NCBI RefSeq assembly: GCF_009937955.1
Contig: NZ_AP018439.1
Span: 5,456,001-5,520,000 of the forward strand
From: Undibacterium sp. KW1
GTDB lineage: Bacteria > Pseudomonadota > Gammaproteobacteria > Burkholderiales > Burkholderiaceae_D
DNA: 64,000 bases
Direction of reading: 5' to 3'
In this document: positions 1-64,000 of the stretch, one piece after another
Layout: every line of letters starts with the position of its first letter
Numbering within the stretch: position 1 is the first letter of the stretch
Position numbers and translations under genes: made by a program
The notes under the pieces: model-generated
Told to the model about the DNA's origin: nothing
The model's database searches: none
Seen by the model: only the letters and a program-made list of their open reading frames with translations

Positions 1-3000
1 TTGCCGCGCTGTTGAATAAAAATGGTAGCTCTTCGGTCAGTAGTACCACCTACAACATCGCCGCTGCCGATGACTGGAACAGCGCCATCACCGGTGGCAA
101 CATCCAGGACCTGACTGGCAATGGCATCACCGTTTCCAACGCTGCACCGAGCATCATCAGCTCTACCTACGATGCAGCCACAGGTATTCTGAGTGTCACT
201 GCCGTCAATATTGTCGGTGGCGACACCATTGATGTCAGCAAACTCTCACTCGTCGGCCAGGGTGGCGGTTCTTACACATTAACCACCCCCAACGTCACCG
301 CCAGCAGCAGTACCGCCTTTGCCGTGACCCTCAACGCCGCCGACAAACTCGCCGTCAATGGCCTGTTGAACAAGACTGGCACCACGGCCGTTGATGCCAC
401 CACCTTCAACCTGGCCGCTGCTGCTTCCTGGGACGCTACCACCACATCGGGTGCCGACCTGACCGGCAATGCCGTCACCGTATCGAACGTCGCCGCCCCA
501 ACGATCACCTCAGCCACCTACGACGTCAACACCCACGTCCTGACCGTCACCGGCACCGGCCTCGTCAGTACCCTCGGCGCCACCAATGACATCACTGTCA
601 CTGCCCTGACCATCAAAGGCGAAGGCGGTATCGTCCGGACTTTGTCGACCACCGGCAATGTCGAAGTCACCTCCGCCACCAGCTTTGCTGTGACACTGGC
701 CGGTGCTGACCAGACTACCGTTGAAGGCCTGTTCAACAAGAATGGCACCACCTCCACCGGTGGCACCACCTACAACCTGGCCGCAGCCGATGACTGGGAC
801 AGCGTCATTACCGGTGGTGACATTGCCGTCACCACGGCCCCGATTACCGTCTCCAATGTCGCAGTGCCGACCATCACCTCCTCGGTCTACAACGCCAGCA
901 CCGGTGTACTGACCGTCACAGGTACCGGCCTGACCGGCCTGACAGGGGCGAACAACGACATCGTTGCCAACAAATTCAGCCTGCAAGGCGAAGGTGGTGC
1001 CAGCTATACCCTCACCACCACCAGCAATGTCGAGATCACCTCCGCCACTTCCTTCACAATGACCTTGAGTGCGGCGGACAGGCTGGGTGCCAATCTCATC
1101 ATGAACAAGAATGGCACCAGCTCCACCAGTGTCAACACGTACAACCTGATCGCCAACGAAGACTGGAATGCCGGGGCTGATGCCGCTGTCGTCATTGCTG
1201 ATCTGACCGGCAATGGCGTGACCGTTACCAATGTGGTGGCACCTACCGTTGCCTCGGCGACATACAACGTCGGCACGGGCGTGCTGGTCGTTACAGGCAA
1301 TAACTTCCTGTCCTTGGCAGGAGCCAATAACGACATTACCGCCAACCGTATCCGTTTCCTGGGCCAGGGTGCCATTAACTACACCCTGACCACTTCCCCG
1401 AATATAGACATCACCTCCAACACCAGCTTCACCATGACCATGAGTGTCGCCGACAAGACGCAACTGGCACTGAGGCTCAACAAGGATGGCAACTCTTCCA
1501 CCGACGGCACCACCTACAACATCGGCATGCTGGAAGACTGGAATACCGGTGCCGCTACTGCTGTCGTCATCGCTGATCTGTTTGGCAATTTCATTACCGT
1601 CACCGGTAACAATGTCGCTCCCGTCATCGGCGGTGTCGTCGCTGGCCAGACCGTGACTGAAACCACCACGGTTTCTCCTTTTACCGGTGTCACCATCACC
1701 GATCCTGATGTCGGTGCTTCCGAAACCATCATCATCAGCCTCGATACCGCGGCCAAAGGCGCCTTTACTGCCGCTTCACTGGCAACCACAGGTTTCTCAA
1801 CCGCCGATGGTGGTCTGACCTATACCCATGCAGCCGGTACCCCGGCTGCCGTTGAGGCAGCTATCCGTGGCCTGGTATTCCAGCCAGCGGCGGGCCGTGT
1901 CCCTGTGGGCGGCACAGAAACCACGACCTTCACCATCAGTGCCAATGATGGTATTGCTTCTGCGGTACTCAATAACACCACCACCGTGATTGCGACGGGT
2001 GTCAATGCGGCGCCGACCAATATCACGCTGTCAAATGCTGCTGTCCAGCAGGGTTCTGCTGACAATACCAGTGTTGGTACTTTGACAGCGATTGACCCGA
2101 ATCCGGGTGATACCGCCAGTTTTACCCTGGTGAGTGGTAATGGGACGAATGACAAGGACAACAGTAAATTCACCATCTCGGGCAATACCCTGGTGGCGAA
2201 GAACCCTGTGGGCATGACACCGGGCAATTACAGTATCTTTGTGAGAGCCACGGATGCCATGGGTTCTGCCTATGAAAAGAACTTCATCATCGCCGTTGGT
2301 GACAATGTCGCCCCAACCGCGACCGGTATTACCCGCATCCAACCTGAAAACACCAGCCTGGGCACGATAGACTACAAGGTCACGTTCAGTGAAGCGGTGA
2401 CGGGCGTGAATGCGGCAGCCTTTGCGCTGGCGACGACGGGGACAGTGGCAGGAACCATCAGCAATGTGACCCAGCTTGATCCTTCTACCTACAGCGTCAG
2501 GATCACGGGATTGACTGGTGATGGGACACTGGGCCTGAATCTGAAGAATGCCGGTACTGGCATTGTGGATACGTCCAGCCTGGCTCTGAATGGTGGCTTT
2601 ACCGGGCAGTTGTATCAGGTCGATCATACGGCGCCGACGACGGGTATTGGTTCAGTGCGCCTGTCGAATGATGATGGTGTCAGTGGTACTGACTTCATCA
2701 CCACCATCAGTGACCAGGCCATTTCCGGCAACCTCACCGCAGGTCTGGCAGTGGGCGAAACCGTGCAAGTCTCGCTCGACAATGGTGCCAACTGGATCAA
2801 TGCACTGGCAACCATCGGTGGCACTGGCTGGAGTTTGCCAAACCAACTGCTGAGTGGCAATAACACGCTCAAAGTCAGGGTGGTAGATCTGGCGGGCAAT
2901 AGCGGGCCTACCTTCTCGCAGGCGTTCAGCATCAACCCTAATACTGACAATCCTGGCACGAGCGGCTCGGATGCGGATGGCGATGGCATCCTGCAGCGGG

Positions 3001-4247
3001 TAGAAGCAGAAGTGCCCAATTTACTGGGTGCTGGCAATGGCGATGGGAATGGTGACGGCATACCGGATCAGTCGCAGAAGAATGTCAGTTCGCTGTTGTG
3101 GCATAACAATACGGCGGCGAATAACCATTATGTGACGCTGGCGAACAATAACTTCCTGTCGCAAACCAATGTGAACACCACAGTAGCGCCAGCCACACTA
3201 CCAGCAGAACTGAGCATGCAGTATGGCATGATCACCACCCAGCTCACTGGCCTGGCTGCGGGGCAGGAAACCACGATGTCGCTCTATACCGATGCGATGG
3301 GCCCGGTGAATGGCTACTGGGTACAGGACAAGGCTGGCACCTGGACGAATATCGCCACCAATATTGCAACAGTGAACGGCAAGCTGAAAGTGGACTTCAA
3401 GATCACGGACGGTGGCATCTTTGATACTGACGGCAAGGTTGATGGCAAAATCAGCCTCACTGGTGGCCTGGGCTTTAAAACCACGGTGCCAACCAATCCA
3501 AGCACTTCTTTGCCGGGCGACAAGGATGGTGATGGCATCCCGGATGCGATAGAAGCCAGAGTCGGTACCAAGCTTGATGTCAAGGACAATGATGTCTTGC
3601 ACCGCTCTGACCTGTTTGCCATGCAGCTTTATCGTGACGTGCTGTTCCGTGAGGCAGATACCGCAGGTGTGCAGTACTGGCAGCAGCAAATCGACAGTGG
3701 CAAGATGAGCCGTGCCCAGGTGGCGGCGTCGTTCATGGAGTCAGCTGAATTCCAGAGCGGCATAGGCGGCATCACGCGTCTGTACTTTGGGGCCTTTGAC
3801 CGTTTGCCTGACCGTGAAGGTCTGGCTTACTGGATGCAGGCGCAAAAGGATGGCATGAATCTCTCCAAGGTCAGCGCTTCGTTTGTGTCGAGTGCTGAGT
3901 TCCAGAAGACTTATGGGGCGCTGGACAATACGGCCTTTGTGGACCGGGTCTATCAGAATGTGCTGCACCGTAGTTCAGATGCCGCAGGCAAGGCCTATTG
4001 GCTGGGGCAACTGGGTAATGGCCTCTCCAGGGGCGATATGCTGGCGGGCTTTACGGAATCGACGGAGTTCAAGGCGAATTCGCAGTCCAAAGTGTCTTTG
4101 ACGCTGGATTACATCGGTCTCTTGGGGCATGCGCCGGATCAGACAACGTTTGATGCGCTGCTGGCGCAGTCGGGTACGGATGTGGTCACGCTGATCGGGC
4201 AGTTTATTAATTCGCCTGAGTATCTGGCGAGGTTTATGCCGGTTTGA
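1..4247 (+). CDS. Large secreted repeat protein with C-terminal DUF4214 modules (5' truncated by window)
   Basis: The reading frame is open from the first full codon of the window (position 3), so the true start lies upstream and at least 1,414 residues are visible. The first part is a tandem array of beta-rich units of about 116-127 residues. Unit boundaries fall near nucleotides 142, 492, 863, 1237 and 1618, each opening with an (A/V)P-T/S-I-like motif and closing with an NKxGT motif and a DW pair. Next come a stretch around 1620-2010, a cadherin-like domain (about 2010-2300) and an Ig-like domain with an APTxT opening (about 2310-2620). Then follow Asp/Gly calcium-type spacers ([16 protein letters not shown]) around a region resembling the choice-of-anchor U domain. 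The last 220 residues carry about three DUF4214-type repeats (YxxxLxRxxDxxGxxYW). A surface or secreted adhesin-like role is inferred. No secretion genes are in view. Confidence 0.85.
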
Positions 4248-4267
4248 GTTGTTGGTGGGCGGGGTTG

Positions 4268-4303
4268 ATGTGCGGAGTTTCTCTCAAAAGGAACTCCGCA
4301 CAT
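4268..4303 (+). terminator. Hairpin after the repeat-protein gene
   Basis: A perfect 12-bp inverted repeat (arms 4268-4279 and 4292-4303) with a 12-nt loop lies 20 bases after the stop codon. There is no clear T-run, so it may be a weak terminator or an mRNA 3'-end hairpin. Confidence 0.4.
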
Positions 4304-4365
4304 AGTCTATCTTTGATACATCCATACTCACCAGGCTGAAATATACAACCTGGTGCAGATCAAAT

Positions 4366-4500
4366 CTATGCGCCTGTGCGCTGTGTCCATGGAATTGCCG
4401 TTCCAGCTTCCTTCTTGGCTTGCTTGGCGGCTTTCTTTTCTTTAGGCGTACTGGCCGCCTGCTTTTTGGTTTCTTTATTGCTTTGCTGAACTTTACTCAT
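4366..4500 (-). CDS. Small lysine/alanine-rich protein, 44 aa
   Basis: An ATG at 4500 (minus strand) opens a 44-codon frame ending in TAG at 4366. AGGAG lies six bases upstream of the start, an almost ideal ribosome binding site. The product is very basic and low-complexity (KKQAAS, PKEKKAAKQAKKEA) and ends IPWTQRTGA. It has no signal peptide or membrane segment. Such a composition could suit nucleic-acid or ribosome binding, but no family is recognised and no function is claimed. It stands alone between the repeat protein and the ABC transporter, transcribed against both. The strong Shine-Dalgarno sequence and clean frame argue that it is real. Confidence 0.6.
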   Translation of the reverse strand: MSKVQQSNKETKKQAASTPKEKKAAKQAKKEAGTAIPWTQRTGA

Positions 4501-4719
4501 GATTTACTCCTGGGAACACCAAGGCCTTGGTGACAAGCCAGTATAGGCTTGTATGGCTCCATTAACCGTTTTCCGAAAAATATAGTCCACATGGCTTAAA
4601 TGTCATGTAAAAGCCATTTCATACCGCGATTTGCGCAATCTGTCTCAATGCCAGGGCAAAGCAAACAGCTTTTCTTTACAGTCACCCTACTCAAACAAAA
4701 TGATCATGCGGGGGACACA

Positions 4720-5589
4720 ATGCTGGAAATCCGGAATGTCACAAAAACCTTTGGTAAAAAACTGACTGCAGTCCATGACTTGTCACTCAATCTCGGTCAC
4801 GGTGTGATCGGCCTGATAGGGCACAATGGCGCGGGCAAGACTACGCTCATGCAAATGATCGCGACCCTGACACGTCCCAGCAGCGGCAGCATATTTTTTC
4901 AGGGACAGGACATTGTCAAGAAACCGCAGGCCATACGCCAGCGCCTGGGATTCCTGCCGCAGGATTTTGGTATTTACCCTAACCTGACAGCGCTGGAGTT
5001 CATGCAATATTTTGCCGCCCTGAAGGGTGTGCGCGATCCAGCCAGGATCAGGCATTTGCTGGAAGTGGTGAACTTGCATGAACAGGCCAAACGTCAGGCT
5101 TCTAGCTTCTCTGGCGGCATGCGGCGGCGTCTGGGTATTGCCCAGGCCTTGCTGAATGATCCAGACATCCTCATCGTCGATGAACCAACCGCCGGACTGG
5201 ACCCGGAAGAACGCCTGCGCTTCCGCCATTTATTGAGTGAACTGGGTTTCAAGAAACTGGTGATCATGTCCACCCACATCGTCTCTGATGTAGAAAGCAT
5301 CGCCAGTCAACTGGCCATCATGCGCCAGGGGAAATTGATTGCCTATGCAACGCCAGATGACATCCTGGCGCAGGCCCATGGACAAATCTGGACTGCCGAC
5401 ATTGCCAGTCATGAATATGAGACCTTGCGCAATAAAGTGCATGTATTGCAAAGCCAAAAACAGGGCAATCAAATGAGCTTGCGTATTGCTCATCCACACC
5501 AGCCATGTGCAGGCGCACGCCATGCTACACCCAGCCTGGAAGAGGCCCTGATGGCACAACGCTATGCAGTACAGGAGCTGGCAGCATGA
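4720..5589 (+). CDS. ABC transporter ATP-binding protein (ABC-2 type)
   Basis: A 289-residue ATPase. Walker A GHNGAGKTT is near residue 34, the signature SFSGGMRRRLG near 128, and Walker B ILIVDEPTAGLDP near 149. A switch histidine sits in the STHIVSD stretch. The frame is open further upstream, but ATG 4720 is preceded by GGGGGAC and starts the usual MLEIRNVTKTFG opening. The C-terminal 90 residues form an accessory domain typical of drug or antibiotic-type exporters. The stop codon overlaps the start of the following permease (ATGA), so the two are translationally coupled. Energising efflux through the next gene product is the likely role. The substrate is unknown. Confidence 0.9.
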   Translation: MLEIRNVTKTFGKKLTAVHDLSLNLGHGVIGLIGHNGAGKTTLMQMIATLTRPSSGSIFFQGQDIVKKPQAIRQRLGFLPQDFGIYPNLTALEFMQYFAALKGVRDPARIRHLLEVVNLHEQAKRQASSFSGGMRRRLGIAQALLNDPDILIVDEPTAGLDPEERLRFRHLLSELGFKKLVIMSTHIVSDVESIASQLAIMRQGKLIAYATPDDILAQAHGQIWTADIASHEYETLRNKVHVLQSQKQGNQMSLRIAHPHQPCAGARHATPSLEEALMAQRYAVQELAA

Positions 5590-7181
5590 GCCCATCCCTG
5601 CCAAATACACTGAACACACTGAACATTCTGCTTCTGAGTGAAGCTCGTCTGCGCCTACGGCGTCTGGGCAGCGTGGTCGCGATACTGGCAGTCATCGCTC
5701 TGGCCTGGGTCATGATCCCTGATCCGCAATCGGGTACGTCCCTGATGGTGATAAAAAGTACCCGTGTACTCTATACCAGCTCCACACTGGCTTATGGCAG
5801 TGCAACACTGGCCAGTCTGTTATTTGGCCTGGCCGGTTTTTATCTGGTGCGTGGCCGTATTGCAGAAGACATGCGCAGCGGCTGTGGTGCCGTCATCGCC
5901 GCTACGCCTGTCAGCAATGGCATCTTTTTGCTGGGACGCTGGCTGGGCGGTGTGGCTTACCTGCTGGTGCTAAGCACTGCCTTTATGGGTGCCATGCTGG
6001 TCTGTCATCTGGTACGGGGTGAAGGCCCGATAGAGCTGTTGATCTATCTGCAGACCTATCTGGCCCTGCTCTTGCCGATGATATTTTTTGTTTGCAGTTG
6101 CGCCATCCTGTTTGACAGTTTTTCACCCTTGATGGGCAAGCTCGGCGATGTGATTTTCTTTTTTGTCTGGGTCGCACAAATCGCCCTGCTGGACAAAGCA
6201 GATAGCGGTATTGCCGGTGAAATCAATCCTTACATGTATATCGATTTCATAGGTGCAGCCACATCGATGGCACATCTGAAGTTATATGTCAGTACCAGGC
6301 ATATCTCTTTGGGCACTGCCAGTTTTGATGCAAAACTCATTCCCATACTTTTACCCACCTTCATGTGGTCGGGCAAATTAATGGCCCTGCGTTGCGCCAC
6401 AGCGATGCTGGCCTTGCTGCCGCTACTACCAGCGATCGCCTTGTTCCACAGGTTTTCACCAGACCGGGTAAAAGTCAGCCAGGCCCGCAAGCGTCGCTCA
6501 CCCCTTAATTATTTAAATCAAATACTGCGCCCTTTCGCTGGCTTGTGCCAACCGTTATTTCGCCTCGCGCGAGTCTTGCCAGGTCTGGCCGGGCAAATAT
6601 GTGCGGACCTTGCCCTGACAGTGGCGACTACGCCTGTTGCTGGCCTGGCCTTATTGATCATCCCCTTGTTATCCATGTTCTTGCCAAGCGCAGTTTTGCC
6701 AGGTTTATTGACGATCACCGTCGCCATCTGGGGAATACTCATCAGTGATCTGAGCAGCCGTGACCATCAGGCTGCTACCGGTGAAATGACGGGCGCCGTA
6801 TCAGGCGGTATTGCCCAGCGTTATTTGCGGCAGTTTGCAGCTAGTGCAGTGCTGGGCTTGATGCTGATGGGTGTCATCGGTTTGCGTTGGCTTATGCATG
6901 AATCAATGCATGAGCCAATGCGGGCACTGGCCTTGGTGAGCGGCATTTTCAGCATGAGCGCGGTGGCCTGTTTGCTGGGACGCTTATCTAAAACGCCACG
7001 TACTTTTTTGTCGTTGTTTCTGTTTGGCATCTATGTTGCAGTGAATGCAAATAAAGCCCCGGTGATGGATGTATTCGGTTTCAATGGCGTGGCGAACAAT
7101 TTGTCTATCACCTGGCAACTGATGCTGGGCGCAATCGCACTGAGCGGCGGCTATCTATATAACCGCCGCGCAGCAGCATAA
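5586..7181 (+). CDS. ABC-2 type transporter permease
   Basis: A 531-residue hydrophobic protein with about twelve membrane-spanning stretches in two halves, separated by a basic segment near residues 300-330 (RKRRS). ATG 5586 overlaps the preceding ATPase stop by four bases, the expected coupled start. An earlier in-frame start would sit inside the ATPase gene. Together the two genes form a minimal export system; the fused two-half architecture suggests one polypeptide supplies the whole membrane path. No substrate-binding protein or regulator is adjacent, so the cargo cannot be named. The next 330 bases are non-coding. Confidence 0.85.
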   Translation: MSPSLPNTLNTLNILLLSEARLRLRRLGSVVAILAVIALAWVMIPDPQSGTSLMVIKSTRVLYTSSTLAYGSATLASLLFGLAGFYLVRGRIAEDMRSGCGAVIAATPVSNGIFLLGRWLGGVAYLLVLSTAFMGAMLVCHLVRGEGPIELLIYLQTYLALLLPMIFFVCSCAILFDSFSPLMGKLGDVIFFFVWVAQIALLDKADSGIAGEINPYMYIDFIGAATSMAHLKLYVSTRHISLGTASFDAKLIPILLPTFMWSGKLMALRCATAMLALLPLLPAIALFHRFSPDRVKVSQARKRRSPLNYLNQILRPFAGLCQPLFRLARVLPGLAGQICADLALTVATTPVAGLALLIIPLLSMFLPSAVLPGLLTITVAIWGILISDLSSRDHQAATGEMTGAVSGGIAQRYLRQFAASAVLGLMLMGVIGLRWLMHESMHEPMRALALVSGIFSMSAVACLLGRLSKTPRTFLSLFLFGIYVAVNANKAPVMDVFGFNGVANNLSITWQLMLGAIALSGGYLYNRRAAA

Positions 7182-7189
7182 ATCTTGCC

Positions 7190-7276
7190 TGTGCATAAAC
7201 CAGTGCATAAGTTGTAGATAAGCCCGGTCTTGCTTGTGGAGAAGCTGTAGATAAGTTGTAGATAAGCTGTGGACAA
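7190..7276 (+). repeat. Tandem array of seven DnaA-box-like nonamers with 11-bp period
   Basis: The 334-base gap 7182-7515 has no gene but holds tandem 11-mers of consensus YTGTRGATAAG. Read on the minus strand, the nonamers are TTATGCACA (7190-7198, an exact TTATNCACA match), TTATGCACT (7202-7210), TTATCTACA (7213-7221, 7246-7254, 7257-7265), TTCTCCACA (7235-7243) and TTGTCCACA (7268-7276). All others are one base from consensus. Starts are spaced 12, 11, 22, 11, 11 and 11, with one slot degenerate. All sites share one orientation and are followed by an A/T-rich stretch (about 7285-7390). DnaA binding is an inference from the motif. Confidence 0.65.
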
Positions 7277-7515
7277 GCTAGGGATGTTTTATTTCTTTTC
7301 AGCAAAGCACAAATTGTATTATTTGTAAGCAGACTTTAGTTTCATTGTTTTAGCAAAATGATGCCTCTATACTTTTTATACTTTTGTTGACCTGACGACG
7401 ATGTTTTCAGGTCTGCCGGAATCCTGTCTGCTGAGCTTTTTTTGCCGGGTTAATATATGGCCTGTTCATCAGCATCGTTCCCTCCGCATGTTCATGAACA
7501 GGATAAATTACGCCT

Positions 7516-9360
7516 ATGTCTAACGGATTGTCTCTCAAAAAAGATTTGGCAAAAATATTGCTGTATTCGCTGCTATCGCTATTCCTGATACCAGTGTTTA
7601 CTTACTGGTTTTCCCAGCATGTGGAAAACAAACAGGATGAAAAATTTCTCAGTTTTGTATCGCAGCAAATTGATACAGACAGTAAGCTGAGCGCTGAAGA
7701 AAAATTCCAGCAGCAAGAATTTTTCCGTCTGTCCCCACCGTCTAAAATCTGTGACAGCAATATAGCCGAAGCCGCCAGTTACAGAGAACGTGTATGCGCA
7801 CGCTATTCAGATAATTGGCAATTCATTATGGCCAAAAAAGTCTCGGCCTGGACCATGGTCGGTGGCGTCGTCTTGCTGATCAGTGTGCTCTTGCTCGGTG
7901 CTTTCGCCTTTCTCAACGAAAAAGCACAATACCTGAGTTTTGTCACAGGCTGGCGTGTGCTGACCTTGAGTTGTACTGCCGGGACAATTGCCCAGGGCGC
8001 GATGCTGATGTGGCTGTCGTTCTGGGTCACGGCGTATTTCATGAACCGCTATTCCATCAAGCTGATAGGCGTGGCCGTCATCTTTGTCGCGATTGCAGTT
8101 TTCTATGTCATCGTCAGCATCTTTAAACGTGTTAATAACAATCACCAGATCCAGGGTGAACTGATTTCTGAACAGGCAGCACCAGGTTTGTGGCAACGCG
8201 TACGTGAACTGGCGGCACGTTTGAAAACAGCAGCGCCAGATAATATCGTCGCCGGTATAGATGCCAATTTCTTTGTCACTGAATCCCCCTTGAATGTCAG
8301 CGGCAGAAGCTTGCGCGGGCGCAGCCTGTTCATCAGCATCCCGCTGCTACGCCTGCTGAGTCAGTCAGAAGCGGATGCCGTGCTGGCACATGAGCTGGCG
8401 CACTTCCGTGGTGGTGATACGGCAAACAGCGCTGCGCTGGGGCCCAAGCTGGCGCAATATGATCAATACTGTTTTGAGATGCGTAGCGCCCATGTGCCTA
8501 CTGTGTTTTATCTGATGTGCCTGTATCGCATGATTTTTGAAATCGCCTCTGCGCGCAATAGCCGTGACCGTGAATTTTTGGCAGACCGCATCGCCGCCAA
8601 AGTGATTGCACCTGCAGCAGTCACTTATTCACTGATCAAGATTGCAGCTTATGCCAACTACAGGAATGAAATCGAAAACCAGTTGTTTTCACGAAATGAA
8701 AGACATGGTGCCAGTGTAGGGATAGCACAATTTGTGGCGTCCGGTCTGCACCCATATGCGCGTTCGTCCGCCTTCATCGACACCATGAAACATGCGAGCG
8801 TGCCGCACCCCTACGACAGTCATCCCAAGATGACAGAGCGCATGAAGAACGTCGGCCATGTGATAGCCGAAGCTGATTATGGTGCCATCGTCACCAGCGT
8901 CCCTGCACAAACCTGGGCAGCCGATATACAGATTGCCGATGAAATTGAAGCGCGTTTGTGGACCAGTTATGAAGAAGATTTTTCACAGGCGCATGAACAC
9001 AGTCTGGCCTATCGCTACGAACCCGCCAATGAAGAAGAACAGGCACTGGTGTTACGCTACTTTCCACCGGTAGAATTTTCCCTGAGCGAGGGCAAAGCCA
9101 TACAAGTGACCTATGCAGGCTGGATCTTGCCGGATGAAACCGAGCCGCTGGCCTGGGACAGGGTAGATACCTATGAATATGAAGATGGGATGCTGTCGGA
9201 TACACTGACCATCAAGCATCCGGAAAAAGGCATGCTGGGTGCCAAATCGACCAAGGTAAAGCTCGCCGGTATCAAGAAAGTGCGGGAAGAGTTCAAGAAC
9301 GTCTCTGGCCATTACTGGCACAGGCATCAGGTCATGCGGCACCAACAGGCCTTGCAATAA
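7516..9360 (+). CDS. Membrane-anchored M48 family zinc metallopeptidase
   Basis: A 614-residue protein. It has one N-terminal membrane segment (about residues 13-33) and three more between about 110 and 200, then a peptidase domain. The zinc motif HELAH is at residues 292-296 (HELAHFRGGD). The downstream glutamate probably lies in the NSRDREFLADR stretch about 60 residues later. This is the arrangement of the M48/HtpX/Ste24 group, which cleaves membrane or periplasmic proteins. The last 170 residues (from about WTSYEEDF) form an extra acidic domain not expected in HtpX (about 290 aa), and I do not recognise it. The gene is monocistronic, with a strong terminator after it. A role in membrane protein quality control is possible but not shown. 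Confidence 0.8.
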   Translation: MSNGLSLKKDLAKILLYSLLSLFLIPVFTYWFSQHVENKQDEKFLSFVSQQIDTDSKLSAEEKFQQQEFFRLSPPSKICDSNIAEAASYRERVCARYSDNWQFIMAKKVSAWTMVGGVVLLISVLLLGAFAFLNEKAQYLSFVTGWRVLTLSCTAGTIAQGAMLMWLSFWVTAYFMNRYSIKLIGVAVIFVAIAVFYVIVSIFKRVNNNHQIQGELISEQAAPGLWQRVRELAARLKTAAPDNIVAGIDANFFVTESPLNVSGRSLRGRSLFISIPLLRLLSQSEADAVLAHELAHFRGGDTANSAALGPKLAQYDQYCFEMRSAHVPTVFYLMCLYRMIFEIASARNSRDREFLADRIAAKVIAPAAVTYSLIKIAAYANYRNEIENQLFSRNERHGASVGIAQFVASGLHPYARSSAFIDTMKHASVPHPYDSHPKMTERMKNVGHVIAEADYGAIVTSVPAQTWAADIQIADEIEARLWTSYEEDFSQAHEHSLAYRYEPANEEEQALVLRYFPPVEFSLSEGKAIQVTYAGWILPDETEPLAWDRVDTYEYEDGMLSDTLTIKHPEKGMLGAKSTKVKLAGIKKVREEFKNVSGHYWHRHQVMRHQQALQ

Positions 9361-9387
9361 ATCTGTTGTTCTGCTTACCCGGCAAGA

Positions 9388-9415
9388 ATCCCGTCCAGGC
9401 TGGCGGGATTTTTTT
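9388..9415 (+). terminator. Rho-independent terminator of the M48 peptidase gene
   Basis: An 8-bp stem (ATCCCGTC / GGCGGGAT, one G-U pair) with a 6-nt loop is followed at once by a run of six T. It lies 28 bases after the stop codon. Confidence 0.85.
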
Positions 9416-9435
9416 ATCGTGTACGCTTAGCTGTA

Positions 9436-9462
9436 CGGACAAGCTTGCGGACAGTGCGGACA
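9436..9462 (+). promoter_or_regulatory. Three CGGACA direct repeats, candidate activator sites
   Basis: CGGACA occurs at 9436, 9448 and 9457, about 45-70 bases upstream of the sigma-54 promoter. That is where an NtrC-type enhancer-binding protein would act. The product of the gene at 14220, encoded in the same operon, is the obvious candidate binder. This is inference from position and repetition only. Confidence 0.4.
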
Positions 9463-9505
9463 ATCAGGAGTCAATAAAATACCCATATAAATCAATGACT
9501 TAAAA

Positions 9506-9522
9506 CTGGCACAGTTTCTGCT
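9506..9522 (+). promoter_or_regulatory. Sigma-54 promoter of the MacAB-like operon
   Basis: CTGGCAC-N5-CTGCT has the invariant GG and GC with ten bases between them, matching the -24/-12 consensus TGGCAC-N5-TTGCW except for one base in the -12 half. It sits 33 bases before the adaptor start codon. The operon it would drive ends with a sigma-54-dependent response regulator and its kinase, which supports the assignment. Confidence 0.65.
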
Positions 9523-9554
9523 AAACAGTATGCAAACTGTTTAATGGAAACATC

Positions 9555-10823
9555 ATGATAAGAGACACTTCAGGCCAGGATACGGTGTTGGCCGTCAATC
9601 AAGGACAAAAACGCAAGCGCGTCATCATTGCTGGCATCGCCACACTGGTGGGCGTCACTGGCCTGGTATTACTGATGTCGGCATGGCGTGGCAGCAGCCA
9701 GTCTGTGAATGCATCACGCTTGCGCATTGCTACAGTCAGCCATGGCACCCTGGTTCGGGATGCTTCAGTCAATGGCCGTATCGTTGCCGCCATCAGCCCG
9801 ACCTTGTACTCCAGCGCCGGTGGCACTGTGACGCTGAAAGCCAATGCGGGCGACACCGTCAAGAAAGGCGATATCGTGGCCGAGATAGAATCCCCTGACC
9901 TCAACGACCAGCTCAAACGCGAACAATCGAATACCGAACAACTGGAAGCAGAAGTCGCGCGGCAGCAAATCCTCGCCAAGAAACAAAAACTGATCGCCAG
10001 ACGTGATGCCGACCAGGCCGAGATAGACCGCGTAGCAGCCCAGCGCGCCTTCCAGCGCATAGAAGCAGCAGGAGTTGTCGGTGTGGTTGCCAAGAATGAT
10101 TTCCTGAAAGCCCAGGATGCCATGCGATCTACCGAAATACGCTCCAAACATGCAGCACAGGCAGCAGACCTGGAAAACGAGGACGTGACGCTGGAATTAA
10201 AAACCAAGATGAGCCAGTTGCAACGCCAGCGCCTCTCCCTGGACTTTGCCAAACGCCGTGTCGATGAATTGAAACTGCGTGCGCCTGTCGATGGCATCAT
10301 CGGCAGCCTGGCCATCTCCAACCGCAGTGTGGTGGCCGCCAATACAGCCTTGATGACACTGGTTGATCTGTCGCAACTTGAAGTCGAAGTCGAAATCCCT
10401 GAGTCATATATGACCGACCTGGGTCTGGGCATGAAAGCAGAAATCATGATCAACAATAACAAGGTCATGGGCACCCTGACCGCCATCTCGCCAGAAGTGG
10501 TAAAGAACCAGATACTCGCCAGAGTACGTTTCAGTGACAAGCAGCCTGAAGGCCTGCGTCAAAGCCAGCGCGTTTCGGCCAGATTGCTGATGGAAGAAAA
10601 AGCCAACGTCATGATCTTGCCGCGCGGCCCCTTCGTCGAGGCAGACGGCGGGCGCTTTGCCTATGTCGTCGAAAATGGTGTTGCCCAGCGCCGCCCGATC
10701 AAAATGGGTGCAACCAGTATCTCTGCAGTAGAAATTCTCAGTGGTTTGAAAGACGGCGACAAAGTCGTGATATCGGGTACCGATACATTTGAAAGCGCGA
10801 ACAGCGTTTCTATCAATAACTAA
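9555..10823 (+). CDS. Periplasmic adaptor subunit of ABC efflux system (MacA/HlyD family)
   Basis: A 422-residue membrane-fusion protein. A single N-terminal membrane anchor (about residues 23-43) follows a basic KRKR cluster. Then come a biotinyl-lipoyl-like half (about 60-105, ending GDTVKKGDIVAEIESPD), a long charged coiled-coil hairpin (about 115-235) and the second lipoyl half (RAPVDGIIGSL). A beta-barrel and membrane-proximal domain end in GDKVVISGTD. It should bridge the inner-membrane permeases encoded downstream to an outer-membrane channel, which is not encoded here. It is the first gene of a probable six-gene operon behind a sigma-54 promoter. The ATPase follows after 31 bases. Confidence 0.88.
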   Translation: MIRDTSGQDTVLAVNQGQKRKRVIIAGIATLVGVTGLVLLMSAWRGSSQSVNASRLRIATVSHGTLVRDASVNGRIVAAISPTLYSSAGGTVTLKANAGDTVKKGDIVAEIESPDLNDQLKREQSNTEQLEAEVARQQILAKKQKLIARRDADQAEIDRVAAQRAFQRIEAAGVVGVVAKNDFLKAQDAMRSTEIRSKHAAQAADLENEDVTLELKTKMSQLQRQRLSLDFAKRRVDELKLRAPVDGIIGSLAISNRSVVAANTALMTLVDLSQLEVEVEIPESYMTDLGLGMKAEIMINNNKVMGTLTAISPEVVKNQILARVRFSDKQPEGLRQSQRVSARLLMEEKANVMILPRGPFVEADGGRFAYVVENGVAQRRPIKMGATSISAVEILSGLKDGDKVVISGTDTFESANSVSINN

Positions 10824-10854
10824 TATCAACAATTAATTTAAGAAGGAATATCCC

Positions 10855-11610
10855 ATGTTACGCATGAAAAACCTCAGCAAAGTTTACCGTACGCACCTGA
10901 TCGAAACCCATGCCCTGCGCGGCTTTGACATCCATGTCAAGGAGGGCGAATTCGTCACGGTGACCGGACCATCCGGCTCTGGAAAAACCACTTTCCTGAA
11001 TATTGCCGGTTTACTGGAAGAATTCAATGACGGCGATTATCTGCTCGATGGCATCAATGTCAAAGGCATGAACGACAATGCCCGCACCCGTCTGCGTAAT
11101 GAAAAACTGGGTTTCATTTTCCAGGGTTTCAACCTGATCCCTGACCTGAACCTGTTCGACAATGTCGATGTACCTTTGCGCTATCGCGGTTTCAATACGG
11201 CTGAACGCAAGGAACGCATAGAAGATGCACTGGCACAGGTTGGCCTGGCATCACGCATGAAACATTATCCGGCTGAACTGTCTGGTGGTCAGCAACAGCG
11301 TGTGGCGATAGCCCGTGCGCTGGCCGGTTCACCAAAATTGCTGCTGGCCGATGAACCTACCGGTAACCTCGATACACAGATGGCACGCAGCGTCATGGAA
11401 TTGCTGGAAGAAATCAATGCCAAGGGCACAACCATCCTGATGGTAACGCATGACCCTGAACTGGCCGTACGGGCCCAACGCAATGTGCACATCATTGACG
11501 GCCAGGTCAGTGATCTGGTGCGCAAGGTGCCGTCACTTTACGATGCCAAAGCTGAAGGAAAAACCGATACCAGCTCGGCCAATGAAGTCGACAGTTCGGC
11601 AGTCGCCTGA
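10855..11610 (+). CDS. ABC transporter ATP-binding protein (MacB/LolD-type)
   Basis: A 251-residue ATPase of the MacB/LolD/FtsE class. Walker A GPSGSGKTT is near residue 39, the Q-loop lies in the FIFQGFNLIPDL stretch, the signature LSGGQQQR is near 142 and Walker B LLLADEPTGNLD follows. The THDPELA switch is present. A good AGAAGG ribosome site precedes the ATG. The C-terminal 25 residues are a polar tail. It probably powers the two FtsX-type permeases encoded next; unlike E. coli MacB, ATPase and permease are separate polypeptides. Substrates of this class include lipids, peptides and macrolide-like drugs; none is indicated here. Confidence 0.92.
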   Translation: MLRMKNLSKVYRTHLIETHALRGFDIHVKEGEFVTVTGPSGSGKTTFLNIAGLLEEFNDGDYLLDGINVKGMNDNARTRLRNEKLGFIFQGFNLIPDLNLFDNVDVPLRYRGFNTAERKERIEDALAQVGLASRMKHYPAELSGGQQQRVAIARALAGSPKLLLADEPTGNLDTQMARSVMELLEEINAKGTTILMVTHDPELAVRAQRNVHIIDGQVSDLVRKVPSLYDAKAEGKTDTSSANEVDSSAVA

Positions 11611-11618
11611 GGAGCCGC

Positions 11619-12923
11619 ATGATGTTCCGTTATTATTTTTTACTCGGCATCCGCAGCCTGCGCCGCAATCCGGCCCTGACTGCGCTGATGGTACTGACGC
11701 TGGCAGTTGGCGTTGCTGCCAGCATTTCCACCCTGACGATCTTGCATGTGATGTCGGGTGACCCGATACCACACAAAAGCAACCGGCTGTTCACACCCTG
11801 GATGGATAACGGTCCATTGAAAGGCTATACGCCCAATGATAAACCGAATGATACCCAGATGAGTTACCGGGATGTCTTGAATCACCTACCGGCAAAAATT
11901 GGGGAAAGACGTTCGGCCATGTACGGCATATTAATGGCCATAGAACCTGCACGCAAAGACTTGCCCGCGATAGAACCGGAAGGTGCAGCCGTGACCAAGG
12001 ATTTTTTCGCCATGTTTGACACGCCATTTTTGCATGGCCAGGGATGGACTGAAAGCGACGACGCAAAAGCAGCAGATGTTGTTGTACTTGGGAAAAAACT
12101 GGCTGATAAACTGTATGGCAATACCAATCCTGTTGGTCAGTACCTGACCATGATAGGTCATCAGTTCCAGATAGTCGGTGTACTCGACACCTGGGAACCA
12201 AGTCCGCGCTTTTACCGCAATGCCACTTTTGGTGCGCAGGAAGATTTCTTCATCCCTTTGGCCAGCGCCATCCGGCATGAAATCACCCATGCTGGTGGTA
12301 TGGGCTGTACTGGTGACACTGCGCCCGGCTGGCAAGGGCGGCTGGATTCTGAATGTACATGGCTGAGCTTCTGGTTTGAATTGAAGTCAGAAAGCCAACG
12401 CCCTGAACTGCAAAGCTATCTCGACAATTATGCATCCGAGCAGCGCAAGCTTGGGCGTTACATGCGCCAGGCAAAAAACAAACTGTTTAATGTCATGGAA
12501 TGGCTGGAAGAATCCAAAGTGGTCGGCAACGATAACAAACTGTCTGCCTGGCTGGCATTTGGCTTCCTGTTGCTGTGTCTGGTGAATACCGTGGGTCTGT
12601 TACTGGCGAAATTTTCTGTGCGGGCATCGGAAGTCGGCGTACGGCGTGCACTGGGCGCATCCCGTAAAGAGATCTTCAATCAATTTCTCATCGAGAGCAG
12701 TGTCATCGGCCTGGCTGGTGGTGTTGCAGGGCTGTTGCTGGCATTTGGTGCACTTGCCCTGATCGCCAACCAATCGAAACAGTTGACTGTCGTAGCACAC
12801 ATGGACTGGCAAATGCTGAGCATTACCTTTGTGATGTCAGTCACCGCAGCCATATTGGCGGGATTGTTCCCGACCTGGCGTGCATGCCAGGTGACGCCTG
12901 CCATACAACTCAAATCACAATGA
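11619..12923 (+). CDS. FtsX/MacB-type ABC transporter permease 1
   Basis: A 434-residue permease starting eight bases after the ATPase stop. One membrane helix near the N-terminus (about residues 20-42, ALTALMVLTLAVGVAASIS) is followed by a large periplasmic MacB-PCD-like domain (about 45-300). Three C-terminal helices follow with the conserved FtsX core (GLLLAKFSVRASEVGVRRALGAS reads as the coupling region). The charged juxtamembrane motif VGVRRALGAS contacts the ATPase in this family. It pairs with the following homologous permease as a heterodimer, which distinguishes the system from homodimeric MacB. Confidence 0.88.
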   Translation: MMFRYYFLLGIRSLRRNPALTALMVLTLAVGVAASISTLTILHVMSGDPIPHKSNRLFTPWMDNGPLKGYTPNDKPNDTQMSYRDVLNHLPAKIGERRSAMYGILMAIEPARKDLPAIEPEGAAVTKDFFAMFDTPFLHGQGWTESDDAKAADVVVLGKKLADKLYGNTNPVGQYLTMIGHQFQIVGVLDTWEPSPRFYRNATFGAQEDFFIPLASAIRHEITHAGGMGCTGDTAPGWQGRLDSECTWLSFWFELKSESQRPELQSYLDNYASEQRKLGRYMRQAKNKLFNVMEWLEESKVVGNDNKLSAWLAFGFLLLCLVNTVGLLLAKFSVRASEVGVRRALGASRKEIFNQFLIESSVIGLAGGVAGLLLAFGALALIANQSKQLTVVAHMDWQMLSITFVMSVTAAILAGLFPTWRACQVTPAIQLKSQ

Positions 12924-12930
12924 GGCTATC

Positions 12931-14178
12931 ATGAAACTTAATCTAGAAATTCGCCCCATTTTATCTGCGCTGCTGCGCAGCAAGACTGGTGCCATCCTGG
13001 TGGCCCTCCAGGTTGCCATCAGCCTGGCAATTTTAACCAACGCCGTCTATATTGTTCAATTGCGCATGGAAGTGGTAGCACGCCCCAGTGGATTAACAGA
13101 AGAAAATGACCTGTTTTCCATCAATATCAGCAACCGCAAAGTCGCCGATCATGCCGAGCAGATCGCCACGCAAAAACAAGAAGAAGCAACCATACGAGGG
13201 GTCTCTGGTGTACAGGGCGTGACAAGGGTCAGCCAGACACCATTATCCTGGTCCGGCAGTACCACTGGTGTTTCGCTGGACAGGAAGCAGGCTGCCACCA
13301 GTGCCAACGTATCGATGTATATCGCATCGGAATCCGTGATGAAACTCTGGGGCCTGAAGCTGGCCGACGGGCGTGACTTCAATCAGGGTGAATTCCGCGA
13401 AATTGACACCAGTACCAGCAAGGAATTTCCCAATGTCGTCATCATTACCAAGGCACTCGCAGAAAAACTTTTCCCAGGTCAGGCCAGTGTCGTTGGCAAA
13501 ACCATTTATTTTGGCACGGGCGACGATGCGAACGAGAGCAGGATCATCGGTGTGCTTGAGCGTTTGCAAACCCATGCTGCCCAGATTGGCGAAAAAGGTG
13601 AAATCTCGGTGGTCTTGCCCATACGCATGTCAAATGACCCCTACTCCAAGTATTCGGTACGCGCCGAACCCGGCCAGCGTGAACGTGTCATGAAGGATGT
13701 TGAGATGGCATTGAGAAAAGCATCTGCGACACCTATCATCATCAATATGCGCAGTTTGCAGGAAGACAGGTCCAGACGCTACCGCGCTGACAATGGCCTG
13801 GCCTGGATGCTGATCGCCGTTTGCGTCTTGCTCTTATTGGTAACGGCCAGCGGCATCGTCGGCATTTCCAGCCTGTGGGTGACGCAACGGCGCAAGCATA
13901 TCGGTGTGCGCCGTGCACTGGGTGCGCGCAAGATAGACGTGTTGCGTTATTTCGTCACTGAGAACTTCATGATCACCACTTTTGGTATCGCCTGCGGCCT
14001 TGCCCTGGCCATAGGTCTCAACCAGTTATTGGTCAGCAAGCTGGAGCTGACCAAATTGCCTGCAGCTTATTTGCTGGGAGGCAGTGTAATTTTCTGGATA
14101 CTTGGTATCATCGCGGTGGTGGGACCGGCGGCCCGTGCTGCGTCGATTTCACCGGCCACTGCTACCCGCAGTACCTGA
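12931..14178 (+). CDS. FtsX/MacB-type ABC transporter permease 2
   Basis: A 415-residue homologue of the preceding permease with the same plan: an N-terminal helix (about residues 20-42), a periplasmic domain, and three C-terminal helices. The second coupling motif is IGVRRALGARK near residue 330. It starts seven bases after the previous stop, with a GAGG ribosome site. The presence of two divergent permeases implies a heterodimeric channel. The next gene in the operon is the NtrC-type regulator, 41 bases on, so transport and regulation are probably co-transcribed. Confidence 0.88.
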   Translation: MKLNLEIRPILSALLRSKTGAILVALQVAISLAILTNAVYIVQLRMEVVARPSGLTEENDLFSINISNRKVADHAEQIATQKQEEATIRGVSGVQGVTRVSQTPLSWSGSTTGVSLDRKQAATSANVSMYIASESVMKLWGLKLADGRDFNQGEFREIDTSTSKEFPNVVIITKALAEKLFPGQASVVGKTIYFGTGDDANESRIIGVLERLQTHAAQIGEKGEISVVLPIRMSNDPYSKYSVRAEPGQRERVMKDVEMALRKASATPIIINMRSLQEDRSRRYRADNGLAWMLIAVCVLLLLVTASGIVGISSLWVTQRRKHIGVRRALGARKIDVLRYFVTENFMITTFGIACGLALAIGLNQLLVSKLELTKLPAAYLLGGSVIFWILGIIAVVGPAARAASISPATATRST

Positions 14179-14219
14179 AGTACTACAACCCCTAAGCCTT
14201 GAAAACACAAACACTGACA

Positions 14220-15554
14220 ATGCCTACCGTATTAATTATTGATGACAATGCCACCGTTGCGGTGGCACTGGAAGTGCTGTTTTCCCTGCATGATATTGAT
14301 GCGGTCTGTGCCACTTCGCCAGAACAGGGCCTGGCGATGCTGGAGCATCAGGCGATAGACCTGGTGATACAGGACATGAACTTCACCGCAGACACCACCT
14401 CTGGTGATGAAGGTCGCGCCCTGTTCACTGAAATACGCAAGCGCTACCCTGACCTGCCCGTGATCTTGCTGACAGCCTGGACACATCTGGATGCGGCGGT
14501 AGAACTGATCAGGTCAGGCGCTGCCGATTACCTCGGCAAACCCTGGAATGACCAGAAACTATTGACCACAGTCAGGAATCTGATAGAACTCGGGCAAAGC
14601 AACCGCGCCCTGCAACAAAGACTGCAACGCGAACGCAAGCAAAAACGTGAGCTGGAGCAAAAATTCAATCTCTGCAATCTGGTCTGGAATGATGCTGCGA
14701 CCGAACGGGTACTGGGCATGGCTTGCCAGGTCGCCCGCGCCGATGTGCCGGTGCTGATCACCGGGCCAAATGGTGCAGGCAAGGAAAGAATCGCTGAAAT
14801 CATACAGGCCAATTCCAGCGTCAAGGATGGCCCTTTTGTCGTCCTCAATTGTGGTGCCTTGCCAGCCGAACTTATAGAAGCCGAACTGTTTGGTGCCGAA
14901 GCTGGTGCCTACACCGGGGCCAGCAAGGCGCGCGAAGGCAAGTTTGAAGCAGCCGATGGCGGCACCCTGTTCCTCGATGAAATTGGTAACCTGCCACTCG
15001 CCGGGCAAATGAAATTATTGCGGGTGCTGGAAACCGGGCGCTTTGAAAGACTGGGCTCAAACAAGGAAAGACAGGTCAAGGTACGCGTCTTGAGCGCCAC
15101 CAACGCTGATTTGCCAGCCATGATCAAGGCAGGCAGCTTCCGCCAGGATTTGCTGTATCGCCTGAACGTCATCGAATTGCATTTGCCTACACTGGCAGAA
15201 CGCACTGGCGACATCTTGCCGTTGGCAGAATACTTCCTCAGCAATGGCAAGACCCTGCATCCCAGCACGGCATCGGCACTGATGCAATATGCCTGGCCGG
15301 GCAATGTCAGGGAACTTAAAAATGTCATGCAGCGTGCCTGCCTGCTGGCCGCCAAAACTGAAATCATGCCCACTGATCTTGGCCTGCCTTTGGCTAATAG
15401 CTGGGTCAATGAGCAGGAGCCCGACAAAGAGGCGATAGAACGCGCCCTGCAAAAAGCCCATGGTGTGGTGGCGCAAGCCGCTGCCGAACTGGGTTTGAGC
15501 CGCCAGGCCTTATACCGGCGTATGGACAGGCTGGGCATCAGTCGTAGCGCATGA
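14220..15554 (+). CDS. Sigma-54-dependent NtrC-family response regulator
   Basis: A 444-residue protein. A receiver domain occupies residues 1-120, with acidic pocket DDN near the start, a phospho-acceptor Asp in IQDMNF and Lys in LGKPW. An AAA+ domain (about 150-370) has GPNGAGKE as Walker A, GAYTGA as the sigma-54 contact loop (Tyr replacing the usual Phe) and LFLDEIGNLP as Walker B. A Fis-type helix-turn-helix ends in AAELGLSRQALYRRMDRLGI. ATG 14220 was chosen; a TTG seven codons earlier is the alternative, and neither has a strong ribosome site. It overlaps the kinase gene by ATGA. It likely activates the sigma-54 promoter at 9506, making its own operon its target. Confidence 0.9.
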   Translation: MPTVLIIDDNATVAVALEVLFSLHDIDAVCATSPEQGLAMLEHQAIDLVIQDMNFTADTTSGDEGRALFTEIRKRYPDLPVILLTAWTHLDAAVELIRSGAADYLGKPWNDQKLLTTVRNLIELGQSNRALQQRLQRERKQKRELEQKFNLCNLVWNDAATERVLGMACQVARADVPVLITGPNGAGKERIAEIIQANSSVKDGPFVVLNCGALPAELIEAELFGAEAGAYTGASKAREGKFEAADGGTLFLDEIGNLPLAGQMKLLRVLETGRFERLGSNKERQVKVRVLSATNADLPAMIKAGSFRQDLLYRLNVIELHLPTLAERTGDILPLAEYFLSNGKTLHPSTASALMQYAWPGNVRELKNVMQRACLLAAKTEIMPTDLGLPLANSWVNEQEPDKEAIERALQKAHGVVAQAAAELGLSRQALYRRMDRLGISRSA

Positions 15555-16912
15555 CAGAGCAAACGCCATCAGCCAACGGCACCAATAAAAAGCCGCTGTT
15601 TTCCATGCTCACGCGACTGAGCCTGTTGATCATCGCGATTTTATTGCTGGCAGTTGCAGTCAGCATGCTGATGCTGCATTTATTGCCAGAACAGGTCTGG
15701 CTGGCTGCCGGACTCAGTTTGCTGATTATCTTGCCCTTGGGTGTGGGCATAGTACGCAGCCAGTTGCAAGCCATGATACGTTTATTCCATACCCTTGCCG
15801 GTACCGTCATCAGCTACCAGGACAATGATTTTTCCATAGGTGTACACTGGCCCTTGCAAGACGAGTTGGGTGAACTGGTAGATGCCCACAATGCCTTGGG
15901 CGATGTCTTGCGCAAGCAAAGATTGAATCTGGTACAGCGTGAATTGCTGCTTGATACCATGGTGCAGAACACGCCAGTGGCGATGATGCTGGTGGCTGAC
16001 CACGGCCCCATTGTCTTCGCCAATATCGCGGCCAGGCAATTGCTGAACCAGGGACGCAAACTCGAAGGTTTCAGTTTTAATGAAGTGATGACACAAGTCT
16101 CGGCCTCATTGCGGGAGGCCATACTGCGCGGTGGCGATGGCTTGTTCACAGTAGCAGCCAAAGATGCAGAAGAAGAGGAAGAGGTATATCACCTGGCGCG
16201 CCGCCACTTCAGCCTGAATGGCCGTCATCATGAATTATTTTTGCTGCGCCACCTGACGGTGGAATTGCGCCGCCAGGAAGTGCAGACCTGGAAAAAAGTC
16301 ATACGTGTGATCAGTCATGAACTCAATAACTCACTGGCACCGATAGCCTCGCTGGCGAATTCTGCTGCGGTACTGGTAAGCCGTGGCCAAACCGAGCGCC
16401 TGCCCGGTATTTTGCTCACGATAGAAGAACGCACCCGCCATCTGGAAAGTTTTATCGATGGTTATGCACGCTTCGCCAAGCTGCCGACACCGAGGCTGGA
16501 GAGTACCCACTGGGATAACTTTATCGCAGGCCTGAAGTCACAGGTCATCTTCACCGTGACTGACAGCTTGCCTGAAGAACCTGTCAACCTCGACAGGGCA
16601 CAAATGGAACATGCGCTGCTGAACCTGTTGAAGAATGCCCATGAGTCTGGCTCACGGGAAGATGAAGTATTTCTAAACATACGCAACTTGCAAGGCATCA
16701 TACGCATAGAAGTCATGGACAGGGGTAGCGGCATGACAGATACGGTGATGTCGAATGCCCTGATCCCCTTTTACTCCACCAAACGCAGTGGCACAGGCCT
16801 GGGCCTGGCACTGGTGCGTGAAATCATAGAAGCACATGGCGGCAGGATCAGCCTGCAAAACCGTGAAGGCGGCGGCCTGAACGTCAGCCTGTTCCTGCCT
16901 GTATCACCCTAA
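15551..16912 (+). CDS. NtrY-like sensor histidine kinase
   Basis: A 453-residue kinase with two N-terminal membrane helices (about residues 17-42 and 47-65) separated by a very short loop. A HAMP/PAS-like region follows (about 120-200, DTMVQNTPVAMMLV). The phospho-acceptor stretch is VISHELNNSLAPI, and the ATPase domain has N-box LLNLLKNAHES and G-boxes DRGSGM and GTGLGLAL. The very short periplasmic loop suggests sensing in the membrane or cytoplasm rather than of a periplasmic ligand. It starts inside the regulator stop codon and is its evident partner. Its 3' end overlaps the convergent kinase gene by four bases. Confidence 0.9.
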   Translation: MTEQTPSANGTNKKPLFSMLTRLSLLIIAILLLAVAVSMLMLHLLPEQVWLAAGLSLLIILPLGVGIVRSQLQAMIRLFHTLAGTVISYQDNDFSIGVHWPLQDELGELVDAHNALGDVLRKQRLNLVQRELLLDTMVQNTPVAMMLVADHGPIVFANIAARQLLNQGRKLEGFSFNEVMTQVSASLREAILRGGDGLFTVAAKDAEEEEEVYHLARRHFSLNGRHHELFLLRHLTVELRRQEVQTWKKVIRVISHELNNSLAPIASLANSAAVLVSRGQTERLPGILLTIEERTRHLESFIDGYARFAKLPTPRLESTHWDNFIAGLKSQVIFTVTDSLPEEPVNLDRAQMEHALLNLLKNAHESGSREDEVFLNIRNLQGIIRIEVMDRGSGMTDTVMSNALIPFYSTKRSGTGLGLALVREIIEAHGGRISLQNREGGGLNVSLFLPVSP

Positions 16913-18165
16913 GCAAATGCGATTGGTAAAACGATCAACATGCACAACCCGGCGGCACGGCGGTTGCTGGCAGTAATGCTGCCGCCATGCGCCTGTATCA
17001 CGCGCTGGGTAATCGCCAGCCCCAGGCCATAGCCTTCACTGCTTTGTTCTGCCAGCACACTACGGTAGAAAGGCTGGAAGATGCTCTGCAATTCAGCTTC
17101 CGGCACGCCTTCGCCTTCATCCAGGATGGATACATGTAATTGCCTGCCCAGTACTTCTGCGTGAAGGGTCACGGCAGTATCGGGACGGGTATGCCGTATC
17201 GCATTGCGCAAGACATTTTCCATCGCCCGGTGCAGCAATTCATAGCGCCCCAGTACGCACACCTTGCTGATGGCATCGACAGAATATTCAGTCTTGAACG
17301 CCTTGCCTGCGGTCTTCGCTTCAAAGTGGGCATTGTCAGTCAAGTCAGCGAATAATTCATCCATGTGTATCAGGTCTTGCCCTGCATGGGCACCTGCTTC
17401 GAGACGCGACAGTGTCAGGATTTCACCGACCAGTTTATCCATGCGCACGGCTTCCCTGTCCATGCGCACCATGTATTCTTCTGCCTTGTCCGGCTGCTGG
17501 CGCGCCAGGCCTATCGCTGCCTGCAAACGTGCCAGTGGTGAACGCAGTTCATGTGATACATCATGTAAGAGACGGCGCTGGTTTTGCAGTGAACCTGTCA
17601 ACTGCTCGGCCATGCGGTCAAAGTCGCGGCCCAGATCAGTCAGTTCATCCTTGCGCTTGCCCATGCTGTCCCCTATGCGCGTCTGTAGCCTGCCATTTGT
17701 CAGTTCATGAAAAGCCTCGCTGAGCCTGCGTATAGGCTTGGACATATACCAGGCCATCAGAGCCGCAAACAGCAGGCTGGCAAACAGGGCAACCGTCATG
17801 GGAATGAAGGCTCGCGAATCGCCGCCATCATGCGGTGGCTTGCGCATACCCATAGGCACCCGCCCAGGCTCACCAGGCGGACCACCGGGCCTGGCTGCAT
17901 CACGAAAATCCGGACCGGGACCATGTTTGAATTCAGAACCAGAACCTGAGCCGGGGCCGCGCCTGTCTTCATGCTGGGGTTTGTCGGGCTGCACAGCCAT
18001 TACCGCAGCCCTGGCCATGTCTTCGTTGCTGCGTTTGATCCAGAAGGTCACACTGATACCGGCGATGGCCGTCAATTGGGCCAGCCAGATGAAGAAAAAG
18101 AATTTCCAGAACAAGCGACCGAGTTTCAGCATACTGAGTTTAGGCATCATTACTCGCTTATTCAC
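16909..18165 (-). CDS. CpxA-like sensor histidine kinase
   Basis: A 418-residue kinase with an N-terminal helix (about residues 18-40) and a second near 125-145. The periplasmic segment between them is dominated by Gly, Pro, Arg and His, without an obvious folded domain. A HAMP domain follows (KPIRRLSEAFHEL), then HisKA with HDVSHELRSPLARL and a HATPase domain (NVLRNAIRHT, DEGEGVP, GYGLGLAI). The GTG start directly abuts the stop of the regulator gene (TAAGTG); ATGs five and six codons on are alternatives. With the CpxR-like regulator it forms an envelope-stress-type two-component pair. The stimulus is unknown. Confidence 0.88.
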   Translation of the reverse strand: MNKRVMMPKLSMLKLGRLFWKFFFFIWLAQLTAIAGISVTFWIKRSNEDMARAAVMAVQPDKPQHEDRRGPGSGSGSEFKHGPGPDFRDAARPGGPPGEPGRVPMGMRKPPHDGGDSRAFIPMTVALFASLLFAALMAWYMSKPIRRLSEAFHELTNGRLQTRIGDSMGKRKDELTDLGRDFDRMAEQLTGSLQNQRRLLHDVSHELRSPLARLQAAIGLARQQPDKAEEYMVRMDREAVRMDKLVGEILTLSRLEAGAHAGQDLIHMDELFADLTDNAHFEAKTAGKAFKTEYSVDAISKVCVLGRYELLHRAMENVLRNAIRHTRPDTAVTLHAEVLGRQLHVSILDEGEGVPEAELQSIFQPFYRSVLAEQSSEGYGLGLAITQRVIQAHGGSITASNRRAAGLCMLIVLPIAFA

Positions 18166-18855
18166 TTACTCGCGCGTCAGCATATAACCCTGGCGATATA
18201 CCGTCTGTATGACAGTACGGCCATCGGCAAAGGCGCTGATCTTTTGTCGTATACTGCTGAGGTGGACATCGATATTCCTGTCGAATCTGGCCAGTGGGCG
18301 GCCCAGACCCTGCTCGGACAATTCATTCTTGCTGACAGTTTGTCCGGCATTTCTTGCCAACAACTCCAGCAAAGTGAATTCAGTGCTGGTCAGGTCCAGC
18401 ATTTTATTATTCCATTCTGCGCGGCGCTGGCCCGGCCATATCTGCAGTGCACCCACGACCAGGCATAGTCTGTCCTGGTCGGCATTCATGCCACTCTCGG
18501 TACGGCGCAGGATGGCCCTGAGCCTGGCCAGCAATTCGCGTGGGGTACATGGTTTGGGCACATAATCATCGGCCCCCAGTTCAAGACCGATGATGCGATC
18601 GACATCATCGCCACGCGCCGTCAGCATCAGCACCGGCATGCGGCTGTGCTCGCGGATGCGGCGCAGGGCTTCGATGCCATTCATGCGCGGCATCATGACA
18701 TCCAGCACTGCTATCGCATGCTGGCCAGACAAAGCCTCTGCTACGGCTTGTTCGCCATCATGTACGGTAGTAATGGCAAAACCCTCACGCTCAAGATATT
18801 CCTTGAGCATGCCTATCAGTTCGACGTCATCGTCTGCGAGCAATACCTTGGTCAT
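18166..18855 (-). CDS. OmpR/CpxR-family response regulator
   Basis: A 229-residue regulator. The receiver domain (1-120) has acidic pocket DDD, phospho-acceptor Asp in VLDVMMP and Lys in PKPCTPREL. A C-terminal winged helix (about 130-229) contains LTSTEFTLLELLARNAG and RTVIQTVYRQGYML. The frame extends 34 codons upstream, but ATG 18855 gives the canonical MTKVLLADDD opening. It lies first in the pair with the kinase, and its upstream region has three GTAAA-type half-sites, the known CpxR motif. Autoregulation is therefore likely. Confidence 0.9.
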   Translation of the reverse strand: MTKVLLADDDVELIGMLKEYLEREGFAITTVHDGEQAVAEALSGQHAIAVLDVMMPRMNGIEALRRIREHSRMPVLMLTARGDDVDRIIGLELGADDYVPKPCTPRELLARLRAILRRTESGMNADQDRLCLVVGALQIWPGQRRAEWNNKMLDLTSTEFTLLELLARNAGQTVSKNELSEQGLGRPLARFDRNIDVHLSSIRQKISAFADGRTVIQTVYRQGYMLTRE

Positions 18856-18961
18856 AAAGTGTGGGGATATGAATTCTATGTACTGATGATAGCAAAGCCA
18901 TCTATGTACGCGTGCAAATTTACCTGCTTTTACAGTCGCACTTCTTTGGTGACACAAAATC

Positions 18962-18987
18962 CTTACCTAACTTTACCTTTGCTTTAC
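18962..18987 (-). promoter_or_regulatory. CpxR-type operator: three GTAA(A/G) direct repeats
   Basis: On the minus strand the order is GTAAA (18987-18983), GTAAA (18976-18972), GTAAG (18966-18962), at 11- and 10-base steps. The first two form GTAAA-N6-GTAAA, within the published CpxR pattern GTAAA-N(4-8)-GTAAA. The site lies between the regulator gene and the divergent dioxygenase-like gene, so it could control both. Confidence 0.5.
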
Positions 18988-19057
18988 TGCACTTAACAAG
19001 TCATCAAGACACAATGCAGCAACACCAATGTAATACCCACAGCAAGGAAAAAACATC

Positions 19058-19930
19058 ATGGAAAAGCATGGCAATCAACTGGAAACTGATCTTCATACCC
19101 TGATGCAGTCATCTGCCTCACGCAGGCAGATGCTGCGCTGGATATCGGCGGGTGGCGCTGCGACCTTGTTAGGCTGTGGTGGTGGCAGTGACGCCTCCAC
19201 CTCAACAACGACTTCATCAACGACAAGCACCACAGGTACAACTACAGGCACAAGCACAGGAACAACAGGCAGCACGACTTCCTCCTGCAGCATCATCCCG
19301 GAAGAAACTGCCGGACCTTATCCCGGTGACGGCAGTAACAGCAATGGTGTCAGTATTGCCAATGCGCTGGCGCTGTCCGGCATAGTGCGCAGTGATATAC
19401 GTTCCAGTATTGCCGGTGCCAGCGGTGTGGCGGCAGGTGTGCCCCTGACCATCAAGCTGCAACTCGTGAATACCAAAACCAGTTGCGCTTCGCTGGCGGG
19501 TTATGCGATCTACCTGTGGCATTGTGACAGGGATGGCAATTATTCCATGTATTCATCCGGGGTCACCGCAGAGAACTACCTGCGCGGCGTGCAGGAGACG
19601 GACAGCAATGGCAGTGTCAGTTTCACCACGATCTTCCCTGGCTGCTATTCAGGACGTATCCCGCACGTGCATTTCGAGGTCTATCCCAGTGTGAGCAAGA
19701 TCAGCAGTTCCAATAACAAGGTCAAGACTTCGCAATTCACCTTCCCCATGGCGACGCTGAATGAAGCCTACCAGGCCACAGGTTACACCTCCAGCGTACG
19801 CAACCTGTCGCAGATCACATATGCAACTGACAATGTCTTCAGCGATGGCACCAGCCTGCAAATGGTCAGCGTGACTGGCAATGCCACACAGGGCTATGTC
19901 GTGACTCTGACCGTGGGTATATCCGTATAA
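19058..19930 (+). CDS. Secreted intradiol ring-cleavage dioxygenase-like lipoprotein
   Basis: A 290-residue protein. The N-terminus has a twin-arginine motif SRRQML (from about residue 20), a hydrophobic stretch and a lipobox LLGC, so Tat export followed by lipidation is likely. A Ser/Thr/Gly linker of about 30 residues (STTTSSTTSTTG) tethers the catalytic domain. That domain opens with IPEETAGPYPGDG, characteristic of the intradiol dioxygenase family. It carries YAIYLWHCDRDGNYSMY and the HVHFEVY stretch, whose two histidines match the iron ligands. The real substrate is unknown; related extracytoplasmic proteins are poorly characterised. It is divergent from a two-component system with a shared operator region. 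An AAGGAA ribosome site precedes the start. Confidence 0.8.
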   Translation: MEKHGNQLETDLHTLMQSSASRRQMLRWISAGGAATLLGCGGGSDASTSTTTSSTTSTTGTTTGTSTGTTGSTTSSCSIIPEETAGPYPGDGSNSNGVSIANALALSGIVRSDIRSSIAGASGVAAGVPLTIKLQLVNTKTSCASLAGYAIYLWHCDRDGNYSMYSSGVTAENYLRGVQETDSNGSVSFTTIFPGCYSGRIPHVHFEVYPSVSKISSSNNKVKTSQFTFPMATLNEAYQATGYTSSVRNLSQITYATDNVFSDGTSLQMVSVTGNATQGYVVTLTVGISV

Positions 19931-19943
19931 AACTTACAATGCC

Positions 19944-19977
19944 GGGGACAGAAGCAACTTGTTTTGCTCCCGGTATT
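19944..19977 (+). terminator. Imperfect hairpin after the dioxygenase-like gene
   Basis: GCCGGG..AGAAGCAA pairs with TTTTGCT-CCCGGT around a short loop, about 15 bases after the stop. The following T-run is weak (ATTTACAT). Possible terminator. Confidence 0.35.
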
Positions 19978-20035
19978 TACATAGAATCGGGTTTGATTGA
20001 CACTCTCTTACACTCTTTTCAAGAAAGGAGGAAAT

Positions 20036-20122
20036 ATGGAAGTTCTAAAGTATGCCATCAGCGGCATACGCAACTTTGGTACCTTTGCCAGCTCTTGTCC
20101 TGAATCCATCGCGCAGCGATAA
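20036..20122 (+). CDS. 28-codon leader ORF upstream of ABC-F gene
   Basis: ATG 20036 follows AAAGGAGGAAAT, the strongest ribosome binding site in this part of the window. The frame encodes MEVLKYAISGIRNFG through SIAQR and stops at TAA 20120. Within it, TATGCC and GGCATA form a 6-bp hairpin. After the stop, about 107 bases contain further foldable segments, including GGATG-CCTG-CATCC near 20198-20211, before the ABC-F start, which itself has only a weak ribosome site. A strong uORF ahead of an ABC-F ATPase is the layout of ribosome-mediated attenuation known for antibiotic-resistance ABC-F genes. The peptide is not recognised and the leader role is inference. Confidence 0.5.
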   Translation: MEVLKYAISGIRNFGTFASSCPESIAQR

Positions 20123-20229
20123 AAGGCGAGAGCACGTAGATCCCATCACCCTCCGGGCCAGTTCTCGGCTCATTATCGTTAGCGCTCCTGTTGACGTGGA
20201 TGCCTGCATCCCAAAACAAAGACAAGAGC

Positions 20230-21999
20230 ATGACTACCTTATTATCTGCACAAGCATTACAACTCGACACCAGCCACGGTGTCTTATTCGAAAACCTTAA
20301 CTTCACCCTACAAGTCGGTCAACGCATAGGCTTGATAGGTCACAACGGCAGTGGCAAATCGACCTTGCTTTCCCTGCTGGCAGGACAACGCCACGCCCAT
20401 AGCGGCAGCATACAGATGGCACGCCTGTGCCGCCTGCAATATGTAGAACAACACCTGCCACCTGCGCTGCATGCGCTGAGCCTGTACGATGCGATGCTGG
20501 ATGCCATCAATGACCAACCAGAATTGCACTGGCGTGTCGATAGCCTCTTGCAGGAACTCGGCATCGATGCACGCACTGCCGGGGTAGCCGTACAATCCCT
20601 GTCCGGTGGCCAGCATACCCGCCTGCTATTGGGCCGGGCCTTATTACGCGACCCCAATCTCTTGCTGCTGGACGAGCCCAGCAATCATCTCGACTTGCCA
20701 TCGCTGTTATGGCTGGAAGAATTTTTGCTGAACTGGAAAGGCGCATTTGTGCTGGTGTCACATGACCAGCGCCTGCTGAACCGTGTGACACGACAAAGCT
20801 GGATCTTGCGTGACCGGCAAATCACCTGCTTTGACCAACCCTGCTCTGAAGCCCTGCAATCCCTGGCTTTGGCGGATGAAGCCGCACAGGCAAGACGTGA
20901 TGCCGAGCAATCCGAAATTGACAGGCTGGCAGCCAGTAGCAAGCGTCTGGCCATCTGGGGTAGTGTGTATGACAATGAAAAACTGGCACGCAAAGCCAAG
21001 ACTATGCAAAAGCGGGCAGACCGGCTGAAGGAAGAACAAACCACAGTCACCGAAGGCCAGCCCTGGACTTTGCAATTGCATGGCAAGGCATCGCCCGCCA
21101 ATCACTTACTGCAACTTGATAAGCTGACAGTCAGGGCAGCGCCTGGTTTGCCAGCGCTGTTCAAACTGGAGCAATTCGGTGTACGGCCGGGTGACAAGAT
21201 CGCCTTGCTGGGCGCGAATGGCACGGGTAAGTCTTCGCTGCTCAGGCAGTGCTGGCAAGCGATACAGTCAGGCCAGGAGCCAACACAGGCCAGCGAACAC
21301 ATCAGTTGGCATGCGACAGCGCAGATCGGTTATTACGACCAGTCTTTGCAACAACTGAACAGCGATGCCAGCCTGCCTGATGCGCTGTATCCCTTTGTCG
21401 CTGGCTCTGATACTGCCAGGACAGAACTGGCACGCAAGCAGGCGCTGATCTCAGCAGGCTTTCCTTATCACCGACATCAGCAAAAAGTGGCATCGCTGAG
21501 TGGTGGTGAACGGGCACGTCTGTTGTTTTTGGCACTCTCGCTGGCAAGCTACCATTTACTGTTTCTTGATGAACCGACCAATCATCTGGACATGCAGGGC
21601 AAACAGGAATTAACTGAAGCACTGGCAGGATTTGCCGGTGGCTTTTTGCTGGTATCGCATGACCGGGATTTGATAGAGCAAAGCTGCCAGGAATTCTGGG
21701 TAGTACAGGATGGTCGCCTGGAAAGATGGCTGGATGCAGAAAGTGCCTATGAATGTCTGCGGCAAAAACAGCCAGCATCTGAAACGGGGCGGGCAATGTC
21801 CGCGGCACCTGACACAGTGCATAGCAAAGCTGGCGAGACAGCGCTCAGTGATACGGAGCTGGCTTTGCAAAGACTATGTGAACTGGAGGAATTATTGCAT
21901 GCTGATCTGGCACGCAGACCCAAGCACCAGAAGCCGCAACAGCAGGCAAGCTGGCGTCAGGAAATGGCAGATTTAAATCAGTTTCTTGGTCTGAATTAA
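20230..21999 (+). CDS. ABC-F family ATPase (ribosome-associated)
   Basis: A 589-residue soluble protein with two ABC domains and no membrane helices. Domain 1 has GHNGSGKST, LSGGQHTR and LLLLDEPSNHLDL. Domain 2 has GANGTGKSS, LSGGERARL and LLFLDEPTNHLDM. The charged linker between them (about residues 220-290, rich in Ala/Arg/Lys/Glu) matches the P-site tRNA interaction motif region of ABC-F proteins. These act on the ribosome in translation control or antibiotic target protection. ATG 20230 gives the standard MTTLLSAQAL opening; an in-frame start 13 codons earlier is possible. The upstream leader ORF suggests drug- or translation-dependent induction. Subfamily is unresolved. Confidence 0.88.
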   Translation: MTTLLSAQALQLDTSHGVLFENLNFTLQVGQRIGLIGHNGSGKSTLLSLLAGQRHAHSGSIQMARLCRLQYVEQHLPPALHALSLYDAMLDAINDQPELHWRVDSLLQELGIDARTAGVAVQSLSGGQHTRLLLGRALLRDPNLLLLDEPSNHLDLPSLLWLEEFLLNWKGAFVLVSHDQRLLNRVTRQSWILRDRQITCFDQPCSEALQSLALADEAAQARRDAEQSEIDRLAASSKRLAIWGSVYDNEKLARKAKTMQKRADRLKEEQTTVTEGQPWTLQLHGKASPANHLLQLDKLTVRAAPGLPALFKLEQFGVRPGDKIALLGANGTGKSSLLRQCWQAIQSGQEPTQASEHISWHATAQIGYYDQSLQQLNSDASLPDALYPFVAGSDTARTELARKQALISAGFPYHRHQQKVASLSGGERARLLFLALSLASYHLLFLDEPTNHLDMQGKQELTEALAGFAGGFLLVSHDRDLIEQSCQEFWVVQDGRLERWLDAESAYECLRQKQPASETGRAMSAAPDTVHSKAGETALSDTELALQRLCELEELLHADLARRPKHQKPQQQASWRQEMADLNQFLGLN

Positions 22000-22029
22000 T
22001 CCGCCTGACCAGCAGTAAGTCATCCTCGG

Positions 22030-22074
22030 CGGAGCGCAACATCAGGCAAGCAAGATGTCGTGCTCCGTTTTTTT
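22030..22074 (+). terminator. Terminator of the ABC-F gene
   Basis: A 14-bp stem with two imperfect positions (CGGAGCGCAACATC / GATGTCGTGCTCCG) and a 10-nt loop is followed by seven T. Its T-run overlaps the stop codon of the convergent small membrane-protein gene. Confidence 0.8.
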
Positions 22075-22345
22075 AACTCCCGGGCAAACCCTGGTCACAC
22101 CACATGCATGCCTCACGCTGACTATCGGTACGCATGCTGCATGCCGGGCATGCCACCAGGTTTTCTTTTTGTGTTGAAGCGTTTGAAAATACCCTGAAAA
22201 ATATCCAAACAGCCAGGGCAGCAAATCCCACAAAGAAAACCAGATACACAGCCGCAGACGCAGATATCCAGTCCTGCAGTACCGCCCGGGCAATCAACAG
22301 CAACAAAACGACGCTGACAACTGATATTCTGAACAAGAATTTCAT
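22073..22345 (-). CDS. Small membrane protein with C-terminal zinc ribbon
   Basis: A 90-residue product. Two hydrophobic helices (about residues 5-24 and 30-52) are followed by a cytoplasmic tail with paired cysteines, CPACSMRTDSQREACMWC. This is a CxxC-N9-CxxC knuckle typical of small zinc ribbons. Homologues of this build are usually annotated only as hypothetical or zinc-ribbon proteins. The start codon follows GCAGG very closely, so initiation is not certain. It lies just upstream of the NarL-type kinase gene's 3' end and reads in the opposite direction to the ABC-F gene. No function is assigned. Confidence 0.55.
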   Translation of the reverse strand: MKFLFRISVVSVVLLLLIARAVLQDWISASAAVYLVFFVGFAALAVWIFFRVFSNASTQKENLVACPACSMRTDSQREACMWCDQGLPGS

Positions 22346-22390
22346 CCTGCGTATCCCATATATATTCCTTACATATCCCTTATTTCAGGC

Positions 22391-23887
22391 TCATGCAAGC
22401 GGAAAGCGTATGAGCAATTGCGTCCCGGTCGCGGCAGAGGATTGCAATTCAATCTCGCCATTAAAAGCCACCACCCGTTCGCGCATACCGGTGATGCCTA
22501 TGCCAGCAGAGCTGTGGTGTATATCAAAACCCACGCCATTGTCGCTGACCTCTATCTGCAAACTCTTTTGCTCTTCCAGCATGGTCAGGGCCACTTCGAC
22601 CTGCGTCGCCCCGGCATGCTTCATGACGTTGGACAAGGCTTCTTGTATGATGCGATAAACTGAAATTGCCAGCCCGCTATCCAATCCTGAAAAATCCCCA
22701 TCGCTGTCAAAATGAAACTGACAGCCTGGCACATTGCTGTTGTAATGCCTGAGCATGTCTTCGACTGCACCTTGCAAACCCAGCATATCCAATACTTCAG
22801 GCCGCAGGCGGCGCACCAGGTTGCGGCCATTGGCATATAAATCCAGCGTCAGTTTGGTGATGGCTCCGGCGCGCTCCTGGATTTCTTCACTGACACCGCC
22901 AGCGGCCATCTGCGCAGCAAGGTGCTGTATACGTTGCGCTTCCAGCCGCGCGGCAATCAATGAGGCATTCAGTTCATCGTGTATTTCTATAGCGATGCTC
23001 TTGCGTTCATCTTCTACTATGCTGTGCACCTTTTGTATGAGCTTGCGTTTTTCTGCATTGGCTTTCAACGCTTCATTGCGCGACTCCATCAAATCACGCG
23101 TTCTTTCCTGTACCTTGTTTTCCAGATCCTGCTTGGCCTGTTGCAGGCTGATGGACATGGCATTGATAGAAATCTGCAAGTCCCCTATCTCGCCACCCGT
23201 AGTCACTTGCAGCGTATTCGAATAATCACCCTCACGTATCTCACGCAGGGTTTCTATGGATTTTTGCAAGGGCCGTGTCAGGCTCAATGCCAGATAGACT
23301 GCCAGCACCGCGCTGACAAACAAAGCCAGCCCGCTCATCGCCAGTTCAAACATGAAGCGCTGGCTATGTTTGGCCAACATGCGCGTCGCCGACATCGTGA
23401 CCCTGACATAACCCAGCATATCTGCATCTTTACTCTCCTTGCTGGCCGTGGTCAGGGGCAAGACACCTGATGTCGCAGCCCTGGATTCTTTGAGCAAATT
23501 CACCCACACCAGTTGACGTCTGACAGGTACTTCCACCGAATGTTCCGCTTGCTGGATTTTTTCTGTAGAGATGACGTGCAGGATGTCTTTCTTATCCGTA
23601 TCGAGCACATCTATCCTGGCGATGCTGCGGTCTGACAGCATGACATCGCTCATGGTGCTTTTCAGGCCGGGCAGGTTCTTGGTCAGCAGGTTGTATTCCA
23701 CACTCTCGGCCAGTGCTGTGGAGATCACATAGGCACGCTCCAGCAATTCTGCCTTGCCCTCTTGCAGGCGCGACTGATAGGAATACCAGACTACCGAGCA
23801 AAACATGTAGATCACTGGCACAAAGATGATGAGGAACAGGCGCGAGCGCAAATCCCAGTTGCGCCAGAGCAGCGCGGCAAAATTCAT
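22391..23887 (-). CDS. NarX/UhpB-type sensor histidine kinase
   Basis: A 498-residue kinase. The N-terminal helix (about residues 18-38) and a second near 178-200 bound a periplasmic domain of about 140 residues. A HAMP domain follows (LTRPLQKSIETLREI), then a coiled coil (LQQAKQDLENKVQERTRDL) and a HisKA_3 phospho-acceptor (AIEIHDELNASLIAARLE). The HATPase domain contains EALSNVMKHA and DNGVGFD. This HisKA_3 type pairs with LuxR-family regulators, one of which is encoded 58 bases upstream in the same direction. The signal is not evident. Confidence 0.9.
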   Translation of the reverse strand: MNFAALLWRNWDLRSRLFLIIFVPVIYMFCSVVWYSYQSRLQEGKAELLERAYVISTALAESVEYNLLTKNLPGLKSTMSDVMLSDRSIARIDVLDTDKKDILHVISTEKIQQAEHSVEVPVRRQLVWVNLLKESRAATSGVLPLTTASKESKDADMLGYVRVTMSATRMLAKHSQRFMFELAMSGLALFVSAVLAVYLALSLTRPLQKSIETLREIREGDYSNTLQVTTGGEIGDLQISINAMSISLQQAKQDLENKVQERTRDLMESRNEALKANAEKRKLIQKVHSIVEDERKSIAIEIHDELNASLIAARLEAQRIQHLAAQMAAGGVSEEIQERAGAITKLTLDLYANGRNLVRRLRPEVLDMLGLQGAVEDMLRHYNSNVPGCQFHFDSDGDFSGLDSGLAISVYRIIQEALSNVMKHAGATQVEVALTMLEEQKSLQIEVSDNGVGFDIHHSSAGIGITGMRERVVAFNGEIELQSSAATGTQLLIRFPLA

Positions 23888-23945
23888 TGCGGCACTGCCT
23901 TGATCAAGCCAGATGTCAATGCGTGTAACTTTGTCTGCAACAGCA

Positions 23946-24587
23946 TCACGGTGCGATCAACCCGTGTTTGACCGCCAGTTTGGTGATGTAGGCAGGCCGG
24001 TGTACACCCAGTTTTTCCTTGATGGCCTGACTGACATTGCTGATGGTTTTTAATGACAGGTCCAGCCGCTCGGCGATCTCGGCATTGGTCAAGCCTTCTG
24101 CCATAAGCTTGAAGATTTCCAGGTCACGTTCATTCAGCAGCGATTGCGGTGACTCATCCCCGCGCACAGACAAATTCGCCAGACGCTCTGCAATCTGCGG
24201 CAGGAAATACAATTCACCCTGATGGGCACGCTGCACAGCGGTTGCCAGATCAGCCGGATCGCAGTCCTTGGTTACAAAGGCCTTGGCACCGAGGCGATAA
24301 GCCTCTTTGATCAGCGCATCCTGGTCAAACTGGCTCAGGAAGACAATCTTTGCATCGGCAAATTGCGCGAGGATATCGCGCGCCGCATCCAGACCAGTCA
24401 GGTCTGCACCAAAGCGTATGTCCAGTATCACAACATCCGGCTTCAAAGCGGCATATTGTTCAAACGCCTCTTGCGGCGTCCTGGCCTGCCCCAGCACAGT
24501 AATCCCCAGACTGCCCAGCGACATGGCAAAACCCGTCATCACGATGGGATGATCATCAGCCAGCAATACCCGTATGCCATTTTGCAT
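23946..24587 (-). CDS. NarL/LuxR-family response regulator
   Basis: A 213-residue regulator. The receiver domain (1-120) contains ADDHP, phospho-acceptor Asp in VVILDIRFG and Lys in AFVTKDCDP. A LuxR-type helix-turn-helix (about 148-205) carries LTNAEIAERLDLSLKTISN. It is first in a two-gene unit with the HisKA_3 kinase. Its start faces a 430-base intergenic region and the divergent TonB-like gene, which is a plausible but unproven target. Confidence 0.9.
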   Translation of the reverse strand: MQNGIRVLLADDHPIVMTGFAMSLGSLGITVLGQARTPQEAFEQYAALKPDVVILDIRFGADLTGLDAARDILAQFADAKIVFLSQFDQDALIKEAYRLGAKAFVTKDCDPADLATAVQRAHQGELYFLPQIAERLANLSVRGDESPQSLLNERDLEIFKLMAEGLTNAEIAERLDLSLKTISNVSQAIKEKLGVHRPAYITKLAVKHGLIAP

Positions 24588-25021
24588 AATTACAACACCT
24601 TATAGATTAGCAGAGTTATTTACTCATCAAACGTAATAGTAATGCTTTTTACTAGCAATTGCATTAGCAGCATCGCATAAAGCACGAGACATTGTGACAA
24701 AGAGCATTATTGACAGATTTTTTAATCTCAGACTGCACCAGTAATCAGAAATGAAACGGGGATATTTTTTCTTTCAGGCAACGCGGAAACGATGAGATTG
24801 GCAATAAATGCTTCATGTGAGAAGCCACAAATCACAAAATAAATAAAATAAATGCTTTTCAAGTGACATTTTCATTGCTATTGTAAAGCACATGGATTGC
24901 ACATAAATGCCATTTTCAACTACTTTCACAGTTAAGAAACGGCAAAAACAGTTGCATCTCCAAGCCAGCCCCGGCATGTGCTTGCGCCACGCCGGGCCAG
25001 ATCCCAAACCTGGAGAACAAA
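24588..25021. other. Intergenic region between response regulator and TonB-like gene
   Basis: An A/T-rich divergent promoter region of 434 bases with no credible ORF. It holds several A/T tracts (for example 24834-24852) and a small G/C-rich hairpin, CCCGGC/GCCGGG, near 24976-25000, just before the TonB-like ribosome site. No unambiguous -35/-10 pair or operator was found. Confidence 0.6.
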
Positions 25022-25693
25022 ATGGAATTTACACAAAACCAGCAACATCCCTTCAAGCGCATGTCACGTTTGGGTGTCGTCGCCGTGCTGCATGTGGCCT
25101 TGTTGGCTGCTTTGCTTAACAGCATGAAGATCAAGATCAGCCCGCCAGTTTTTTTTAAACCCGAGTCAATTCACGAAATTGAAAAAATCAAACCTGTAGA
25201 ACCCGATCATCACCCAAGTACACCCAAGACTTTGGCCCCACCCATAAATCCGCCTATCGCGCCTCCGACAGTGGTACCGGATAATCCACCGTCCGTTACC
25301 CCTCCTGTAGTACGTGGTGGCAAAACCGACGACGGCGAGACAGGGAAAGTCATTGAAGGCACAGGCGTGTCGGGTGGTGGTACCGGAACGGGCACTCAAG
25401 CCGTAAAGAACCCGGTCCATGTCGCAGCCGTCGTCGATATGAGCCGTTGTGAAAAGCCCGCCTATCCAGCAAGGTCGATACGTATTGGAGAAACCGGGAC
25501 AGTGACACTAGCCATGTTGATAGGTACAGATGGGCGTGTGCTTGAAACAAAAACAGAGGGTAGCAGTGGCTCACGCGATCTTGACAAAGCAGCCAGCCAG
25601 GCTCTGTCACTGTGTCGCTTCACGCCCGGTACCATCGATGGCGTAGCACAGCAAAGCTGGACCAAAGTGCAGTATGTCTGGAAGATAGATTAA
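25022..25693 (+). CDS. TonB-like energy transducer
   Basis: A 223-residue protein. It has an N-terminal membrane anchor (about residues 18-38) and a Pro/Lys/Glu-rich spacer (about 45-115: IEKIKPVEPDHHP, PPINPPIAPPTVVP). The C-terminal TonB domain (about 145-223) has YPARSIRIGETGTV and a terminal VQYVWKID strand. It should couple the proton motive force to an outer-membrane receptor. No exbB, exbD or receptor gene is next to it, so it may share a distant ExbBD. Ribosome site TGGAG precedes the ATG. Confidence 0.85.
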   Translation: MEFTQNQQHPFKRMSRLGVVAVLHVALLAALLNSMKIKISPPVFFKPESIHEIEKIKPVEPDHHPSTPKTLAPPINPPIAPPTVVPDNPPSVTPPVVRGGKTDDGETGKVIEGTGVSGGGTGTGTQAVKNPVHVAAVVDMSRCEKPAYPARSIRIGETGTVTLAMLIGTDGRVLETKTEGSSGSRDLDKAASQALSLCRFTPGTIDGVAQQSWTKVQYVWKID

Positions 25694-25768
25694 TCAGGGA
25701 GGGAAACAACAAGGCATGCCTTCCCCGATGTCTTTCCCACTTTGCCGCTTTGCCGCTTTCCCGTTTTT

Positions 25769-25815
25769 CTGCCTGCCTGTCGTCCGGTACCTGCGACAGG
25801 CAAGGCAGTTTTTTT
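25769..25815 (+). terminator. Strong terminator after the TonB-like gene
   Basis: A 14-bp stem (CTGCCTGCCTGTCG paired with CGACAGGCAAGGCAG, one bulged A) is followed by seven T. Confidence 0.88.
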
Positions 25816-25853
25816 AAATCTGAACTGACACTTTTACCAATGACGAGCAAACC

Positions 25854-26210
25854 ATGTACCGCAAATACAGCCACTCCAGCTATCTTCGTGCCCTCTGCTT
25901 TTTTGTCAGCATGATGCTGGCTTCTTACGCAACAGCTACTTTGCCTCCCGCGATCAATAGCGAAGAGGACTTGCCTGTACTCATGGTCAATATCCAGGAT
26001 CATACGGCCACCTCAACTGCAGCAAGTGCCCCTGCTTTTACACCCTATCACGGCGCCATCGAACGCTCACCTTATCTGGGCTGGGTTATCCTGATATGCG
26101 CGTGGCTGCTGCCAGCAGGCATGCTGGTCGTAACGCTTGCCACCGTGTTTGACTTTCGCAAACGCAGGCGGGACGATGGATTATTTACTGCGGCTCTGGC
26201 AGCACATTAA
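25854..26210 (+). CDS. Small membrane protein with signal peptide
   Basis: A 118-residue product. An N-terminal signal-like helix (about residues 11-28, ending SYATA) is followed by an extracytoplasmic stretch of about 45 residues. A second helix (about 75-100, YLGWVILICAWLLPAGMLV) and a basic cytoplasmic tail FRKRRRDDG complete it. No known domain is recognised. It stands alone between two unrelated genes, behind its own upstream terminator. The ATG has no strong ribosome site. Probably real because the topology is coherent. Confidence 0.55.
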   Translation: MYRKYSHSSYLRALCFFVSMMLASYATATLPPAINSEEDLPVLMVNIQDHTATSTAASAPAFTPYHGAIERSPYLGWVILICAWLLPAGMLVVTLATVFDFRKRRRDDGLFTAALAAH

Positions 26211-26294
26211 ATCAAGTCTGCGTCTGCATTGACATGTCTTGGTCATACTGGCACTTTAGAATAAGGCCATCTAAAGTCTCCGTAAGGAAAAGCC

Positions 26295-27920
26295 ATGTCC
26301 AAGGATCGCAAGCCAAACAAGAGTGAACTGAAACGCCGCCAGTTCCTGTGCAATGCCAGCGCCAGCGCTGCTGCCATCATCGCAGCAACCTGCCCGCCAA
26401 AACTAGTACGCGCACAAACAGCACCTGCACTCATCACCTCAGACAAGCTGCGCCCGCAACTTCCCTGTGGCGTCATGAGCGGCGACATCACGCGCGACAA
26501 AGCCATCATCTGGAGCCGCACTGACAGGCCCGCGCGCATGCTGCTTGAGTACGCGAATAACGAAGCTTTTAAAAATGCTACCAGCATCAATGGCCCGCTG
26601 GCCGTACCCGGCACAGATTACACAGCACGCATAGACTTGAGTGGCTTGCCCGCTGGCCAGCGTACCTTTTACCGTGTCCGTTTCCAGGACCTGCAAAACC
26701 CATCTGCTGTCAGTGAGGCAGTACAGGGCAGTTTGCTGCTGCCAGGCGGCAAGGAGCGCGACATCACTTTTGCATTTTCTGGTGATGAAGCTGGTCAGGG
26801 CTGGGGTATTAACGAAGCTTTTGGCGGCTACCGCATTTATGAAAGCATGCGCCGCTTCCAGCCTGATTTTTTCATTCACTCAGGCGACCAGATTTATGCA
26901 GACGGCCCTATACAGGCGCAAGTCAAACTGGATGATGGCAGCCTCTGGAATAACCTCACCACACCCGCCAAATCCAAAGTGGCAGAAACCCTGGACGATT
27001 ATCGCGGCAATTTTGCCTATAACTTCCTGGACGCCAACAAGCGCCGCTTTGCTGCCGAAGTACCCTTCCTGGTGCAATGGGATGACCATGAAGTACGCAA
27101 TAACTGGTACCCAGGCCAGCAGATAGGCGAAGCGGAAAAACGTTACCAGCAGCGTGATCTGAACACACTGGCGACCAATGCACGCAGGGCCATGTTTGAA
27201 TACAATCCCTACCGCATAGACCAGCATGATCCAGACCGTATCTACCGCATGTTCAGCTACGGCCCCTTGCTGGAAGTGTTCATGCTCGACGAGCGCAGCT
27301 ACCGTGGCAAAAATTCACCGAATCTGCAAACGACATTGAATGAGGACGCCGCCTTCCTCGGCAAGCCGCAACTGCAATGGCTGAAGCAGGCACTGCTGCG
27401 TTCACACTCGACCTGGAAAGTCATCGCCAGCGACATGCCTATCTCCATCGTCGTACCAGACCTGAACCCCGATGTTCCCAAAGGCACTTATGAAGCCTGG
27501 GCCAATGGCGACAATGGCAAACCACTGGGACGTGAACTGGAAATTGCCGAGATACTCAAATTCATCAAACAACACAATATCAAGAACGTGGTCTGGGTCA
27601 CCGCCGATGTCCACTATGCAGCAGCGACTTATTACACGCCTGAAAAAGCTAAATTTACCGACTTCAAACCCTTCTGGGAATTTGTCGGCGGCCCCTTGAA
27701 TGCAGGTACCTTTGGTCCGAATGAGGTAGATCAGACCTTTGGACCCGATGTGAAATATGTCAGCGTGCCACAGGGCATGAAACAAAACCGCTCACCGGCA
27801 GAATTGCTGCAATTCTTTGGCATTGCGAAAATTGATGCGAAGACCAAGGCGATGACCGTGTCCATCCATGACATCGATGGCAAGAGCCTGTACAAAGTCG
27901 ATATCAATCCAGAAGCCTGA
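26295..27920 (+). CDS. PhoD-family alkaline phosphatase/phosphodiesterase (Tat substrate)
   Basis: A 541-residue enzyme. The N-terminus has a Tat motif KRRQFL followed by an alanine-rich hydrophobic segment and a cleavage-like VRAQ site. A small N-terminal beta domain (about residues 45-150) precedes the metallophosphatase domain with SGDQIYADGPI, WDDHEVRNNW, and VTADVHYAA. These hold the Asp, His and Asn metal ligands of PhoD. PhoD enzymes hydrolyse phosphate mono- and diesters in the periplasm using Ca and Fe and help scavenge phosphate. tatABC lies further along this window. No Pho-box was identified upstream. A bidirectional terminator follows. Confidence 0.88.
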   Translation: MSKDRKPNKSELKRRQFLCNASASAAAIIAATCPPKLVRAQTAPALITSDKLRPQLPCGVMSGDITRDKAIIWSRTDRPARMLLEYANNEAFKNATSINGPLAVPGTDYTARIDLSGLPAGQRTFYRVRFQDLQNPSAVSEAVQGSLLLPGGKERDITFAFSGDEAGQGWGINEAFGGYRIYESMRRFQPDFFIHSGDQIYADGPIQAQVKLDDGSLWNNLTTPAKSKVAETLDDYRGNFAYNFLDANKRRFAAEVPFLVQWDDHEVRNNWYPGQQIGEAEKRYQQRDLNTLATNARRAMFEYNPYRIDQHDPDRIYRMFSYGPLLEVFMLDERSYRGKNSPNLQTTLNEDAAFLGKPQLQWLKQALLRSHSTWKVIASDMPISIVVPDLNPDVPKGTYEAWANGDNGKPLGRELEIAEILKFIKQHNIKNVVWVTADVHYAAATYYTPEKAKFTDFKPFWEFVGGPLNAGTFGPNEVDQTFGPDVKYVSVPQGMKQNRSPAELLQFFGIAKIDAKTKAMTVSIHDIDGKSLYKVDINPEA

Positions 27921-27956
27921 TTGTTCACAACTGCGAACAATCTGGTATTCCAGAAT

Positions 27957-27990
27957 GCAAAAAGTCTGGTGAACACACCAGGCTTTTTGC
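27957..27990. terminator. Bidirectional terminator, copy A of a duplicated 3' end
   Basis: A 15-bp stem (GCAAAAAGTCTGGTG / CACCAGGCTTTTTGC, one G-U pair) with an AACA loop. Nearly the same hairpin occurs at 29132-29162. It can end phoD transcription from the left and minus-strand transcription from the right. Confidence 0.8.
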
Positions 27991-28011
27991 TTCAGATTAC
28001 TGCCCGTCGTT

Positions 28012-28056
28012 TTAATTGTAAACAGCGACTAATTCAGTATTTTGCAAGGGCACAAC
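28012..28056 (-). pseudogene. Relic: last 14 codons of a CsgG-like gene
   Basis: Read on the minus strand this encodes VVPLQNTELVAVYN then TAA. The intact gene at 29182 ends VVPVQNTEPVTVYK. The DNA on the stop side matches for about 60 more bases through the terminator. Homology ends abruptly at about 28060 on the coding side. It is therefore a duplicated 3' end, not a gene. Confidence 0.75.
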
Positions 28057-28157
28057 ATAGAGCGAATTCGCATGAGGAGGCTCCAGCCAAGATGCTGGCA
28101 GCGGTTGCACTGCCTCAGGGTGAGGCCGGGCAAGCTGAATGAGATTGCCTGACCTTG

Positions 28158-28191
28158 GCGTCGTGCTTGGCGACAATCCCAAGCACGACGC
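28158..28191. other. Perfect 13-bp hairpin inside the island
   Basis: GCGTCGTGCTTGG and CCAAGCACGACGC pair perfectly around an 8-nt loop. There is no T-run on either side. It lies in a 345-base stretch (27921-28265) without an intact gene. It could be a Rho-dependent end, an RNA element or a recombination relic. Confidence 0.45.
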
Positions 28192-28265
28192 TCAGATCAG
28201 GAATATCGCAATGTATAACGCGCCTTCAGCTTTAGAACAGACCTCAGCCTTTGTGAGGATTTCTC

Positions 28266-28667
28266 TCAAACTTCAAGAGGTAAAAATTTAGCATTTATCC
28301 GGTCGACGTCAATAGATATCATCTTACCGTCAAGAAACGCACAATCGTACTCAAACGCCTCATCCTCAAACTCATAACCACATGCATACAAACGGTCACC
28401 AACGAGCCTACCTTGAATTTGATAAGAATAACCGCTTCCACATCTTAAAATTAGCGATTCCGAATCATCGTCAATCTCGCGAATATGAGGATCATCTAAA
28501 ATCAGAAAATTTAATCTTATTGAATAACTATGTCCCACAATTAGTTGATATGGTCGCACGTCGAAGAAGCAAACAAGATCACCGGTACCATTATTCAGAA
28601 CAACCTCCTCTTCCACAGTTTCATGAAATCTCTCAATTCGAATTATCTGCTTGGCGGTATCACTCAT
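28266..28667 (-). CDS. Orphan acidic protein, candidate immunity-type
   Basis: A 133-residue acidic, soluble protein (for example HIREIDDDSESLIL, YEFEDEAFEYDCAFLDG). I do not recognise a domain. Base composition is clearly more A/T-rich than the neighbours. AAGG six bases before the ATG provides a ribosome site. It follows a 68-codon ORF by 14 bases in the same direction, so the two form an operon-like pair. Acidic orphan proteins placed directly after a short toxin-like C-terminal fragment are often immunity proteins of polymorphic toxins. Here that is a hypothesis based on layout only. Confidence 0.6.
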   Translation of the reverse strand: MSDTAKQIIRIERFHETVEEEVVLNNGTGDLVCFFDVRPYQLIVGHSYSIRLNFLILDDPHIREIDDDSESLILRCGSGYSYQIQGRLVGDRLYACGYEFEDEAFEYDCAFLDGKMISIDVDRINAKFLPLEV

Positions 28668-28681
28668 AAAAACCTTACTTT

Positions 28682-28888
28682 CTACTTTATCTTCGGAAAT
28701 TTGTGACCATTTTGTGGGTTTGGACCTACTGTATTAATATGGAATGCGTTCAGTTTACTTTGAGCGGAATCGCCCAACATATCCATTAACTCTGTCCGTG
28801 ATTTGGTGTGGATGGTCGTAATAAATCCGTTGGAATCAGTGCACAAAAGTCCAAATAGCGCCTCTCCAGATTTTCTTGAGTTCCTCAT
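28682..28888 (-). CDS. Short orphan ORF, possible toxin C-terminal fragment
   Basis: A 68-codon ORF (MRNSRKSGEALFGLLC at the N-terminus, NPQNGHKFPKIK at the basic C-terminus). No domain is recognised. Its ATG directly follows an in-frame TAA of an upstream open stretch that is also coding-like, so it may be the surviving tail of a longer decayed gene rather than a complete gene. It is A/T-rich compared with the neighbours and lies 14 bases before the acidic orphan gene. A toxin tip followed by its immunity gene would look like this, but sequence alone does not prove it. Confidence 0.4.
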   Translation of the reverse strand: MRNSRKSGEALFGLLCTDSNGFITTIHTKSRTELMDMLGDSAQSKLNAFHINTVGPNPQNGHKFPKIK

Positions 28889-29121
28889 TTATGACAAGTA
28901 ACCTGTCCTCACCTCATTCGCGGGCCCATAGAAATAATAAAGCTTCTGCCTGCACTTCATAATATCTCGCCCAACATCAAGATAATCACCATGGAAGCCA
29001 TAATTTGCAAGGTTGTCACCACTAACGGAACTAGCAAGAAATCAACGCACTACCCAAGTCTGGACAAACTAAATGGGTCGTTTTCAGCACTGGCATTGCT
29101 TTGAGCCAGACTTTCACCGAG
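28889..29121 (-). pseudogene. Decayed coding fragments upstream of the orphan ORF
   Basis: Minus-strand translation gives two coding-like pieces in different frames. One is DDLGESLAQSNASAENDPFS followed by LSRLG and a stop. The second is FLASSVSGDNLANYGFHGDY, continuing through a tyrosine-rich stretch to TGYLS and TAA at 28889. The second piece shares its frame with the 68-codon ORF that starts at the next base. Frame changes and stops suggest a broken gene whose 5' end is missing. The fragment ends at the terminator of the CsgG-like gene. Confidence 0.35.
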
Positions 29122-29131
29122 ATCATCACAA

Positions 29132-29162
29132 AAAAAAGCCCGGTGAAACACCAGGCTTTTTG
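29132..29162. terminator. Terminator of the CsgG-like gene, copy B
   Basis: AAAAAGCCCGGTG and CACCAGGCTTTTT pair with one mismatch around AAA. A T-run is present on both strands. It is homologous to the hairpin at 27957-27990. Confidence 0.78.
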
Positions 29163-29181
29163 TTGAGCGGGCTGCTGCCAA

Positions 29182-30021
29182 TTACTTGTACACAGTGACT
29201 GGTTCAGTATTTTGCACTGGCACAACAGGTTGGCCATTTTGCACACGGCCATACTGGCCACGGTTGGCACCTCGTGGCGCGCCGAACTGCACTAATAACT
29301 CATCATAGGCTGCATCAGCCAGGCTGCGGGACGTCTCTTGCATAACCTTGCCACGGCTGAAGACTACGCGGTCACCGGCACGGCTGATAATCTTGGTATC
29401 GACACCAGAACCGCTGGCGCTGAAAGCTGCCTTGACTTCATAAGTTTTGGTATTGATGAGGCTAAAGTCAGCAACCAAATCCAGCGACAGGCTAGCTGTC
29501 ATGGAGTTACCGTATTGCAGCTGGTTACTCTCCTGGCGGAACTGGATGTTACTGACGGTGCCAAACAAGACATAATCAGCACCAGGGTACATGCCCTGCT
29601 TGATACGGCCTATGATGTCATAGATTTTTTCCATAGGCTTGCCGACATACGGGCGTGCCTGCACCAGGGAAACACCACCGCCCTTGATCAATGCACCCTT
29701 GAGGTCAGCAGTATAAGTCTTCAATTCACCACGATCGATATAGGTGTAGAAACCTTCGGCTTCGTAGTAATTGCTTTCGCTCTTTGCATTCACATTGCCA
29801 CGCTGGGAATAGCTGTGATCGGTTTCACGTTCACTATAGCTGCCCTTGACACTGCTCTTGCTGGAAGCAGAAACCACACGGAAATATTCACTGACTTTTT
29901 CTTCATAGGTCAGGTCAGTCACCGCAATTTTTGGGATGGTCATTTTTTGTTCAGCGGCAACGGCAGAAAATGCCGCTACAGAGCAGAACAAACCTGCCAT
30001 CAGTTTTTTCAGATTCAACAT
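29182..30021 (-). CDS. CsgG-like periplasmic/envelope protein
   Basis: A 279-residue protein with a cleavable signal peptide (about residues 1-22, ending SAVAA). The mature part opens KMTIPKIAVTDLTYEEKV and contains GADYVLFGTVSNIQF and a long SLSLDLVADFSLINT stretch. These resemble the CsgG/LpoB-type fold family. There is no lipobox cysteine, unlike the two neighbouring lipoproteins. It is last in a cluster COG3014 - YcfL - LpoB - this gene, all on the minus strand with short gaps. That suggests a shared role at the outer membrane or in peptidoglycan synthesis control. Its last codons and terminator are duplicated about 1.15 kb downstream. Confidence 0.7.
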   Translation of the reverse strand: MLNLKKLMAGLFCSVAAFSAVAAEQKMTIPKIAVTDLTYEEKVSEYFRVVSASSKSSVKGSYSERETDHSYSQRGNVNAKSESNYYEAEGFYTYIDRGELKTYTADLKGALIKGGGVSLVQARPYVGKPMEKIYDIIGRIKQGMYPGADYVLFGTVSNIQFRQESNQLQYGNSMTASLSLDLVADFSLINTKTYEVKAAFSASGSGVDTKIISRAGDRVVFSRGKVMQETSRSLADAAYDELLVQFGAPRGANRGQYGRVQNGQPVVPVQNTEPVTVYK

Positions 30022-30080
30022 CGTATTGCCTCTTTGAATGAATAGCGCTTCAGAATTGCGCTTCAGAGTAAAGCCTGAGA

Positions 30081-30695
30081 TTAACGCTTGGAAGTTTTAC
30101 GAATTTCTTTTTCGTCTTGCCATTCGATGGAGCCTTCTTCGACATCATACAATTTCAAAGTCATTTTGTAGAACACGTCTTTGGTATTGGCATTTTGCTT
30201 GACGATGGAAACGATCTCGCCTTCCAGGGAATATTTGGCAGCAGCCATATTGCCGATTTTTGCCTTGCCCTGGGCTTTATACAAACCGCTTTGATTTTGA
30301 CGTTGCAACTCATCAACGCCTTGCTGCATTTCATCAGCGCTACGGGTGAATTTCACCTTGCGGCTTTTCACCAATGCAGTCTGAATACTGTTCATGATGG
30401 ATTTGGTATCGATGTATTCGCTGGTCTTGTTGCGTACGCCAGCCAAAGTCATGGTCGGGCGATTTGCCAGTACCGGGTCTTCCAGCAGGGAACCGACCAT
30501 TTTTTCTGCAATCATTTGCAGGTCAGTAGAACCAAACTCATTGGTGACCGTTTCTACCGCCTTGTTGTCGCCATAACTAACCTGGCGAGCCAGGCTGACT
30601 GTAGGCTGGGACAACCTGGTCTGGCAGGCAGACAGTGAGAGACCAAGCAAGACGACGAGCGCGCAGCTTTTGGACAGTGAGGAAATGCGTTTCAT
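30081..30695 (-). CDS. lpoB: Penicillin-binding protein activator LpoB-like lipoprotein
   Basis: A 204-residue lipoprotein with signal peptide and lipobox LSAC (mature Cys near residue 24). The mature domain has VSYGDNKAVETVTNEFGSTD and SSLLEDP-like LpoB features (MVGSLLEDPVLANRP, GVRNKTSEYIDTKSI, KYSLEGEIVSIVKQ). LpoB is an outer-membrane lipoprotein that reaches through the peptidoglycan to stimulate PBP1B in E. coli. Length and motifs fit that family, although the disordered linker seen in E. coli is very short here. The neighbouring ycfL-like gene mirrors the enterobacterial ycfL-lpoB order. Confidence 0.8.
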   Translation of the reverse strand: MKRISSLSKSCALVVLLGLSLSACQTRLSQPTVSLARQVSYGDNKAVETVTNEFGSTDLQMIAEKMVGSLLEDPVLANRPTMTLAGVRNKTSEYIDTKSIMNSIQTALVKSRKVKFTRSADEMQQGVDELQRQNQSGLYKAQGKAKIGNMAAAKYSLEGEIVSIVKQNANTKDVFYKMTLKLYDVEEGSIEWQDEKEIRKTSKR

Positions 30696-30747
30696 AAATA
30701 CTCCGTAAAAATAATCTTGTTACTGTTCACTATTTCACTATAGGTGA

Positions 30748-31149
30748 TTAGCGTGGTTCTGCGCTGAGCTCTATCCTGAAATCCGTCGCTTGCGGACCAT
30801 AAGCCGTGCCTTTGACGAATTGGCTTTGCTGGCCCAGTATCATCAATGGTTTCCAGACTTCGCCATCACCTACCTGCATGCCTGCTGCATCAGTCCAGCG
30901 GAAGCGGTAATACACACGGACATCGCGGTTGGTCAGGTTGACCATCTCGGCCTGCACGACCATCACATCATTCTTGCGTTGTGAACGCAGGTCAGTCACC
31001 TGCACACCTTCTAGCGTGCCACGCACCATCAGTTTGGCAGCAATACCGGGCGAAGATGCATTCGGGATATCCTGGGCCATGACAGGGGTGACAAAGCAGG
31101 CAGCCAGCAAAGCCGTGCATGCCGCAAATTGTTTGGAAATCAGTTTCAT
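30748..31149 (-). CDS. YcfL-family protein
   Basis: A 133-residue secreted protein with a signal peptide ending VMAQ. The body is the YcfL (DUF1425) domain, with RGTLEGVQVTDLRSQRKND, VYYRFRWTDAAGMQV and YGPQATDFRIEL. E. coli YcfL is a lipoprotein; here no cysteine follows the signal, so this copy may be a soluble periplasmic protein. It sits between the COG3014 lipoprotein and lpoB, 52 bases from the latter, in a conserved cluster. The biochemical role of the family is not established. Confidence 0.8.
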   Translation of the reverse strand: MKLISKQFAACTALLAACFVTPVMAQDIPNASSPGIAAKLMVRGTLEGVQVTDLRSQRKNDVMVVQAEMVNLTNRDVRVYYRFRWTDAAGMQVGDGEVWKPLMILGQQSQFVKGTAYGPQATDFRIELSAEPR

Positions 31150-31171
31150 ATATCCTCTTCTATCCTATAAA

Positions 31172-32704
31172 TCAGTTGGATTTGGTGCCGGTGGTGCTGA
31201 CTGTACTGGTGTTGGCCGTTGCGGCATTGGCTTTCACTACAGGTTTTGCCTTGACTGCTTGCTTGCCCTTGACAGGTGGCTTAGGCGCTTCTGCCGCTTT
31301 GGTTTCTGGCTCGGCCTGCAATTGTGCCACAGGCGTCACGCTACCAAATTTTGCCAGGTCACCCAGGTAAGTCTTGTCCTGGTAAACGCGCACAGGAACC
31401 ACCATGTAGCGGCCATCAACCGTGATCTTGCTTGATTCTCCACGGTTACCAAAATTCAAATCATAATCGCCGGGAGGCAAAAATGCACGGGCGACAAACA
31501 CGCGGTCTGGCAAACTGCGCCACATGCGGTCATCTGCCGGGCTCTCAGTCGCAGCAACTGCCAGATTGGCTGCCAGGCCAGCGAGTGCACCAAAGTTTTT
31601 ATTTACCTGGTCCTGCACCAGACCCTTGGTAATGGCGCGCACCGCAGCACGCGTATAAATACCTGGCAATTCATCTTTCAAAGCCTTACGTGCCATGACG
31701 TTGAAGTCGGTGACCAGCGCGGTAGGCAGCATTTGATTACCAACACGGATACTGTTGATGACAGGTGCATTCGGGTCAGGGTAAATCACCGGGAAAGCAA
31801 ACGAGATCGTCACCAGGCCACGGCCAGTGGGTATTGGGAAGGCGATTTTCTTGGATTGGCGAGCAGGTGAATTACCAGCCTCAATGATGAACAGTACATC
31901 CGTCACGCCTTTCTTGCGGCGGAAGCTGGTGCGCTGATCCAGTCCTTTCAGGCCATCTTCGAGCACTGGCAGATCGGGGCGCAATTCTATCGCCTTGCGG
32001 TAACCAGGAGCAGCCAGGCCAGGCTCATTCAGGGCTTCATAAACAAAACCTGCGAGATAGTGGCTGAGGGCATTCTGATAACCGTTTTTCAGTTTCAGCA
32101 CTTCAGGGTCGTTCAGGGTTTCTACCGGATAGCCATTGAGTTCCTTGCCGGTGGAACTGACGCCTTTGTCCTTGGCTTCTTTCTCTGCTTCGGCTGTTTC
32201 TTTAGCGCGGAACTCTGCAATAACGGCTTCACGCTCATGCGTGCGTTTGATATCAACGCGGGCAGTATCGAGGTCACCCAGGTTCAGCCTGTCCATGGCC
32301 ATGCGCGTGGTCAGCATGACTTTTTCATAGTCCTGGCCTTCATAGTCGCGGCTGGCATCACCCATGATAGTGGCGCCAATCTGGCCCATGAGTTTTTGAG
32401 GTGAGGATTTGGCAGTTTCTTCCCAGATTTTTACTTTGGCATCGGCCACGTCAAAAGCGTCCAGGCTGTCCTTATAGCGTTTACCTACGCGCAACAATTC
32501 ACCCTTTTCCAGATTCAACAGCAAGTCGGTTTTGTTATTGCCTTGCGTTTGCGCTTCTACCTGCCTGATTGCTTCATCAATCTGGCCAGATTTTGCAACG
32601 GAAAGTGAGGCAGCAACTTTACTGTCATGCGTAGGCGTAGTCACGCAACCAGTCAGCACAAGTGCGGCAACAACAGGTGTCAGGGTAAAGGCTTTTAGGC
32701 GCAT
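31172..32704 (-). CDS. COG3014 family lipoprotein
   Basis: A 510-residue lipoprotein. ATG 32704 gives a compact signal peptide with lipobox LTGC (mature Cys near residue 19). The long in-frame extension upstream of it lacks coding character. The N-terminal half is helical with TPR-like spacing (VAKSGQIDEAIRQVEAQ, GFVYEALNEPGLAAPGYRKA). The C-terminal half is beta-rich (RVFVARAFLPPGDYDLNF), and a Lys/Ala/Pro tail closes the protein. Family members are found beside ycfL and lpoB in several proteobacteria. It is the first gene of the cluster, so the four products are probably co-expressed envelope proteins. Confidence 0.75.
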   Translation of the reverse strand: MRLKAFTLTPVVAALVLTGCVTTPTHDSKVAASLSVAKSGQIDEAIRQVEAQTQGNNKTDLLLNLEKGELLRVGKRYKDSLDAFDVADAKVKIWEETAKSSPQKLMGQIGATIMGDASRDYEGQDYEKVMLTTRMAMDRLNLGDLDTARVDIKRTHEREAVIAEFRAKETAEAEKEAKDKGVSSTGKELNGYPVETLNDPEVLKLKNGYQNALSHYLAGFVYEALNEPGLAAPGYRKAIELRPDLPVLEDGLKGLDQRTSFRRKKGVTDVLFIIEAGNSPARQSKKIAFPIPTGRGLVTISFAFPVIYPDPNAPVINSIRVGNQMLPTALVTDFNVMARKALKDELPGIYTRAAVRAITKGLVQDQVNKNFGALAGLAANLAVAATESPADDRMWRSLPDRVFVARAFLPPGDYDLNFGNRGESSKITVDGRYMVVPVRVYQDKTYLGDLAKFGSVTPVAQLQAEPETKAAEAPKPPVKGKQAVKAKPVVKANAATANTSTVSTTGTKSN

Positions 32705-32924
32705 AGTTATCATTATTGATGAGCTTGTGTAAGAAGAAATGCAAAACGCACGCATGGAAATACCCACGCGTACGCATAACCACCAAGTATAGTAAGGCTT
32801 TGTTTTTTTGTCATGCCGTTTACTGCTACAAACCCAAAGTTCTTGTAACCAGTTGTAATGAAATGAAGGAAAATGAATACTGTTTCGATATGAATTGCTG
32901 AAGACCAAGAAAACTACAGCAAGA

Positions 32925-33902
32925 CTAATGTTCAAGTAGCCACAAATCCATCTGATGCATGAAGTCAGGTAAATAGTTTTTGTCTTTCGTAGCAAGGCTG
33001 TGTCCAGCATCGGGGAAACGTCGTATGTCTATGGTTTTTCCTGCGGCCTGAAAACCTTGCTGCAACTGCGCAAACGCATTGACTGGAATTACCGGGTCAG
33101 CGTCTCCTGCCGCCAGCAATATGGGCATGTCCAGCGCCAGCAAATTGGCAGTTTGTGGAATGGCAGCAATCTCTGACCAGTAACGCCAGCTGCGGCCATG
33201 TATTTGAACAGTATCGGGATCGGCTGGCGTAACACTTAAGCCAGTCTGTAATTGCTGCCAGGCAGGCAGCATTGCAGGATTTTGTTTCGCCAGAGCGGCA
33301 TACACATCCAGCGCATTCATACCAGCATGCGACAATAAAACCAGATGCGTTGCCCGCAGTTGCTGCGCCAGTATGGGTGCCAGTTCTGCCCCTTCGGAGA
33401 TACCCATGATGATCAGGCGTTGCGGCATATTTCCTTGCGCTTGCAGGCCCGCCATTTGCGCACGTATGAATTCCAGTTGATCCGCCTGCCAGCGGGATGG
33501 ATGATCAGCAAGCTTGTAGGCAGCACCGCAAGAGACTCCATTCGAACCTGGCAAAATATGGCGCTTGTGCATGATGAAAATCCGCGTACGGCCACTCTCG
33601 CCTTCGAGGCCAGAAAAATACTGCGGCAGAAACGGCCCCATGCTGACACAGTCTGAACCAGAGATCACAAAGATCACATTGCGCAAAGGCGCATCCATGT
33701 CCTGTTGCTGCCAAGGCTTTCTGTTCATGTCAAAATAAATCGCCTTGCCACCGTCTCGGAACTGGAATTGATGGACATTGACTGCTAGCTGTTCACGCCG
33801 CAAATCAGCCACGTTACAAGCAGACAACAGACAACCTAGCATCATGGCTGCCAGTCTCATGAATAGCCCGGGCATATCAGAAACCGCGAGCCTGTACTTC
33901 AT
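32925..33902 (-). CDS. Lipoprotein alpha/beta hydrolase
   Basis: A 325-residue protein with a probable lipoprotein signal (RLAAMMLGCLLSAC). It has an alpha/beta-hydrolase fold with nucleophile elbow GISEG, acid in AAGDADPVIP and histidine in PDAGHSL, giving a complete Ser-Asp-His triad. The frame opens at 33917, but ATG 33902 has GGA seven bases upstream and a better context; a later ATG just before the hydrophobic core is also possible. It lies alone on the minus strand, with 48 bases to the next upstream gene. The substrate is unknown. Confidence 0.72.
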   Translation of the reverse strand: MKYRLAVSDMPGLFMRLAAMMLGCLLSACNVADLRREQLAVNVHQFQFRDGGKAIYFDMNRKPWQQQDMDAPLRNVIFVISGSDCVSMGPFLPQYFSGLEGESGRTRIFIMHKRHILPGSNGVSCGAAYKLADHPSRWQADQLEFIRAQMAGLQAQGNMPQRLIIMGISEGAELAPILAQQLRATHLVLLSHAGMNALDVYAALAKQNPAMLPAWQQLQTGLSVTPADPDTVQIHGRSWRYWSEIAAIPQTANLLALDMPILLAAGDADPVIPVNAFAQLQQGFQAAGKTIDIRRFPDAGHSLATKDKNYLPDFMHQMDLWLLEH

Positions 33903-33950
33903 GATGGATTCCAGCATCGCGGGGGACGCATGCCCAGTAGTGCAATCGCA

Positions 33951-35165
33951 TTATTTTGAAAACGCCTTGCGCGACCCATCTTCATAGACCTGGTCATCTG
34001 CAAGCAATTTACCGCTGTCATCCCAGCTACGCTCGCGCTGTATGCGGCCACGCTCATCGTAATGAGATTCCCGCACCAGCGTGCCGTTTTGTGCAAAGCT
34101 CTGGTGCACACCAATCGGACGTTCGCGGTAGCGGCCTTCGTAAACATAGCGCTCAAGACTGGATAGTTTGCCATTATCAAAATAGTTGCGCACTTCCTTG
34201 ACGTCGTCCTTGCCTTCGACGGTGTATTTTTCACTGCGTTTGGGCTGTCCATTCAGATAAAAACTGTTGTCGGCAATCAGGCGGTTCTGGCGACGTCCCT
34301 CTTTTTCAGTCAGTGCATACAGTTGTTCGCGCACTTTTGATCCACTCTCGTGATATTCAATTTCACGCTCTATGGTTGCCGGTTTTTCCGTCACATTCCA
34401 GGCGGTTTCCTTGCGCAAAACGCCTTTGTCGGAATAGACCTTGCGCGTCTTCTGTTTTGGTCCGAGCTCATCGACCGTATCAGGCTTGCCATTGTCGTGG
34501 AAGTAGGTGCTCTGCTGGCTCACGCCTGACAGAAAGTTGATCTGGCTCTTGAGCTTGCCGCTGTCTGAGAACAATTGCACCACTGAAGTCTTGGCCTGGA
34601 AACCGCACAATGCTGCATCGTTGACATGTGGTGCCAGCAGGGGTTTGTCGCCACATTCGAGTTCACTCAGTTGCTTGTCTTGCGTATATTTGACAGAGGC
34701 TTTGTCACGCGGCCCCTCACCTATGAATGCCACGCGCCGCAATACACCATTCGGATACCAGGCACGCAAGAGACCACGGGTGCTTCCATTGACATTGTTT
34801 TCTTCCAGGATCACCTGTCCATTCGGTGCAAACTCCCGCAATTTGCCGTCGGTATTGCCTTTTTCATTGACGCTGTATTCCTTGAACAGCAAGCCATCCT
34901 TGTAATAGCGCACCAGCCCGACATAGACACCGGCGCGCAATTCCTGCTCGCGCACCAGCTTGCCGCTATCCCTATCCTTGCACTTCATCATGCCGGTCTT
35001 GCCTGCCGTGGTATAGCCATTCGCCGGATTGACTGATTCCTTGTTCAGCTCGCAATCCTCGACTGCAAATACAGCTGAAGCTGGTGCAATCAACATCGCG
35101 GCAACGATGACCTGGAAAACAGATGGATATAAATTCCGGCTCGAATGAAAGAAAGTGGTGTCCAT
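33951..35165 (-). CDS. MORN-variant (YwqK-type) repeat protein, secreted
   Basis: A 404-residue protein with an N-terminal signal peptide (about residues 15-35, ending AVFA). The rest is a string of MORN/YwqK-type repeats of about 22-24 residues with the pattern YxxGxLxxExxY/N (for example YYKDGLLFKEY, YFDNGKLSSLERY, SFAQNGTLVRESHY). Such proteins are annotated as YwqK-family antitoxin proteins in databases, but that name reflects one homologue. No toxin gene is adjacent here, and the signal peptide points to a periplasmic location. Confidence 0.78.
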   Translation of the reverse strand: MDTTFFHSSRNLYPSVFQVIVAAMLIAPASAVFAVEDCELNKESVNPANGYTTAGKTGMMKCKDRDSGKLVREQELRAGVYVGLVRYYKDGLLFKEYSVNEKGNTDGKLREFAPNGQVILEENNVNGSTRGLLRAWYPNGVLRRVAFIGEGPRDKASVKYTQDKQLSELECGDKPLLAPHVNDAALCGFQAKTSVVQLFSDSGKLKSQINFLSGVSQQSTYFHDNGKPDTVDELGPKQKTRKVYSDKGVLRKETAWNVTEKPATIEREIEYHESGSKVREQLYALTEKEGRRQNRLIADNSFYLNGQPKRSEKYTVEGKDDVKEVRNYFDNGKLSSLERYVYEGRYRERPIGVHQSFAQNGTLVRESHYDERGRIQRERSWDDSGKLLADDQVYEDGSRKAFSK

Positions 35166-35449
35166 AATTTCTTGAGATAAGTGGCAAAATAAGCAGTAAT
35201 AAAGCCAACTTTACACTAGTAAAACTAAATCCTGTAAAACTTGGTAAGTGAAACTCAAAATGAAAAGACTGCGATAAGTAATTGATAAACAACCTGTTTA
35301 TCGCTGCCCGACATCTCTTTTTAACATGCAATTCAGGCAACTTTGAAGTTCTAACCCTAGTCTCTTCTGCTGTCAAGACTGGCGCAAAGTCACAAATTGC
35401 GTATCATCTGCGCCTTGATTGCTTTTTTTTATGTCTGGATTCTGGATTT

Positions 35450-37798
35450 ATGTTGCCTTCGATTGAACAAAGACTCGCCGTAGAGCTGGCTGCCAAGCCG
35501 GTTCAGGTTGCCGCTGCTGTTGCCTTGCTGGACGAAGGTGCTACCGTCCCGTTTATCGCCCGTTACCGTAAAGAAGTGACTGGTGGCCTGGATGATATAC
35601 AGCTGCGCCTGCTGGAAGAGCGCCTGCGTTACCTGCGCGAGCTGGAAGACCGCCGTACCGCCATCATCGCCTCGATAGAAGAACAGGGCAAGATGACGCC
35701 GGTATTGCTGGATGCCATCACCCATGCCGAAGACAAGACCCGCCTCGAAGATTTGTACCTGCCGTACAAACCCAAGCGCCGCACCAAGGCGCAGATCGCC
35801 GTTGAAGCTGGTTTGCTGCCACTGGCCGATGCCTTGCTGGCCGACCCCATGCTCAACCCGGATACCGAAGCCGCGAATTACCTGAAGCCAGCTTTTACCA
35901 CTGACAATGGCGACAACCCAGGTGTGCCGGACGCCAAAGCGGCTCTTGATGGCGCACGCCAGATTTTGATGGAACGCTTTGCTGAAGATGCGACCCTGTT
36001 GCAAGCCCTGCGTGAATACCTGAATGACCACGGCATTGTGGAATCCAAGGTCGTTGCTGGCAAAGAAGAAGCCGGTGAAAAATTCGCCGATTACTTCGAT
36101 TATTCAGAAACCCTGGGCACTATCCCTTCCCATCGCGCCCTGGCCCTGTTCCGTGGCCGCCGCGAAGAAATGCTGACCGTGACTCTGCGGCTGGATAGCG
36201 AAGAAGAAAAACCAAAATGGGATGCACCGCTGAACCCATGCGAAAGCCGCATCGCTGCCCGCTTTGGTGTCAGCCAGAAAGACCGCCCTGCCGACAAATG
36301 GCTGGTCGATACCGTACGCTGGGCCTGGCGCGTCAAGGTCTTCATGCATCTCGATACTGAGCTGATGGGCAAGTTGCGTGAAACCGCAGAAATTGAAGCC
36401 ATCAACGTATTCGCCCGCAACCTCAAAGCCCTGCTGCTGGCAGCACCTGCCGGCCCACGCGCCACCATGGGTCTCGATCCTGGCCTGCGTACTGGCGTCA
36501 AAGTGGCGATCGTGGATGCCACTGGTAAAGTGGTTGAGCATGCGACGATTTACCCGCATCAGCCGCGCAATGACTGGGATGGCTCGCTGCATGTATTGGC
36601 GCAACTGGCGGCCAAGCATAATGTGTCGCTGATCTCCATCGGCAATGGCACGGCATCGCGTGAAACCGACAAACTGGCGGGCGATTTGATCAAGCTCAAG
36701 CCTGAACTCAAACTGACCAAGATCGTGGTCTCTGAAGCCGGTGCATCGGTGTATTCCGCTTCTGAATTTGCGTCCAAGGAATTGCCTGATCTGGATGTGT
36801 CGATTCGTGGTGCAGTATCGATTGCACGCCGACTGCAAGACCCATTGGCGGAACTGGTGAAGATCGATCCCAAATCCATAGGTGTAGGCCAGTACCAGCA
36901 TGATGTCAGCCAGTCGCAACTGGCGCGTTCACTCGATGCCGTCGTTGAAGATTGCGTGAATGCGGTTGGTGTCGATGTGAATACGGCTTCTGCCCCTTTG
37001 CTGGCGCGTGTGTCTGGCCTGTCATCGAGCGTGGCGGAAAGCATCGTCAATTTCCGCGATGCCAAGGGCATGTTTAACTCACGTTCAGACTTGCGTGCAG
37101 TACCGCGCCTGGGCGACAAGACTTTCGAGCAGGCAGCCGGTTTCTTGCGCATCATGAATGGCAGCAACCCGCTTGATGCATCTGCAGTCCACCCTGAATC
37201 TTATCCACTGGTAGAAAAAATCCTCGCTGATATCAAGAAGGATGTGAAGGGCGTCATTGGCGATGCTGGCTTGCTGAAATCTTTGAATCCAGCTAAATAC
37301 GCCGATGAAAAATTTGGTGTGCCGACCATCACCGACATCATCCGCGAGCTGGAAAAACCAGGCCGTGACCCGCGTCCTGAATTCACGACTGCCACCTTCA
37401 AGGATGGCGTAGAAGAAATCAAGGATTTGCGCCCTGACATGATTTTGGAAGGCGTAGTCACCAACGTTGCCGCCTTTGGTGCTTTCGTTGATATTGGTGT
37501 GCATCAGGATGGTCTGGTACATATCTCTGCCTTGTCCAACACCTTCGTCAAAGACCCGCATACAGTCGTCAAGGCTGGCCAGGTCGTCAAGGTGAAAGTG
37601 CTGGAAGTCGATGTCAAACGCCAGCGCATCGCCCTGACCATGCGTCTGAGCGATGCAGCACCTGTCGCTGGCAGCAAGCCTGAACAACGTGGCGACCGTA
37701 ACGACGCCAAGCGCCTCAATCAACACCGCTCGCAAGCCCAGGCACCGGCACCCGCTGGCAACGCGATGGCTGCGGCGTTTGCGAAATTGCGTGGGTAA
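35450..37798 (+). CDS. tex: Tex family RNA-binding transcription accessory protein
   Basis: A 782-residue protein of the usual Tex length. ATG 35450 gives the standard [13 protein letters not shown] opening; the frame stays open upstream without coding character. Order: N-terminal helical domain ([16 protein letters not shown]), YqgF-like nuclease fold ([16 protein letters not shown]), helix-hairpin-helix ([17 protein letters not shown]), and a C-terminal S1 domain ([20 protein letters not shown]). A low-complexity basic tail follows. Tex binds nucleic acids and affects transcription and toxin expression in several bacteria. It is monocistronic. Confidence 0.93.
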
Positions 37799-37823
37799 GT
37801 AATAAGTAAGAAATAAACGAGTT

Positions 37824-37856
37824 GATCAGACTGTCCCAAATTGTGACAGTCTGATC
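37824..37856. promoter_or_regulatory. 12-bp dyad after tex; terminator hairpin or activator site
   Basis: GATCAGACTGTC (37824-37835) and GACAGTCTGATC (37845-37856) form a perfect inverted repeat with a 9-nt spacer. No T-run follows. A second TGACA-N8-TGTCA dyad lies at 37874-37891. Both are 115-180 bases upstream of a sigma-54 promoter, as expected for enhancer sites of an AcoR-type activator. Confidence 0.45.
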
Positions 37857-38004
37857 TGCGTTGCGAAATAATGTGACACTTTGATTTGTCATTACTCTCT
37901 CCTCCGCAAATCCGTCATTAGCATCGGCAGTCATTCTCCCTCTGCACCTTCTCCCTCGCTAATCTGTACCTGCTGTATTTTCCGCAAGGAAAATATTTTA
38001 GCCA

Positions 38005-38020
38005 TGGCACGCCGTTTGCG
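38005..38020 (+). promoter_or_regulatory. Sigma-54 promoter of the aldehyde dehydrogenase gene
   Basis: TGGCAC-N5-TTGCG matches the -24/-12 consensus closely, with GG and GC correctly spaced. It lies 59 bases before the dehydrogenase start. The AcoR-type sigma-54 activator encoded just beyond the dehydrogenase unit supports the call. Confidence 0.8.
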
Positions 38021-38079
38021 TTGTTATCCCCGTGTCGCAGCTTATGCACACCATCTAATAAACAACGGAGACCACCATC

Positions 38080-39600
38080 ATGAACATGGCAGACATCAGC
38101 AAACTCGGTATCAGCAACCCTTTCGCCAAACGCTACGATAATTTCATAGGCGGCAAATTTGTGGCCCCGGTCAAGGGTGAATATTTCGAGAATATCAGCC
38201 CCGTCATCGGCCAGGCTTTTTGCGAAGTCGCGCGTTCAACCGCAGAAGACGTGGAACTGGCACTCGATGCTGCCCATGCCGCCAAGAAGGCATGGGGCAA
38301 GACCTCGCTTGCTGAGCGCTCGAACATCCTGAATAGAATTGCAGACCGCATGGAAGCCAACCTCAGCCTGCTGGCAACGGCAGAGACCATAGACAATGGC
38401 AAACCCATACGCGAAACCATGGCGGCAGATATTCCTCTGGCGATCGATCACTTCCGCTATTTCGCCGGCTGCATACGGGCGCAGGAAGGCACTGTCGCGC
38501 AAATCGATGACCAAACTTATGCCTATCATTTCCATGAACCGCTGGGTGTCGTCGGCCAGATCATTCCATGGAATTTCCCTATACTGATGGCGGTGTGGAA
38601 GATGGCTCCAGCACTGGCAGCTGGCAATTGCATAGTCCTCAAACCGGCAGAGCAAACACCAGCATCCATCATGGTGTTGATTGATTTGATCAAGGATTTA
38701 TTGCCGCCTGGCGTCTTGAATATCGTGAATGGCTTTGGCCTGGAAGCTGGCAAGCCACTGGCTACCAGCAAGCGCATTGCCAAGATTGCCTTCACTGGTG
38801 AAACCGGCACTGGTCGCCTGATCATGCAGTATGCATCGCAAAACATCATCCCTGTCACGCTGGAACTTGGTGGAAAATCACCGAATATTTTCTTCGCCGA
38901 CGTCCTGGATCAGGACGATGCCTTTTTCGACAAATGCCTGGAAGGTTTTGCCATGTTCGCGCTGAACCAGGGCGAAGTTTGCACCTGTCCATCACGCGTG
39001 CTGATACAGGAATCTATCTATGACCAGTTCATGGCCAGGGCCATCAAGCGCGTGGCGGCCATCAAGCAGGGTAACCCTCTCGACAGCACCACCATGATAG
39101 GTGCGCAGGCTTCACAGGAACAACTGGAAAAGATTTTGTCCTATCTGGACATAGGCAAACAGGAAGGCGCACAACTCTTGCTGGGTGGCGAAAGGAATAT
39201 GCTGGATGGTGACCTGGCCAAGGGTTATTACGTGAAGCCGACTATCTTCCAGGGTCACAACAAGATGCGCATCTTCCAGGAAGAAATCTTTGGCCCTGTC
39301 GTATCGGTCACTACCTTCAAGGATGAAGAAGAGGCGATATCAATTGCCAACGACACCTTGTACGGTCTGGGTTCTGGCCTGTGGACACGCGACGGCTCCC
39401 GCGCCTTCCGCGTGGGCCGCGCCATCGAAGCTGGCCGAGTCTGGACCAATTGCTACCACCTGTATCCTGCACATGCAGCATTTGGTGGTTATAAACAATC
39501 AGGAATAGGACGTGAAAACCACAAGATGATGCTGGATCACTATCAACAGACTAAAAACCTGCTGGTGAGCTATAACCCGAATGCGATGGGGTTCTTTTGA
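38080..39600 (+). CDS. NAD-dependent acetaldehyde/aldehyde dehydrogenase (AcoD/ExaC type)
   Basis: A 506-residue aldehyde dehydrogenase that oxidises acetaldehyde or a similar aldehyde to the acid. It shows [17 protein letters not shown], the nucleotide-binding [10 protein letters not shown], general base Glu in LELGGKSPN and catalytic Cys in [10 protein letters not shown]. Length and the opening [20 protein letters not shown] match the AcoD/ExaC group used in acetoin and ethanol catabolism. A second ATG two codons on is an alternative start. A sigma-54 promoter precedes it, and a DUF779 gene and an AcoR-type activator follow, the usual partners. Confidence 0.92.
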
Positions 39601-39609
39601 TTGACATTT

Positions 39610-39803
39610 AAGACCTCTCAACACAGAGGCACAGAGGCACAGAGACACAGAGAAAGGCAAGAGAAAACCTGGAATGATGATTTTTAGATTTGTCTCTGTG
39701 TCTCTACTTTTATAGAGACACAGAGTTAGAATACAAGAAGTTTTTTGGCCTTCTCTTGCTCTTCTCTGTGTCTCTGTGCCTCTGTGTTGAGCTTTTTGGT
39801 CTT
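39610..39803. repeat. Long hairpin repeat built of ACAGAGGCACAGAG units
   Basis: The left arm (39610-39668) and right arm (39735-39803) are imperfect reverse complements sharing the core TCAACACAGAGGCACAGAG. A smaller nested inverted repeat, CTCTGTGTCTCTA / TATAGAGACACAGAG, sits at about 39693-39725. The whole ~190-bp block separates the dehydrogenase from the DUF779 gene and could fold into a long cruciform or RNA hairpin. It resembles dispersed non-coding repeats; only one copy is in this window. Confidence 0.75.
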
Positions 39804-39825
39804 TACGTAAAACAACCGAAAAAAA

Positions 39826-40214
39826 ATGACCACTACCCCGCCCGCGTTACCGCTACACCCACAGCGCTGGAATTTATCAGTGCGCTGCAAACCAAATACG
39901 GCCCATTATTATTTTTCCAGTCCGGCGGTTGCTGTGATGGCAGTTCACCGCTTTGTTACGCCAGGAATGAATATGGCATAGGCGATGCTGATGTGTATCT
40001 GGGTGATCTGGATGGCACACCGTTTTATATGGGAAGTGATCAGTTTGAATACTGGCGGCACACACAATTGATCATTGATGTGGTAGCAGGCATGGGTGGC
40101 ATGTTTTCACTCGACAATGGCACGGGCAAACGCTTTTTGACACGTTCACGCCTGTTCACGGATGAAGAAAATGATTTACTGGGTACTGCAGTTTTGCACG
40201 GCCCGCAGGCTTGA
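39826..40214 (+). CDS. DUF779 domain protein with apparent frameshift at its start
   Basis: The conserved DUF779 core runs in one frame to TGA 40212 (RVTATPTALEFISALQ, FFQSGGCCDGSSPLCY, YMGSDQFEYWRHTQL, GKRFLTRSRL). The natural start ATGACCACTACCCC at 39826 lies one frame off; a single extra C in the run at 39836-39839 would join MTTTPARVTATP. The only in-frame start is a TTG at 39690, inside the hairpin repeat. DUF779 proteins commonly accompany AcoD/ExaC aldehyde dehydrogenases, as here. A sequencing indel, a real mutation or an unusual start are all possible. Confidence 0.7.
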
Positions 40215-42197
40215 TCAGTCACTCTTCAAAGCGGCCAGCTTGCGGTAAATTGTATTGCGCGACACCCCCAAGGCCTTGGCCGCAGCAGTGACATTGCCCT
40301 GATGCTGTTGCAGGGTCTGTTGTATGGCATCCATTTCCAGCGCGTCCAAACTGGCGGGTGTTTGACTCAAAGCCATGGCTGCGGGTTTCAGTACCACATC
40401 CATATCTTCCAGAAAATCCTCGGGCAAATGTTCGAGACGGATTTCCATATCGGCGTCCGTCATGACGATGGCGGTGCGCAGGAGATTCGTCAACTGGCGG
40501 AAGTTGCCTGGCCAGCCATGGGCATGAAATAACTGCATGACTGCAGGCGCTATCCTGTATTGCCTTCCTTCGCTTTCTGTCGCCAGGACTTTGGCTATCA
40601 CGACATCAAGGTCTGTGCGTTCACGCAAGGGTGGTAAGCGCACTACCAGACCATTCAAACGGTAATACAGGTCATCACGGAATTCGCCTTTGCCTATCAT
40701 CTCGCGCAGGTTGCGGTTGGTGGCGCAGATCAGGGCGAGGTTGACGGGGATGGATTTGCTGCTGCCGAGAGGTGTCACCATGCGTTCCTGCAAGACCCGC
40801 AGCAAGCGGGCTTGCAGATTCAGGGGCATGTCACCGATTTCATCGAGAAATAGCGTGCCACCATTGGCCTGCAAGATCTTGCCGACATTGCCTTTCTTGC
40901 GTGCACCAGTGAAAGCGCCATCTTCATAGCCGAACAGTTCTGATTCAATCAGGGTTTCTGGTATCGATGCACAATTCACGGCAACAAAGGGGCCGGATTT
41001 ACGCGGTGAATCATTATGCACAGCCTGGGCCAGTAATTCCTTGCCAGTGCCAGTCTCACCCGTTACCAGTATCGAGATATCACGCCCTATGACACGCTTG
41101 AGTTTATCGATGGCACGGGCAAGTTGCTCATCACCGGTATCCAGATAATGCAGGCTCGATAGCTTGGATTTGACTTCTACCGACTGCGGTTCACGTGCAT
41201 TGTCCAGCACATGCCTGGCAGCGGCTGAAGGACGCTTGAGGCTCTGGCTTTTGGCATACACACGCACACCATTGTGCAGGCACAGCGTCAGCAAACCCGG
41301 TGTCGCGGTACGGTAGTGTTCATGCAAAGCTGATACAGGCAAACCAAACAGGGAACTGAAAGTGTGCGTTTGCAAAGCAGATAGTGGCAAACCCAGCTGG
41401 AACAATCCACTGCGGCTGGCCGATAAAAAACGGCCATCATTGTCAAAGCAGGCGATGCCCTCCATCAGGGTACCCAAAAATTCCGGGCGGCTATGAAAAC
41501 TGAGTTTGATGGCATCCTGAAAAGAAGAGGCAAACAACTGGTTTTCTATCATCTGCGCCGACATGCGCACCAGGGCCATGGTGTGCTTGTGGAAATTATG
41601 CTGGTCTCCCGTCACATCCAGCACACCGATGACATTGCCCATGACATCAAAGATAGGTGCAGCAGAGCAAGTCAGAAAATTGTTGGCTTCGAGATAATGC
41701 TGGTCGGCATGGACGATGGTGGGTGTTTTTTCGGCAATGGCCGTGCCTATGGCATTGGTGCCTTTGCTACGCTCAGACCAGGCGACACCGGGGCTGAGGG
41801 CCACCCTGTCCGCTTTTTCCAGAAAATCAGCATCGCCAAGAGTATGTATGATGAGCCCATTCACATCGGTCAGGATGACCATATTGTGCGTGTTAATTAT
41901 TTGCTCATACAAGTTTTCCATGACGGGCAAGGCATGCTGGTGCAAGACCCGGTTTTGTTCCAGCAGGGTCTTGATATCTGTCTTGCCCAGCGGGCCATAG
42001 TCTGGCGCAGCCGTGCGCGGCAAGCCATAGGCGGCTGAGCGTTCATGTGCCTGTTCTATCATCATGCGGGCAGATGATGCAGGACTTATGCCAGGGCCAG
42101 GCTTTATTTGCCCGGAGGAAATTCCAGTGTCACGCATTTGCATACGGGTCTCCAGCAACTGGCCGATTTTTTCGGCTCTAGGTAGGATATTAAGCAC
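40215..42197 (-). CDS. AcoR-type sigma-54-dependent transcriptional activator
   Basis: A 660-residue regulator. The N-terminal region has a GAF domain (about residues 95-240, SERSKGTNAIGTAI, HYLEANNFLTCSAAPIFD). An AAA+ domain (about 340-570) has GETGTGKE, GAFTGA and GGTLFLDEIGDMP. A Fis helix-turn-helix ends TAAAKALGVSRNTIYRKLAAL. AcoR proteins activate acetoin or alcohol/aldehyde catabolic genes with sigma-54. The stop codon abuts the DUF779 stop, so the gene converges on its likely target unit. The start is GTG 42197, lying inside a palindrome (42189-42202); an ATG 18 codons later is an alternative. Confidence 0.9.
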   Translation of the reverse strand: MLNILPRAEKIGQLLETRMQMRDTGISSGQIKPGPGISPASSARMMIEQAHERSAAYGLPRTAAPDYGPLGKTDIKTLLEQNRVLHQHALPVMENLYEQIINTHNMVILTDVNGLIIHTLGDADFLEKADRVALSPGVAWSERSKGTNAIGTAIAEKTPTIVHADQHYLEANNFLTCSAAPIFDVMGNVIGVLDVTGDQHNFHKHTMALVRMSAQMIENQLFASSFQDAIKLSFHSRPEFLGTLMEGIACFDNDGRFLSASRSGLFQLGLPLSALQTHTFSSLFGLPVSALHEHYRTATPGLLTLCLHNGVRVYAKSQSLKRPSAAARHVLDNAREPQSVEVKSKLSSLHYLDTGDEQLARAIDKLKRVIGRDISILVTGETGTGKELLAQAVHNDSPRKSGPFVAVNCASIPETLIESELFGYEDGAFTGARKKGNVGKILQANGGTLFLDEIGDMPLNLQARLLRVLQERMVTPLGSSKSIPVNLALICATNRNLREMIGKGEFRDDLYYRLNGLVVRLPPLRERTDLDVVIAKVLATESEGRQYRIAPAVMQLFHAHGWPGNFRQLTNLLRTAIVMTDADMEIRLEHLPEDFLEDMDVVLKPAAMALSQTPASLDALEMDAIQQTLQQHQGNVTAAAKALGVSRNTIYRKLAALKSD

Positions 42198-42202
42198 TTA
42201 AT
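42189..42202. promoter_or_regulatory. Palindrome over the AcoR-type start codon
   Basis: ATTAAG-CA-CTTAAT is a perfect dyad with a two-base centre, covering the GTG start. It may be an operator for self-control or be fortuitous. Confidence 0.3.
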
Positions 42203-42301
42203 GTAACACTATTAGCCCATGGTGCCTGAAACTGCAAATTGATTTACATTAACTTTCCTGCACCCGGATACGCTGCTGCGGCACTGCGTGAGGCTTTCTA
42301 C

Positions 42302-42307
42302 TATAAT
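42302..42307 (+). promoter_or_regulatory. -10 element upstream of grxD
   Basis: A consensus TATAAT lies 38 bases before the grxD start. No good -35 hexamer is visible at 16-18 bases, so the assignment rests on the -10 alone. Confidence 0.35.
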
Positions 42308-42345
42308 GCAGGTATTCGTAATTCAAGTATTCAAGAAAGATAGCC

Positions 42346-42657
42346 ATGAGCGACGTACAAAGCTGGATCAAAGAAACTGTTACTGCAAACCCTGTAGTGT
42401 TATTCATGAAGGGTACGGCCCAATTCCCGCAATGTGGCTTTTCTGGCCGTGCGATTCAATTGCTGAAAGCCTGTGGCGTGCAAAACATGGTCACCGTGAA
42501 TGTGCTGGAAGACCCGGAAGTGCGCCAGGGCATCAAGGACTTTTCCAACTGGCCTACCGTACCGCAGTTGTATGTCAAAGGCGAATTCATTGGTGGCTCT
42601 GACATCATGAATGAAATGTTTGACAGCGGCGAATTGCAGACTTTGCTGAAAGACTAA
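42346..42657 (+). CDS. grxD: Grx4-family monothiol glutaredoxin
   Basis: A 103-residue monothiol glutaredoxin with the active site CGFS ([11 protein letters not shown]) near residue 30, glutathione-binding [14 protein letters not shown] and a GGSDI stretch. Grx4-type proteins bind [2Fe-2S] clusters with glutathione and pass them on in iron-sulfur cluster trafficking. The length is exactly that of the family. The next gene, ubiX, begins seven bases later, so the two are probably co-transcribed. Confidence 0.93.
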
Positions 42658-42664
42658 GCAAGGC

Positions 42665-43255
42665 ATGACTGACGCCGCAGCCCCCAAGCGCCTGATTGTT
42701 GCCATTACCGGTGCAACGGGTGCAATCTATGGTGTGCGACTGTTGCAAGTATTACGCAATATTTCTGGCGTAGAAAGTCATTTGCTGATTTCAGAAGCAG
42801 GTGTACTGAACCTGCACCAGGAAATGGATTTGAAACGCAAGGATGTAGAAGCCCTGGCCGATGTTGTCCACAATGTGCGCGATGTCGGTGCCAGCATTGC
42901 CAGCGGTTCGTTTTTGTCAGACGGCATGATCATCGCGCCCTGCTCGATGAAGACCCTGGCAGCCGTGGCACATGGGCTGTCAGACAATCTCATCACCCGC
43001 GCCGCCGATGTAGTCTTGAAAGAGCGTCGCCGTCTGGTTATGATGGTGCGCGAAACACCTTTCAATCTGGCGCACTTGCGCAATATGACAGCCGTGACAG
43101 AAATGGGCGGCATCATCTTCCCGCCCCTGCCCGGTTTTTACCACCGCCCGCAAAGCATAGAAGAGATGGTCGATCACACGTTGGGTCGCGTACTCGATAT
43201 GTTTGCCTTGCCGCATGAATTAACGCCACGCTGGCAAGGCCTCAAAGAATCTTAA
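42665..43255 (+). CDS. ubiX: Flavin prenyltransferase UbiX
   Basis: A 196-residue flavoprotein. It opens with AITGATGAIYGVRLL, the FMN-binding loop, and has SFLSDGMIIAPCSMKTLAAV and LVMMVRETPFNLAHLRNM, typical UbiX motifs. It joins dimethylallyl phosphate to FMN to make the prenylated flavin needed by UbiD decarboxylase in ubiquinone synthesis. It follows grxD closely. The stop overlaps the convergent CYTH-like gene by four bases. Confidence 0.94.
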   Translation: MTDAAAPKRLIVAITGATGAIYGVRLLQVLRNISGVESHLLISEAGVLNLHQEMDLKRKDVEALADVVHNVRDVGASIASGSFLSDGMIIAPCSMKTLAAVAHGLSDNLITRAADVVLKERRRLVMMVRETPFNLAHLRNMTAVTEMGGIIFPPLPGFYHRPQSIEEMVDHTLGRVLDMFALPHELTPRWQGLKES

Positions 43256-44097
43256 TAGCGATCCATAATCAATTGGGTCTTCAGAGAATCCTCAGCGACA
43301 AACCAGCCACGCGAAATCAGATAAGCCTGCAATTCATCATGCTTGGCAGATGCTGTTGCTTCGCTCGTGGTCTTGAAAGAAGCTTCAACGATATAGTCAG
43401 TACCTGTGCCAGCCTGGTTCAGGATAGGCCAGACTTCGATGTACAGCTTCAGGCCACTCCAAGTACCAACTGAGCGCTTGGCCAGTATCGGGCCATACTT
43501 GCGCGAACTGTCGAGCATGGATTTGCCCCAGCCGCTATACAGCCAGTTATCCATCTTGCCGGGGATGTTCTTTTTGAGCAGGCTGCGGGAGTCGCTGGCA
43601 GACGGCAAGTCCATGCCACTGTAACCCGATTTGCTGTCTGTCTTGCTGTTGGAAATACTCAGGGTTTTCTTTTGATAGCCCCATTCAACCTGGGCTTCGT
43701 AATTCTTTTCAGTGGAATCAAAACCTTCAGCATTGGCTTTGTACAGGGCCTCGGTGATATTGCCATTGTCGATGGCATAGCGCTTCTTGTAGGTCAGCTC
43801 GAAATCACTTTCACCTTCTGTCTTGCGTATCCGCGCTATCCAGGTATTGCCATAGATATCTTTGGCATTCGTATCCATGAACAGCACATTCATCTTGGTC
43901 ACGGACGTTGGCATATTGAAGGTGCTGAGTACCGTACTTTTGAGTTTGTGATCTGCATCGAGAACCACGTTCGGGTTCATGAGCAATTTGACTTCATAGT
44001 CGGGCACCATATTGCTGGCGGCAATTGCCTGGCCTAGTGGCAGCAACAATGTCAAAGCCATACCAGATATTGCGCGACGTATCGTAGATTTCATCAT
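43252..44097 (-). CDS. Secreted CYTH-like domain protein
   Basis: A 281-residue protein with a clear signal peptide (about residues 8-28, LTLLLPLGQAIAA). The mature part starts DYEVKLLMN, a fair match to the ExExK signature of CYTH tunnel domains. It continues with WIARIRKTEG and FELTYKKRY, where CYTH enzymes carry phosphate-binding Arg and Lys. CYTH proteins hydrolyse inorganic triphosphate or make cAMP in the cytoplasm, so an exported version is unusual. The C-terminal third (WSGLKLYIEVWP, DYIVEASFKT) completes a beta-rich fold. ATG 44097 was chosen because GGAG lies eight bases upstream. Function unproven. Confidence 0.65.
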   Translation of the reverse strand: MMKSTIRRAISGMALTLLLPLGQAIAASNMVPDYEVKLLMNPNVVLDADHKLKSTVLSTFNMPTSVTKMNVLFMDTNAKDIYGNTWIARIRKTEGESDFELTYKKRYAIDNGNITEALYKANAEGFDSTEKNYEAQVEWGYQKKTLSISNSKTDSKSGYSGMDLPSASDSRSLLKKNIPGKMDNWLYSGWGKSMLDSSRKYGPILAKRSVGTWSGLKLYIEVWPILNQAGTGTDYIVEASFKTTSEATASAKHDELQAYLISRGWFVAEDSLKTQLIMDRY

Positions 44098-44260
44098 GAT
44101 GTGCACTCCATGGATTTTGGTGAGCACACTATAAAAGCCAATTGTGACCTTCGCATTACGACAGGCATTATCGATAGTGTCATTGCTGCGTCATATGCCG
44201 GTAGTAAATTCGCGGGCAAGAATTTTCACGCAAATTTATCTATTCAAGAGGTCCTGTCAA

Positions 44261-46345
44261 ATGATGCAAAGTAACAAGAACCTGATACTCAGTAGCCTGG
44301 CTGCTGCCATGCTGCTGAGCGCCTGCGGTGGCAGCAGCAATAATACTGTCGTCACCACACCTGCCACGCCTACACCAGTCAATGGCATATTCCTGGATGC
44401 CGCAGTGGATGGCCTTGAATATTCTATTGCTGGCGGCACCAAGCAAAACACATCTGCCACTGGCGGTTTTAGCTGCAATGTGGGCGATACTGTTGCATTT
44501 TCTGTGGGTGGCATAGGTATCGGCTCTGCTCCTTGCGCTACGACCATTACGCCATTGACGCTGGCTAATTCCAGCAACGTCAAGGACGACAGCGTAGTCA
44601 ACCGCCTGCTATTCCTGCAATTGCTGGATGAAGACAATGATGTTGCTACAGGTATCAAAATACCTGCTACAGTGAAGGCTGCGCTCGCTGGTCAGACGCT
44701 GGATTTCAATGCCAATGCAGCCAACTTCAACACGGCACTGACGGCAACTCTGGCCAAGCTGCCAGCGAATTACCAGAAGCTCACCGTGGATGCAGACCGC
44801 CGCACCCTGGTACGCGAACATTTTGAAGACACCATGGCGTCAAAGCTGGGCACACCTGTCGTTGATACTGTGACGCAAACCAATGCCCTGGGCACGGTCA
44901 GCGCTGCCATCACGCGTTATCAGGTGCAGGCTGCGGATAATTTCTTCGTGCCATATGAAGGTACAAATGCGGCAGTCAAGGCAGAATTCCCGAAAGGCTT
45001 CTTGCCATCCTATGGTTCTGGTCTGACATTCAAGGGCAAGGCCGCTGATGGCTCGCTGGAATTTTATGGCATCACCGACCGTGGTCCTAACGGCGATGGC
45101 CCTAAAGTACCTAACTCTGTCGTGACCCCTGGCGCTACCGGCACGAGTGATGCCAAATTCTTCCCATCCCCCAGCTTCACGCCTTCATTTGGCCTGATCA
45201 GCATAGGCAAGGATGGCGCTGTGCTGAAATCAAGCACGCCGATCAAGTTCAGTCCCACTATCAATGCATCGGGCCTGTCTATCGCGGCAGGTAAGGTCGG
45301 TTCTTCTGCCGAAGTGCCTTTGAATGATGCCGCCAAATTTGATGCCAGCAGCAAGACAAGCTTTAGCGACTATGGTTTGGATACTGAATCCATCGTCTAT
45401 GATGCAGCACGCGGTGTAGTCTGGGTGTCTGATGAATACGGCCCATTCATTTTGAAGATTGATGTTGCCACCGGCATCATCCTGAAAAAATACCAGCCAG
45501 GTACAGGCGCAGCCGACCTGCCTGCTGTCTTGCTGAAACGCCGTGCCAACCGCGGCATGGAAGGCCTGTCACTGGAAGTCGCCACCGGCAAATTGAATGG
45601 TTTTGTGCAAAGCCCACTCGATGATGGCAAGGCCAATTACATCGTGCCCGGTGCAACTGCAGCGACCAACGAAAGCATCAAGGATTACGCGAAGTTCAAC
45701 CGCTGGGTAGAGTTCGACCCAACCACAGAAAAGACCAAGCTGTACGCCTACCCTATCGACAGCACGCAATACACGGCAGGCAAAACCGGCAATGCCAAAC
45801 TGGGTGATATGGTGTCATTGGGTAATGGCAAATTCATCGTCATAGAACAAGGTACAGGCCCGGACGGCAAGGCCTTCAACAAGCTGATGCTGGTACAAGT
45901 ACCGAGCAATGCGACTGATATTGCCAACATGAGCACAGACCTGGAAAAAAGCAGCATGACAGGTGCAGCAGTCAATGGTGTCAATTATGCCGATGTGGTC
46001 TTGCTCAAGAAAACCCAGTTGTTTGACCTGAACAATGCTGGCTGGCTGGCAGAAAAAGCCGAAGGTCTGGCCCTGGTCGATGAAAACACCCTGGCGCTGA
46101 CGAATGATGATGACTTTGGCATGAAGACTGTCATCGTCGATCCTAGCGGTGCTATCGTGGTTGGTGCCGACGTCACCAAGTGTACGGTTGATGCCAATGG
46201 CGCCCTGACGACTACTGCCGGTGTACTGGGCTGTACCGCAGGCAATACCATGCGCGTAGCCCGTGGTGCAGATACTGAACGCCCTAACCGCATCTGGCTG
46301 TTCAAGTTCAGCAAAAAACTGGCTGACTTCAATATCCCTTCCTGA
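44261..46345 (+). CDS. Phytase-like esterase family lipoprotein
   Basis: A 694-residue lipoprotein. The signal ends in LLSACGG (Cys near residue 21). The N-terminal 180 residues are unassigned. The C-terminal part is a six-bladed beta-propeller of the esterase-like activity of phytase family, with FYGITDRGPNGDGP, YGLDTESIVYDAARGVVWVSDEYGPFI, RANRGMEGLSLE, and KAEGLALVDENTLALTNDDDFG. These Asp/Glu-rich loops bind calcium in related enzymes. It may release phosphate or hydrolyse an ester at the cell surface. ATG 44261 follows GAGG and gives the compact signal. A strong terminator ends the transcript. Confidence 0.85.
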   Translation: MMQSNKNLILSSLAAAMLLSACGGSSNNTVVTTPATPTPVNGIFLDAAVDGLEYSIAGGTKQNTSATGGFSCNVGDTVAFSVGGIGIGSAPCATTITPLTLANSSNVKDDSVVNRLLFLQLLDEDNDVATGIKIPATVKAALAGQTLDFNANAANFNTALTATLAKLPANYQKLTVDADRRTLVREHFEDTMASKLGTPVVDTVTQTNALGTVSAAITRYQVQAADNFFVPYEGTNAAVKAEFPKGFLPSYGSGLTFKGKAADGSLEFYGITDRGPNGDGPKVPNSVVTPGATGTSDAKFFPSPSFTPSFGLISIGKDGAVLKSSTPIKFSPTINASGLSIAAGKVGSSAEVPLNDAAKFDASSKTSFSDYGLDTESIVYDAARGVVWVSDEYGPFILKIDVATGIILKKYQPGTGAADLPAVLLKRRANRGMEGLSLEVATGKLNGFVQSPLDDGKANYIVPGATAATNESIKDYAKFNRWVEFDPTTEKTKLYAYPIDSTQYTAGKTGNAKLGDMVSLGNGKFIVIEQGTGPDGKAFNKLMLVQVPSNATDIANMSTDLEKSSMTGAAVNGVNYADVVLLKKTQLFDLNNAGWLAEKAEGLALVDENTLALTNDDDFGMKTVIVDPSGAIVVGADVTKCTVDANGALTTTAGVLGCTAGNTMRVARGADTERPNRIWLFKFSKKLADFNIPS

Positions 46346-46362
46346 TATTGTCTTACCGATAG

Positions 46363-46401
46363 AAAGCCGCTGTGAGTGATCAAGCTCACAGCGGCTTTTT
46401 T
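46363..46401. terminator. Terminator between esterase-like and LysR genes
   Basis: A perfect 14-bp stem (AAAGCCGCTGTGAG / CTCACAGCGGCTTT) with an 8-nt loop and a T-run. It sits exactly between the convergent stop codons and can serve both genes. Confidence 0.88.
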
Positions 46402-47285
46402 CAATTCAAGACCATCTCTTGCGACAGGTAGGAATACACCGCCGACACCCGGCGCAAATGCCTGGCCTCGGCATGCGTGAGCAGCCATAGCTCAGTCTGG
46501 CATTCATCCAGCACATCACTCAGTTGCACTACATCCTTGCGCCCATGGGCGAGGAATAGTGGCAAGATACCCAGCCCCAAGCCCTGTCCCACCAGCTCTG
46601 CCACGGTGAGTATGCTATTGACCTTGTAGGTCGCCTGCAGCTTTGGGAATTGCTTCTTGCGCCACACGACAGACGGATGTTCTGGCAAGGCATCGTCAGG
46701 GGCTATCCAGTGATGTCGCTGGGCGACGTCAGCATCAAAGTGCTTTATCTTGCTGCTCTTGCCTGCATACAAAGCCACCCGTATAGGCCCTAGGTGCTTG
46801 CCTATCAAATGCTGCGGTGGCCGCTTGCTTGCCCGTATGGCAATATCGGCATCGCGCCTGGTCAGGCTGGCCAGTTCATTGCCTGCATGCAGATCAAGAC
46901 TCAAGAGGGGATGCAGCAGTTGCAAAGGCTTCAAGACAGGTGCCAGCAAGCCATGCAATATGGTATCTGTCGTTGTGATGCGCACGGCTCCTGCGACCTG
47001 ATCTGGCTGCATTTGCATGGCGGAACGGGCAGCTTCGAGCTGCGCTTCCATTTGCTCTGCATGCACTGCCAGTTCCTGCGCCAGCTCATTGGCCTGATAA
47101 CCTGTGCGCGAGCGTTCAAACAGGCGTTGCCCCAGGCCTTTTTCCAGCTTCTTTATACTGCGAAATACGGTGGATGCATCCAGTGCCAGCCGTTCTCCCG
47201 CCTCAGCCAGCTTGCCGGTACGCACCAGCGCCAGCACCACTTCAAGGTCAACAGCATTTAGCTTGTATTGCGTTTTTGCATTCAT
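46401..47285 (-). CDS. LysR-family transcriptional regulator
   Basis: A 294-residue regulator with an N-terminal winged helix (about residues 10-65, AEAGERLALDASTVFRSIKKLE) and a substrate-binding domain (about 90-290, VRITTTDTILHGLLAPVL, GLGLGILPLFLA). It is divergent from the doxX-GST pair with a 78-base gap, the classical LysR arrangement, so those genes are the likely targets. The inducer is unknown. Confidence 0.9.
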   Translation of the reverse strand: MNAKTQYKLNAVDLEVVLALVRTGKLAEAGERLALDASTVFRSIKKLEKGLGQRLFERSRTGYQANELAQELAVHAEQMEAQLEAARSAMQMQPDQVAGAVRITTTDTILHGLLAPVLKPLQLLHPLLSLDLHAGNELASLTRRDADIAIRASKRPPQHLIGKHLGPIRVALYAGKSSKIKHFDADVAQRHHWIAPDDALPEHPSVVWRKKQFPKLQATYKVNSILTVAELVGQGLGLGILPLFLAHGRKDVVQLSDVLDECQTELWLLTHAEARHLRRVSAVYSYLSQEMVLN

Positions 47286-47304
47286 AGTTTGCTCTACCGC
47301 CTAT

Positions 47305-47323
47305 TTTCATTGCAAATGCGAAA
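47305..47323. promoter_or_regulatory. Candidate LysR operator
   Basis: TTTCATTGCAAATGCGAAA is an imperfect dyad (TTTC...GAAA, CATT...AATG) with T-N11-A spacing in the short divergent region. Assignment is by position and symmetry. Confidence 0.35.
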
Positions 47324-47363
47324 TCATATAGTAGCTCCATCAACCACTTTTTTGGAGAACAAA

Positions 47364-47792
47364 ATGACTCATTCAAATCCCTTTGCAGACCACAGCAACA
47401 ATGCCTACGGTATCACTTTGCTGCGCATCAGCCTGGGCATCATGTGGATAGCCCATGCCCTGCTGAAACTGTTTGTGTTTACCCTGCCCGGCACCGCGCA
47501 GTTTTTTATCAGCATAGGTTATCCGGGCTTTCTCGCTTATCCCGTGTTTGCACTGGAATTACTCGGCGGTGTGGCGCTGGTACTCGGCATCTACAGCCGG
47601 CAGGTTGCACTGGCGCTGGTACCCATCATGGTAGTTGCCGCTACCGTGCATTTTGGCAATGGCTGGGTGCATACCAGCCCTAACGGTGGCTGGGAATATC
47701 CAGTGTTTCTGATCGTGACTTCAATCGCGCTCTGGTTACTCGGTGATGGTGCCTTTGCCCTGCGCCGTAGTTCACGCTTTTCACTGGCATAA
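47364..47792 (+). CDS. DoxX family membrane protein
   Basis: A 142-residue protein with four membrane helices. It shows DoxX features LLRISLGIMWIAHALLKLF, FALELLGGVALVLGIYSRQ, and a C-terminal SIALWLLGDGAFALRR. The start has TGGAG eight bases upstream; the frame is open earlier across the LysR promoter region. DoxX proteins have been linked to redox or thiol homeostasis. The GST gene follows after 14 bases, which fits that theme. Probably LysR-controlled. Confidence 0.85.
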   Translation: MTHSNPFADHSNNAYGITLLRISLGIMWIAHALLKLFVFTLPGTAQFFISIGYPGFLAYPVFALELLGGVALVLGIYSRQVALALVPIMVVAATVHFGNGWVHTSPNGGWEYPVFLIVTSIALWLLGDGAFALRRSSRFSLA

Positions 47793-47806
47793 GAGAGGGG
47801 TAAATC

Positions 47807-48469
47807 ATGAGCAACAAATATACCCTGATCAGCCACAAACTTTGCCCCTATGTGCAACGCGCTGCCATTACCCTCGCCGAGAAAGGTCTGGAATTTGAAC
47901 GCATAGACATAGACCTGGCGAATAAGCCTGACTGGTTCCTGCAAGTGTCGCCACTGGGCAAGACGCCAGTGTTGCTGGTGGATGGACAAGCCATCTTTGA
48001 ATCAGCAGTCATTTGCGAATACCTCGATGAAACCACGCCACACCGCCTGCACCCGGAAGCAGCACTGGAAAGAGCACAGCACCGTGCCTGGATAGAATTT
48101 GCCTCCGCCACTCTGAATAGCATAGGCGGTTTTTACAATGCCGCAGATGCGCAGATATTACATGCCAAGGCCGCCGAGTTAAGAACAAAGTTTGTACAAC
48201 TGGAAAAACAGCTAGGCGATGGGTCTTATTTTTCAGGTGATAACTTCAGTCTGGTAGATGCGGCATTTGCGCCAGTATTTCGCTATTTTGATGTGTTTGA
48301 GCACATAGCAAATTTCGGATTTTTCACCGACCTTCCCAAACTAAAAGCATGGCGGCAAACCCTGCAGGCACGGACTTCAGTGCAGACTGCTGTCAGTGAA
48401 GACTACTCAACTTTATTGCGTGCTTTCTTGCATGCACGTCATTCTGCCTTGTCAGCTTTAATGCAATAA
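47807..48469 (+). CDS. Glutathione S-transferase family protein
   Basis: A 220-residue protein. The thioredoxin-like N-terminal domain (1-78) has LISHKLCPYVQRAAITLAEKG with a CPY motif, VSPLGKTPVLLVDG and the glutathione-contact pair ES in IFESAVICEYL. The C-terminal helical domain (about 88-215) has FSLVDAAFAPVFRYFDV. Co-directional with doxX at 14 bases and behind a good GAGAGGGG ribosome site. Substrate unknown. A terminator follows immediately. Confidence 0.88.
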   Translation: MSNKYTLISHKLCPYVQRAAITLAEKGLEFERIDIDLANKPDWFLQVSPLGKTPVLLVDGQAIFESAVICEYLDETTPHRLHPEAALERAQHRAWIEFASATLNSIGGFYNAADAQILHAKAAELRTKFVQLEKQLGDGSYFSGDNFSLVDAAFAPVFRYFDVFEHIANFGFFTDLPKLKAWRQTLQARTSVQTAVSEDYSTLLRAFLHARHSALSALMQ

Positions 48470-48499
48470 AAAACGGTGCAGATTTTTCTGCACCGTTTT
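48470..48499. terminator. Bidirectional terminator after the GST gene
   Basis: AAAACGGTGCAG and CTGCACCGTTTT form a perfect 12-bp stem around a short T-rich loop, with A- and T-tracts in the arms. It also lies downstream of the convergent S9 peptidase gene. Confidence 0.75.
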
Positions 48500-48529
48500 C
48501 ATTATCACGTCTCGAAGGTCAAAAAAGAA

Positions 48530-50716
48530 TCAGAGATTGTTTTTCAAAAATTCCCACTTGGCTTTTTGCTGCGACCAAACCACCCAGTCACCGCGCGGGC
48601 CATGGCCTGCCCCGGGATACAATTGCAGGCTGTAGTCCTTGCCATTCTTGATCAGTTCATCAATGAACATGATGGTATTTTGCGGATGGACATTATCATC
48701 CATGGTGCCATGCATGATCATGATCTTTCCGCTCAAGTCCTTGGCAGCCTTCAGTACACTACCCTTGTCATAGCCTTCGGCATTCTCTTGCGGCAGCCCC
48801 ATGTAGCGTTCGGTATACACGCTGTCATACAAGCGATAATCCGTGACTGGCGCACCAACGAAACCTATCTTCCAAGCCTTGCTATGGGTCATTGCATAAG
48901 AAGTCATATAGCCGCCATAGCTCCAGCCATTCAGGGCTATCCTGTCCATATCTGCCCAACCCTGCTTGCGCAACCATTCCAGGCCATCGAGCTGGTCCTG
49001 CAATTCAAGCTGGCCCAGTCTTTTGTGGATAGGCCATGCGCTGGCCAGGCCCTTGTTGCTGGCACTGCGATTATCCATTATCCAGACGATATAACCTTGC
49101 TGCGCCAGGAAGTGATGCCAGAGATTGCTGTTCCAGCGGTCGACCACTTGAGACGCCATGGGGCCGGAATACAGGTGCTGATAAACTGGGTATTTCTTAT
49201 TAGGATCAAAGTCTGGTGGCAGGAACAGCAGGCTTTCCATAAGGAAGCCATCACGCGACTTGATTTGTTGTTGGGTGACTTTGGCCAGTTTCAGACCCTG
49301 CATTTTCTCAGGCACACCAACATCGTCGACCAGCTTTTGCGATACACCTTCTGCATTGAATACTGCCTGCCTTGGTGGCTGCCTGAGGCTGCTCCAGCTA
49401 TCGATGAAATGGGTATATGCACTATTCCAGCGTGCATTATGAGTGCCTGATTCTGTCGTCAGCCTTTGCAGCTTGCTGCCATCGAGATTGACGGCATACA
49501 CATCATTGCCTATGGGGTTGCGTTCATTGGCCGCAAAAAAAACTTTGCCTTTGGCTTCATCCACACCATAGACGCTGCGGATATCCCAGTCGCCTTTGGT
49601 TATCGCGCCCTTGAGCTGGTATTGCTGGTCATAGCGATACAGATGATGATGGCCGGTGCGATCAGATTCCCAGATAAAGCTGCCGTCTTTCAAGAATTGT
49701 GGCAAAGGCAGGCGCTCAACCCAGGCCGGGCTGCTCTCGCGCAGCAATTGCCTGCTACGGTATTTGGCATCATACAGGCGCAAATCCAGCCAGGTCTGCA
49801 CACGGTCTTGCCAGGATGCCAGCAACTTGCCATCCGGTGTCCAGCCTACCTGGACGATCAGGGTTTCCTTGCCCGCATAAGGGTTTTCAGTCCAGCTGGT
49901 TTGGCCCGTCATATCGACAACGCCCAACTTGACATCAGGATTGGGGTCACCAGCCTTGGGATAGCGGGTCCGCTCACTCTTGATGGGCTGCACATGGTCG
50001 CCGCTCAAGGTATATACCGGCACCTTGCTTTCATCAAAACTCAGGTAAGCGATCTTTTTGGAATCGGGCGCCCACCAGAATGCCCGCAATTTACCGCGGC
50101 CATAAATCTCTTCCATGTATACCCAGTCCAGGCGGCCGTTGAAGGTGGTTTCATTGCCACCGGTGGTCAGGCGTTTTTCTGTGGCAGTGGCGATATCGGT
50201 CAGGTAAATATCATTGCCCTTGAGATAAGCGACCGATTGCAGATCAGGTGACAGTATGGCTTCATCTTCAACCTGATCTGGCGTATGAGTCAGCTCCCTG
50301 ACCTTGCCGCGTTGCAGATCAAGCAACCATAAATCATTTTTATATGTGAACAGGTAAGACTTCAGGTCGGGCTTGATTTGCGGTGTCAGTTTGTCTATTT
50401 GTGCTTTGGCTTCTTTTTCTGGTATGCCTGCGGCTGTCATCATCGCCAGGATATTGCCATCCAGGCTTAGCACCTGTTTGTGCCAAGTCGCAGGATTCAC
50501 CACAAATTGCTGGACTACGCCATCCTTGCTTTGCGTTTCTATCAGGCGGTTTTGCGCATCCCATGCCAGGCGTGTCAGTGGTTTGGTGTCAAATTTTTCT
50601 TTTTTTGTCGGGTGATACAGCATTTCGAGGCTGAGCATGCCATCCTGGGCTTGAGCGGCACTGGCCGCAAGTACAGGACTAATCACCAACAACAAAGACG
50701 CGATGCAAGTTCGCAT
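48530..50716 (-). CDS. S9 family prolyl oligopeptidase (DPP IV-like), secreted
   Basis: A 728-residue enzyme with a signal peptide (about residues 1-24, ending SAAQA). An N-terminal beta-propeller of the DPP IV type (about 90-480) precedes the alpha/beta-hydrolase domain. The nucleophile is in NGWSYGGYMTSYAM; the acid and histidine are in HGTMDDNVHP and PGAGHGP. It should remove dipeptides after proline or alanine from peptides in the periplasm. ATG 50716 has GGGAG upstream; the extension before it lacks a signal. Monocistronic. Confidence 0.9.
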   Translation of the reverse strand: MRTCIASLLLVISPVLAASAAQAQDGMLSLEMLYHPTKKEKFDTKPLTRLAWDAQNRLIETQSKDGVVQQFVVNPATWHKQVLSLDGNILAMMTAAGIPEKEAKAQIDKLTPQIKPDLKSYLFTYKNDLWLLDLQRGKVRELTHTPDQVEDEAILSPDLQSVAYLKGNDIYLTDIATATEKRLTTGGNETTFNGRLDWVYMEEIYGRGKLRAFWWAPDSKKIAYLSFDESKVPVYTLSGDHVQPIKSERTRYPKAGDPNPDVKLGVVDMTGQTSWTENPYAGKETLIVQVGWTPDGKLLASWQDRVQTWLDLRLYDAKYRSRQLLRESSPAWVERLPLPQFLKDGSFIWESDRTGHHHLYRYDQQYQLKGAITKGDWDIRSVYGVDEAKGKVFFAANERNPIGNDVYAVNLDGSKLQRLTTESGTHNARWNSAYTHFIDSWSSLRQPPRQAVFNAEGVSQKLVDDVGVPEKMQGLKLAKVTQQQIKSRDGFLMESLLFLPPDFDPNKKYPVYQHLYSGPMASQVVDRWNSNLWHHFLAQQGYIVWIMDNRSASNKGLASAWPIHKRLGQLELQDQLDGLEWLRKQGWADMDRIALNGWSYGGYMTSYAMTHSKAWKIGFVGAPVTDYRLYDSVYTERYMGLPQENAEGYDKGSVLKAAKDLSGKIMIMHGTMDDNVHPQNTIMFIDELIKNGKDYSLQLYPGAGHGPRGDWVVWSQQKAKWEFLKNNL

Positions 50717-50867
50717 AAAACTCCCAGACCGTAAATTTAAAAAAGATTGAGTCAAAGCCCTGCCCTGGTATCTGGCAGTCAGAGATTCTGACCGTGCCCA
50801 GCTTGAGCAGTTCATGAAAAAACAGTTTATGGAATAAATATGTTTGAGAAGAAAAATGAATAGAAAA

Positions 50868-50906
50868 GAAAAAACCCACCGTTATTGCTAACGATGGGTT
50901 TTTAAT
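50868..50906 (-). terminator. Terminator of the tRNA-Thr transcript
   Basis: On the minus strand AAACCCATCGTTA and TAACGGTGGGTTT pair (one G-U) around a 4-nt loop, followed by a T-run. It starts two bases after the tRNA CCA end. Confidence 0.85.
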
Positions 50907-50907
50907 T

Positions 50908-50983
50908 TGGTGCCGACTGCCGGAATCGAACTGGCCACCTGATGATTACAAGTCAACTGCTCTACCAAATGAGCTAAGTCGGC
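50908..50983 (-). tRNA. thrT: tRNA-Thr (anticodon TGT)
   Basis: A 76-base cloverleaf with encoded CCA. The acceptor stem is GCCGACT/AGTCGGC, the D-arm GCTC..GAGC, the anticodon loop CTTGTAA, and the T-arm contains GTTCGATTC. The anticodon TGT reads ACA and other Thr codons. The anticodon stem has one T-T mismatch at its second pair (GTTGA/TCATC). It lies downstream of sspB on the same strand. Confidence 0.95.
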
Positions 50984-51041
50984 GAAACTTTTTTCGTTCT
51001 TGCTTCGTTGCCGTTGCATTCCCGAAGACCAAGATTATAGG

Positions 51042-51533
51042 CTACTTTATTATTTTTAGCGAGGGCTTTTCTGATTTTTTTTCAGATTTTTTTGGTTCTT
51101 CTTCAGAAAGCTGGTTTTCTACAGGCGCAGGCGTGCTTTTTACCGATGCCAGGCCCAGCACAGGCTTGCTGATTTCTTCGACTTCTGCGCCAGCTTCTTC
51201 GCTTTCTTCCTGCGCTTCGCTGAGATCAACTTCAAATGCCATGCCCTGGCCGTTTTCGCTGGCATACACGGCCAGCACATTTTCTACCGGCACATAGATT
51301 TCGCGGGACACACCGCCGAAGCGGGCTTTGAAGGCGACTGCATCGTTATCCATCTTCAGGCCACTGGTCGCGCCAAAACTGATGTTGAGTACTATTTCAC
51401 CATTCCTGACGAATTCCATAGGCACGCGCGCAGCATGGTTGACCTTGACCGCCATGTAGGGGGTAAAGCCATTGTCGGTGCACCATTCATAGATGGCACG
51501 CATAAAATAAGGTTTGGTGGATATTTCTTGCAT
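51042..51533 (-). CDS. sspB: ClpXP specificity-enhancing factor SspB
   Basis: A 163-residue adaptor. The folded domain (1-110) has STKPYFMRAIYEWCTDNGFTPY and the peptide-groove strand region FGATSGLKMDNDAV. A flexible acidic linker (AQEESEEAGAEVEE) leads to a C-terminal ClpX-binding tail PSLKIIK. It delivers ssrA-tagged proteins to ClpXP. ATG 51533 gives the standard MQEISTKPY start. It follows sspA on the same strand after a terminator-like hairpin. Confidence 0.93.
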   Translation of the reverse strand: MQEISTKPYFMRAIYEWCTDNGFTPYMAVKVNHAARVPMEFVRNGEIVLNISFGATSGLKMDNDAVAFKARFGGVSREIYVPVENVLAVYASENGQGMAFEVDLSEAQEESEEAGAEVEEISKPVLGLASVKSTPAPVENQLSEEEPKKSEKKSEKPSLKIIK

Positions 51534-51631
51534 GTGTATACGATAAATGCGATGGCTGCGATAGATGGAAATGTACTTTAGGTGGTACTTGCGGATACTG
51601 TAAAACTTACTCAAGCATAGGCGTAGTGCCC

Positions 51632-51665
51632 AAAAACAACAAGGCTGATATGCATCAGCCTTGTT
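51632..51665 (-). terminator. Terminator after sspA
   Basis: AACAAGGCTGAT and ATCAGCCTTGTT form a perfect 12-bp stem with a 4-nt loop. On the minus strand the stem is followed by GTTTTTGGG. It may reduce read-through from the bc1-sspA operon into sspB. Confidence 0.75.
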
Positions 51666-51688
51666 ATCTTATCCTGAAATTGCCTTGC

Positions 51689-52300
51689 TTATCTGCGCAT
51701 GACTTTTTCAGATGGTGTCAGCGCTTCGATATAGGCAGGACGGGAAAATATACGTTCTGCATACTTCATCAAAGGTGCTGCTGTCTTCGACAATTCTATA
51801 CCGTAGTGATCAAGACGCCACAACAACGGGGCAACGGCCACGTCGAGCATGGAGAACTCATCACCGAGCATGTATTTGTTCTTGACGAACAAAGGTGCCA
51901 GTTGGGTCAGGCGGTCGCGGATTTCTGCGCGGGCCTTGTCCTGTACTTTGGCCGACGCGGTGTTCTTGTCGTTTTCCAGAGTGTGGACGTGGATGAACAA
52001 TTCTTTTTCAAAATTGAACAACATCAAACGGGCGCGGGCGCGTTGCAGCGGGTCTGCCGGCATCAGTTGCGGATGCGGGAAGCGCTCATCGATGTATTCG
52101 TTAATGATATTGGATTCATACAATATCAATTCACGTTCAACCAGGATAGGTACCTGACCATAAGGATTCATGGTCGAGATATCTTCAGGCTTGTTAAACA
52201 GATCAACATCACGGATTTCAAAATCCATGCCTTTTTCAAACAGGACCAGGCGGCAACGTTGAGAAAATGGGCAGGTTGTACCCGAATAGAGAACCATCAT
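51689..52300 (-). CDS. sspA: Stringent starvation protein A
   Basis: A 203-residue GST-fold protein. It opens MVLYSGTTCPFSQRCRLVLFEKG and has MNPYGQVPILVERELILYESNII, the conserved SspA surface. SspA binds RNA polymerase and is a global stress regulator. An AAGGAAC ribosome site precedes the ATG. Its place downstream of petABC and upstream of sspB is a conserved betaproteobacterial order. The 151-base gap to petC contains a small hairpin (CGTCCG/CGGACG near 52369-52395). Confidence 0.93.
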   Translation of the reverse strand: MMVLYSGTTCPFSQRCRLVLFEKGMDFEIRDVDLFNKPEDISTMNPYGQVPILVERELILYESNIINEYIDERFPHPQLMPADPLQRARARLMLFNFEKELFIHVHTLENDKNTASAKVQDKARAEIRDRLTQLAPLFVKNKYMLGDEFSMLDVAVAPLLWRLDHYGIELSKTAAPLMKYAERIFSRPAYIEALTPSEKVMRR

Positions 52301-52451
52301 TTTTATAGTTCCTTAGAAACGATCAGGGCGAGGAGCCAGTTTTGCGCACCTCACCCCAGGGATTACACGTCCGCTTACGACGGAGAAAAACGGACGATCT
52401 CAAAAAATTCCGGGCTCATGCCGTTAGCAGCACAAGCCAGGAACCTTACAT

Positions 52452-53312
52452 TTATTTCACTTCTTTCCAGTACGATGCATTCAAGCGCCATGCCAGCGTT
52501 GCCAGCGTTGCCAGGAACAGCAAGACCCAAACGCCCAGGCGTCTGCGTGTGTTTTGTGCTGGCTCACCCATCCACTGCAAGTAAGCAACCAAATCGCCAA
52601 CTGCATTGTCATATTCAAGGCGGCTCATCGTTCCACCACTGGCAAGGCCCAATTTAATAGGTTCTTTACCGACATGGTGATGCTCGCCTTTGAGTGCTTC
52701 AGTGTGTTCAGTGCGATTGCCTTGCTCATCAAAGGTAACGGTAGTTTCAGCAAAGCCGTTGGCTTTACCATCTGCCGTCTTTACTTCCTTGACTTCTACG
52801 ACGGTCGCACCACGTTTGGCACCCTGTAATTCCCACAATACATGAGGCATGCCGACGTTTTCAAATACCGCATTATTCCAGCCAGTCGGTCTTGTTTGAT
52901 CACGGTAGTAAGTACGCAGGTAAGTGTAAATCCAGTCTGCACCTGTGCCGTCGCCAGATGCCTTGGCACGGGCAATCACGGACAAATCAGGAGGCACTGC
53001 ACCAAACCAATCCTTGGCATCCTTGGCGGACAAGGTGGTTTTCATCAAGTCGCCGACTTTTTCGCCAGTGAACAAGAGGTTTTGCTTGATCTGCTCATCT
53101 GTCAAACCGATGTCTTTCAAGCGGTTGTAACGCATGGCCGAAGCAGAGTGACAGTTCAGGCAATAGTTGACGAACAGCTTGGCACCATTTTGCAATGCTG
53201 CCATGTCAGTAGAGCGATCAGGTGCACGGTCCAGAGGGAAAGTGCCGCTATTGGCCAATACCATTGCAGGAGCAAATGCCAGCACAGCGATCAGTTTTTT
53301 AAGTAATTTCAT
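52452..53312 (-). CDS. petC: Cytochrome c1 of the bc1 complex
   Basis: A 286-residue protein with a signal peptide (about 1-20, ending MVLA). The heme c site is CLNCH in VNYCLNCHSASAMRYNRL. The distal methionine is likely in the C-terminal MSRLEYDNAV region. A C-terminal membrane anchor (about 258-278) ends with a lysine tail. It passes electrons from the Rieske protein to soluble cytochrome c. GAGGAAG precedes ATG 53312. It is the third gene of the petABC operon. Confidence 0.93.
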   Translation of the reverse strand: MKLLKKLIAVLAFAPAMVLANSGTFPLDRAPDRSTDMAALQNGAKLFVNYCLNCHSASAMRYNRLKDIGLTDEQIKQNLLFTGEKVGDLMKTTLSAKDAKDWFGAVPPDLSVIARAKASGDGTGADWIYTYLRTYYRDQTRPTGWNNAVFENVGMPHVLWELQGAKRGATVVEVKEVKTADGKANGFAETTVTFDEQGNRTEHTEALKGEHHHVGKEPIKLGLASGGTMSRLEYDNAVGDLVAYLQWMGEPAQNTRRRLGVWVLLFLATLATLAWRLNASYWKEVK

Positions 53313-53334
53313 GCTTATTCTTCCTCGCTTTTTC

Positions 53335-54744
53335 TCAGTGCGCTGCAAATGTTACACGCTTGGGCACAGGCTTGAATGTACCCATACCGCTCCACCATGG
53401 CATCAACAGGAAGAAGCCGTAGTAAATCACTGCGCAAACCTGGGAAACACGTTCACCAGTAGGGGAAGGAGCCTGCACACCGAGGTAACCCAGGGCAACA
53501 AAGGCGATACCAAACACGATATACACATATTTGTGCCAGTCAGGACGATAACGTATGGATTTGACCGGAGAAACATCGAGCCAAGGCAGGAAAGCCAGGA
53601 TCACGACGGAGCCGCCGAACAATACCACACCCCAGAATTTCGCATCGAGTGCACCAGGCATCATGCCAGCGACTGCTACCAGTGCAATTGCGGCAATTGC
53701 GATCTTCAGCAATTGTGGCAACTTGGTGGTCAGCCAGATCAGTGCTACATAAGCAACAGCTCCGGCTTGCACCACGTACAGGAACTCGGAAGTAGTTGCA
53801 CGCAAGATCGAGTAGAAAGGCGTGAAGTACCAGGTCGGCGCAATATGCGGAGGCGTTTTCAGCGAGTCAGCCGGGATAAAGTTATTGTACTCAAGGAAGT
53901 AACCACCCATTTCCGGTGCAAAGAACACGACTGCACTGAAAATAGTCAGGAACACAGTCACGCCAAAAATATCGTGGAAAGTGTAGTAAGGGTGAGAAGG
54001 CACGCCATCAACAGGATGGCCATCAGGACCCAGGTTTTCTTTGATTTCTATACCGTCTGGGTTATTGGAACCCACTTCATGCAAGGCGATCAAGTGAGCA
54101 ACCACCAGGCCCAGCAAAACCAGAGGAATCGCAATAACGTGGAAGGAGAAGAAGCGGTTCAGAGTCGCATCAGACACCACATAGTCACCACGGATCCACA
54201 GGGACAGATCAGGACCAATGAAAGGAATGGCACCAAACAGGTTAACAATAACCTGAGCACCCCAATAAGACATCTGGCCCCATGGCAGCAGGTAACCGAA
54301 GAAAGCTTCGGCCATCAGGCACAGGAAAATCGCGAAACCGAACAGCCAGATCAGCTCACGTGGCTTGCGGTAAGAGCCGTACAGGAAGGCACGGGTCATA
54401 TGCAGATAGACCACGATGAAGAAGGCCGAAGCGCCGGTCGAGTGCATGTAACGCACCAGCCAGCCCCAAGGCACATCACGCATGATGTATTCGACAGAGG
54501 CAAACGCCAGATTCGCATCTGGTTTGTAATGCATGACCAGGAAAATACCGGTAACGATCTGGATAACCAGGACCAGCATGGCCAGGGAACCGAAGATGTA
54601 CCAGAAATTGAAGTTCTTTGGTGCGTAGTACTTGCCCCATTGATCATTCCACAGCTTGGTCAGCGGGAAACGGGAATCGACCCAGTTCAAGGCCTTGTCC
54701 ACGACAGGAGCGTCTGCCGGGAGTTTTTTCTCAACAAATGCCAT
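53335..54744 (-). CDS. petB: Cytochrome b of the bc1 complex
   Basis: A 469-residue protein with about nine membrane helices. It carries the paired heme histidines in HYKPDANLAF, GWLVRYMHSTGASAFF and FSFHVIAIPLVLLGLVVAHLI regions. The Qo-site tetrapeptide, PEWY in mitochondria, reads PTWY here (HIAPTWYFTPFYSILRA). The C-terminal quarter covers the helices expected of full-length cytochrome b rather than the split b6 form. It oxidises ubiquinol and recycles electrons in the Q cycle. It starts two bases after petA. Confidence 0.94.
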   Translation of the reverse strand: MAFVEKKLPADAPVVDKALNWVDSRFPLTKLWNDQWGKYYAPKNFNFWYIFGSLAMLVLVIQIVTGIFLVMHYKPDANLAFASVEYIMRDVPWGWLVRYMHSTGASAFFIVVYLHMTRAFLYGSYRKPRELIWLFGFAIFLCLMAEAFFGYLLPWGQMSYWGAQVIVNLFGAIPFIGPDLSLWIRGDYVVSDATLNRFFSFHVIAIPLVLLGLVVAHLIALHEVGSNNPDGIEIKENLGPDGHPVDGVPSHPYYTFHDIFGVTVFLTIFSAVVFFAPEMGGYFLEYNNFIPADSLKTPPHIAPTWYFTPFYSILRATTSEFLYVVQAGAVAYVALIWLTTKLPQLLKIAIAAIALVAVAGMMPGALDAKFWGVVLFGGSVVILAFLPWLDVSPVKSIRYRPDWHKYVYIVFGIAFVALGYLGVQAPSPTGERVSQVCAVIYYGFFLLMPWWSGMGTFKPVPKRVTFAAH

Positions 54745-54746
54745 GA

Positions 54747-55361
54747 TTAAGCCTCGCCTTTCTCATCTTTACCGATGACGATTTTGGTGTCTGATAAAAA
54801 CATGTGACGAGGCACATCCAGATTTTGTGGAGCTGGTTTGTTTTTATATACACGGCCAGCCAGATCGAAGGTCGAACCATGGCATGGGCACAGGAAGCCA
54901 CCTTTCCAGTCATCTGGCAGAGATGGCTGAGCACCTTCCTGGAATTTGGAGCTTGGGGAGCAGCCCAGGTGCGAGCAAATACCGACGGCGATCAGGATGT
55001 CGCTATGTTCTTTGCGTGAGCGGCTTTGCTTGTCGCAGTACTCTGGCATGTCCATGGTATAAGGTTTTTCCGATTTTGGATCGGCAACCTTGTCTTCAGT
55101 CTTGGCCAGGCTCGCCATCATTTCTGGTGTGCGCTTCAGAATCCATACTGGCTTACCACGCCATTCAGTCGTTTGCATTTCGCCTGGTTTCAAGGACGAG
55201 ATGTCCACTTCCACCGGTGCACCTGCAGCCTTGGCACGCTCGGATGGCTGGAAAGTGCTTACCAGCGCACCTGCCGTTGCCAAGCCTGCCACACCACCCG
55301 CCGCGCAAGTGGCGACGAGCAAACCGCGACGGCCGGAATCGACCTGCTTTTCGATACTCAT
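54747..55361 (-). CDS. petA: Rieske iron-sulfur subunit of the bc1 complex
   Basis: A 204-residue protein. The N-terminus has a twin-arginine motif (SGRRGLLVATC) and an uncleaved anchor helix (about 12-35). The [2Fe-2S] ligands are in CSHLGCSP and CPCHGSTFD near residues 132 and 154. The tether holds ASLAKTEDKV-type sequence before the cluster domain. The protein is a Tat substrate in bacteria, and tatABC lies 3 kb further on. It is first in the petABC operon. Confidence 0.94.
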   Translation of the reverse strand: MSIEKQVDSGRRGLLVATCAAGGVAGLATAGALVSTFQPSERAKAAGAPVEVDISSLKPGEMQTTEWRGKPVWILKRTPEMMASLAKTEDKVADPKSEKPYTMDMPEYCDKQSRSRKEHSDILIAVGICSHLGCSPSSKFQEGAQPSLPDDWKGGFLCPCHGSTFDLAGRVYKNKPAPQNLDVPRHMFLSDTKIVIGKDEKGEA

Positions 55362-55761
55362 ACCAACCCCAATCTGTCAATAATCAAAAACTGATGAAGC
55401 AAAACCCAGCTTCTAGCAACCTTAAATTATAAATGACCCGGATATGGTTTTAAAGAAAAAGATATCCGAAACGCCAACTTGCTGGCATTTTTCAACAATT
55501 CAAGCCCGAAATACAAGTTCAGGCTGGTCGCAATGCCGCTTTGAGCACAAAATCATAGGCAATAATAAATATTTAAGGCTTGAGAGAAAACAAAATTGAC
55601 AAAAAACTGCAGGCTTTTCCCCTGCTTTGGGCATTAAAATCGGGATAATTACATTTTGTGCATGCATTTTTGTCGTTTATTCTGCAGCACAATGAGGTAT
55701 TTATCTGCGCCTCATGATCTGTTTATGATTTATTTACCAGCTTCTCACCCGGAGAATTTCT
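55362..55761. other. Divergent intergenic region between petA and mscL
   Basis: About 400 A/T-rich bases with no credible ORF. It must contain the promoters of both petABC and mscL. -10-like hexamers such as TAAAAT and GATAAT occur near 55636-55650, but none has a convincing -35 partner. Confidence 0.6.
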
Positions 55762-56181
55762 ATGTCCATGTTGCATGAATTTAAAACCTTTATCAGCCGC
55801 GGCAACGTCGTTGATCTGGCTGTCGGCGTCATCATTGGTGCTGCCTTTGGCAAAATCGTTGATTCCCTGGTAGGCGATATCGTCATGCCTGTTATTGGCC
55901 GCATCGTTGGCGGACTGGACTTTTCAAATTACTACATACCGCTGAATGGCCAGGGCACGCACCTGGTGCTGGCGGAAGCAAAAAAAGCAGGTGGCGTTAT
56001 CGCTTATGGTAATTTTGTGACTGTCAGCGTAGGTTTCCTTATCCTGGCGTTTGTGATTTTCCAGATGGTCAAACTGGTCAATGCCCTCAAAAAGGCAGAA
56101 CCGGCACCGGAACCTGCGCCAGAAGTCACACCTGAAGATGTGTTGCTGTTGCGCGAGATCAGGGACGCTTTAAGGAAGTGA
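55762..56181 (+). CDS. mscL: Large-conductance mechanosensitive channel MscL
   Basis: A 139-residue channel. The N-terminus [18 protein letters not shown] leads into TM1 with the pore-lining glycine/alanine pattern, followed by [13 protein letters not shown]2 (about 80-100) is [21 protein letters not shown] charged C-terminal helix follows ([17 protein letters not shown]). It opens under membrane tension to release solutes on osmotic downshock. GGAGAA precedes the ATG. Monocistronic. Confidence 0.95.
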
Positions 56182-56310
56182 TTGCTACGTATTGCCCCAA
56201 AAACCAGATGTTCTGGCGGGGTCAAAACAAATTGTCATGATTTGACAGGGGGCGGATTGCCCGCGTAAATTCATTGTTGACTCACCACCGGCAACCCATC
56301 CCCTCCTTAC

Positions 56311-56331
56311 CCCTCCCCTTGAAGGGGAGGG
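56311..56331. terminator. CCCTCCCC/GGGGAGGG hairpin between convergent genes
   Basis: CCCTCCCCTT-G-AAGGGGAGGG is a perfect inverted repeat between the ends of mscL and the Nif3-like gene. Similar C/G-rich hairpins occur as dispersed intergenic repeats in many bacteria. A terminator function is likely but there is no long T-run. Confidence 0.5.
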
Positions 56332-56342
56332 AAATTCTGGCC

Positions 56343-57104
56343 TCACACCGGATTGTCGATATCCACAAAGCTGTGCTGCACCCCAAACGTGTCAGCAACG
56401 AATGCCCCCAGGCTCTGCACGCCAAAACGCTCGGTCGCATGATGGCCGCAGGCGATGTAGGCCACACCTGATTCGCGTGCCAGGTGTACCGTAGGTTCGG
56501 ATATTTCTCCACTCAGGTAAACCGTGGCACCGGCAGTGATTGCCTGATCGAGCATGTTCTGGGCGGCACCTGTGCACCAGGCGACGCGTCCTACAGGCGC
56601 TGCCGGATCACCGATCAGCAGGGGCTTGCGGCACAGCTTGAGTTCTATATGCAGGGCCAGGTCAGCAAGGGTGGTGATGGCTTTGTCTTCCAGAGTCCCC
56701 AGCCAGGCCAGATCGTTTTCACCAAAGCGCCCGTCAGCAACCAGCCCCAGGCGGCGCGCCAGGCCTATGTTATTGCCCAGTTCTGCATGGTTATCCAGCG
56801 GCAGATGATAGGCGAACAGGGAAATATCATTTTCCAGCAAGAGTTTCAGGCGGCGCTGCTTTTGCCCTATGACGCGCATGTCTTCACCGCGCCAGAAATA
56901 ACCATGGTGCACAAGGATGGCATCTGCCTGCAATTCCACGGCTTTTTCCAATAATGCTAAACTGGCAGTCACACCGCTGACTATATGTTTAATGGTGTTA
57001 CGCCCTTCCACCTGTACGCCGTTTGGGCAATAATCACGAAAATAATTGACTTGCAATTCTTTTGCCAGGAATTGCGCTAATTCGTCCCGATTCACTGATT
57101 TCAT
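56343..57104 (-). CDS. Nif3-like dinuclear metal centre protein
   Basis: A 253-residue member of the Nif3/YbgI family. It shows [11 protein letters not shown] near the start, [16 protein letters not shown] with metal-binding histidines, [26 protein letters not shown] and [13 protein letters not shown]. Family members form toroidal hexamers with two metals per site; the substrate is debated (GTP cyclohydrolase-like or DNA-associated roles). ATG 57104 gives the usual opening. It is divergent from the DegS-like protease with 13 bases between start codons. Confidence 0.88.
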
Positions 57105-57117
57105 ACTGATTCTCACT

Positions 57118-58293
57118 ATGCGTCGTCTATGGTTATTGTTTGCCCAAACTGTCACTGTCGGTCTGGCGATCTGGTTTATTGTAACCACCTTGAAACCCGA
57201 CTGGGTAAAAGCTGGCTATAACAGCAGGCAAACCCAGACCCTGAATGCCGGTGCCATCGTCAAGGAGGCTCCTGCCAACAGCGTCCCCGCGCAAAGCTCG
57301 TATGGCGCTGCTGCGAAGCGGGCCATGCCCTCGGTGGTGAATATCTTCACCTCGAAAGAAGTACGTCAGCGCCGCAATCCACTGTTGAATGACCCCTTCC
57401 TCAGACGTTTCTTTGGCGACCAGCAAAACCCGCAGGCCGAGCGCCTGTCCAGCCTGGGCTCGGGCGTCATTGTCAGCCCTGAAGGTTACATCCTGACGAA
57501 TAACCATGTGGTGGAAGCAGCCGACGATATTGAAGTTGCCCTCGCGGATGGCCGCAAGGCCAGTGCCAAGATAGTCGGCACAGACCCGGAAACCGACCTG
57601 GCTGTCATCAAGATCAATTTGCCGGACTTGCCTGCGATTACCCTGGGCCGCTCTGACACGGCCAACGTAGGCGATGTGGTGCTTGCGATTGGCAATCCTT
57701 TTGGCGTCGGCCAGACCGTGACCATGGGCATCATCTCTGCGCTGGGGCGCAATAACCTGACTGACAATGCCTTTGAAAACTTTATCCAGACAGATGCAGC
57801 CGTTAACCCTGGCAACTCTGGTGGCGCACTGGTGGATGTAAATGGCAATTTGCTTGGCGTGAATACCGCGATTTATTCGCAGACCGGCGGTTCGGTAGGC
57901 ATAGGCTTTGCGATACCGGCAAGCACAGTCAAGCAAGTCATGGAATCCATCATCACCAATGGTCATGTCGTGCGCGGCTGGATAGGTGTAGAACCGCAGG
58001 ACATCACGCCTGAGCTGGCCGACAGCTTTGGTCTGAAACAGAAATCCGGCGCCATTATCGCTGGTGTCATACGCGGCGGCCCGGCTGACAAGGCAGGCAT
58101 GAAGCCTGGCGACATCCTGATTGCGATTGAAGGCAAGCCAGTCGGCAACACCACCCAGATGCTGAACCTGGTGGCACAGCTGAAGCCTGGCAACAAAGCC
58201 AAAGTCACGGTTTTGCGTGACACCAAGGAACCAACACTGGAAATCCTGATAGGCAAGCGCCCGTCAGCCCGTAAAGAAGAAGCAAGGGAATAA
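57118..58293 (+). CDS. DegS/AlgW-like periplasmic serine protease
   Basis: A 391-residue HtrA-family protease with an N-terminal membrane anchor (about residues 4-25) rather than a cleaved signal. Catalytic residues are His in [12 protein letters not shown], Asp in ETDLAVIKI and Ser in [14 protein letters not shown]. One PDZ domain follows (about 285-380, [22 protein letters not shown]). Anchor plus single PDZ is the DegS/AlgW plan, used to trigger sigma-E-type envelope stress signalling. No rseA or rpoE gene is nearby. The next gene starts six bases later. Confidence 0.88.
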
Positions 58294-58299
58294 ATACCC

Positions 58300-58974
58300 A
58301 TGCATTTGATCGACCTGCAAGCTTACTTATCCGAACTGGGCGACAACAATAACCGCGCCTGGTTTGTCATGAACAAACCGCGCTATGACATTTTGCGTGC
58401 AGAATTTTTACAACTGGTGACTGAACTGATCGCCGAGATCAGCAAGTTTGACCCTGCCATCCTGGGGCTGGAACCGAAAAAAGCCTTGTTCCGCATCAAC
58501 CGCGACGTCCGTTTTGCGCATGACAAATCGCCTTACAAGACCACCTTCTCTTCTTCCATCGTCCCTAGCGGGCGCAAGAAACCCAGTGAAGGCGGCGGGC
58601 CAGCCTATTATTTCCAGATGGATGGTACTGGCCGCCTGTTCTATGCGGTTGGTGAATACATGCCACCTTCAGACCGCCTGAAGGCGATCCGCAATCACAT
58701 CGTCGCTGACCCTGATGGCTTTGCCAAGGTCTTGAAGGACAAGAAACTGAAAGCCCAGTTTGGTACCCTGCAGGAAGAAGGCAAGCTGCAACGCCCACCC
58801 AAAGGCTTTGATGCCGACCTGCCGCATATAGAGCAGATCAAGCTGAAGAACTTCATGGTGTGGACTGAATGCCCACTCAAGGGCATGGATACAGATCAAT
58901 TGAAAACCACCCTGCTGACCGCTTACAAGAGCGCGATGCCACTGGTAAGCTGGCTCAGGTCAGCTCCCGTTTGA
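58300..58974 (+). CDS. DUF2461 (TIGR02453) family protein
   Basis: A 224-residue soluble protein. It has WFVMNKPRYDILRAEF, FRINRDVRFAHDKSPYKTTF, and GGPAYYFQMDG, the hallmarks of the DUF2461 family. The function is unknown; the family is widespread in bacteria. It follows the DegS-like gene by six bases and is likely in the same transcript. Its last 15 bases overlap the end of the convergent tatC. Confidence 0.88.
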   Translation: MHLIDLQAYLSELGDNNNRAWFVMNKPRYDILRAEFLQLVTELIAEISKFDPAILGLEPKKALFRINRDVRFAHDKSPYKTTFSSSIVPSGRKKPSEGGGPAYYFQMDGTGRLFYAVGEYMPPSDRLKAIRNHIVADPDGFAKVLKDKKLKAQFGTLQEEGKLQRPPKGFDADLPHIEQIKLKNFMVWTECPLKGMDTDQLKTTLLTAYKSAMPLVSWLRSAPV

Positions 58975-59733
58975 TTCTGTCGAGTCAGGTGCCTGGGTTG
59001 CCCGTACAAACATGGGGGCAACCAGCAAACCCAGCTCATACAATATCCACATGGGCACAGCGAGAGAAAACTGGCTGACAATGTCAGGTGGCGTCACGAT
59101 AGCTGCAATCACAAAGGCACCGACGATGACATAAGGGCGTATGGCCTTGAGCTTATCCAGCGGCGCCAGGCCCATACGTACCAGCACCACCACAACTACC
59201 GGTACTTCAAAGGTCACGCCAAAAGCGAGACACATGGACATGATGAAATCCAGATAGTTTTCTATGTCAGGTGAAACATTGATGGACGCCGGGGCAAATT
59301 CATTGATGAATTTGAAGACGCGGCCAAAAACCAGAAAATAACAAAACGCCACACCGCACAGAAAGAGCACGGAAGAGGAAATCACCAGCGGTGCGACCAG
59401 ACGCTTTTCATGGGTATACAGGCCAGGTGCAACAAAGGCCCACACCTGATACAAAATCCATGGCAAGGCCACCATGAATGCCAGCAACAAGGTCACCTTC
59501 ATCGGCACCAGAAAAGGTGAAATAACGCCCGTCGCGATCATTTTCGAGCCGGCAGGCAAAGACGCCAGCATGGGTTGTGCCAGAAAATCATAAATCGCTG
59601 AGGGCCCTGGCCACAGCATAAGAATGCCGCAGGTGATGGCCAGACCATACATGGACTTGACCAGCCTGTCACGCAACTCAACCAGATGCGAGATGAAACT
59701 TTCTTCGGGAGCCTGTTCCGTGTGATCGCTCAT
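58960..59733 (-). CDS. tatC: Tat translocase subunit TatC
   Basis: A 257-residue protein with six membrane helices. The N-terminal cytoplasmic segment has SFISHLVELRDRLVKS, the signal-recognition surface with its key glutamate (HLVEL). Later landmarks are FLVPMKVTLL, WAFVAPGLYTHEKR and FEVPVVVVVLVRMG. With TatB it forms the receptor for twin-arginine signals and exports folded proteins. It is the last of tatABC. Several predicted Tat substrates lie in this window. Confidence 0.95.
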   Translation of the reverse strand: MSDHTEQAPEESFISHLVELRDRLVKSMYGLAITCGILMLWPGPSAIYDFLAQPMLASLPAGSKMIATGVISPFLVPMKVTLLLAFMVALPWILYQVWAFVAPGLYTHEKRLVAPLVISSSVLFLCGVAFCYFLVFGRVFKFINEFAPASINVSPDIENYLDFIMSMCLAFGVTFEVPVVVVVLVRMGLAPLDKLKAIRPYVIVGAFVIAAIVTPPDIVSQFSLAVPMWILYELGLLVAPMFVRATQAPDSTESNGS

Positions 59734-59777
59734 GCGAATACCACCAGATTATAAAAACGCAATGACATAAGCGAAAA

Positions 59778-60263
59778 TTAAAAGAAACTACCACCAGAAC
59801 GGGGATAGGCGCGGTGACGCGCCATTCTCGCCGACCCGGAGATAATGTGCTGGCGCTGGCCATGGCGGTTTTTATACCAGGCAGGCAAGGCCGAAGTACG
59901 AGCGAGTTTTTTACGGCGGAAGCTTTTTGCCTTGACCGCCAATTGCTCAGGCGTGGCTGTATGCAACATGGCTGTTTCAGTTTCCTGCCCCAGGTTGCGC
60001 AATTCCTGTTCAGTCTCTGACCAGGTCTGGTGTATGGATTGCTCTACATTCTGGGCGGCATCCTGTACATCTTTTTGCATCTTGCGCAATTCTTCGAGCT
60101 CGATTTCGCGGCTGACTTCAGACTTGACGTCATTGATGTAACGTTGCGCACGTCCCAGCAAAGTGCCAGCCATTCTTGCCACCTTGGGCAATTTTTCAGG
60201 GCCGATGACGATGAGAGCAACCACGCCTATCAAGGCGAGCTTGCTGATTCCCAGGTCTATCAT
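59778..60263 (-). CDS. tatB: Tat translocase subunit TatB
   Basis: A 161-residue protein with one N-terminal helix (MIDLGISKLALIGVVALIV) ending in the GPEKLP hinge. An amphipathic helix and a long charged segment follow (YINDVKSEVSREIELEELRK). The tail is rich in Arg, His and Ser. It pairs with TatC in substrate recognition. It lies 44 bases upstream of tatC and 46 bases after tatA. Confidence 0.92.
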   Translation of the reverse strand: MIDLGISKLALIGVVALIVIGPEKLPKVARMAGTLLGRAQRYINDVKSEVSREIELEELRKMQKDVQDAAQNVEQSIHQTWSETEQELRNLGQETETAMLHTATPEQLAVKAKSFRRKKLARTSALPAWYKNRHGQRQHIISGSARMARHRAYPRSGGSFF

Positions 60264-60309
60264 GGGTAAAACCTACAAAATAAATCCAGGCTGGAAGTAA
60301 AGAAATGAA

Positions 60310-60528
60310 TCACAGTTTGGATTTTTCTTTGGCTTCCACGTCTATCGTACTTTTGTCAGCTACCTGTTGGGAAGCTGCCGTTTTTTCTTCTTCACCTTTT
60401 ACGCCATCTTTGAATCCTTTGACAGCCTTGCCCAAATCAGAGCCTACATTACCCAATTTTTTGGTACCAAAAACCAGCACAATGACAACCAGAACAATCA
60501 GCCAATGCCAGATACTTAATGAACCCAT
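60310..60528 (-). CDS. tatA: Tat translocase subunit TatA
   Basis: A 72-residue protein. One helix ([20 protein letters not shown]) ends at FGTKKL, followed by the amphipathic helix [16 protein letters not shown]. TatA oligomers form the export path. Ribosome site AAGGAG lies just before the start. It heads tatABC and follows hinT in the conserved his-hinT-tat order. Confidence 0.93.
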
Positions 60529-60628
60529 TACTTACTCCTTGTGAGAACCATGCTCTCGAAAATATTGATTTGAACCCGTCGACTTAACGATGCGGTCACC
60601 CTGCCAGGCCGGTTCAGTGGTAGCGATA

Positions 60629-61000
60629 TTAGCGTTGCCCACGCCATGGCTTGGGCCCGCCTATCACATGCATGTGCAAATGATACACCTCTTGCCCACC
60701 ATCCGGTCCGGTGTTGATGAGGGTTTTGTAACCGCCTGTCAGACTACCATCTGCACCAAGCACAGGAGCACAACCCTGCTCTTGTGCCAGCTTTGGTGCA
60801 AGGGCGAGCATTTTCCCCAATACGGCAGTATGTTCGGGCTGTACCGACGATAAAGTATCAATATGTACTTTGGGAATGATCAACAGGTGCACTGGGGCAG
60901 CCGGGTTGATATCTTTAAATACCAGCAATTCTTCATCTTCATAGACGCTGGCAGAAGGAATTTGTTTTGCAGCAATCTTACAAAAAATACAGTTATCCAC
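60629..61000 (-). CDS. hinT: HIT family purine phosphoramidase (HinT-like)
   Basis: A 123-residue histidine-triad protein. It opens with DNCIFCKIAAKQIPSA and ends with the HIT motif HLHMHVIGG preceded by GQEVY. It hydrolyses adenosine phosphoramidates. Its position between hisE and tatA is typical of Burkholderiales. The mid-region (VLGADGSLTGGYKTLINTG) is as expected for the bacterial HinT class. Confidence 0.92.
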   Translation of the reverse strand: MDNCIFCKIAAKQIPSASVYEDEELLVFKDINPAAPVHLLIIPKVHIDTLSSVQPEHTAVLGKMLALAPKLAQEQGCAPVLGADGSLTGGYKTLINTGPDGGQEVYHLHMHVIGGPKPWRGQR

Positions 61001-61047
61001 GTTTTATCCGTTCTTTTCAACAAGACGCATGATGTCAAATGATGGCC

Positions 61048-61401
61048 TCACGCATCCTTGCGTGCTGCCTTTTCTTCAATACCAGAAATACCTTCGCGCC
61101 TTGCCAGCTCGTCCAGCACCTGCTGAGGGCTGAGATCATACTGCGCTAACATGACAAGCGAATGAAACCACAGGTCAGCACACTCATATAAAAGCTTGGA
61201 CGCATCACCAGACACACGTGCATCCTTGGCGGCCATGACGGTTTCGGTTGCTTCTTCGCCTATTTTTTTCAAAATGGCGTCGTCACCCTTGGAAAACAGG
61301 CGGGCGACATAGGACTTGTCCGGGTCACCACCATTCACCAGTTTACGGCTTTCTATGATCTCTGCAAGACGCTGTAAAGTCTGTATTTGTGTGTTACTCA
61401 T
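61048..61401 (-). CDS. hisE: Phosphoribosyl-ATP pyrophosphatase
   Basis: A 117-residue helical enzyme. It has [22 protein letters not shown] in two parts, the metal-binding [11 protein letters not shown] and [11 protein letters not shown]. It removes pyrophosphate from phosphoribosyl-ATP, step 2 of histidine synthesis. HisE is a separate protein here, not fused to HisI. The start overlaps the hisI stop by four bases. Confidence 0.95.
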
Positions 61402-61799
61402 TTGTAGATGCTTTCCGGATCTTTCAAGACTGGATCAACTGCCTGCCAGTCGCCGTCATTCAAGCTGCCCTCAAACTTCTGGAAGAAACAGGAATGGCGG
61501 CCAGTGTGACAGGCAATGCTGTCAATCTGCTCTATCTTCAGCAAAACCACGTCTTCGTCGCAATCGATACGGATTTCCTTGACCTTCTGGATATGGCCCG
61601 ACTCTTCGCCTTTGTGCCAGAGCTTCTTGCGTGAACGACTCCAGTAAACTGCTTCACCCAGCTCTACCGTTTTGGAGAGGGCATCGCGATTCATCCAGGC
61701 AAACATCAGAATATCGTTGCTGCTGGCCTCTTGTGCGATGACAGGTACCAGGCCGTTTTCGTCCCATTTGACCTTGTTCAACCATTTTGCCGCGCTCAT
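61398..61799 (-). CDS. hisI: Phosphoribosyl-AMP cyclohydrolase
   Basis: A 133-residue enzyme, step 3 of histidine synthesis. It shows [40 protein letters not shown] and the zinc-ligand region DCDEDVVLL and [10 protein letters not shown]. Overlaps hisF by four bases and hisE by four bases, so the operon is tightly coupled. Confidence 0.95.
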
Positions 61800-62560
61800 G
61801 ACAACCTCATCGGTATATGTTGTGCTGCCATAAATTGCTTTGCTTCACCGACCGTATGTTGCCCGTAATGAAAGATGCTGGCAGCCAGTACCGCATCGGC
61901 ACCACCAACTTTGATGCCATCAGCCAGGTCTTGCAAGCCACCGACACCGCCGGAGGCAATGACGGGTATAGGCACCGCATCCGACACTGCACGTGTCAGA
62001 CCGAGGTCAAAACCGGAACGCGTGCCATCCTTATCCATGCTGGTCAGCAAGATTTCACCTGCTCCCAGTTTTGCCATGTGCATGGCCCACTCAACCGCAT
62101 CCAGGCCGGTGGCATTGCGGCCACCGTGGGTAAATACCTCCCATTTGCCTGGCCCCACATTCTTGGCATCAATCGCCACGACTATGCATTGCGAGCCATA
62201 CTTGTGTGCAGCATCGGCCACCAGTTGCGGGTTGGTCACGGCAGAAGTATTGATACCGACCTTGTCAGCACCGGCATTGAGCAGACGGCGTACATCAGCC
62301 ACCGTGCGCACACCACCACCGACAGTGAGCGGGATGAACACTTGCGAAGCCACGGCTTCGATAATTGGCAAGATCAGGTCGCGGCCATCGGAGGATGCCG
62401 TGATATCAAGAAAAGTAATTTCATCTGCGCCCTGCCCGTCATAACGGCGGGCGATTTCTACCGGATCACCGGCATCGCGCAGTTCCTGGAAATTAATGCC
62501 CTTGACGACACGGCCAGCGGTCACATCCAGACAAGGGATAATACGTTTGGCTAAGCTCAT
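61796..62560 (-). CDS. hisF: Imidazole glycerol phosphate synthase, cyclase subunit
   Basis: A 254-residue (beta/alpha)8 barrel. Catalytic aspartates are in [15 protein letters not shown] and [15 protein letters not shown]. Phosphate loops are in [11 protein letters not shown] and [10 protein letters not shown]. It uses ammonia from HisH to form imidazole glycerol phosphate and AICAR. It overlaps hisA by four bases. Confidence 0.96.
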
Positions 62561-63348
62561 TCAGTTTCTTCTTCATCGTCGAATTCACCGCTGAGTTCAT
62601 CAGCGCGGTCTTGCGCCGACGACAGGTCCAGCGTGCCTTCGTAAATCGAACGGCCACAGATGACGCCTTCTATACCCTCGTCCTGTACAGCGCACAGGGC
62701 TTCGACGTCAGCCAGTACATGCACGCCACCAGAGGCGATAACGGGGATGCTGACGGCCTGCGCCAGCTTGACCGTGGCTTCAATATTGACGCCACCCATC
62801 ATGCCGTCACGGCCTATGTCGGTATAGACAATGGCTTCGACGCCATAGTCCTCAAATTTCTTGGCGAGATCAATCACCTCATGACCAGATAATTTGCTCC
62901 AGCCATCAGTAGCTACCTTGCCATCCTTGGCATCGATGCCAACGATAATCTGGCCAGGAAAAGCGCTGCAGGCATCTGCCAGGAAACCGGGGTTCTTGAC
63001 CGCTGCCGTACCTATGATGATGTAGGACAGGCCATCGTCGAGATAGCGTTCTATGGTATCGAGATCACGGATACCGCCACCGAGCTGTACGGGGATTTCT
63101 TCGGTATCGGTTTCTTCTGCGTAATCGCGTACCGCCTGTATGATGGCTTTGACAGCCGCCTCGTTCTTGGGCTTGCCGGCAAAAGCACCGTTCAAATCCA
63201 CCAGATGCAGACGACGCGCACCCTGGCGTAGCCAATGGCGCGCCATTTCGGCCGGGTCTTCAGAGAATACGGTAGCCTGGTCCATGTCACCTTGTTTAAG
63301 GCGTACGCAGTGGCCATCTTTCAGGTCTATAGCAGGAATGAGCAGCAT
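62557..63348 (-). CDS. hisA: Phosphoribosylformimino-AICAR isomerase
   Basis: A 263-residue (beta/alpha)8 barrel related to HisF. Catalytic aspartates are in [17 protein letters not shown] and [12 protein letters not shown]. Phosphate loops are [11 protein letters not shown] and [11 protein letters not shown]. The C-terminus carries an acidic tail, DDEEETE, longer than in E. coli. It isomerises ProFAR to PRFAR. The gap to hisH is 103 bases. Confidence 0.96.
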
Positions 63349-63451
63349 GATATGAAAAAAAGTAGGAACGTCAATGTGGCAATAAGAAGAAAAGACAATA
63401 CCAGTTAAAAATCAGTGTAAAAAATTTACCTCAAACACCTGGTTCGCAAGC

Positions 63452-64000
63452 TTACGGTTTCCAGTGTACAAAATTCTTATACAGTTGCAAGCCAGCCGTT
63501 GCGCTCTTTTCAGGGTGGAACTGGGTGGCGAAAATATTGTCGCGCGCTACGGCACAGGCAAACAGGCTGCCGTAATCCGTCATGCCAACTGCGTGTTGCG
63601 CATTTGCGGGCTGGGCATAATAGCTGTGCACAAAATAAAAATAGGCTTCATCAGCAATATCTTGCCATAAAGCATGTGACTGCGATTGCTGTACGCGGTT
63701 CCAGCCCATTTGTGGCACTTTGTAACGCGAGCCATCTGCCTGCAGTTGCCCATCCAGTGCAAAACGCACTACCTTGCCGGGCAAAAGCCCCAGGCCAGGC
63801 GTGTCACCTTCTTCACTGAGATCAAACAGCATTTGTTCGCCAACGCAAACACCAAACAGGGGTTTGTTGCGGGCGGCTTCAAGCAGGGCGTCTTGCAGGC
63901 CTGATTCACGCAGGCAACTCATGCAATCGGGCATGGCGCCCTGACCTGGTAAAACGATACGGTCTGCGCTGCGGATATCGGCAACTTCACCCGAGATCAG
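63452..64000 (-). CDS. hisH: Imidazole glycerol phosphate synthase, glutaminase subunit (5' truncated)
   Basis: The frame runs off the right edge, so the 5' end is missing; 182 residues are visible, starting [20 protein letters not shown]. The class I glutaminase features are present: nucleophile Cys in [12 protein letters not shown] and the His-Glu pair in [11 protein letters not shown]. It releases ammonia from glutamine for HisF. The internal ATG at 63934 is not the true start, because upstream codons continue the conserved oxyanion-loop sequence. Confidence 0.93.

Follow-up and report, generated by a model that had tools for sequence, protein, structure and literature searches.

In Escherichia coli, weak DnaA boxes of oriC that lie 2 bp apart are filled cooperatively from neighbouring bound DnaA, as described in passages of PMC6727663. 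Passages of PMC4447404 report that Bacillus subtilis DnaA tolerates up to three mismatches in the boxes it binds in vitro, that most of the boxes bound in vitro were not seen bound in vivo, and that DnaA is a transcription factor at some sites. Outside oriC, the removal of six DnaA-box clusters in B. subtilis led to early initiation, and such clusters restrain initiation, according to PMC5295017; a further passage of the same review states that B. subtilis clusters with significant roles have not been identified. The datA locus acts through DnaA-ATP hydrolysis with IHF (PMC10950094; passages of PMC4585315), while the DARS sites have a core of three boxes, to which DARS2 adds Fis and IHF sites (passages of PMC4585315). 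Word searches of one open-licence collection returned no paper linking Undibacterium with DnaA and oriC, none on tandem intergenic DnaA boxes in Burkholderiales, and none on non-origin tandem-repeat DnaA boxes in replication initiation.

We analysed a stretch of 64,000 nucleotides (the window) from Undibacterium sp. KW1, whose main contig measures 6.56 Mb. The window contains the following ladder of DnaA-box-like sites.

Window 7190 to 7276, minus strand: array 1, seven DnaA-box-like 9-mers, with matches of 35.9 and 27.4 bits to profile R1 (defined below)
Window 7222 to 7234, no strand: gap in the array 1 ladder (the 22-bp step), equally long in G021, G025 and U. umbellatum

Array 1 resembles the low-affinity arrays of E. 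coli oriC in that weak 9-mers lie in one direction 2 bp apart (passages of PMC6727663). The E. coli arrays lie within oriC, with four sites each beside strong boxes, whereas array 1 has seven sites with an exact box at its edge and lies 691 kb off the likely oriC. Like datA of E. coli, it is a cluster of DnaA boxes in non-coding DNA that lies on one chromosome arm, away from oriC, but the sources consulted on datA describe no uniform ladder with 11-bp steps. DARS1 and DARS2 of E. coli are likewise non-coding DnaA-box sites outside oriC, and they act on DnaA; in place of their three-box core, which we did not find in array 1, there is a longer uniform ladder of seven boxes in one direction. The DnaA-box clusters of B. 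subtilis, compared here through the review description in passages of PMC5295017, share with array 1 their location outside oriC.

Array geometry and chance expectation

The 9-mers of array 1 start at window positions 7190, 7202, 7213, 7235, 7246, 7257 and 7268, all on the minus strand, with steps of 12, 11, 22, 11, 11 and 11 bp. The site at 7190, TTATGCACA, matches TTATNCACA exactly, and the other six carry one mismatch each. Recomputing the positions reproduced the seven same-orientation nonamers and the steps reported in the initial annotation, and the geometry it proposed for cooperative filaments agrees with the one-direction 9-mers 2-3 bp apart in E. coli oriC arrays (passages of PMC6727663). 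The DnaA protein of this genome has a standard DNA-binding domain: its domain IV matches that of E. coli (1j1v) with an E-value of 5e-30 and keeps FGGRDHTTVLHA.

We found a chain of seven sites for the true motif in 876 kb, comprising the window and a further 812 kb taken from elsewhere in the KW1 chromosome sequence. Among 300 permuted motifs in the same 876 kb, the longest chain was one for 102 motifs, two for 193 and three for 5; in 100 dinucleotide shuffles of the window it was one (90) or two (10). The steps allowed in this test were 11, 12 or 22-24 and were set after array 1 had been seen. Elsewhere in the window, the densest same-strand group, with one mismatch allowed, was two sites per 110 bp. 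Chance is excluded as the source of array 1, because a chain of seven stands against at most three for permuted motifs and at most two for shuffles. Array 1 therefore holds more TTATNCACA-like sites than chance provides, as a DnaA-box cluster does.

Next, we examined how often such arrays recur. A whole-genome search for the 11-bp-step pattern gave 10 matches, four of them in array 1 and six elsewhere with three mismatches, and its control gave 3. A BLAST-type search with array 1 across the genus found 6 of 43 genomes at an E-value of 0.01 and was judged too insensitive, so we built profile R1, which spans 35 positions and three boxes and derives from 15 rows of known arrays. R1 scored 150 first-look candidates per genome in the genus search, 28 in the family search and 23 in the order search, and the counts of genomes with arrays are lower bounds because only this part of the candidates was scored. 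At an E-value of 0.1, R1 gave at least seven matches in the KW1 genome, with 150 of 1452 first-look candidates scored; at least four exceed 20 bits, two each for array 1 and for a second array (array 2), and three others are weak. Weaker matches, of about 15-20 bits, were excluded from array counts. Array 1 is thus not one of many dispersed copies, a concern raised at the outset: at least two arrays above 20 bits are found among the candidates scored.

Genomic neighbourhood

Array 1 lies between two genes on the plus strand.

Window 5505 to 7181, plus strand: permease-like ORF without a Pfam match, with its stop codon 8 bp before array 1
Window 7279 to 7385, plus strand: A/T-rich conserved element upstream of the peptidase gene, 73% A+T, conserved in 6/6 aligned loci
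Window 7516 to 9360, plus strand: M48 peptidase gene, downstream of array 1 (Peptidase_M48, PF01435)

An ABC ATPase (PF00005) is also among the neighbours, in agreement with the ABC exporter and M48 peptidase named in the initial annotation. Elsewhere, the window holds a 1411-aa repetitive protein at 12-4247, with two DUF4214 stretches at its end, and, at 39622-39652 and 39763-39787, two short arrays about 110 bp apart, in which CACAGAGG and TCTCTGTG, nearly its reverse complement, are repeated in tandem.

The element at 7279-7385 is the A+T-richest among the window's 107-base segments, sampled every 5 bases. The A/T-rich segment described beside the array is therefore real, but it is kept in U. 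pigrum, where array 1 is gone, and by this pattern of conservation it is separate from array 1. The reading that it serves as an unwinding element of array 1 was rejected on the same observation.

By eye, the element contains a promoter-like TTGTTT (7345-7350) and TATACT (7368-7373) separated by 17 bp, about 70 bp downstream of the end of array 1. DnaA on array 1 might then regulate a peptidase promoter within this conserved element, as had been suggested initially, and DnaA does act as a transcription factor at some sites (passages of PMC4447404). This reading is possible but weakened, because U. pigrum has both the gene and the element and the array is not kept wherever they are. Furthermore, the promoter scan did not call the TTGTTT-17-TATACT site or any other plus-strand site and gave one minus-strand site, at shuffle level; array 2 lies inside coding sequence, and other arrays follow stop codons. 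We consider regulation of the peptidase doubtful. At the promoter-like -10, a 9-bp direct duplication, TATACTTTT, occupies window positions 7368-7385, and among the six aligned loci it is found in this genome and G021 only.

Array 1 begins 8 bp past the permease stop, which would suit a role in the transcript, and letter 6 of its units is looser than in the DnaA consensus, which would suit a site for another protein. Against both, the flanking C and G of the array units are the same as those of the dispersed exact boxes around oriC (CTTATCCACAG), and array 2 lies on the opposite strand from the flanking array-free DNA and overlaps the 5' codons of a gene. We observed no terminator-like site and no Rfam match in 7100-7560, which speaks further against a transcript role. 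A structured RNA at array 1 was rejected as a candidate, the only gathering-score Rfam match in the window being a tRNA at 50911-50983. Taken together, another protein or a transcript role appears very unlikely.

Location of the likely origin

The initial annotation had also offered array 1 as an ancillary replication element, and DnaA-like boxes beside the A/T-richest sampled 107 bases of the window are what such a reading, or that of a main origin, would draw on. We found a good oriC candidate elsewhere.

C1:6153541-6154470 of the KW1 genome (L012 8541-9470): oriC candidate, a 0.93-kb intergenic region with GC down to 33%

The candidate holds two modules, each with two inverted copies of TTATCCACA 158 bp apart, followed after the second box by TTAAC and a ACTACTACT-like run, which we take to be DnaA-trio-like. 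G014 and G016 have two copies each of the 158-bp TTATCCACA pair, and G006 has one. GC-skew samples between 3.0 and 6.17 Mb are mostly negative, with a single positive value at 4.6 Mb; those between 6.185 and 6.45 Mb are positive. Across a contiguous 492 kb, the cumulative skew falls to 6.155 Mb, is flat to about 6.28 Mb and then rises unevenly, with its minimum at 6.182 Mb, the skew alone being coarse. Five parS sites at 6.1255-6.1278 Mb, two exact and three with two mismatches, lie 26 kb from the candidate, and a backward control gave 4 strand-matches, so some are there by chance. A dif-like site at 2.810 Mb (2/26 mismatches, control 0) stands at 49.0% of the circle from 6.154 Mb. The dnaA gene, at C1:200 and followed by dnaN, is about 404 kb from the candidate, and the origin is probably not at dnaA, judging from these sequence features.

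Array 1 is 10.5% of the circle away from this candidate and about 1.09 Mb along the circle from dnaA, as far from dnaA as first claimed. It does not show the combination of a skew switch, parS nearby and dif opposite; all skew samples between 5.0 and 5.9 Mb are negative and without a switch, which also answers the GC-skew check for an origin here proposed at the start. An origin at array 1, main or ancillary, was rejected on skew, parS, dif and the oriC candidate elsewhere, and the conservation of the A/T-rich piece without the array in U. pigrum adds to this; we regard it as extremely improbable. Its position outside the origin is that of a DnaA-box cluster.

Exact TTATCCACA boxes accumulate around the candidate. 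Within 50 kb of oriC we found 30 of the 80 exact boxes of the KW1 genome (1.2 expected; C1:6105000-6205000, L010-L014), in both coding and non-coding DNA, and 12/54 in G014, 13/42 in G016 and 5/27 in G006. When the central 2 kb on each side are removed, 23, 7, 6 and 2 boxes remain in the four genomes, respectively, with the G006 count not significant.

Conservation and constraint of array 1

The M48 peptidase is 82-95% identical to proteins of U. umbellatum (G042), U. pigrum (G015), Undibacterium sp. TS12 (G028) and a Burkholderiales MAG (G025). Array 1 is present in five of six close copies of the peptidase locus, that of KW1 included, and is missing from U. pigrum, so the possibility raised initially that close relatives lack it was not borne out. 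More distant copies of the locus show no chain of three (G041, 59% identical) or one weak chain of three and no R1 match (G018, 30% identical). The spacing 12, 11, 22, 11, 11 is common to KW1, G021, G025 and U. umbellatum; the KW1 array is one unit longer than the other three, and TS12 differs in unit number and spacing.

We then compared the core letters of the 9-mer (1, 2, 4, 7, 8 and 9) with letters 3, 5 and 6 across six orthologous units, without G021, a near sister of KW1, and without the KW1 unit at 7268. Core letters differ from KW1 at 2/36 positions in G025 and 5/36 in U. umbellatum, against 95/259 (37%) and 130/240 (54%) at four-fold sites in the gene that follows (p = 9e-5 and 4e-6, respectively, by Fisher's test), whereas letters 3, 5 and 6 differ at 7/18 positions in both comparisons, which is indistinguishable from the silent rate. 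In TS12, reported apart, 2/18 core letters and 131/227 four-fold sites differ. Counting variable columns, with TS12 entered through its first three units only, we observe 7/36 for the core and 11/18 for letters 3, 5 and 6 (p = 0.005). These tests cover few lineages, and a mild bias remains in them because the KW1 units were chosen by their resemblance to the box before being traced in register through the relatives.

These patterns bear on a neutral minisatellite, in which slippage of an 11-12 bp unit was seeded by a DnaA box and little or no function exists today; a chance minisatellite had been the null explanation at the start. Unit number varies (KW1 versus G021; TS12), and copy number variation and loss between close species, as in U. 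pigrum, are what such a repeat would show; one U. umbellatum unit has decayed to CCGCCCACA, the window holds other short tandem repeats, and arrays sit at gene ends, where insertions are tolerated. However, the letters do not all drift alike, as a neutral repeat would have it: within the same units the DnaA core letters are constrained and letters 3, 5 and 6 are not, and homogenisation is disfavoured because it would not result in core-only constraint. Additionally, unrelated arrays in other genera use the same box, and no permuted motif gave a chain above three. We consider a minisatellite of this kind unlikely.

A conserved core next to letters 3, 5 and 6 that change as fast as silent sites instead argues for selection on DNA binding rather than a decaying minisatellite, so that array 1 would share with DnaA-box clusters sites under selection in relatives, within few lineages. 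Over 73 units of arrays 1 and 2 and the G014, G010 and G022 arrays, letter 6 is C in 36, T in 22, A in 12 and G in 3; since the DnaA consensus has C here and only 36/73 units do, most sites should be weak.

A second array within apparent signal-peptide codons

The second array of the KW1 genome lies closer to the oriC candidate.

C1:6196329-6196429: array 2, eight boxes, 42 kb from the oriC candidate

One box is exact, five have one mismatch and two have two, and the steps are 12, 12, 21, 12, 12, 12 and 11. Array 2 overlaps the 5' codons of a 207-aa PTP-NADK-like (phosphatase-like) ORF (PF22741) and translates as an LST-x repeat in an apparent signal peptide. This leader ladder is found in seven genomes: KW1, G021, U. 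pigrum, G025, U. umbellatum, TS12 and G010. Across them, threonine is ACA in 50/57 cases in the 50-codon leader versus 2/38 in the mature part, and leucine is TTA in 37/69 versus 0/89, with four-fold sites of the mature part agreeing at 45-85% between genome pairs. These codon counts are not independent draws, because the species are related, and part of the bias reflects descent from a repeat. Variable columns number 2/36 in the core and 9/18 at letters 3, 5 and 6 (p = 0.0003). One unit carries an off-consensus C at letter 9 in 5/5 species compared, which goes against a pure DnaA reading.

In another genome (L175 1430-1534), nine boxes at 12-bp steps encode an LST/LPT repeat that forms the C-terminus of an ABC-ATPase-like ORF, so that this locus and array 2 are two cases of a ladder read as protein.

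Ladders in other genomes

We further searched for ladders across the genus, family and order, with ribE, parA, parB, xseA, exbB, exbD and glpK named by reading of translations. G014 has an array of eight boxes immediately behind ribE and 9 kb from oriC, overlapped by a 91-aa ORF and no long ORF. Upstream of ribE, G018, G005 and G004 carry chains of eight with 11- and 22-bp steps, of which R1 detects that of G018 only, at about 11 bits. Of the 40 genomes in which ribE was matched, 30 loci were scanned, and 11 of these have a chain of four or more. In G022, one chain of six and one of four lie between gene ends.

The family search with R1, at an E-value of 3e-4, found at least 19 of 245 genomes, in 9 of 44 genera. 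Of the 16 loci outside Undibacterium, 13 show four or more boxes in a chain within 3 kb; at the other three (L167, L168 and L174) there is no chain of three within that distance. Genus g29 has ladders between parA and parB in three genomes.

L165 1409-1533: parA-parB ladder, 11 boxes
L169 1450-1528: parA-parB ladder, 7 boxes
L172 1444-1533: parA-parB ladder, 8 boxes

The order search with R1 gave at least 16 of 300 genomes, with a chain of four or more at 2/14 new loci. At 4 of these 14 loci, in genus g126, which belongs to another family, a short box group adjoins xseA, and exbB/exbD-like ORFs lie on its other side in three of the four. Separately, DnaA-box clusters are present between xseA and an exbB/exbD-like pair, the same place as the g126 group, in KW1, G014 and G016.

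L092 1931-2744 (C1:1741930-1742743): xseA-exbB/exbD cluster
L087 3206-4213: xseA-exbB/exbD cluster
L089 3467-4629: xseA-exbB/exbD cluster

A genome from another family of the order carries, at L185 1421-1543, a group of four boxes and a group of five placed back to back, most of the boxes being exact TTATCCACA.

Discussion

Array 1 is real, and a function for it is better supported than a reading of the sequence alone could show. The best reading is that of a putative low-affinity DnaA oligomer or titration site, a variant of the datA and DnaA-box-cluster kind. DnaA, most likely ATP-DnaA, would assemble cooperatively outside oriC on weak one-direction boxes 11-12 bp apart. The most probable role of the array would be to retain or adjust the supply of free DnaA after passage of the fork, a role also ascribed to datA and to the B. 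subtilis DnaA-box clusters. The ladder fits a buffer site filled by DnaA-ATP because weak boxes are combined with one exact box at the edge; it would fill at high DnaA-ATP and so buffer the pool. We infer DnaA as the binder, its cooperative binding and an effect on initiation timing. That array 1 is a putative DnaA ladder kept by selection, and likely holds or tunes the free pool outside oriC, has in our judgement about even prospects. A datA-like reading is plausible, a replication-origin reading is not.

A redundant titration site fits better than a required promoter element, because U. pigrum has lost array 1 and keeps array 2. Array 1 may accordingly be a remote, dispensable member of a set whose other placed members lie near oriC or parAB, a view that we hold to be evenly balanced with its contrary.

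More tentatively, DnaA ladders may form a class of control elements repeatedly born in Undibacterium and relatives, made of about 4-11 weak one-direction boxes at 11-12 bp on which ATP-DnaA filaments would form off the origin. It is possible, at a similarly low level of confidence, that this class occupies places near oriC, next to ribE, in the parA-parB interval, inside signal-peptide codons and, in the case of array 1, at a distance of 0.7 Mb. If so, the DNA site might dictate the signal-peptide codons of the array 2 gene, which we advance with equal reserve.

Three results were surprising: the ladder located in a leader, those in the parA-parB interval and the concentration of exact boxes around oriC. 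Where a ladder overlaps a signal peptide, the protein would plainly be shaped by a DNA-binding site. The timing of replication by DnaA titration is an old question, and its models depend on box positions; if the present reading is true, the ladders, together with exact boxes that in the KW1 genome are enriched approximately 25-fold within 50 kb of oriC, would constitute a spatially arranged DnaA titration system. With exact boxes piled around oriC and weak ladders that come and go between close species, these bacteria would offer a natural experiment, in which species with and without a given ladder may be compared for initiation timing.
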